This document shows, piece by piece, positions 1 to 24,822 of a stretch of 24,822 nucleotides of DNA. The stretch is from IMG/VR virus record IMGVR_UViG_3300026512_000057, positions 1 to 24,822 of that record. One strand, 5' to 3'. This stretch comes from a virus. The notes under the pieces are model-generated. The model was not told where the DNA came from, ran no database searches, and was given only the letters and a program-made list of their open reading frames with translations. Every line of letters starts with the position of its first letter. Position 1 is the stretch's first letter. A program made the translations under genes and the position numbers.

Positions 1-1
1 T

Positions 2-211
2 ATGAAAAAACAATATGAATATTATTCAAATAAAATAACTACTCTTACAGTTAGGGAAATGGCTGAAGTAGCTGGTGTAAGTGAGCAACTGATAAGACAA
101 TATAGAAATGGATTGACTTATCCTCGTTTACCTACTGCTGTGATATTAGAACAAAATTTTAAAATACCTTGCGAATATTGGATTATAAATCAAGAAAAAA
201 AAGGAAAGTAA
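2..211 (+). CDS. small helix-turn-helix regulator
   Basis: A 69-residue protein. Residues about 14-45 read as a helix-turn-helix, with TVREMAEVAGVSEQLIRQYR as the two helices. It resembles Cro/YdaS-type or XRE-like phage repressors, but I cannot name a family. The ATG lies one base inside the window, so neither its ribosome binding site nor a possible upstream start can be seen. The stop overlaps the ATG of the antirepressor gene (TAATG at 209-213), which implies translational coupling. It is probably a transcription regulator in the early or lysogeny control region. Its binding site is not known. Confidence 0.7.
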   Translation: MKKQYEYYSNKITTLTVREMAEVAGVSEQLIRQYRNGLTYPRLPTAVILEQNFKIPCEYWIINQEKKGK

Positions 212-1215
212 TGATTAAAATAATAAATATAAATAAAGAGATAATAGGAGCTGATACTGTAAATAGTGTAAATGCTAGGGATTTATGGGAAAAATTAGAG
301 ATAAAACAAGAATTTGCAAACTGGATTAAGGCTCAAATTAATAGTTTAGGTTTAGAAGAAAATATAGATTATGTTCGCTTTGACAAAAAAGTCAATCGTC
401 AAATATTAAAAGAATATATTACAACTTTAGATACTGCAAAACATATTTCTATGTCTTCAAGAACATTAAAAGGAAAGGAGGTAAGAAATTATTTTATAGA
501 AGTAGAAAAGGGTACTCAAAAAATGAGTACCCTTGATAATAACTTATCAAAAAAAGAATTATTTATAAAAGATTATTTAGCAAATACTGAATTTTCTAAA
601 ATATTACTTGACACTTTAGGAAAATCAGCGACTAGAAAATTGTATTTAAAATTTTTAGATAATGATGAAACAAAAAAAATAATAGCTAAAAAAACAAATC
701 CTTATAAAAATGATGAAATATTTATTTTATTAAATGAAAAAATAAATAATAAAGATATTGAATTTTTTAGTTCATTATTTGATAAATTGATTTTAGGCAT
801 AGAAAATCAAAAGGCTACTTTATCTTTAGAAAAAAAATTATCAATTTATACTAATGAACAATTATCATCTTTCTTTTTAAGGGAACTTAATCAAGGTGTT
901 TTTACAAATGAAACTTTAAAATGGTTTTCAAATATTTATGAAATTAAAAGTATAGGTAATTTTGGTCAATTTGGTTTATTTTGGAATAATATTTTTAAAA
1001 GTGATTCTAAAATAACAATTTTAAATCAAAATAAAAAAATAAATATGAGAATAAAGCTATTAGAATTTAATTCTTTAACTACTTCAAAAATATATTTAAA
1101 AGATATGGTTTGTACTTTAAAACTGGGTACAAAAACAACTTTAAGTGTAGAAAAAAATGAATATAAAGAGCTGATACGAAAATCTTTCGTATCAGGTCAA
1201 TATACAAAAATTTAA
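211..1215 (+). CDS. AntA/AntB-type antirepressor with a helicase-like C-terminal domain
   Basis: A 334-residue protein. Residues about 1-95 match the AntA/AntB antirepressor fold: an N-terminal ARDLWEKLEIKQEFANWI segment, then a pattern like LDTAKHISMSSRTLKGKEVRNYF. Family members are thought to relieve phage repression or act as DNA-binding regulators. Residues about 211-322 form a second domain that closely matches the C-terminus of the SF3 helicase at 3193-4998; the core is NQGVFTNETLKWFSNIYEI. I chose ATG 211 because AAGGAAA lies just upstream and the start overlaps the previous stop. An in-frame ATG at 169 would lie deep inside the upstream gene. The coding sequence carries two perfect inverted repeats (508-534 and 1171-1195). 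The antirepressor call is good; the role of the second domain is unknown. Confidence 0.8.
   Translation: MIKIININKEIIGADTVNSVNARDLWEKLEIKQEFANWIKAQINSLGLEENIDYVRFDKKVNRQILKEYITTLDTAKHISMSSRTLKGKEVRNYFIEVEKGTQKMSTLDNNLSKKELFIKDYLANTEFSKILLDTLGKSATRKLYLKFLDNDETKKIIAKKTNPYKNDEIFILLNEKINNKDIEFFSSLFDKLILGIENQKATLSLEKKLSIYTNEQLSSFFLRELNQGVFTNETLKWFSNIYEIKSIGNFGQFGLFWNNIFKSDSKITILNQNKKINMRIKLLEFNSLTTSKIYLKDMVCTLKLGTKTTLSVEKNEYKELIRKSFVSGQYTKI
508..534. repeat. perfect 11-bp inverted repeat inside the antirepressor gene
   Basis: AAGGGTACTCA (508-518) and TGAGTACCCTT (524-534) flank AAAAA. They fall in the linker between the AntA domain and the rest of the protein. A second perfect repeat follows at once: TTGATAA (533-539), TAAC, TTATCAA (544-550). 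The right half, AGTACCCTTGATA, recurs exactly at 24583-24595 in front of the Rha-like gene. It could be an operator or an RNA hairpin inside the message. There is no T-tract, so an intrinsic terminator is unlikely. Confidence 0.75.
1171..1195. repeat. perfect 11-bp inverted repeat at the 3' end of the antirepressor gene
   Basis: CTGATACGAAA (1171-1181) and TTTCGTATCAG (1185-1195) flank ATC. The repeat is in coding sequence, in the extension beyond the domain shared with the helicase and 18 nt before the stop codon. No T-run follows on either strand, so it is not a standard terminator. It could be an operator, an mRNA 3' stabiliser or processing hairpin, or a small palindromic insertion. Confidence 0.8.
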
Positions 1216-1223
1216 GAAGTTAT

Positions 1224-1670
1224 ATGTACTCAACAAATCAAGTAGCAACAATTTTAGAAGTAGATGATAGAACTGTAAGAAATTACATTTTAAAAGGTAA
1301 ATTGAAAGCTAAACTTGATGGTGGTAATTATGTAATCAGTATAAAAGATTTATGTGAGTTTGAAGATAACTTTTTTTATACAGATGAGAGATTTAAAAAA
1401 AGAGGTAAACGACTTGATGAAGAGAGTTTTAAAAATTTAGTTGATTTTGTTGATGCTGTTAAAAATATGGAATCACTAGAAGAGGTTATTAAAAAGTATC
1501 AAAAAGCAAATATTGAAATCCCTTCTTTAAAGGTTTATACGATTTATGAAAGAAATAAACAAATCAAATCTGACAAAAAAAAAGGTTTAACATATAAAGA
1601 ATTATCTGAAAAATATTTTTTATGTGAAAAATCTATATCAAATGTATTAAAAAATAAGGAGTTAAATTAA
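1224..1670 (+). CDS. two-HTH DNA-binding regulator (MerR/excisionase-like N-terminus)
   Basis: A 148-residue protein. Residues 1-50 look like a MerR/excisionase (HTH_17) domain: STNQVATILEVDDRTVRNYI is the HTH, followed by a GGNYVISIKDL wing. Residues about 118-146 form a second HTH (LTYKELSEKYFLCEKSISNV) of the kind at the C-terminus of Mor-type activators. It starts 8 nt after the antirepressor stop, with a weak AAGAAG site upstream. The arrangement suggests an early transcription regulator, activator or excisionase. With no integrase in the window, the excisionase role cannot be judged. The family is not identified beyond the HTH. Confidence 0.7.
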   Translation: MYSTNQVATILEVDDRTVRNYILKGKLKAKLDGGNYVISIKDLCEFEDNFFYTDERFKKRGKRLDEESFKNLVDFVDAVKNMESLEEVIKKYQKANIEIPSLKVYTIYERNKQIKSDKKKGLTYKELSEKYFLCEKSISNVLKNKELN

Positions 1671-1792
1671 TGTTTATGAATTTGTATCAACCAAATTATA
1701 TGCAAATTTATAAAATTATTTGTAAGACTATTGACAAAATAAAATTAAAAGAGTATAGTTCTATTAATACAAAGTTACAAAGTTACAAATAA
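1670..1792 (+). CDS. small 40-residue ORF, unknown
   Basis: The ATG overlaps the previous stop (TAATG at 1668-1672) and follows a strong AAGGAG at 1656-1661 with 8-nt spacing. The frame stays open for 40 codons through what would otherwise be an intergenic gap. The product is basic and Tyr/Ile/Lys-rich, starting MFMNLYQPNYMQIYKI. It has no recognisable domain and no clear membrane segment. The coupled start and ribosome binding site favour translation; the length and lack of a family keep confidence moderate. A promoter for the next gene lies inside it. Confidence 0.5.
   Translation: MFMNLYQPNYMQIYKIICKTIDKIKLKEYSSINTKLQSYK
1731..1759 (+). promoter_or_regulatory. sigma-70-type promoter
   Basis: TTGACA (1731-1736), a 17-bp spacer and TATAGT (1754-1759): a full -35 match and a five-of-six -10 match. 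The predicted start is near 1766, giving a leader of about 36 nt before the ATG at 1802. It would drive the small HTH gene and possibly the replication genes. Such good -35 boxes are uncommon in Campylobacterota promoters. Confidence 0.6.
1771..1786 (+). repeat. tandem AAAGTTAC repeat near the predicted transcription start
   Basis: Two adjacent copies of AAAGTTAC (1771-1778 and 1779-1786), preceded by TAC. They sit just after the predicted start of the 1731-1759 promoter and before the AAGGA site of the next gene. The GTTAC core recurs in the palindrome at 2013-2037, so this may be an operator. The copies also encode part of the small ORF. Confidence 0.45.
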
Positions 1793-1801
1793 GGAAATAA
1801 A

Positions 1802-2008
1802 ATGACTATATATAAATTCTTAGAAAAATATACAAAAGAAAATTTAGTACAAGAACCATTAAATATGAGTTCAACTTCATTAAGAAATTGGATAAGAGAA
1901 AATAGAGTTGAATTAGAAAATGAAAAGATAGTAAAATTCAAAAAGAAGTTAAATAGTTTGAATATTGATATTATTGATTCAGAGGGTTTATACAAAAAAA
2001 TTGCATAA
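1802..2008 (+). CDS. small HTH-like DNA-binding protein
   Basis: A 68-residue basic protein. The N-terminal half (FLEKYTKENLVQEPLNMSST, then SLRNWIREN) fits a helix-turn-helix; the C-terminal half is a charged helix. AAGGA at 1791-1795 lies 6 nt before the ATG. It has its own promoter (1731-1759) and is followed by a 10-bp palindrome carrying the same GTTAC core as the repeats in front of it, so autoregulation is an attractive inference. No family is recognised. Confidence 0.6.
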   Translation: MTIYKFLEKYTKENLVQEPLNMSSTSLRNWIRENRVELENEKIVKFKKKLNSLNIDIIDSEGLYKKIA

Positions 2009-2012
2009 AAAA

Positions 2013-2037
2013 AGGTAAGTTACAAAATAACTTACCT
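2013..2037. repeat. perfect 10-bp palindrome (operator or minus-strand terminator)
   Basis: AGGTAAGTTA (2013-2022), CAAAA, TAACTTACCT (2028-2037). An A-run precedes it on the plus strand, so on the minus strand the hairpin is followed by T7, which is terminator geometry for leftward transcription. No leftward gene is near. The GTTAC core is shared with the tandem repeats at 1771-1786. Confidence 0.6.
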
Positions 2038-2038
2038 G

Positions 2039-2094
2039 AATTTATAAGATGTTATATCTAGTTTGGTTGCTGGGATTATAGCCTCTTATAAATT
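2039..2094 (+). other. stem-loop in the leader of the primase gene
   Basis: AATTTATAAGA (2039-2049) and TCTTATAAATT (2084-2094) form a perfect 11-bp stem enclosing 34 nt. Inside, GGTT and AGCC (about 2064-2083) can pair. The element ends 35 nt before the primase ATG (ribosome binding site AAGGAG near 2116). The 2009-2129 gap holds this and the palindrome before it. It could be a cis-acting RNA leader or part of a replication origin. No known riboswitch is recognised. Confidence 0.45.
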
Positions 2095-2129
2095 AAAAGT
2101 CAATAATTTATAAAAAGGAGAGCTATAAA

Positions 2130-3203
2130 ATGAGTATAGAACTTACACTTGCTGAAGTAAAAGCAAAAATAGACATAATACAACTAGCCGAAAACTATGG
2201 TTTTGAACTTAAAAAACATAGTAATAGATACAGAGCTAGTAAAAACTTACTAAGAGATGAAAAAACAAGCTCTTTAGATTTTTTTGAAGATACACAAAAG
2301 TTTTATGACAGAGGTACTGCTACTGGTGGTGATGTGTTTGATTTAGTTCAAGCTATGGATAATCTATCTCAAAATGAAGCTATCAAAAAAGTAAAAGAAA
2401 TGGTTGGGGCTGATACTTATAGTGTAACTAAAAGAGAGTACACACCTACACCAGCTAAAAAAGAATCTAAAGAAATTGATTTTAATAAACTTCAATATAT
2501 AGCTACTAAAGAACTTCAAGCAAATAAATATAAAAAACCTTTAGAATATGAGATTGTAAAAGAGGGTAAAAATGGCTTTGTAGAAAGCAGAGAATTTAAA
2601 ATAAATGTAGGTTCTACTTACTCTAAACTTTTTGAAACTTCTACTTTTGATATAGAATACAAAACTAAACTAGATACTTTATTTTCTTCTATTATTGGTT
2701 ATAGTGAATTTTGGGATTCACCATCTATAATATTAAGAGATAGACAAAACAAAGTAGTTGATATAGTTGCTTATAGACCTAAATCTAAAGAAACTGGTGA
2801 AGAGATTAAAAGTATGAAATACTATTATAAAAATCAAAATAATAGAGGTGAAGAGTTTGTTTATCCTTTTGAAAAGTTAGTAAATCATATAGCAAATAGA
2901 GAAAAATATATTGTTGTTGGTGAGGGTCTTAAAAATAGTGTTAATGCTCTTTTATATAGTGTACCTTTTATATCTCTTGAATCTACTGGAAATATAAAAC
3001 ATATAAATCAAAAATTACTAGATTCTATAAATGATTTTAGAAAAAAAGGGTTCGGGTTAGTTACTGCTTTTGATGGTGATGAAGCTGGTGAAAAAGCTTA
3101 TCATGAATTTCTTTCTTTTACTGGGTTTGAAGCTGAAAATCTTTTTTCTTTTGATAGCAATATTGATTTTACTGATTATATAATGAGTTCAGATGAAGAA
3201 TAA
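2130..3203 (+). CDS. TOPRIM primase-like protein with a zinc-less CHC2-like N-terminus
   Basis: A 357-residue protein. Residues about 5-95 follow the layout of the DnaG CHC2 domain (KIDIIQLAENYGFELKK, then TATGGDVFDLVQAMDNLSQN), but the Cys/His zinc ligands are absent. Residues about 258-345 form a TOPRIM fold: Glu265 in VVGEGLKNS and the Asp315/Asp317 pair in AFDGDEAG would bind catalytic magnesium. It probably makes primers for phage DNA synthesis or works with the helicase. ATG 2130 has an AAAAAGGAGAG site upstream. Its 3' end overlaps the helicase gene by 11 nt, which suggests coupled production. The central region (about 100-255) is not recognised. Good for TOPRIM; moderate for active primase. 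Confidence 0.75.
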   Translation: MSIELTLAEVKAKIDIIQLAENYGFELKKHSNRYRASKNLLRDEKTSSLDFFEDTQKFYDRGTATGGDVFDLVQAMDNLSQNEAIKKVKEMVGADTYSVTKREYTPTPAKKESKEIDFNKLQYIATKELQANKYKKPLEYEIVKEGKNGFVESREFKINVGSTYSKLFETSTFDIEYKTKLDTLFSSIIGYSEFWDSPSIILRDRQNKVVDIVAYRPKSKETGEEIKSMKYYYKNQNNRGEEFVYPFEKLVNHIANREKYIVVGEGLKNSVNALLYSVPFISLESTGNIKHINQKLLDSINDFRKKGFGLVTAFDGDEAGEKAYHEFLSFTGFEAENLFSFDSNIDFTDYIMSSDEE

Positions 3204-4998
3204 AAAAATACAGAATATTAAAGATAAAGCTGTAAAAAATAAACCAGCTTTAGGTGATTATACTGAAGATATAAAACTATATCAAAAACAAATCAAATTT
3301 ATACAAAAAGAGCTTTTAGCTGGTGAAGATGATATAAGTGAGTTAAAGAAAAAATTCATTAAATCTAAAAGTGATACACTATCAAAACAAGATTTAAAAC
3401 CAGTAGAAAAGGCTAAAGAGATTTACAAAGCATTTATGAAATATATGATTGAATGTGTGAAACTAAATAGAATTGGTAAAGCTATTGTTATTGTAGATAA
3501 AGAACAAGGTAAATATTTAGAGATAGTTACTAAAAATAAAATGGGTAGTGATGAAACTGAAAGAATAATTGCACACCGTGAAAACATGGTTATTAGAAGC
3601 ATGATACAAAGTGAAGCTAAAGAACTTTTAAATAATGTTATTTCTACTGTTGATGAAACACAAATAATGAAATGGTTAAATCCATACTATAAAATATTTT
3701 CACCAAAAGCTAAAAAGATTGATAATGTTAATTTTAATGTATATACTCCAAATGGTTTTTTAGAAATTGATGTAAAAAACTGTATAAACTTAGATAACTT
3801 TGTAGATAATATTTTACCTACTAAATATCCTCATATAAATGCTTTACTTGATAACTTATCACCAAAGATAGAAGAGAAAAAATATATTATAAATTGGTTA
3901 TCTTATATTTTAAATACTTCAAGTAAAACTAGAAATGCTTTAGTATTTCTTGGTATTCAAGGTGGTGGTAAGGGTGTATTTCAACAAATTTTAGAGTATG
4001 CTTTACATGTAGACAACTGTTATACTGCTACAAATGAAGATATTAAAAGTGCATTTAATGGATATATTGAAAATAGAGTTTTTATCTTTTTTAATGAAAT
4101 AAAGGGTTCTTTTAGTGAGAGTTCTACACAAGCTGATAAAATCAAGCCGTTTATAACTGATTCGCATATATCACTAAATGATAAATATAAAAAACAAGTA
4201 TATATAGAAAATCATGCTAACTGTATGTTTTTTAGTAATCACGATTTACCTTTTCAAATTGAGGATAAAGATAGAAGATATTCAGTTATTAAAACAAATA
4301 ATAAAACTTTAGTTGATGTAGCAAAAGATAAATTTAGTATAACTATTGGAAAATTTATAAACGCCATTGAGAAAGAACGAGAATCATTTTTAATAGAAAT
4401 GAAGATGATCGAGTACAAAGAAGAGTTAGCTTTATCTTTACTGGATAATGAAGTAAAAAGAAAAATCAAAGAACAAACTAACACCGTTAAAGAAATTATA
4501 AAAGATAAGATAGTAGATAAAGATTATGCTTGGTTTGAAAAAACTATAAGCGATTTAATCGCTGGTTCTGAAGATGAAAAAATTGAAGATAAAAGAGTTA
4601 AAAAAGAGATTATAAATTCTGAAAATGGTGATAAGTCTGTTATTGATTTTGTTGAAATGTTTAAATTTACAAATGAAGAGTTTAAAAACTTTATGATAAA
4701 TGAAGTTAAACAAGGTGCTTTCACAAATGAAACTTTAAAATGGTTCACTAAAATCTATGATATACCAAATACACAAAGCCCACGACTGTTAGGTAACTTT
4801 TGGAATAGTATTATTGATGACCATTTTAGTTTTAATATTATTGATGGAGTAGATACAACAAAAATGAGATTAAAACTTATGGAAGTTGATAGAGCTACAT
4901 TAAATGAGGTTTCTATCCATGATAAAAAATATCGTTTAAAAGATGGAAGTAAAAAAACACTTGAAAGGGTGATTGATGATGAACAAATACCATTTTAG
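3193..4998 (+). CDS. SF3 replicative helicase (D5/DUF5906-like)
   Basis: A 601-residue protein. Walker A is GIQGGGKGVF (Lys near 260). Walker B is VFIFFNEI (Glu near 302). A sensor-type ANCMFFSNHDLPFQIEDKDRR follows near 337-357. This is the superfamily-3 ATPase pattern of phage D5/P4-type and NrS-1-type (DUF5906) helicases, which unwind the phage origin. Residues 1-200 are charged and unrecognised and show no archaeo-eukaryotic primase motif. Priming is probably done by the overlapping upstream TOPRIM gene. Residues about 489-598 form a C-terminal domain, perhaps a winged helix, closely matching the C-terminus of the antirepressor at 211-1215. No DNA polymerase is encoded in the window. Confidence 0.85.
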   Translation: MKNKKIQNIKDKAVKNKPALGDYTEDIKLYQKQIKFIQKELLAGEDDISELKKKFIKSKSDTLSKQDLKPVEKAKEIYKAFMKYMIECVKLNRIGKAIVIVDKEQGKYLEIVTKNKMGSDETERIIAHRENMVIRSMIQSEAKELLNNVISTVDETQIMKWLNPYYKIFSPKAKKIDNVNFNVYTPNGFLEIDVKNCINLDNFVDNILPTKYPHINALLDNLSPKIEEKKYIINWLSYILNTSSKTRNALVFLGIQGGGKGVFQQILEYALHVDNCYTATNEDIKSAFNGYIENRVFIFFNEIKGSFSESSTQADKIKPFITDSHISLNDKYKKQVYIENHANCMFFSNHDLPFQIEDKDRRYSVIKTNNKTLVDVAKDKFSITIGKFINAIEKERESFLIEMKMIEYKEELALSLLDNEVKRKIKEQTNTVKEIIKDKIVDKDYAWFEKTISDLIAGSEDEKIEDKRVKKEIINSENGDKSVIDFVEMFKFTNEEFKNFMINEVKQGAFTNETLKWFTKIYDIPNTQSPRLLGNFWNSIIDDHFSFNIIDGVDTTKMRLKLMEVDRATLNEVSIHDKKYRLKDGSKKTLERVIDDEQIPF

Positions 4999-5002
4999 GA
5001 GG
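4997..5002 (+). promoter_or_regulatory. orphan Shine-Dalgarno sequence
   Basis: A perfect AGGAGG overlaps the helicase stop codon (TAG at 4996-4998). No ATG, GTG or TTG follows at a usable distance; the next bases are ATAAAAAAACGG. It may be the remnant of a lost downstream gene or simply chance. Confidence 0.4.
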
Positions 5003-5017
5003 ATAAAAAAACGGTTT

Positions 5018-5045
5018 AAAGCATAAGTTGCTTTTTATAAAAAGC
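5018..5045 (+). repeat. two mutually exclusive hairpins
   Basis: AAAGCA (5018-5023) can pair with TGCTTT (5029-5034), and T5 at 5032-5036 gives a terminator-like end. Alternatively, GCTTTTTATAAAAAGC (5030-5045) is a perfect 16-nt palindrome that uses the same GCTTT. The two cannot form together, as in attenuator-type switches or AT-rich origin DNA. Function unknown. Confidence 0.5.
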
Positions 5046-5051
5046 TAACCT

Positions 5052-5103
5052 ATACAGATATAAAATCAAGTTTTGGCGAACTGGTGATTTTAAAGTTCTG
5101 TAT
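5052..5103 (+). ncRNA. long composite stem-loop, candidate structured RNA or origin hairpin
   Basis: Three nested stems share one axis. ATACAGA (5052-5058) pairs with TCTGTAT (5097-5103). AAAATCA (5062-5068) pairs with TGATTTT (5085-5091). AGTT (5069-5072) pairs with AACT (5079-5082), closing a TTGGCG loop. There is a small internal loop and a GG bulge. It lies in the 127-nt gap after the helicase and 22 nt before a small ORF. It is not a tRNA and matches no riboswitch I know. Cis-regulatory RNA, antisense target or replication hairpin are all possible. Confidence 0.5.
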
Positions 5104-5125
5104 TATAACTAAAAAAAGGTTTAAT

Positions 5126-5209
5126 ATGGCAAAAGTGATTAAAAGAGTAGATTCACTACTTACAAAGTTTGATAATTTTCTTTTTTACTGGGGTGAAAAA
5201 ATACTATGA
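5126..5209 (+). CDS. 27-residue small ORF, unknown
   Basis: The ATG follows AAAAAAAGGT (AGG about 7 nt upstream). The 27 codons end in an ATGA overlap with the next gene's start (5206-5209), typical of coupled phage genes. The product, MAKVIKRVDSLLTKFDNFLF then YWGEKIL, is a short amphipathic helix with no recognised family. Coupling and a ribosome binding site are the only evidence for translation. Confidence 0.5.
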   Translation: MAKVIKRVDSLLTKFDNFLFYWGEKIL

Positions 5210-5388
5210 AAAAAGAAAAAATATTATCTACTATTTTAGATATGGATAATGTTTTATTTACAGTACAAAGCCGTTTAAGTGTGGCTCAAAAAATAAATAA
5301 TGAAGCTGAAAATAAAAAGGCTGTTGATATGCTGATTGATGAAGCTATCAAAGAAATAAATAGTTTAAGATTAAAAAGGAGTTATTAA
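5206..5388 (+). CDS. small helical protein, unknown
   Basis: A 60-residue protein, probably all-helical and charged (LSVAQKINNEAENKKAVDML, then a Lys/Arg-rich end). It is preceded by GGGGTG and overlaps the 27-residue ORF by 4 nt. One base separates its stop from the start of the MazG-like gene, so they are co-translated. No domain recognised. Confidence 0.6.
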   Translation: MKKEKILSTILDMDNVLFTVQSRLSVAQKINNEAENKKAVDMLIDEAIKEINSLRLKRSY

Positions 5389-5389
5389 A

Positions 5390-5917
5390 ATGAATGATGT
5401 AATAAATGGTTTAAGCAACTGGAGAAAAAATAGAAATATGGATAATAAAGAATTTGTACTTGATGTAGAAGTATCAAATCTTTTAGAAGAGTGTTCAGAG
5501 TTTTTAAGAGCTGATACTGATTATGATAGGATAGATGCACTTTGTGATATATCTGTTTTTAGTATAAATGCTATGAAATATTTAGAAAAAATAGTTTTGG
5601 AAGAAATTACCTCTTATAGTAATAGTAGTATTGGTGGAATTATAACAAACATATCAAATATGTTTAGTAAGCATTTATATAGCTATGAAGATAGTCTTGT
5701 AAGAATTATAAAGCACTCTATGGGGTGTGTTGAAAATCTAGGATATGATTATAAAAAATGTATGCTAGAAACTATCAAAGAGATTAGCTCTAGGGAACAA
5801 TGTCCTATTCAAGCTAAAGAATGGAAAGAAAACGGTATAAGTGGTAAATGGCAAAAGAATAAAAATCAAGATAAATCTACACTATATAAAGCAAATTATG
5901 AAAGTTGTAAATTATGA
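5390..5917 (+). CDS. MazG-like nucleotide pyrophosphohydrolase
   Basis: A 175-residue helical protein. Residues about 28-63 carry the all-alpha NTP-PPase pattern: EVSNLLEECSEF supplies the paired acidic residues on helix 1, and DRIDALCDISVFSINAMKY the second Asp-containing helix. The C-terminus (GKWQKNKNQDKSTLYKANYE and CK) resembles the tail common in phage MazG-like proteins. Such enzymes hydrolyse (d)NTPs or alarmones to monophosphates, adjusting nucleotide pools or blunting host stress signalling during infection. AAGGAG precedes the ATG, and the next gene overlaps by 4 nt. Substrate unknown. Confidence 0.65.
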   Translation: MNDVINGLSNWRKNRNMDNKEFVLDVEVSNLLEECSEFLRADTDYDRIDALCDISVFSINAMKYLEKIVLEEITSYSNSSIGGIITNISNMFSKHLYSYEDSLVRIIKHSMGCVENLGYDYKKCMLETIKEISSREQCPIQAKEWKENGISGKWQKNKNQDKSTLYKANYESCKL

Positions 5918-6174
5918 TAATAACTTTTACTCAAACATTTACAAAAGATATAGGTGTTCAAAATGGAACTAAAGAAGATGTAATTAATGCTATAAATGAA
6001 ATGTACGATAGTGTAGGAAAAACAATTTTTGAAAAAACAAAAGAGTATCAACATACTACAATTACTGAAATAGATGGTGAAGAAGTCTTCATTGACTGGG
6101 AAGAAGGTCTTGAAAAAGTTAGTAATCAGGGAAGATATATAGTTTTAAATGGTGATGAATTAGTTGAAGATTAA
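5914..6174 (+). CDS. small acidic protein, unknown
   Basis: An 86-residue acidic protein that overlaps the MazG-like gene by ATGA. It has beta-rich ends around a helical middle (KEDVINAINEMYDSVGKTIF). No family recognised and no membrane segment. It is the last gene before the terminator-like hairpin at 6189 and the structural operon, so it probably belongs to the early or middle module. Confidence 0.6.
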   Translation: MIITFTQTFTKDIGVQNGTKEDVINAINEMYDSVGKTIFEKTKEYQHTTITEIDGEEVFIDWEEGLEKVSNQGRYIVLNGDELVED

Positions 6175-6188
6175 ACTTCTTTTTTAAA

Positions 6189-6226
6189 GGTTTAGCAAAA
6201 ATACTCTAAACCGTATATTCTTTTTT
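6189..6226 (+). terminator. weak intrinsic terminator between early and structural modules
   Basis: GGTTTAG (6189-6195) and CTAAACC (6206-6212) form a 7-bp stem with a 10-nt loop, followed after 8 nt by T6 (6221-6226). The gap between stem and T-run makes it imperfect. The 6175-6278 gap contains this hairpin and an AT-rich ATATAAAAAT near 6250 that could be a -10 box for the portal gene. No matching -35 is seen. Confidence 0.4.
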
Positions 6227-6278
6227 CCTCAACTTCTGTAATACTACAAGATATAAAAATATTTAGTAGGTTACAAAG

Positions 6279-7574
6279 TTGAAAAATAAACAACAACACA
6301 AAAAAAACTTTTCAAAATCTAAACAAACTCAAACTAAAGCTAGTGATGGATTTTCTAACATAGCTAAAGGTATTGGTGGCAAAAAAGATATTTTACAAAA
6401 TTTAGATTTTAAAAGAACCTCACTAAATCTAGCTAAAAACTATGAACTAGCTGAAGAGTTATATCTGTATAACTGGTTAGTAGGTAATATAGCTGATATT
6501 CCAGCTAATGAAGTAACTAGAGAATGGTGTGAGATAACTTCAGCTAATTCAGATGATGAGTTAAAATCAGTTTTAAAACTTCTAAAAGATTTACAAATCA
6601 AACAACAAATTAAAACGGCTCACGCTTACGCTGATTTATTTGGTGGTTGTGCTTTGTATATGGTTGTAAATGATGGAAATAGTCAAGATAAACCACTAAA
6701 TCTAAAAACTATAAAAAAGGGTTCATTTAAAAAACTTAGAGTTTTAGAACCAGCTCACTTAATACCAGTTATTACAAATCTTGAAGAGTCTGAATATTAT
6801 ACTTTGTTTGGTTCTACTGAAAATCTAACTATACACAAATCAAGACTTCTTATCTTTAGAGGTTTAGAACTTACACAAAATAAAAGAGTAGAACATAATT
6901 ATTGGGGTGGCTCAAAAGTACAAAGAAGTATAGAGCCTATTATCGCAAGTGATACAACTATAAACGCTATTGTAAATATGCTTACTGAAACTAATGTAAA
7001 TGTATATAAGATGGAGGGCTTAACTGATTTAGCTATTGATGACGCTGACGAGGACGCTATAAAAAGAATCCAAATCATAGACACTATGAAATCTTATCTA
7101 AATGCTATTGTACTTGATTCAAAAGATGATTTTGTAAAAAGAACAAATGATTTTAAAGATTTACATCAAATAGATGATAAAACATTGATTCGTGTAAGTG
7201 GTTCGGCTGAAATTCCAGCTACTTTACTTTTTGGCAAATCACCTGATGGACAAAATGCAACTGGTTCGGCTGACTTTAAAAACTTCTACAACCGTATAAA
7301 AAGAATCCAAATAGACAAAATAGAACCAAAACTTGAAACACTTTTAAAAGTTGCTTCATATTCATTATATGGAAATGATTTAGAAGAGGTTTCTATCGTA
7401 TGGAATCCACTAGAGCAAGAAACAAGAAAAGAGATAGCTGATACTTCAAAAGTTAAAGCTGATGAACTTAGTGTTTTAGTAAATTCTGGAATCCTTACAA
7501 CTGCTGAAGCAAAACAGAAACTAAAAAATAATAGTGCTGAATACTCTTTTTTAAAGGTTGAAGATGAAAAATAA
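6279..7574 (+). CDS. phage portal protein (DUF1073 family)
   Basis: A 431-residue protein. Its body matches the DUF1073/HI1409-type portals, with an early LYNWLVGNIADIPANEVTRE, the DLFGGCALYMV strand, and KSPDGQNATGSADFKNFYNR near residue 330. Portals form the dodecameric ring at the capsid vertex through which DNA is packed and ejected. The start is TTG, with AGTAGG (6266-6271) 7 nt upstream and no nearby in-frame ATG; the first 35 residues are Lys/Gln-rich. It opens the late operon. No terminase gene is present upstream, where it is normally found. Confidence 0.9.
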   Translation: MKNKQQHKKNFSKSKQTQTKASDGFSNIAKGIGGKKDILQNLDFKRTSLNLAKNYELAEELYLYNWLVGNIADIPANEVTREWCEITSANSDDELKSVLKLLKDLQIKQQIKTAHAYADLFGGCALYMVVNDGNSQDKPLNLKTIKKGSFKKLRVLEPAHLIPVITNLEESEYYTLFGSTENLTIHKSRLLIFRGLELTQNKRVEHNYWGGSKVQRSIEPIIASDTTINAIVNMLTETNVNVYKMEGLTDLAIDDADEDAIKRIQIIDTMKSYLNAIVLDSKDDFVKRTNDFKDLHQIDDKTLIRVSGSAEIPATLLFGKSPDGQNATGSADFKNFYNRIKRIQIDKIEPKLETLLKVASYSLYGNDLEEVSIVWNPLEQETRKEIADTSKVKADELSVLVNSGILTTAEAKQKLKNNSAEYSFLKVEDEK

Positions 7575-8730
7575 AAAACTATTTGGAAGAGATAACAACT
7601 TAACTATTTTAGATAAAAAGTTAAATGAAAACGGTTATCTAGTTGTAAAATGTATTTTTGCAAGAACTGGAATACAAGAGCGTTACGGTGCTGAAATAAA
7701 TGAAGATTTTGAAGCTACTAAACTATATAAAGAATACCGTTCACCTGAAGAGGTTTTTAAACCTGAAGTAATTGAAGCATTTAAAAATATAGTTATCACA
7801 AACGACCACCCTCACCAACTGCTAAACTCACAAAACACAAAATTCCACGCTATCGGCTTTGTATCTTCACCAGTTCAAGTAGTAGATGATTCATATTTAG
7901 AGTGTGAGATAACTATATATGATGATTCTACTATTGAAGATATACAAGCTGGTAAGGTGGAGCTTTCGGCTGGATATTTATACAACCTTGAAGTTGTTGA
8001 AAATCCAAACTATGACTATATCCAAACGGATATTAAACCAAATCATATAGCTATTGTAAAGGCTGGGCGTTGTGGCTCTAAATGTTCTTTAGCTATTGAT
8101 AACAAACCAAAACTAAATAAAGGAAAATGTATGAAAGTAATATTTAAAAGAGTGTTGCCTGATGGAACTGAAGAAATCGTTTCTGAAGTTGAAGTTGAAA
8201 ATGAAGAGTTAGCTAAAAATCTTCAAGGTGTAGCTGATATTTTACATGAAGCTACTAAAACTGTAAAAGCAAATGATGAAGATGAGATTAAAGCTAAAGA
8301 TGATGAGATTGAAGCTTTAAAAACTGAATCAAAAACAAAAGATGAAACTATTGATAAGCTACAAGCTGATATAGACACAAACAAAGGTAAAGAGGTAGCT
8401 ACTGATTCTAAAATAGTTTTAGCAATGGCTACTGATTTAGCTAGTGTTATGATGGTAGCTAAAGATAGTGGTATTGGGTGTGTTGGTAAAGATAGCTTAT
8501 CTATTAAAAAAGAGGTTATCGCTAAGTATCAACCTGATTTAGATTTAACTGGTAAATCTGATGAGTATGTAGGTTATGCGTTTGATAATGTTGCTTCACA
8601 ACTTAAAAATGCTGATGATTCTTATCTTAAAGGGTTAGATTTAAAACCAACACCAGCTTTAGATGAAGCTCAAAAAGAAGTAGTTGAAGCAAAAAATAAA
8701 TTTGAAGAAAAATTTGGAGGTAATCAATAA
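7564..8730 (+). CDS. head maturation protease (DUF2213) fused to a scaffold domain
   Basis: A 388-residue protein. Residues about 25-180 are the DUF2213 protease-like domain, with NDHP (near 80), ELSAGY (near 133) and PNHIAIV...GRCG (near 159-171). Residues about 190-388 form an acidic, Lys/Glu-rich coiled coil (about 235-275) and a helical tail, as expected of a capsid scaffold. I chose ATG 7564 because AAAGG at 7553-7557 then sits 6 nt away; the in-frame TTG at 7558 abuts it. It overlaps the portal gene by 11 nt. An internal ATG at 8131 with its own ribosome binding site may yield the scaffold alone. Confidence 0.85.
   Translation: MKNKKLFGRDNNLTILDKKLNENGYLVVKCIFARTGIQERYGAEINEDFEATKLYKEYRSPEEVFKPEVIEAFKNIVITNDHPHQLLNSQNTKFHAIGFVSSPVQVVDDSYLECEITIYDDSTIEDIQAGKVELSAGYLYNLEVVENPNYDYIQTDIKPNHIAIVKAGRCGSKCSLAIDNKPKLNKGKCMKVIFKRVLPDGTEEIVSEVEVENEELAKNLQGVADILHEATKTVKANDEDEIKAKDDEIEALKTESKTKDETIDKLQADIDTNKGKEVATDSKIVLAMATDLASVMMVAKDSGIGCVGKDSLSIKKEVIAKYQPDLDLTGKSDEYVGYAFDNVASQLKNADDSYLKGLDLKPTPALDEAQKEVVEAKNKFEEKFGGNQ
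8121..8133 (+). promoter_or_regulatory. internal ribosome binding site and start for a nested scaffold protein
   Basis: AGGA (8121-8124), 6 nt, then an in-frame ATG (8131-8133) at Met190 of the protease-scaffold protein, exactly where the protease domain ends and the scaffold region begins. Translation from here would give a 199-residue scaffold ending at 8730. Nested scaffold genes are established in lambda (C/Nu3). Use of this start is inference. Confidence 0.55.
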
Positions 8731-9182
8731 TGGGTGCAAGTATTCAAGGTAAATATGGAAAAAGAGAAAAAGGCTTTTTAGGTGGTATTGCTAACAGTAA
8801 TCCTATAACAAGTGATAATAATGTAGCTGGTGAAGATACAAAACTAGGTAAATTTGTTAAAACAAGCGTACTAGGTGCTATTGCTTTAACTGGTGCTTCT
8901 GATGTAGTTGCTGGAGTAGTTACAAAAACTGACGCACTAGCTACGGTTGATGTAAAAAGTGGCTCAAATGTTACTCTTTTAAAGGGTGGTTCTGTTTTTG
9001 TAAATTGTGAAACTGCTTGTACTAAAGGTGCAAAAGTTTTTGTTAGACATACTGAAAACGGTGCTTTAAAAGTTGGTGATGTTAGAAGTGATTTAGATAC
9101 AGATAAAGCTGTTGAAATCAACGGTACATTTTCTGAAACTCTTGGTTCTGCTGGAATAGTAGAAATCCAAATAAACTTATAA
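8730..9182 (+). CDS. capsid cement/decoration protein
   Basis: A 150-residue, Gly/Thr/Val-rich beta protein with a Gly-rich N-terminal arm (MGASIQGKYGKREKGFLGG) and a beta-barrel-like core (FVKTSVLGAIALTGASDVVA). Position between scaffold and major capsid and overall character match structural cement proteins (gp24/DUF2190-like) that sit on the capsid lattice and stabilise it. GGAGG (8716-8720) precedes the ATG, which overlaps the previous stop by one base. The family call rests on context and composition more than on motifs. Confidence 0.65.
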   Translation: MGASIQGKYGKREKGFLGGIANSNPITSDNNVAGEDTKLGKFVKTSVLGAIALTGASDVVAGVVTKTDALATVDVKSGSNVTLLKGGSVFVNCETACTKGAKVFVRHTENGALKVGDVRSDLDTDKAVEINGTFSETLGSAGIVEIQINL

Positions 9183-9195
9183 TAAAGGTAAAAAT

Positions 9196-10155
9196 ATGAA
9201 AAGAAATAAATTATTTTCAAGTGTAGTAGCTGGTTTAGTTGCGAGTGATACTATTGCTGATGTAAACCCTGAAAATGTTGCTTCAGCTCTTGTAAGAGTA
9301 GAAACTGAAGCTTATAAAGCTGATTATGAAGATATAGTTTTTAATGAACTATTTCCTATTGTAAACTTAAATGATAGAACTGCTACAAGTTTTGGATTTT
9401 ACTATGTTACTGAAGCTGGTAAAGCTCAACTTTCTAAGCCTGATGGTGCTATTGCATGGGTTGATTCTTTTGTAGGTATGAAACAAGCTCCACTTCATGA
9501 TGGTAATGTAGGGTATAAATATACTTTAAAAGAACTTGAAAGAGTTGGTAAACTTGGAACTTCACTAGATAGTTTAAAAGTTGAAACTGCTATACAAGCT
9601 ACACTTTCACTAGCACAAGAGATAGCTTTTTACGGTGATAAATCAAGAGGAATAGTAGGTTTCTTTAACAACCCTGATGTTCCTTCAGTTAGTCCTTTAG
9701 CTGGTGCAGATGGTAACAACTGGGCGAGTAAAACACCGAAAGAGATTTTAGCTGATATAAACCACCTTTTCGCTACTGCATTTAAAACAACAAAACAACA
9801 AGAATTTAAAGCTGGTTCTAAAACAAACAGATTGATTTTACCAACTGACAAATGGAGCTATATCGCAACAACTCCACTAAATGATAATAGTGATACAACT
9901 ATCTTAGATTTTATCGTTTCAAAAAGTGCGTTTTTAACTTCTAAAGATAATGTTATTGCTTCAGCTCAAATTTCAGGCGATACTATGAGAATCTATCAAA
10001 AAGATAAAAAGAAGTTATCTTTTTACTGGGGACACACTATCAACTTTAAAGCTCCACAAGCTGACGACTTACAGTTTAAAGTTCCAGCTGATTTTTCAAT
10101 AGGTGGTTTAGCTCTTAGAAAACCGTTAAGTTGTTGGGATATGGAGGGTATTTAG
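9196..10155 (+). CDS. major capsid protein (DUF2184)
   Basis: A 319-residue protein with the DUF2184 layout: an N-terminal arm (about 1-40), VETEAYKADYEDIVFNELFP, the E-loop/P-domain region with KQAPLHDGNVGYKYTLKELE, and a C-terminal FSIGGLALRKPLSCWDMEG. This is an HK97-fold subunit forming the head shell. AAAGG precedes the ATG in AATAAAGGTAAAAATATG. The length is typical. No separate protease-cleaved delta domain is evident, in keeping with a separate scaffold. Confidence 0.9.
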   Translation: MKRNKLFSSVVAGLVASDTIADVNPENVASALVRVETEAYKADYEDIVFNELFPIVNLNDRTATSFGFYYVTEAGKAQLSKPDGAIAWVDSFVGMKQAPLHDGNVGYKYTLKELERVGKLGTSLDSLKVETAIQATLSLAQEIAFYGDKSRGIVGFFNNPDVPSVSPLAGADGNNWASKTPKEILADINHLFATAFKTTKQQEFKAGSKTNRLILPTDKWSYIATTPLNDNSDTTILDFIVSKSAFLTSKDNVIASAQISGDTMRIYQKDKKKLSFYWGHTINFKAPQADDLQFKVPADFSIGGLALRKPLSCWDMEGI

Positions 10156-10509
10156 ATGAAAGTAACTAACATATCAAAAAGACTTATAGTCTTAAACTAC
10201 AAAGATGATAAAGAGGGGTTTAAAACTCTTTCTTTGGGTGCTGGTGAAAGTGCTGAAGTTGAAGCTTTACAAGATGGTGATGTAGCTTTTTATGTAAAAA
10301 AAGGTTCTATTGAAGTTGAAAAAGTAGAAGTTAAAAAAACAGTTGAACCAGTTGTTTTACCAGCTGAACCAACTGAAGAAAATCTTACTGCTATGACTGT
10401 AAAAGATTTAAGAAGATACTGTAAAGAAAATGAGATAAAAATACCTAAAAATACTGATGAAGCTGGTGTTGTTACTCTTATCTTAAATTCTTTAGAACCT
10501 AAAGAGTAG
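10156..10509 (+). CDS. head-associated protein with a HeH/LEM-like C-terminus
   Basis: A 117-residue protein in two parts. A beta-rich N-terminal half (about 1-55) is followed by a Val/Glu/Pro linker. A roughly 35-residue helical end (LTAMTVKDLRRYCKENEIKI, then KNTDEAGVVTLIL) resembles HeH/LEM or SAP-like motifs, which commonly bind DNA or peptides and occur in small phage head proteins next to the capsid gene. It starts right after the capsid stop, with GGAGGG at 10143-10148. It is probably a head-completion or vertex accessory protein; the exact role is unknown. Confidence 0.6.
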   Translation: MKVTNISKRLIVLNYKDDKEGFKTLSLGAGESAEVEALQDGDVAFYVKKGSIEVEKVEVKKTVEPVVLPAEPTEENLTAMTVKDLRRYCKENEIKIPKNTDEAGVVTLILNSLEPKE

Positions 10510-10516
10510 GTATCAG

Positions 10517-10876
10517 ATGGACGCTACAACTTTTAAAGCTAGATATAAAGAGTTTGAAAATGTAGCTGATGAAGATATTACAATGCACTTAGAAGAGTGT
10601 TCTACTCTTCTAAATGCTTCAAAACTTGGAGCAAAATATCAACAATTACTTTTTCTTTTAACGGCTCATGAGTTACACCTACAAGCAAATCCAACTAATG
10701 AAGCTGGTGTTGTTGTAAGTAGAGCTATTGAGGGTGGAAGTATATCTATAAAAAATATAGCTACAAATGAGAGAGATTTATACTACTCTAAAAGCTCATA
10801 CGGTTTAAAGTATTTAGCACTTAAAAAAAGTGTTCGTTTTGTTGGTGCTGTATTATGCGAATCAAAGCTAAATTAA
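10517..10876 (+). CDS. head-tail connector adaptor (DUF4054-like)
   Basis: A 119-residue, mainly helical protein beginning DATTFKARYKEFENVADEDI, then a TAHELHLQA helix and a VSRAIEGGSISIKN segment. This is the DUF4054/gp6-like pattern of adaptor proteins that dock beneath the portal ring. Position after the capsid and before the neck genes agrees. Its 3' end overlaps the next gene by 22 nt. Confidence 0.75.
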   Translation: MDATTFKARYKEFENVADEDITMHLEECSTLLNASKLGAKYQQLLFLLTAHELHLQANPTNEAGVVVSRAIEGGSISIKNIATNERDLYYSKSSYGLKYLALKKSVRFVGAVLCESKLN

Positions 10877-11277
10877 AATCAAAAAGACTTAATGCAAAAC
10901 TTTTTAAAGATTTAAAGAGATTAGAATCCACTATAAAAGCTGGTTATCCTGATAAAAATCCTAAATCACATGAAAAAGATTTAAACGGTGATTCAGCTTT
11001 ATACAAAGCTTACGAAATAAATTTTTCAAATAAAAACTTCATACCGTATCTTCAAATTTCCTACGATAACAATATAATCAAGTATAAAAAAAGTTTTGTG
11101 AAAATTGCTAAATCAAAAGTAAGAAAACAAGATAAAGAAAAGAAAAAACTAGGTGAAATTATGGTTAAAGATATTCAAAACACTATTTCAAGTATTCAAT
11201 ACACACCAGTATCTACAAATAAGGGCTGTATCTTTGGAGCTGTTAGCTTCAGTATAGACAAAAAGGTTAAGAAGTGA
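10855..11277 (+). CDS. neck/tail completion protein (gp10-like)
   Basis: A 140-residue, very basic protein with a Lys-rich helical N-terminus (KLKSKRLNAKLFKDLKRLES), a GYPDKN segment, a central AYEINF strand, and two helices around KEKKKLGEIMVKDIQNTISS. The layout matches HK97 gp10-like tail-completion or minor tail proteins, which join the tail tube to the neck. It overlaps the adaptor gene by 22 nt and the next gene by 4 nt. The call is from context plus fold pattern. Confidence 0.6.
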   Translation: MRIKAKLKSKRLNAKLFKDLKRLESTIKAGYPDKNPKSHEKDLNGDSALYKAYEINFSNKNFIPYLQISYDNNIIKYKKSFVKIAKSKVRKQDKEKKKLGEIMVKDIQNTISSIQYTPVSTNKGCIFGAVSFSIDKKVKK

Positions 11278-11597
11278 TTGAAGCTATGCAAATCTTTAAA
11301 GATGAAATCAAAGAGTACACTATACAAAGATTAGATTCTTTAACTACTACACCTGATGGAAAACAAATCAAAAATAAAACTTCACATACTGTAAATCTAG
11401 CTATCTATAACAAAGGTAAAAAAGTAGTACGAAAAGAAAAAGAAGATTCTTATACTATATCTACTATTCATATTTATAGTGATAAAGATGTTTTATCTTT
11501 ACTGGATGAAATCACACTTGATAATCTTACTTATATTATTTTAGATGAAAAAACAAAAGGTGATTATAGTTTTTATAGAGGTGTAGCAAATGTATAA
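11274..11597 (+). CDS. head-tail connector, stopper-like
   Basis: A 107-residue beta-rich protein. The GTG start (11274) overlaps the previous stop as GTGA, with AAGG 7 nt upstream; ATG 11286 is an alternative. The SYTISTIHIYSDKDVLSLLD and DNLTYIILDEKTKG segments fit the small beta-barrel of head-completion stopper proteins that plug the connector after packaging. The assignment rests mainly on position between the gp10-like and gp12-like genes. Confidence 0.55.
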   Translation: MIEAMQIFKDEIKEYTIQRLDSLTTTPDGKQIKNKTSHTVNLAIYNKGKKVVRKEKEDSYTISTIHIYSDKDVLSLLDEITLDNLTYIILDEKTKGDYSFYRGVANV

Positions 11598-12075
11598 AAA
11601 TACTATGATTCTTTTAGTATCTTATATCAAAAGTATAAAACCTGATTTAGAAGTTTTTGACGCTACAACTGAATTTAAAGAGCCTGAAAATTATGCTTCA
11701 ATATATATAACTTCTATCACACCTACTACACCTTATGAAAACTGGATTGATTCAAATACTAAAGATGATGATACAAAAACTTTCACTTATAAAGAAACTA
11801 GCTACATAAATATTAGAGTTGATTTTAGAGGTGATGAAGCGAGTGAAAATATGGCTCTTTTTAAAAGTTCTTTTGTAAGAGAAATACAACAAGCACTTTT
11901 ACAAGAAGCTGGTTTTGGTTATTTAGGATTAAGCCCTATTAGTCCTATAAACAGTTTAAGAGATTCAAAAGTGAAGCAAGGCATGACTGTATCTCTTAAA
12001 CTTATAAGTTCTGAAATTGTTGTTGATGAGAGTCAAATAGTAAAACAAACAGAAATTACAGTTTCAAAAATTTAA
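11590..12075 (+). CDS. neck terminator protein (gp12/LIC_12616-like)
   Basis: A 161-residue protein with an N-terminal helix (LLVSYIKSIKPDLEVFDA), a PYENWID segment near 46, a long strand pair around TSYINIRVDFRG, and LRDSKVKQGMTVSLKL near 125. The pattern matches LIC_12616/phage neck terminator proteins, which cap the top of the contractile tail and connect it to the head. It overlaps the upstream gene by 8 nt. Confidence 0.7.
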   Translation: MYKNTMILLVSYIKSIKPDLEVFDATTEFKEPENYASIYITSITPTTPYENWIDSNTKDDDTKTFTYKETSYINIRVDFRGDEASENMALFKSSFVREIQQALLQEAGFGYLGLSPISPINSLRDSKVKQGMTVSLKLISSEIVVDESQIVKQTEITVSKI

Positions 12076-12090
12076 AACAAGGAAATAAAA

Positions 12091-13146
12091 ATGGCTGAAA
12101 ATATAATAAGTGTAGGTGCTTCGACAATATCACATAAAAGTTACCCTAAAACTGCTTTTGATAGTGTGTTGATTTTAACAGATAAGGCTACTTTTGATGA
12201 ACCGTTTAGAGTGTATCAAAGCTCAACTGGTTTTTTAGAAGATAATACTCATGATGATTTAGTACAAGCTGGTACTTTAATCTTTATGCAAGAACCAAAA
12301 CTTACAACTGTAATAGTTGCTAAGACTGATGATTCTAATGATGATGTAGGTGCTTTAGCTGTAAAAATGGTAGATTTAGACTCTATCTTAGATACTGACT
12401 TCTTTACTGTTGTTGTTGTTTCAGCACATTCAGATGATCAACTGCTAGAATTAGCTAAATATGTAGAAACTCAAGAAATGATGTATTCAGCTTATACTGC
12501 AAATAGTGCCGTTATATCTACTGATACAACTGATTTAGCTTCAAGAGTTAAGGCTATTGGGTTAAGACATACTTTTGTTTCTTATCATGCTACAAAAAGA
12601 TTAGATTGTGCTTTTATATCAAGATTTTTAGGTGAAAAAATCGGTTTGGTATCTGCTAAATTTCTTGTTTTATCGGGAATTGACGCAAGTGAACTTTCTA
12701 CAAGTGAGATGACAAATCTTTTAAATAAAAATTGTAATGTTTATGATAGAGAGCGTAAAAAGTATATTTTCACTAAACAAGGTACAACTGCAAGTAATGA
12801 AAATATTAAAAGTGTAGCTGGTGAAATCTTTATAAGTGTTACTTGTATTGAAGCTATCTATGAAATCCTACTTAACAACTCAAACATATCTTTTAATAAA
12901 AAAGATATTAGAAAGCTAACAACTGCGATAAATACAAGACTTAGAATCGCTCAAAATCAAAAAATCATAGCTGAAGATGACCCTGAAGCTGGAGCTGGTT
13001 TTTTAATCAATATCACACCTTTAAGAGCTGAATCAAAACTAGAGTTTGATATAAAATATCTTGACGCTGGAACTGTTAAATTTGTAAGTTTAAAATTTAC
13101 GGCTTTTAAAGATGATACACAATTTAATTTAGAAAGAGAGGCGTAA
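12091..13146 (+). CDS. contractile tail sheath protein (DUF3383)
   Basis: A 351-residue protein starting in the typical sheath manner, with an N-terminal strand region (ENIISVGASTISHKSYPKTA), a Rossmann-like middle (FFTVVVVSAHSDDQLLELAK), and a C-terminal domain with RLRIAQNQKIIAEDDP and strand KLEFDIKYLDAGTVKFVSL. This is the DUF3383 sheath family and shows the tail is contractile. It is at the short end for sheaths, so surface domains are minimal. AAGGAA precedes the ATG. Confidence 0.85.
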   Translation: MAENIISVGASTISHKSYPKTAFDSVLILTDKATFDEPFRVYQSSTGFLEDNTHDDLVQAGTLIFMQEPKLTTVIVAKTDDSNDDVGALAVKMVDLDSILDTDFFTVVVVSAHSDDQLLELAKYVETQEMMYSAYTANSAVISTDTTDLASRVKAIGLRHTFVSYHATKRLDCAFISRFLGEKIGLVSAKFLVLSGIDASELSTSEMTNLLNKNCNVYDRERKKYIFTKQGTTASNENIKSVAGEIFISVTCIEAIYEILLNNSNISFNKKDIRKLTTAINTRLRIAQNQKIIAEDDPEAGAGFLINITPLRAESKLEFDIKYLDAGTVKFVSLKFTAFKDDTQFNLEREA

Positions 13147-13149
13147 AAG

Positions 13150-13554
13150 ATGGCTGATAAAATAATAAGTTTAGATAGTGCTTACCTTAATGTAGGTGGT
13201 TTAGAAATTACTGGTTTTGGTGAGGACGCTATAACTATTCCAACACCTGAAAGTAAAGTAATCTCTAAAAAAGGTTTAGATGGTGTAGCGTGGTTAAAAC
13301 AAAATAAAAAAAGTCAAGAAGTAGAAGTTACAGTTAATTTACTAGCTGATAGTGAATCTGTAAAAGTGCTAAAAGGTTTTGAACTAACTGGCGTGATTGT
13401 ACCTTTTCTTTTTACATGGGAAGATTTAGGAATAGTAGTAGAAGCTTTAAATTCAAGAGTTGAAGAAAATGGAGAACTAAAAGTTGGTACTGAAATGCCT
13501 GAAGTATCTTTTAAAATCACTATAAAAGATATTATTGAAGTTAAAGGGCTGTAA
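13150..13554 (+). CDS. tail tube protein (DUF3277-like)
   Basis: A 134-residue beta-rich protein directly after the sheath gene. The pattern (LDSAYLNVGGLEITGFGEDA, then GLDGVAWLKQNKKSQEVEV and a C-terminal EVSFKITIKDI strand) matches DUF3277-type tube subunits, whose hexameric rings stack inside the sheath. Its stop overlaps the next start as TAATG. Confidence 0.8.
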   Translation: MADKIISLDSAYLNVGGLEITGFGEDAITIPTPESKVISKKGLDGVAWLKQNKKSQEVEVTVNLLADSESVKVLKGFELTGVIVPFLFTWEDLGIVVEALNSRVEENGELKVGTEMPEVSFKITIKDIIEVKGL

Positions 13555-13973
13555 TGAATAAGTTAAGCCCTGAAGCGAAAAAAAAAGCAAGTGATGAAAA
13601 GATTGAAGAGCTTAAAAAAAAGTATGTAGTTAGAAACTTTAAAACTACAACTGAATCTTTTAAATTTATGAAAAAGATAGCTAAAACAGTATCAAGCATA
13701 GATAACTTAGAAGATATGAAAGATGAGGATATTCTAGCTTTATTTGATGTATTTGATGAGAAAGTTATTAAATATGTAGTTTCTACTTTTATTTTAGTTC
13801 GTGGTGAAAAAAAGAATACACCAGTTGATTATGAAAAAGAGTTTATAGGTGAGTTTGAAACTCTTATGACTTTGTTTATGATGGCTATTCAACACTTAAT
13901 AGGTAAGGCAAATGGTGAGGGAAAGCAACAAGCAACACCAACACAAGGGATAAAATCACAAAAAAGAGCTTAG
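13554..13973 (+). CDS. tail assembly chaperone, short form (gpG-like)
   Basis: A 139-residue charged helical protein between tube and tape-measure genes, the standard place of the tail assembly chaperone. It coats the tape measure and recruits tube subunits but is not in the virion. AAAGGG precedes the TAATG-coupled start. Near the end, G GGA AAG at 13919-13925 is a canonical -1 slippery heptamer. Ribosomes that slip read on to 14236 and make a 227-residue long form; those that do not stop at TAG 13971-13973. Confidence 0.8.
   Translation: MNKLSPEAKKKASDEKIEELKKKYVVRNFKTTTESFKFMKKIAKTVSSIDNLEDMKDEDILALFDVFDEKVIKYVVSTFILVRGEKKNTPVDYEKEFIGEFETLMTLFMMAIQHLIGKANGEGKQQATPTQGIKSQKRA
13919..13925 (+). 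promoter_or_regulatory. programmed -1 ribosomal frameshift site, GGGAAAG
   Basis: Zero-frame reading is G GGA AAG, a perfect X XXY YYZ heptamer identical to the lambda G/GT slippery sequence. In the -1 frame the last stop (TGA 13916-13918) ends immediately before it, and the frame is then open to 14236. The zero frame ends 46 nt after the heptamer. No strong downstream pseudoknot was found by eye. Confidence 0.8.
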
Positions 13974-14236
13974 AAATAATCTCTAAAAGTGGTTTAAGCG
14001 TTATAGAAATACGCTGTTTAGCTTTGGTAAAAGCTGGGCTTATCTCTTATGAAAAAGTGATAAATATGAAGTTTAAAGAGTTTGAAAAGTTAGAGAAATT
14101 TAATTTGATGACTAAAGAAATTGAGGAGTTACACTACAACGAAAATAACTCTTCTTTTAAAGGTGATGATAAACCAACTGAATCAAATTCAAAAGGTTTA
14201 ACTATTAAAAATGATGGAAGTTACAAAAGGAACTAA
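13925..14236 (+). CDS. frameshift extension of the tail assembly chaperone (T domain of gpGT-like)
   Basis: This frame has no ribosome binding site of its own until an internal ATG at 14051; GTG 14024 is also possible. It is continuous with the -1 frame from the slippery site. After GGA AAG, reading resumes at GCA 13925 and adds 103 residues, giving a 227-residue fusion of 124 + 103. The extension has an HTH-like helical part (LEIISKSGLSVIEIRCLALV), then KVINMKFKEFEKLEKFNLM and a Ser/Asn/Lys-rich tail. In lambda the T domain binds the tail tube protein. It ends 3 nt before the tape-measure ATG. Confidence 0.75.
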   Translation, partial: ATSNTNTRDKITKKSLEIISKSGLSVIEIRCLALVKAGLISYEKVINMKFKEFEKLEKFNLMTKEIEELHYNENNSSFKGDDKPTESNSKGLTIKNDGSYKRN

Positions 14237-14239
14237 CAA

Positions 14240-15736
14240 ATGACAATAGGTGATTTAACATACTCTTTGGGTGCTGTTTGGGATAAAGGTTCTTTGAAAA
14301 ACATAAAAGAGGGTTTAGCTTCAGTTTCAAAAACTTTTATTACTGCTGTTGGTGTTGCTAGTGGTGCTTTAGCTGGAGTTTTTGGAGCTGTTAAGTCTTT
14401 TGCTGGTGCAAATGATGAACTTGGAAAACTAGCAAACAATAGGGATATAGCCGTAGGTTCACTTCAAGCCTTACAGTACAGTTTTGAGGGGGCTGGTGTT
14501 GAAGCTAGTAAAGTTGGTGATGTACTAGATAAACTACAAGAACAAAAAGGAAAGTTTTCACAAGGTACGGCTGATATGGACGCTTTCGCTAGAATTGGTA
14601 TTAATCCAAATGCTTATAGTGATACTGAATCTTTTTTTAATGCTACAATAGATGGGTTAAAAAATATTAAAGATGAAGCTCAAAGAGCTGATTTATCTAA
14701 AAGACTTCTAGGAAGTTCTGACCTAAATAATCTTATTGAGGGTGGAAGTGAAGCTTTAAAAGCTCAACAAAAAGAACTTAAAAAACTTGGTATTTTGATT
14801 AATAATCAAGATTATAAAAAATCTGCAAAATTCAATGATACACTTCAAAAAACTACTTCTATTTTAAAAGGTTTAATCAATAAAATTATGATTAAACTTA
14901 TGCCTATATTTACAGGTATATTAGAAAAATTTAATAGCTTTATGAGTAATAACAAAGGGTTAATAAGTTGGATAAATTCTTTCTTTATTGGCTTAGTAAA
15001 AGGGTTACAGTTTGTTTTTGCTTTAATTGGTAGAGTGATAGGACAAATACTATCTTTTAAACCAGCTCTTTATCTTATAGCTGGGCTTTTTGTATTATGG
15101 CAATTACCTATTATTTTAACTATTGGAGCTGTTACGGCTCTATTTATCTTATTAGATGAGTTATTTAGCTTTTTTAAAAATGAAGATAGCCTAATAGGTG
15201 ATTGGCTGGGTGTAAGTGGAATAGATGAATTTGTTGTTAAATTTCCAAAAATAACGGCTACTTTTAAAGCTGTTAGTGATACTTTGATAGCTATGTTTAC
15301 ATATCTAAAAGATACCTTTTTTAATCTTTGGGATATGCTAAGTGGAAAAATCTCATTTGGTGAAATGTTAGAAAATCAACTTTCAATAGTTGGGGATTTA
15401 TTAGAATCACTAAAAGATATATTTATGCGTTTTGTTGATTGGTTGGTTTCTTTATTTGATGATATAGATATATTTGGTGGTATATCAAGACAAATAGATA
15501 AAGTGAAAAATACTGTATCTGATTTTATGCCTGATATGCCTACTTTAGATGGTGCTTTATCTTTTATTGGTTTAGGTAGTGATGATAAAAAACAACCTGC
15601 TCCAGTTCCAGTAGATAGCAACTCTACAACTACACACGCTGTAACAAATAATTATAATATTAGTGCTGATGTAAACGCTACAAATAAAAATATTGGTGAA
15701 GCTCTAAAAGAGCTTACTAATCCAGCTGGTTATTAG
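14240..15736 (+). CDS. tail tape-measure protein
   Basis: A 498-residue protein with a tape-measure start (TIGDLTYSLGAVWDKGSLKN), Ala/Gly-rich helices (about 30-60), a Lys/Gln-rich coiled middle, and a hydrophobic stretch at about 245-305 holding two or three membrane-type segments (KPALYLIAGLFVLWQLPIIL). It sets tail length and is ejected ahead of DNA, often helping form the inner-membrane channel. At about 0.15 nm per residue it predicts a tail near 75 nm, which is inference. AAAGGAA precedes the ATG. It is short for a tape measure and ends in an Asn-rich NNYNISADVNATNKN segment. Confidence 0.85.
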   Translation: MTIGDLTYSLGAVWDKGSLKNIKEGLASVSKTFITAVGVASGALAGVFGAVKSFAGANDELGKLANNRDIAVGSLQALQYSFEGAGVEASKVGDVLDKLQEQKGKFSQGTADMDAFARIGINPNAYSDTESFFNATIDGLKNIKDEAQRADLSKRLLGSSDLNNLIEGGSEALKAQQKELKKLGILINNQDYKKSAKFNDTLQKTTSILKGLINKIMIKLMPIFTGILEKFNSFMSNNKGLISWINSFFIGLVKGLQFVFALIGRVIGQILSFKPALYLIAGLFVLWQLPIILTIGAVTALFILLDELFSFFKNEDSLIGDWLGVSGIDEFVVKFPKITATFKAVSDTLIAMFTYLKDTFFNLWDMLSGKISFGEMLENQLSIVGDLLESLKDIFMRFVDWLVSLFDDIDIFGGISRQIDKVKNTVSDFMPDMPTLDGALSFIGLGSDDKKQPAPVPVDSNSTTTHAVTNNYNISADVNATNKNIGEALKELTNPAGY

Positions 15737-15737
15737 T

Positions 15738-16250
15738 ATGTTTTTTAATATCTCTTTTAATGACAAAAAACACCAGTTCGCAAATATAGAACTTGACGCT
15801 TTATTATCTCAAAGTGTTAAGCTCACAAATATCATAAGTGAACACCCTCTTGAAACTGGTGATATACTAAATGACGCTATACATAATCAACCACTAGAAA
15901 TAAGCTTTTCAGCTGTTATATCAGATTTACCACAAAGTACAATAGAACAAATATCATCTATATCAGATACAGTATCAGCTCTTTTAGGTTCAACACCTTT
16001 AGCTAGTTCAAAATCTCTTAGAGTATGGAAAGAACTATTTTTATTGTGGAAATCTAAAACACTTGTAACTATATCTTCACCTTTACAAAATGAAGTTTTT
16101 GAAAATATGGCTATCAAAGATATAACTATCACGCCTGAAGATACTGAAAGTTTAAATTTTTCAGTTAGTTTAAAACAAGTGCTAATAAGCAAAAATATCA
16201 AACAATTTAATCTAGCTCCTGAAGTTGGAAAACAGAGTATAAGACCATGA
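15738..16250 (+). CDS. Dit-like baseplate protein
   Basis: A 170-residue protein with an N-terminal strand-rich start (FNISFNDKKHQFANIELDAL), a conserved HPLETGDILNDAIHNQPLEI motif near 35-55, and a closing set of strands (DITITPEDTESLNFSVSLKQ). It resembles Dit-like N-terminal domains of tail proteins that form the ring joining tube and hub. Its start lies one base after the tape-measure stop and it overlaps the next gene by 4 nt. Confidence 0.65.
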   Translation: MFFNISFNDKKHQFANIELDALLSQSVKLTNIISEHPLETGDILNDAIHNQPLEISFSAVISDLPQSTIEQISSISDTVSALLGSTPLASSKSLRVWKELFLLWKSKTLVTISSPLQNEVFENMAIKDITITPEDTESLNFSVSLKQVLISKNIKQFNLAPEVGKQSIRP

Positions 16251-16495
16251 CACAATTAACAGATAAACTATTTCAAACTTACGCTAATGAAGATGAATCA
16301 ATAAGAGTAGATATTTTATATAATAATACTCACAATTATTTTTATTTTGAAACTTATAAAGATGATGTACTTATTCTTGGGTGTACTAAAATAGTAAATA
16401 ACTATCAAAATGAGTATTTAAGATTTTTTTCTTTTACTGGTGAATATGGAACTTTTGAAGATATACAAAGCTTTAACTTGGAGTTCTTATCATGA
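16247..16495 (+). CDS. small baseplate plug-like protein
   Basis: An 82-residue beta-rich protein, ATGA-coupled to both neighbours. The sequence (IRVDILYNNTHNYFYFETYK, then DVLILGCTKI and FNLEF) resembles the small baseplate plug family seen in simplified contractile baseplates such as that of cyanophage Pam3. That identification is from memory of the family and from position between the Dit-like and hub genes, so it is tentative. Confidence 0.5.
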   Translation: MTQLTDKLFQTYANEDESIRVDILYNNTHNYFYFETYKDDVLILGCTKIVNNYQNEYLRFFSFTGEYGTFEDIQSFNLEFLS

Positions 16496-17340
16496 GTTAT
16501 CTATCTACAAGAAATATAAATATTGAACTAGATTCTAACTATGTTATAGATAACAACTTACATATAAAAGTATCAGTTGTAAAAAGCACTTTAGCACTTC
16601 CAAATAGTGCAAAAGTTGAAATCTATAATATAAGTGAAACAACTTTTAAAAAGCTAGTATCTGAACCAAAAATTAAAATTACTATTGATGATGAACTTTT
16701 ATTTGCTGGTAGGGTTTTAAATGCTCCAAATGAGTATATAGGTACTAGCTGGAAATGTACTATATATTGTAATGATGTAAAAGTAAATCCATATTCTAAA
16801 CCTCAATTTTTAACTATTCCAAAAGGTACACAAAATGAAGATATTCTTAAAAAACTTGTATCTACTATATCTGATGTAAAAGTAGATTTAAAAGAGTTTA
16901 AAAGTTGTGCTAAATCAAAAGGCTCTTTGATGAAACAAATGGTTGTAGAGTATAAAAAAGAGCATGATATTATGAAGAGCTTACAAAATATGTTTAAAGG
17001 TTGTGATACTGAAGTAGTTAAAGAAGATGGTACAGTTAAACTACAAAATAAAAGAGGTGTACCAAATATAGTAAACCCTTTACAGTTTGATACTTTTTTA
17101 GAAGCTCCAAAACTTTCACATAAAGATTTAGTTGTAATTATGCCTTTAAACACAACGGTAAAACTTGGTTTAGGTTTCAAAGTAAAAGCTAAATCTATAT
17201 CTAAAACACTTCAAAATCCATACACTTATAAAAACCAGTTCAACGGTAAAGTTTATAGAATAGTAGAGTTCACTCATGATATAGATAACTTTTCAAGTGA
17301 TATAGCAAAAACAACACTAAAAGGGCTTAACTATGCTTAA
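16492..17340 (+). CDS. baseplate hub protein (gp27/gpD-like)
   Basis: A 282-residue beta-rich protein starting SYLSTRNINIELDSNYVIDN, with a LPNSAKVEIYNISETTFKKL segment near 35, typical of tail proteins built on the gp27/late-control-D fold (two tube-like domains). It forms the trimeric hub that carries the spike. The order plug, hub, spike agrees with contractile phages. It overlaps both neighbours by 4-8 nt. Confidence 0.7.
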   Translation: MSYLSTRNINIELDSNYVIDNNLHIKVSVVKSTLALPNSAKVEIYNISETTFKKLVSEPKIKITIDDELLFAGRVLNAPNEYIGTSWKCTIYCNDVKVNPYSKPQFLTIPKGTQNEDILKKLVSTISDVKVDLKEFKSCAKSKGSLMKQMVVEYKKEHDIMKSLQNMFKGCDTEVVKEDGTVKLQNKRGVPNIVNPLQFDTFLEAPKLSHKDLVVIMPLNTTVKLGLGFKVKAKSISKTLQNPYTYKNQFNGKVYRIVEFTHDIDNFSSDIAKTTLKGLNYA

Positions 17341-18013
17341 TGGTACTGAACATTTTAAACTATTTGAATATCTTGAAAACTTATTTGATGATAAGTTAAA
17401 TATGGTATTTACTTCACAACCAGCTACAATAATATCTTTTAATAGTGCTGAAAATACTGTATCTGTTACACTAGATAAAGAAAAGCTACATTTAGAAGAT
17501 ATACCTATATCACTTTTTGGGAATCCATCATCTTATATAACAACACCAACTTTAGAAACTGGTACAAAAGGTATCTTGATATTTTCAAAGCATGACCTTT
17601 TTAGCTGGGTTGAAGATGGAACTGATGAACACGCAAAAACTGACTTTAGTAAAAACAATGCTTTTTTTCTTATAGGTGCAACAAATCAAAAAAATAAGAT
17701 AAATTATAATCTAAATGCTATTGAGATAAAAACAGATAAAGCTATTGAAATGACTTCTAAAAATCATACTTCTATCGATAGTAATAAAAGTATAGATTTA
17801 ACTGCTCCTAAAATTTCACTTACTGATAAAGATACTGGAAATGAACTTTTTTCTTTACTGGTTGAAACTCTAAATGAAATGAAAGGTTTAGCTACTGCAT
17901 TATCTAACTCAAAAGATGAAACATATCAAAAACCTTTAACTAACTCAACTGAACTAGCTACATATATAAATAAATTTGATGATTTATCATCTAAACTAGG
18001 GGGCTTCATATAA
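17333..18013 (+). CDS. baseplate spike protein (Gp138 N-terminal/OB-fold type)
   Basis: A 226-residue protein. Residues about 15-120 match the Gp138-type OB fold of membrane-piercing spikes: QPATIISFNSAENTVSVTLD, then PLGTG-like spacing in TLETGTKGILIFSKHDLFSW. Residues about 125-170 are a short beta region (INYNLNAIEIKTDKAIEMTS) likely forming a small beta-helix trimer. The C-terminus is helical. No catalytic domain is visible, so this is a bare spike. Confidence 0.75.
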   Translation: MLNGTEHFKLFEYLENLFDDKLNMVFTSQPATIISFNSAENTVSVTLDKEKLHLEDIPISLFGNPSSYITTPTLETGTKGILIFSKHDLFSWVEDGTDEHAKTDFSKNNAFFLIGATNQKNKINYNLNAIEIKTDKAIEMTSKNHTSIDSNKSIDLTAPKISLTDKDTGNELFSLLVETLNEMKGLATALSNSKDETYQKPLTNSTELATYINKFDDLSSKLGGFI

Positions 18014-18372
18014 TGGCTGATTTTCAAGTAAAAAGTATCAATATAGAGGGTACTCACTTTGATATAGATATATCATTTAAAAAAACGGATAGTTTCGCTC
18101 AAAAGGTTCTTTTAACTCTTAACACTTGGAAAAAAGAGTTCGTATATGACACTAAAAAAGGTGTTGATTATCAAACTATATTAAGAGATGATTTTAACTC
18201 TAAAAATCTTGAAGCATTTTTTTTATTTAGTTTAAAAGAACAAATAGAAGATTTTGAAACTTTTGATAACTACAAACTAGATTATAACAAATCTAAACAA
18301 ACTGCAAATATCTCTTTTACTGCATACTCTAAAACTGGTGAATCTGTAAAAATTGATAGTTTTGCTATATAA
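18013..18372 (+). CDS. baseplate wedge/sheath initiator (gp25-like)
   Basis: A 119-residue protein with AQKVLLTLNTWKKEFVYDTK, then KGVDYQTILRDDFN. This is the gp25/GPW (DUF2634-related) pattern, in which a long helix follows a strand and an acidic loop. It nucleates sheath polymerisation on the baseplate. It overlaps the spike gene as TAATG and precedes baseplate J. Confidence 0.75.
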   Translation: MADFQVKSINIEGTHFDIDISFKKTDSFAQKVLLTLNTWKKEFVYDTKKGVDYQTILRDDFNSKNLEAFFLFSLKEQIEDFETFDNYKLDYNKSKQTANISFTAYSKTGESVKIDSFAI

Positions 18373-18387
18373 ATAAAAAGGAAAAAT

Positions 18388-19527
18388 ATGTTTGATTCAA
18401 ACGGAAATTTAATCATAAAAACACTAAAAGAAAATCAAGAACTATATCAAGATAAATATGCCCAAACTTTTGGTTTAGTAGATATAGAACCCTCTTCAGC
18501 TCTTGGAAGTGATTTAGCTATCACGGCTGAAATGAAAAAGATAGCTGATGAAAATGTAGCTTTTGCTTTTTCTCAAAACTCACCTTATGAAGCTACTGGA
18601 ACTGGTTTAGATAATCTTTGTTTTCTTAGAGGAATTAAAAGAAAAGTAAATGAACATAGTGTTTGTTTAGTTACTTTTAGTGGTATAGACGGTACAGATA
18701 TACCAAAGAGTACACAAGTAGAACACAAAGACACAAAAGAGATATTTACTACAAATGAAAAAGGTATTATCTCAAATGGTGTATTTAGTGTTTTAGCTAC
18801 TGCTGTAAATAGTGGGCGTGTAGTGTGTAGCTCAAATACTCTAACTAAAACAACTTTAGAGGGTGTAACTGTTACTAATGCAACTGATGGAATACTTGGG
18901 TTTAATATAGAGAGTGATACAGATTTAAGATTCAGACTACTGGAATACTCAAACGGTTTAAATATAGAAGAGGAACTATATCTAAGATTGAAAAATATCA
19001 AAAATGTAAAAATGGTAAATTTAGTTTCAAATCCCGAAATAACTACTGATTCAAATAATAATATACCAGCTAAATCTACGGCTATTGTTGTTTTAGGTGG
19101 TGAAAATAAACTTATAGCAAATGAGATATTTAAGATTATTCCAGCTGATAAACTTACTTTTGGAAATATACAAGAAACAATAGTTTCAAGTGTATCAAAC
19201 AAAGAGTACCTTATCAACTTTTCACGCCCTACACTTGTAAATATAGATATGACTGTAACACTACATAAAAACGCTAGATTTAACTCAAAGGATGTAGGTG
19301 TAATCAAAGATAGTATTATCTCTTATTTTGCTGATAAATTTAAAATAAATGATGATGTAATAGTAGATAGTTTATATGTACCTATTCAACAAGACTATAA
19401 TAATATCTCTTTTAGAGGGATTGAAAAAATAGATATTACTCTAAATGGTGCTACTTCAAATGTATCAATAGCATACAATGAATACGCTAGTTTAAATCTT
19501 GATAATTTATCTATCATAGTTATATAA
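18388..19527 (+). CDS. baseplate J-like wedge protein
   Basis: A 379-residue protein with the baseplate J layout: an N-terminal YQDKYAQTFGLVDIEPSSAL, ALGSDLAITAEMKKIADENV, an ATGTGLDNLCFLRGIKR motif near 68-85, and a middle TDLRFRLLEYSNGLNIEEEL. It is a wedge component equivalent to gpJ of P2/gp6 of T4. AAAAAGGAA precedes the ATG. Length and order (after gp25-like, before DUF2612) are typical. Confidence 0.85.
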   Translation: MFDSNGNLIIKTLKENQELYQDKYAQTFGLVDIEPSSALGSDLAITAEMKKIADENVAFAFSQNSPYEATGTGLDNLCFLRGIKRKVNEHSVCLVTFSGIDGTDIPKSTQVEHKDTKEIFTTNEKGIISNGVFSVLATAVNSGRVVCSSNTLTKTTLEGVTVTNATDGILGFNIESDTDLRFRLLEYSNGLNIEEELYLRLKNIKNVKMVNLVSNPEITTDSNNNIPAKSTAIVVLGGENKLIANEIFKIIPADKLTFGNIQETIVSSVSNKEYLINFSRPTLVNIDMTVTLHKNARFNSKDVGVIKDSIISYFADKFKINDDVIVDSLYVPIQQDYNNISFRGIEKIDITLNGATSNVSIAYNEYASLNLDNLSIIVI

Positions 19528-19539
19528 AAGGCTTTTGAT

Positions 19540-20214
19540 ATGATAGATACAAATTTAGAAAATATAGCATTTAGTAGAATAGCTGAACCACTTTCAAAAG
19601 GTGAAAATGTAAAAAAGCTTTTATCACTTCATGTATCACCATATAGCGAACAAACTACAAACGCTGTAATCTTAGAAAATCTTAAAAACTTAGATAAATC
19701 ATACGGAACTTTTATAGATTGGTTTGGAGTTTTAAAGGGTGTAGCTAGACCTCATACAACTATTGATAGTGATAAAATAAACAACTTTTTAAATCTCTTC
19801 AATGGTGATAAACTAGGATTTAGTAAAGATGATATATCTAAGCCTTTATATTTCAACCAAAAAAACTATTTTAAAGTAGGTGATTTATATTTTAAAAGGA
19901 TTATAAAAACTTATTGTAACTTGACAAACTTTAAAGGTACAGTTGATGAGTATTCATATATTTTTAAAGAGGTGTTTGGTGTTGATGTTCAAATAAGAGT
20001 TTCAAACTGGAACTTAGAATTTATACTTGAAAACTCAAATACTCTAACTATTGATTATATTTTAATTCAAGAATTAACGCCTACTTTACCACAAACAAAA
20101 AACACATTTTTTATAAGTCCGTATAATCTTTTTTCCTTAGAGTTTGATAATATCAAAGGAACAAATTTAGATTTTAATGATGAAAAAAACTCATCATTTT
20201 ATTTTTCTTTTTAA
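19540..20214 (+). CDS. DUF2612/tail protein I-like baseplate protein
   Basis: A 224-residue protein with a helical N-terminal half (NAVILENLKNLDKSYGTFID) and FNQKNYFKVGDLYFKRIIKT near 107. The latter matches the DUF2612 family found between baseplate J and the fibre. It probably links the baseplate wedge to the fibre. AAAGG precedes the ATG. Confidence 0.7.
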   Translation: MIDTNLENIAFSRIAEPLSKGENVKKLLSLHVSPYSEQTTNAVILENLKNLDKSYGTFIDWFGVLKGVARPHTTIDSDKINNFLNLFNGDKLGFSKDDISKPLYFNQKNYFKVGDLYFKRIIKTYCNLTNFKGTVDEYSYIFKEVFGVDVQIRVSNWNLEFILENSNTLTIDYILIQELTPTLPQTKNTFFISPYNLFSLEFDNIKGTNLDFNDEKNSSFYFSF

Positions 20215-20223
20215 AGGTAAAAA

Positions 20224-21135
20224 ATGGCAACAAATCCAAACGAAAACCCTGAACTTATAGAAAATTTTTGTTCAGATGGTACAAAAGATGAAATTCCTGA
20301 ATTTCTAAAGGTTTCAGGCTACACACCTGAAAATCCAAACCCTAACGGTTATGTATTAAATAAGATATTTAATCAAATCTTCCAGCAACTAAACCACCAA
20401 AAACAAAAAGGCTTTTCTTTTTGGGAATCAACAAAAACTTATACAAACGCTACAAATAATATAGATTTAGTTCGTAGAAACAATAAAATCTATTACGCAA
20501 AATCAAACAACACAAATAAAACACCTGAAAATAATCCTAATGATTGGGGTTTGATGTTTGATTTTGATAATCCAAACGAAACTTTATTTTCAGATATAAA
20601 CCATAATCACGATACAAAATATTTAAAACTTTTAGGTGGTATATTAAGTGGTGATTTATCTGTTGAATATGAAGACGGTAAAGCTACACTTAGATATTTT
20701 GGATTAGACTTTTCAAGAGATAGTAGTTACATACGCCCTACCTCATTAAATAAAACTTTAAATATAGGTGATGTAAGTGCTAGTATTTGGAATTTAATTA
20801 ATCTGAATACGAATAGTCTTAAAAAAAATGGTGTACTAATTCCTACAATAGATGAAATTTTAGGAATAAATCAAAATTGGATTAGTTTTGCTGTTGGTAG
20901 CGATAGGGAAGCTAAAACAGTTTATACAAATCAAGAAAATAAACCAATTCAATTATCTGTTTACGGTTATACTGATGGGCAGGTTAGTTTGGAGGTTGAT
21001 GGCGTTGTTGTTCAATCTGTTAATTCTGGTGGAAGTGGATATGATGTTTTAATAAATGTAATAGTTCCAGCTGGTTCAACCTATGAATATACTGGAGATA
21101 GCTCAACTCTTAAGCGTTGGGTTGAATTAAGATGA
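20224..21135 (+). CDS. tail fibre / receptor-binding protein
   Basis: A 303-residue protein with an attachment region (about 1-70), a FWESTKTYTNATNNIDLVRR to DWGLMF segment (about 75-115) resembling a small carbohydrate-binding module, HNHDTKYLKLLGGILSGDLS at about 136-155 (a fibre-shaft motif), and a C-terminal tip of about 90 residues ending TLKRWVELR. That tip resembles a widespread fibre-tip domain. The tip's DNA (about 20880-21130) is visibly richer in G than neighbouring genes, suggesting exchange. It decides host binding. Confidence 0.75.
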   Translation: MATNPNENPELIENFCSDGTKDEIPEFLKVSGYTPENPNPNGYVLNKIFNQIFQQLNHQKQKGFSFWESTKTYTNATNNIDLVRRNNKIYYAKSNNTNKTPENNPNDWGLMFDFDNPNETLFSDINHNHDTKYLKLLGGILSGDLSVEYEDGKATLRYFGLDFSRDSSYIRPTSLNKTLNIGDVSASIWNLINLNTNSLKKNGVLIPTIDEILGINQNWISFAVGSDREAKTVYTNQENKPIQLSVYGYTDGQVSLEVDGVVVQSVNSGGSGYDVLINVIVPAGSTYEYTGDSSTLKRWVELR

Positions 21136-21148
21136 TAAAGGTAAAAAT

Positions 21149-21535
21149 ATGACTTATTATAAAAACAAAGAAAATAAAGTTTTTGCATTTAATGATAATG
21201 AAGAGATAGCAACAGATGAGTTAATAAAAATAACAAAATCTGAAGCTAATGAATTGAGATTTAAACCATTAACTATTGTTCAGAAATCATTACAAATAAA
21301 TAAAGCTATTCAAACTCACTTAGATAACAAAGCTAAAGAGTTCAGATATGACAATATGATGAGTGCTAGAAGTTATGCAGGATATATAAATCCTTTTCAA
21401 GATGAAGCTCAAAAGTTAGCTATTTGGGCTAGTAACTGCTGGGTTAAAGCTGGTGAAATTGAAGCTGATGTTAAAGCTGGAAATCGTGCTATGCCTACAA
21501 TAGATGAAGTTCTAGCTGAACTACCAGCTTATTAA
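21149..21535 (+). CDS. tail fibre assembly-like protein
   Basis: A 128-residue protein. Its C-terminal half (INKAIQTHLDNKAKEFRYDN, then MSARSYAGY, WASNCWVKAGEIEADV and a MPTIDEVLAELP end) matches a motif widespread in short proteins that follow fibre genes and are treated as fibre-assembly chaperones or fibre-associated proteins. AAAGGTAAAAAT precedes the ATG. Chaperone versus structural role is not resolved. Confidence 0.65.
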   Translation: MTYYKNKENKVFAFNDNEEIATDELIKITKSEANELRFKPLTIVQKSLQINKAIQTHLDNKAKEFRYDNMMSARSYAGYINPFQDEAQKLAIWASNCWVKAGEIEADVKAGNRAMPTIDEVLAELPAY

Positions 21536-21558
21536 CTCTTTTTTTAAAGGTATAGGTT

Positions 21559-21933
21559 ATGAAAAATGATTATCTTGATTCTAACACTAATACACCTGAT
21601 GAGATATTTCAATCGTTAAAAGTATCACCTACTTTAGATGGTAATTTTAAGCTTTTAGATGATTTTAAAATAAATGGTTTTGTAATTCCAAAAGATTATA
21701 AAACAAACGGTGCAAATATTCCTAAAATGTTTTGGAGTTTTATACCACCGTTTAAGGTTCAAAATCTACCAGCTGTGGTAGTTCATGATTATCTTTGTGA
21801 TAAAGAAAAATACGCTGAAGCTGATAGACAATTTAAACTATTATTAAATCACTTCAAACTAGAAAAATACAGAAATATCATGATAAAGGTAGTGAAAATC
21901 TATCATAAAATTAAATATAAAGTGAGTTATTAA
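21559..21933 (+). CDS. DUF1353 family protein
   Basis: A 124-residue protein with the DUF1353 signature: GFVIPKDYKTNGANIPKMFW near 40-60, then VVVHDYLCDKE near 82-92 and a helix ending HFKLEKYRN. DUF1353 proteins are common next to phage lysis genes, and their biochemical function is not established to my knowledge. TTTTTAAAGG precedes the ATG. It sits between the fibre module and the holin. Confidence 0.8.
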   Translation: MKNDYLDSNTNTPDEIFQSLKVSPTLDGNFKLLDDFKINGFVIPKDYKTNGANIPKMFWSFIPPFKVQNLPAVVVHDYLCDKEKYAEADRQFKLLLNHFKLEKYRNIMIKVVKIYHKIKYKVSY

Positions 21934-21934
21934 A

Positions 21935-22387
21935 ATGGTTGTAGAAATTGGGGCTTCATATAGTCTAAAAGTTGTGTTAAATATTTTGACAGTTGTTATC
22001 TCTTCATTTATGGTTTATTTAGGTGTTGATGTAGAAGCTTTTACAATGTTTAGTATTTTATTAGTGATTGATTATGTTACTGGGCTTATGAAAGCTAGAG
22101 CCATATCTGAAAGTATCACTTCTAATAAAATGAAATACGGAATTGTATCAAAGCTATCACTTATCATTATACCACTTGTATTAGCTATAAGTGGTAAAGC
22201 TATGAGTTATGATTTATCAAATATAGTTTTTGTAAGCGTAAATATACTGGTGCTTTCTGAACTGTATAGCATAGTAGGAAATATTTATGCAATACGAAAT
22301 AAAAAAGAGTTACCTGAATATGATGTTGTTTCTATTATCGGTAAAAAGATAAGAGATACTTTAATCCAAACAGTAGGAGGAAAATAA
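21935..22387 (+). CDS. phage holin (phage_holin_4-type)
   Basis: A 150-residue membrane protein with hydrophobic segments at about 8-28 (VVLNILTVVISSFMVYLGVD), 32-50 (FTMFSILLVIDYVTGLMKA), 71-90 (LSLIIIPLVLAISGKAM) and 95-115. The DYVTGLMKA motif after the second segment is the hallmark of the phage_holin_4/toxin-secretion holin family. It would form lesions in the inner membrane to release the endolysin. Its stop overlaps the endolysin start. Confidence 0.8.
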   Translation: MVVEIGASYSLKVVLNILTVVISSFMVYLGVDVEAFTMFSILLVIDYVTGLMKARAISESITSNKMKYGIVSKLSLIIIPLVLAISGKAMSYDLSNIVFVSVNILVLSELYSIVGNIYAIRNKKELPEYDVVSIIGKKIRDTLIQTVGGK

Positions 22388-22860
22388 TGGCAAATTTTGA
22401 AAATGTGATAAAAAAAGTATTGGTTAATGAGGGTGGTTATGTAAACGATCCTAAAGATAGTGGAGGTGAAACTAAGTTTGGAATCACTAAAAGAACTTAT
22501 CCAAATGTAGATATTAAAAATCTTACAATAGCTGAAGCTGAAGCTATCTATAAAAGAGATTTTTGGGATAGATTAAAAGGTGATGATATAGCTAGTGATG
22601 ATGTAGCTTATGAAATCTTTGATACTGCTGTTAATATGGGCGTTAGAACTAGCTCTAAGTTAGCTCAAATGGTTATAGGTGCTTATCCTGATGGAATTAT
22701 AGGACAAAAGACACTAGAAGAGCTTAACGGTGCTGATGTTGAACTATTTGTTGCTAAGTTCAAGTTGTCAAAGGTGGCAAGATATACATATCTAGCTAAA
22801 AAATATCCAAAAAATAGAAAGTTTTTCTTTGGTTGGATAAATAGAGTGATGGGGGCATAA
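22387..22860 (+). CDS. endolysin, glycoside hydrolase family 108
   Basis: A 157-residue protein with NEGGYVNDPKDSGGETKFGI (catalytic Glu15), IAEAEAIYKRDFWDRL, and YEIFDTAVNMG, the GH108 (ZliS-like) muramidase pattern; the peptidoglycan-binding-like end contains PDGIIGQKTLEEL. It cleaves the glycan backbone of peptidoglycan. No signal peptide is seen, so export depends on the holin. AGGAGG precedes the ATG, the strongest site in the lysis module. Length is near the family norm. Confidence 0.88.
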   Translation: MANFENVIKKVLVNEGGYVNDPKDSGGETKFGITKRTYPNVDIKNLTIAEAEAIYKRDFWDRLKGDDIASDDVAYEIFDTAVNMGVRTSSKLAQMVIGAYPDGIIGQKTLEELNGADVELFVAKFKLSKVARYTYLAKKYPKNRKFFFGWINRVMGA

Positions 22861-22861
22861 A

Positions 22862-23305
22862 ATGGGATTTTTTGATTTTTTAGGTGGTGGACTGGTTGAA
22901 GCTGTTGGAAAAGTAGCAGATGATTTAATTACTTCAGATGAAGAAAGAGCTGAAAAAGAAAACGAAAAGTTAAAAACAAATCTAAATCATAATTTAGAAA
23001 TGGCAAAACTTGGAGTTAAAAACAAAGAGTTAGATTATGGACTTATCCAAAGTGAAGATGAAAACATAACGAGTAGATGGACGAGTGATAATCAAGGTAA
23101 TTTTTTAACAAAAAGTGTTCGTCCTTTAACCTTGATTTATATGATTGTTGTTTTATCTATTATGGCTTTTGCAGATGGGAATATAGGAGGGTTTAAAATT
23201 AATCCAGCTTATATACAACTTTTTCAAGGTTTAACAATGACTGTTTTTGTTGCTTTTTTTGGAGGTAAGACAATAGAACGAATAAAGGGAAAAGTAAGAG
23301 ATTAA
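22862..23305 (+). CDS. 3TM-type holin (GTA holin-like)
   Basis: A 147-residue protein: an amphipathic Gly/Phe-rich start (GFFDFLGGGLVEAVGKVADD), a charged coiled middle (about 27-80), and two clear membrane segments near 94-112 (LTLIYMIVVLSIMAFA) and 122-140 (FQGLTMTVFVAFFGGKT). The conserved SVRPLTLIYMI context matches the 3TM holin family first described in gene transfer agents. It is the second holin-type protein here, placed after the endolysin. It may be an accessory holin or antiholin; no Rz/Rz1-type spanin was found. Confidence 0.75.
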   Translation: MGFFDFLGGGLVEAVGKVADDLITSDEERAEKENEKLKTNLNHNLEMAKLGVKNKELDYGLIQSEDENITSRWTSDNQGNFLTKSVRPLTLIYMIVVLSIMAFADGNIGGFKINPAYIQLFQGLTMTVFVAFFGGKTIERIKGKVRD

Positions 23306-23315
23306 TTCTTACTTT
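23291..23315. terminator. bidirectional terminator hairpin between convergent genes
   Basis: AAAGTAAGA (23291-23299) and TCTTACTTT (23307-23315) form a 9-bp perfect stem with a 7-nt loop. It spans the stop codons of the 3TM holin gene (plus) and the HNH gene (minus), which are only 3 nt apart. T-rich sequence follows on the plus strand; the minus strand has only a short T-run. It is well placed to insulate late from leftward transcription. Confidence 0.65.
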
Positions 23316-24187
23316 CTATTCTTTACTTTTCTCTTTTCCCACTTTTCAGGTTGAAGATTAGATTTATGTAAATTTTCTTCAGCTGTTAAAATCTGTAAAT
23401 TTGCTAATACATGAAGCCCCACTGGGTCGGTTGGTTTTTGTGGTACAAGTGGATATACATGATCGATATGATGTTGAATATTTGTTTTTTTAGTTAATTC
23501 AATAGCTTTTTTATAAAGTGCTTCAATATCCTTTTTTTGTATATCTATCCATGGTGGAGTACATTGTAATTTTTTAGCTCTTCTTTTTTCTTTTAGATAT
23601 TTAACTTTTTCAAGGTTATTTAATCTCCATATTCTATATTCAAGTCGTTTTTTTTCTAAATTTCTTTGTCTATAATCTCTACTTATTTTTAATCTTTTTT
23701 CATAATTATTTTTATTCCATTGTTTATTATGCTCTCTCCTCAGCTCTTTGTTATTGTCTTTCCACTTTTTACTAGCTTTTAATCGTTCTTCCCTTGTATT
23801 GTCATAATATATTTTATTAGCTTTAATTATCTTTTCTTTATTTTCTGCTTTATATTTTTTATGCCTAATTTTCTCTTTTTCTTTATTCTTTTCACGATAC
23901 AATCTATCAGCTTCAGCTAGTTTTTCCTTATTTTCTGCTTTATATTTTTTTCTATAACTTTTTATTTTTTCCTTATTCCTTTTTCTGTATTCTTTAGCTT
24001 TATCTTTATTTTGTTCATTATATTTTTTATTATATTCTTTAGTTTTGTTTTTATTTAGCTCTCTGTATTTTTTATCTCTAATCTTAGAGCATTTTTTACA
24101 CTCTGTACGATACCCATCTTTACTAGCTTTTTGTTTATAAAATTCAGAAAAATCTTTTTCTATTTTACATCCACTACATACTTTCAT
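23309..24187 (-). CDS. HNH endonuclease with a long Lys-rich repeat region
   Basis: A 292-residue protein. An N-terminal zinc-finger-like module has Cys4/Cys7 and Cys30/Cys33. Residues about 40-215 are a very basic run of roughly 13-residue units of the form YRxxNKEKxK, likely one long helix. The HNH core is near 239-277 (HHIDHVYPLVPQ, then LHVLANLQILTAEENLHKSN), which would bind a metal and cut DNA. HNH proteins in phages may be free-standing homing nucleases or help packaging. Its ATG overlaps the Rha-like gene by 14 nt. Good for HNH; role unresolved. Confidence 0.8.
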   Translation of the reverse strand: MKVCSGCKIEKDFSEFYKQKASKDGYRTECKKCSKIRDKKYRELNKNKTKEYNKKYNEQNKDKAKEYRKRNKEKIKSYRKKYKAENKEKLAEADRLYREKNKEKEKIRHKKYKAENKEKIIKANKIYYDNTREERLKASKKWKDNNKELRREHNKQWNKNNYEKRLKISRDYRQRNLEKKRLEYRIWRLNNLEKVKYLKEKRRAKKLQCTPPWIDIQKKDIEALYKKAIELTKKTNIQHHIDHVYPLVPQKPTDPVGLHVLANLQILTAEENLHKSNLQPEKWEKRKVKNRK

Positions 24188-24581
24188 GATATAATTCTTT
24201 TATATTTTTATCATTGATGATTATGTTAGCTATTTTAAAATACTCTTTGTATCTCTCATAGCTGCTTATATTTGCATTTTCTTTTTTAAAGGTTACAAAG
24301 ATACTAATAATACTTTGATGTAGCTCTTGTAGTGTTTCTGACTGTTTTAGATAAGTAAACAAAAGATATATTTGTCTTTCATTTAGTAAGCATATTTTAG
24401 GATTAGATTTTACCAGTCTTAAAAAGCCTAATTTTTTAAACTTCTTTTTTCTAGTAGTGATTATATTGATTAATTCAGATATATCTTCATTTAATATTTT
24501 AGATATTATCTCTATTGATAATACTGGTGTATCATCAAAAACTTTAATTTGATTTTTTAGATTATTTGGTATAATTTCCAT
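24174..24581 (-). CDS. Rha-like phage regulatory protein
   Basis: A 135-residue protein. VLSIEIISKILNEDISELIN and then CLLNERQIYLLFTYLKQSET (about 65-83) fit the Rha family, whose signature is an LNERQ-x-LL-x-TYLRNS helix. Rha proteins are phage regulators, some of which block growth in certain hosts. AAGGG lies 6 nt before the ATG and is itself part of an operator-like repeat. It overlaps the HNH gene, so the two are co-transcribed leftward. Confidence 0.75.
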   Translation of the reverse strand: MEIIPNNLKNQIKVFDDTPVLSIEIISKILNEDISELINIITTRKKKFKKLGFLRLVKSNPKICLLNERQIYLLFTYLKQSETLQELHQSIISIFVTFKKENANISSYERYKEYFKIANIIINDKNIKELYHESM

Positions 24582-24584
24582 AAG

Positions 24585-24630
24585 TACCCTTGATAGTGAT
24601 TTTTATAGTCGCCTAAAACTATTAAGGGTA
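24585..24630 (-). promoter_or_regulatory. putative operator/promoter of the Rha-HNH operon
   Basis: TACCCTTGATAGT (24585-24597) and the inverted ACTATTAAGGGTA (24618-24630) match at 12 of 13 positions and flank a 20-nt spacer. On the minus strand, the spacer and adjoining bases contain CTATAAAAAT, a candidate -10 box. The arrangement suggests a dimeric repressor covering the promoter. The right arm overlaps the ribosome binding site. The same motif occurs at 526-538 in the antirepressor gene. Confidence 0.5.
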
Positions 24631-24652
24631 TTTTATCTTATTTGAACTTAAT

Positions 24653-24671
24653 TAATACTCAATGAGTATTA
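24653..24671. repeat. perfect 9-bp palindrome with a single central base
   Basis: TAATACTCA (24653-24661), A, TGAGTATTA (24663-24671). It overlaps the stop codon of the truncated HTH gene and lies upstream of the Rha-like gene. Its TACTCA/TGAGTA core also forms the inner part of the inverted repeat at 508-534. It could be an operator. On the plus strand it is followed by T6, so it could also act as a hairpin terminator in that direction. Confidence 0.55.
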
Positions 24672-24822
24672 TTTTTTATATTTTTCAGTTAGTTCTTCAT
24701 TTAGCTTGTGTATCTCATCTATAAATTTTATTGATTTATTAAACCATTCAGGTATTTTTCTTGCACCACTAGACCACTGTCTAACTGTATTTGTGCTAAC
24801 TCCTAATTTTTCAGCTAGTTTT
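24669..24822 (-). CDS. truncated HTH repressor-like gene (cut by the window edge)
   Basis: Only the last 50 residues are present. They start KLAEKLGVSTNTVRQWSSGA, a clear helix-turn-helix, and continue with RKIPEWFNKSIKFID and a charged helix. The N-terminus lies beyond the window. It is probably a Cro/CI-like or YdaS-like repressor of the leftward control region. The stop codon overlaps the palindrome at 24653-24671, a plausible site for autoregulation or for control of the Rha operon. Confidence 0.65.
   Translation of the reverse strand, partial: KLAEKLGVSTNTVRQWSSGARKIPEWFNKSIKFIDEIHKLNEELTEKYKK

Follow-up and report, generated by a model that had tools for sequence, protein, structure and literature searches.

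A putative phage antirepressor shares the C-terminal tail of the phage's own SF3 replicative helicase

Antirepressors of the AntA/AntB type can combine an N-terminal AntA domain (PF08346) with a C-terminal KilAC domain (PF03374); for instance, an AntA protein of Arcobacter sp. LC1 (L011) ends in a KilAC domain recognized with E=1.2e-26. Tail domains are also widespread among helicases (PMC10516667). In the NrS-1 PrimPol-helicase (PDB 6k9c/6lrb), a DUF5906 core is followed by an NrS1-pol-like tail (PF22762). Winged-helix tails are described for C962R and for the P4 origin-binding domain in PMC9611036 and PMC10516667, while the vaccinia D5 tail has a weak winged-helix resemblance (PMC9611036, PMC10516667) and the fold of the NrS-1 tail differs from the winged-helix tail of C962R (PMC10516667). 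In the phage P4 alpha protein, the origin-binding winged helix lies C-terminally in the replication helicase-primase, binds the origin and, according to the title of reference 43 of PMC10516667, is regulated by homo- and heterodimerization.

Here, we describe a phage in which an AntA protein and an SF3 helicase have a tail in common. The window, i.e. the stretch of DNA that was analysed, comprises 24,822 bases and is a whole IMG/VR virus record. The viral host is probably an Arcobacter-like bacterium because the closest AntA domains are found in an Arcobacter MAG and relatives of the helicase were found in Campylobacterota. The left part of the window encodes the following proteins and domains:

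2-211, plus strand: Cro-like small HTH protein of 69 aa (Pfam HTH_3, E=1.7e-6), encoded upstream of the AntA gene
211-1215, plus strand: ORF with ATG at 211 for the AntA antirepressor-type protein with a helicase-type tail, 334 aa (P0001)
268-465, plus strand: AntA domain, residues 20-85 (Pfam PF08346, E=2.1e-20)
1224-1670, plus strand: HTH_17/excisionase-like regulator (Pfam HTH_17, E=1.6e-8), adjoining the AntA gene
2130-3203, plus strand: DnaG-type primase, zinc ribbon and Toprim-like (PF01807, E=6e-10; TIGR01391, E=8e-13)
3193-4998, plus strand: SF3 replicative helicase of 601 aa (P0002; DUF5906, E=1.4e-20), directly after the primase gene
3949-4278, plus strand: AAA+/SF3 core of the helicase, DUF5906, residues 253-362 (Pfam)

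The AntA domain scores 73.5 bits, above the curated PF08346 cut-off of 27, and the N-terminal part (residues 1-114) is 65% identical to that of the L011 protein; we therefore regard the 334-aa protein as a putative antirepressor-type regulator of lysogeny. However, while the L011 protein ends in KilAC, the window protein has no match to KilAC in a Pfam search and ends in a helicase tail. The DUF5906 core of the helicase scores 74.5 bits, above the curated cut-off of 27.6, the protein contains GIQGGGKG as a GxxGxGKG Walker A motif and DRRY as a DRR arginine-finger-like motif, and among solved structures the closest is that of the helicase portion of the PrimPol from phage NrS-1 (6k9c, E=3e-23). 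The two helicases have the same SF3 core followed by a tail in the same order, but the window tail is longer than that of NrS-1 and is common to an antirepressor. The segments that the two window proteins share are as follows:

637-1143, plus strand: helicase-type tail of the AntA protein, residues 143-311 (BLASTP to P0002 residues 411-590)
841-1143, plus strand: shared C-terminal domain, AntA copy, predicted by a low-confidence model to form helix-helix-helix and strands
4423-4962, plus strand: helicase tail common to the AntA protein, residues 411-590 (BLASTP)
4657-4962, plus strand: shared C-terminal domain, helicase copy (sequence comparison with the AntA copy)

The C-terminal tail is homologous in the AntA protein and the helicase. 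AntA residues 143-311 align with helicase residues 411-590 with 33% identity (BLASTP, E=1e-22), and when the AntA tail was compared by profile with two helicase tails, i.e. that of its own phage and that of a related phage (L035), P was 1e-20. An earlier note, made from the letters alone, had aligned residues ~211-322 with ~489-598 and counted 14 of 19 identical residues in the core; the alignment and the count are borne out, but the homology starts ~70 residues earlier, behind the AAA+ core. A search of the record with the helicase domain recovered only the domain itself and the AntA copy. The shared tail of ~170 residues comprises a helical segment right behind the SF3 motor, with the pattern LDNE-K--I---TN ... 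KD--F, and then a domain of ~100 residues, and the best-conserved stretch, QG-FTN-TL-WF--Y, is common to the AntA protein and both helicase copies. The AntA tail is more basic (31 K+R and 21 D+E) than the helicase tail (32 and 38). Its coding sequence (637-1212) is also more AT-rich, with GC 0.18 and GC3 0.08 compared to 0.26 and 0.16 for the helicase tail.

In profile searches, the tail had no significant match in Pfam, PHROG or NCBIfam, in agreement with the earlier statement that it belongs to no named family, and searches of the PDB returned nothing meaningful. PF22762 did not match the window tails (P0009, P0010 and P0011) at E up to 10, while it matched NrS-1 itself at 1.6e-65. The compact tails of NrS-1-type helicases were then aligned and compared with the window tail profiles using hhalign. 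The three-tail profile scored 30.5 (P=0.00026), the AntA tail on its own 26.2 (P=0.0011) and the helicase tails without it 24.9 (P=0.0023), in each case more than any of 100 column shuffles. Because the hhalign probability is <50% and the alignment is best in the helical segment, we take this comparison as support rather than proof of a weak link to NrS-1-type PrimPol helicase tails, the nearest Pfam family being PF22762. AlphaFold models, which had been proposed for comparing the folds, were made of the tails from three sequences and have three helices followed by strands in both cases, but with pLDDT of 46 and 42 they are too poor for fold assignment. Fold searches with these models gave nothing significant; the non-significant matches of the second model were mostly forkhead winged helices (E at least 0.6). 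The predicted secondary structure is compatible with the winged helix that had been considered for the shared tail, and the tail may have this fold.

Behind the shared tail, the helicase ends in a short extension:

4975-4995, plus strand: C-terminal tip of the helicase, DDEQIPF, similar to the C-terminal tip of SSB

This tip is absent from the sequence of the AntA copy. The L035 helicase ends in SKEIPF (6958-6975), and an Arcobacter SSB in genome G001 ends in DEDIPF. In a third phage (L036), the gene that follows the primase encodes a different ATPase in place of the SF3 helicase (5600-7843; DUF927, E=3e-25), and this unrelated protein in the corresponding position ends in TDEIPF. ORFs ending in PF are rare in the compared loci (12 of 1,050). 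The C-terminal tip of SSB binds DnaG and other proteins (PMC5872125), and the ..IPF tips of the three replication ATPases may mimic the SSB tail and recruit primase or other SSB-binding proteins.

Comparison with the two related phages suggests where the tail came from. L035, which was found by a search with the primase (59% identical), has the gene order small HTH gene, HTH_17 gene, primase and helicase; its helicase is 50% identical to that of the window and has the tail, and its record contains no AntA protein. Both L035 and L036, the latter related to the window through its portal protein, have an ORF similar to the Cro-like ORF in the same place and an orthologue of the HTH_17 regulator (47% and 42%, respectively, by tblastn). 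In L035 the HTH_17 ORF begins directly after the Cro-like ORF, and L036 has the same junction without AntA; the AntA gene is thus an additional gene that separates the Cro-like and HTH_17 genes in the window. The relatives of the AntA protein have KilAC or ORF6C at their C-termini, and AntA proteins overall freely exchange C-terminal modules, including KilAC, ORF6C, HNH with a DNA-binding tail, and coiled coils. None of ~28 AntA proteins from 397 Campylobacterota genomes has the tail seen in the window, and the fusion in the window is the one case in this survey. Because the L035 helicase has the tail without an AntA gene, and because other AntA proteins have unrelated tails, the tail was most likely native to the helicase and then captured by the AntA gene. 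We infer this direction, and a single origin, from few genomes. No tail homologues were found in viral contigs scanned with the domain, the pair alignment and the three-tail alignment, in phages and plasmids searched by tblastn, or in Arcobacteraceae genomes. Matches of the pair profile in Campylobacterota reached E only near 0.001 over the 397 genomes, several of them in frames with stops, and were attributed to chance. An ORF in L005 (9123-9476) matched the tail profile with E=0.0003 over 59 helical columns only and was rejected as it does not have the conserved core.

Based on these comparisons, we suggest a model for the function of the captured tail. In this model, the complete post-motor tail of a DUF5906/SF3 helicase of the phage lineage would have taken the place of the usual C-terminal module of the antirepressor (KilAC, ORF6C or others). 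This tail would be the DNA- or partner-contacting module of the helicase, probably winged-helix-like, and would give the AntA protein the binding specificity of the helicase. The AntA protein would then occupy the helicase target, i.e. the origin region, or pair with the helicase tail, and the induction decision would thereby be tied to replication start. We infer that the most likely function of the tail is that of a DNA- or partner-binding module directing the antirepressor to the helicase target or to the helicase, and we tentatively favour the reading that the AntA protein acts there to couple induction to replication. The further step, that one phage module sends induction decision and replication start to the same origin or partner as a built-in switch, seems to us rather doubtful. 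The AntA and helicase genes lie few genes apart in the same phage. P4 alpha is the mechanistic analogue that we propose; no sequence match to it was found for the window tail, and a winged-helix fold of this tail is putative. The intergenic gaps named in the earlier note (2009-2129 and 4999-5125) do not contain an iteron-like repeat array that would mark an origin, and the specificity of the two tails may have diverged because they differ in charge and are only 38% identical. If the tails do share a target, they would connect the lysis-lysogeny decision directly and physically with replication and would help to explain the role of the C-terminal domains of DUF5906/SF3 helicases, which are poorly understood. 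Swapping of C-terminal modules by antirepressors is already known, but in the open-access literature searched we found no report of an AntA-helicase fusion or of an antirepressor that ends in the tail of the replication helicase from the same phage.

Plain domain shuffling is nearly as likely as a role of the tail at a shared target or in heterodimers. Here, the tail would be a convenient DNA-binding or oligomerization module that sits in the KilAC slot and, having diverged, is functionally unconnected with both helicase and origin. This quite plausible alternative agrees with the free exchange of C-terminal modules among AntA proteins and with two tails that are only 38% identical and of opposite net charge, but it does not account for a most conserved part that is common to the AntA protein and both helicase copies, or for the presence of donor-type and recipient proteins within the same phage, few genes apart. 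Alternatively, the AntA tail could act as an inhibitor or decoy that makes dead-end contacts with a helicase, either that of its own phage or that of a related competitor, and so limits copy number or excludes superinfection. The AntA copy has neither the motor nor the SSB-like tip, a basic AntA tail and an acidic helicase tail could attract each other, and winged-helix heterodimerization is described as a means of regulation in P4 (title of reference 43 of PMC10516667). However, in the related vaccinia D5 helicase it is the collar and AAA+ domains that form the hexamer ring, and the C-terminal domains are partly disordered (PMC9611036). We consider a decoy unlikely.

A recent gene conversion or duplication inside this phage, without function, is far less probable still. 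The earlier note had suggested a duplication or gene conversion within the phage because of two identical words in the AntA and helicase genes:

904-926, plus strand: 23-nt word in the AntA gene, identical to 4723-4745
4723-4745, plus strand: 23-nt word in the helicase gene, identical to 904-926

The identity is real, and the surrounding 26-base pattern occurs twice in the window and in 0 of 100 shuffles. Yet, with amino acids and codon usage taken into account, such a run has P=0.026, as 2.6% of simulated synonymous recodings contain one. Identical residues have identical codons in 26 of 38 cases, where codon usage alone predicts 23.9; the words are therefore not strong evidence for gene conversion. 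Moreover, the AntA protein and its own helicase are identical at 38 of 104 residues, as low as the helicases of the two phages (38 of 100), with 28 of 99 for the AntA protein and the L035 helicase. Between the tails, identity is 0.63 at second codon positions and 0.47 at third positions, compared to 0.39 by chance. With synonymous sites near chance, a recent duplication or conversion is unnecessary, and because second positions are best kept, third positions are near chance and codon identity is at the expected level, the tails appear to be old and selected as protein. In addition, the orthologous L035 helicase keeps the tail in the absence of an AntA partner.

AntA proteins with an HNH nuclease and a tail weakly similar to RFX, Pox_D5 and the C-terminal domains of phage primases were also found in the Campylobacterota genome G307, at 739-1797 of L095 and 8864-9910 of L099, both on the minus strand. 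The L095 protein (P0012) resembles the window AntA protein in having AntA and a predicted DNA-binding tail, but has the nuclease between them, and the window tail profile does not match its tail. The G307 proteins may represent a second case, independent of the first, of a helicase-type tail on an antirepressor. At the right end of the window, two overlapping genes on the minus strand (24174-24581 and 23309-24187) are without significant Pfam matches. By eye, the former resembles a Rha/antirepressor-type fragment, and the latter is rich in lysine, contains repeated stretches similar to KENKEK and has an HNH-like C-terminus.
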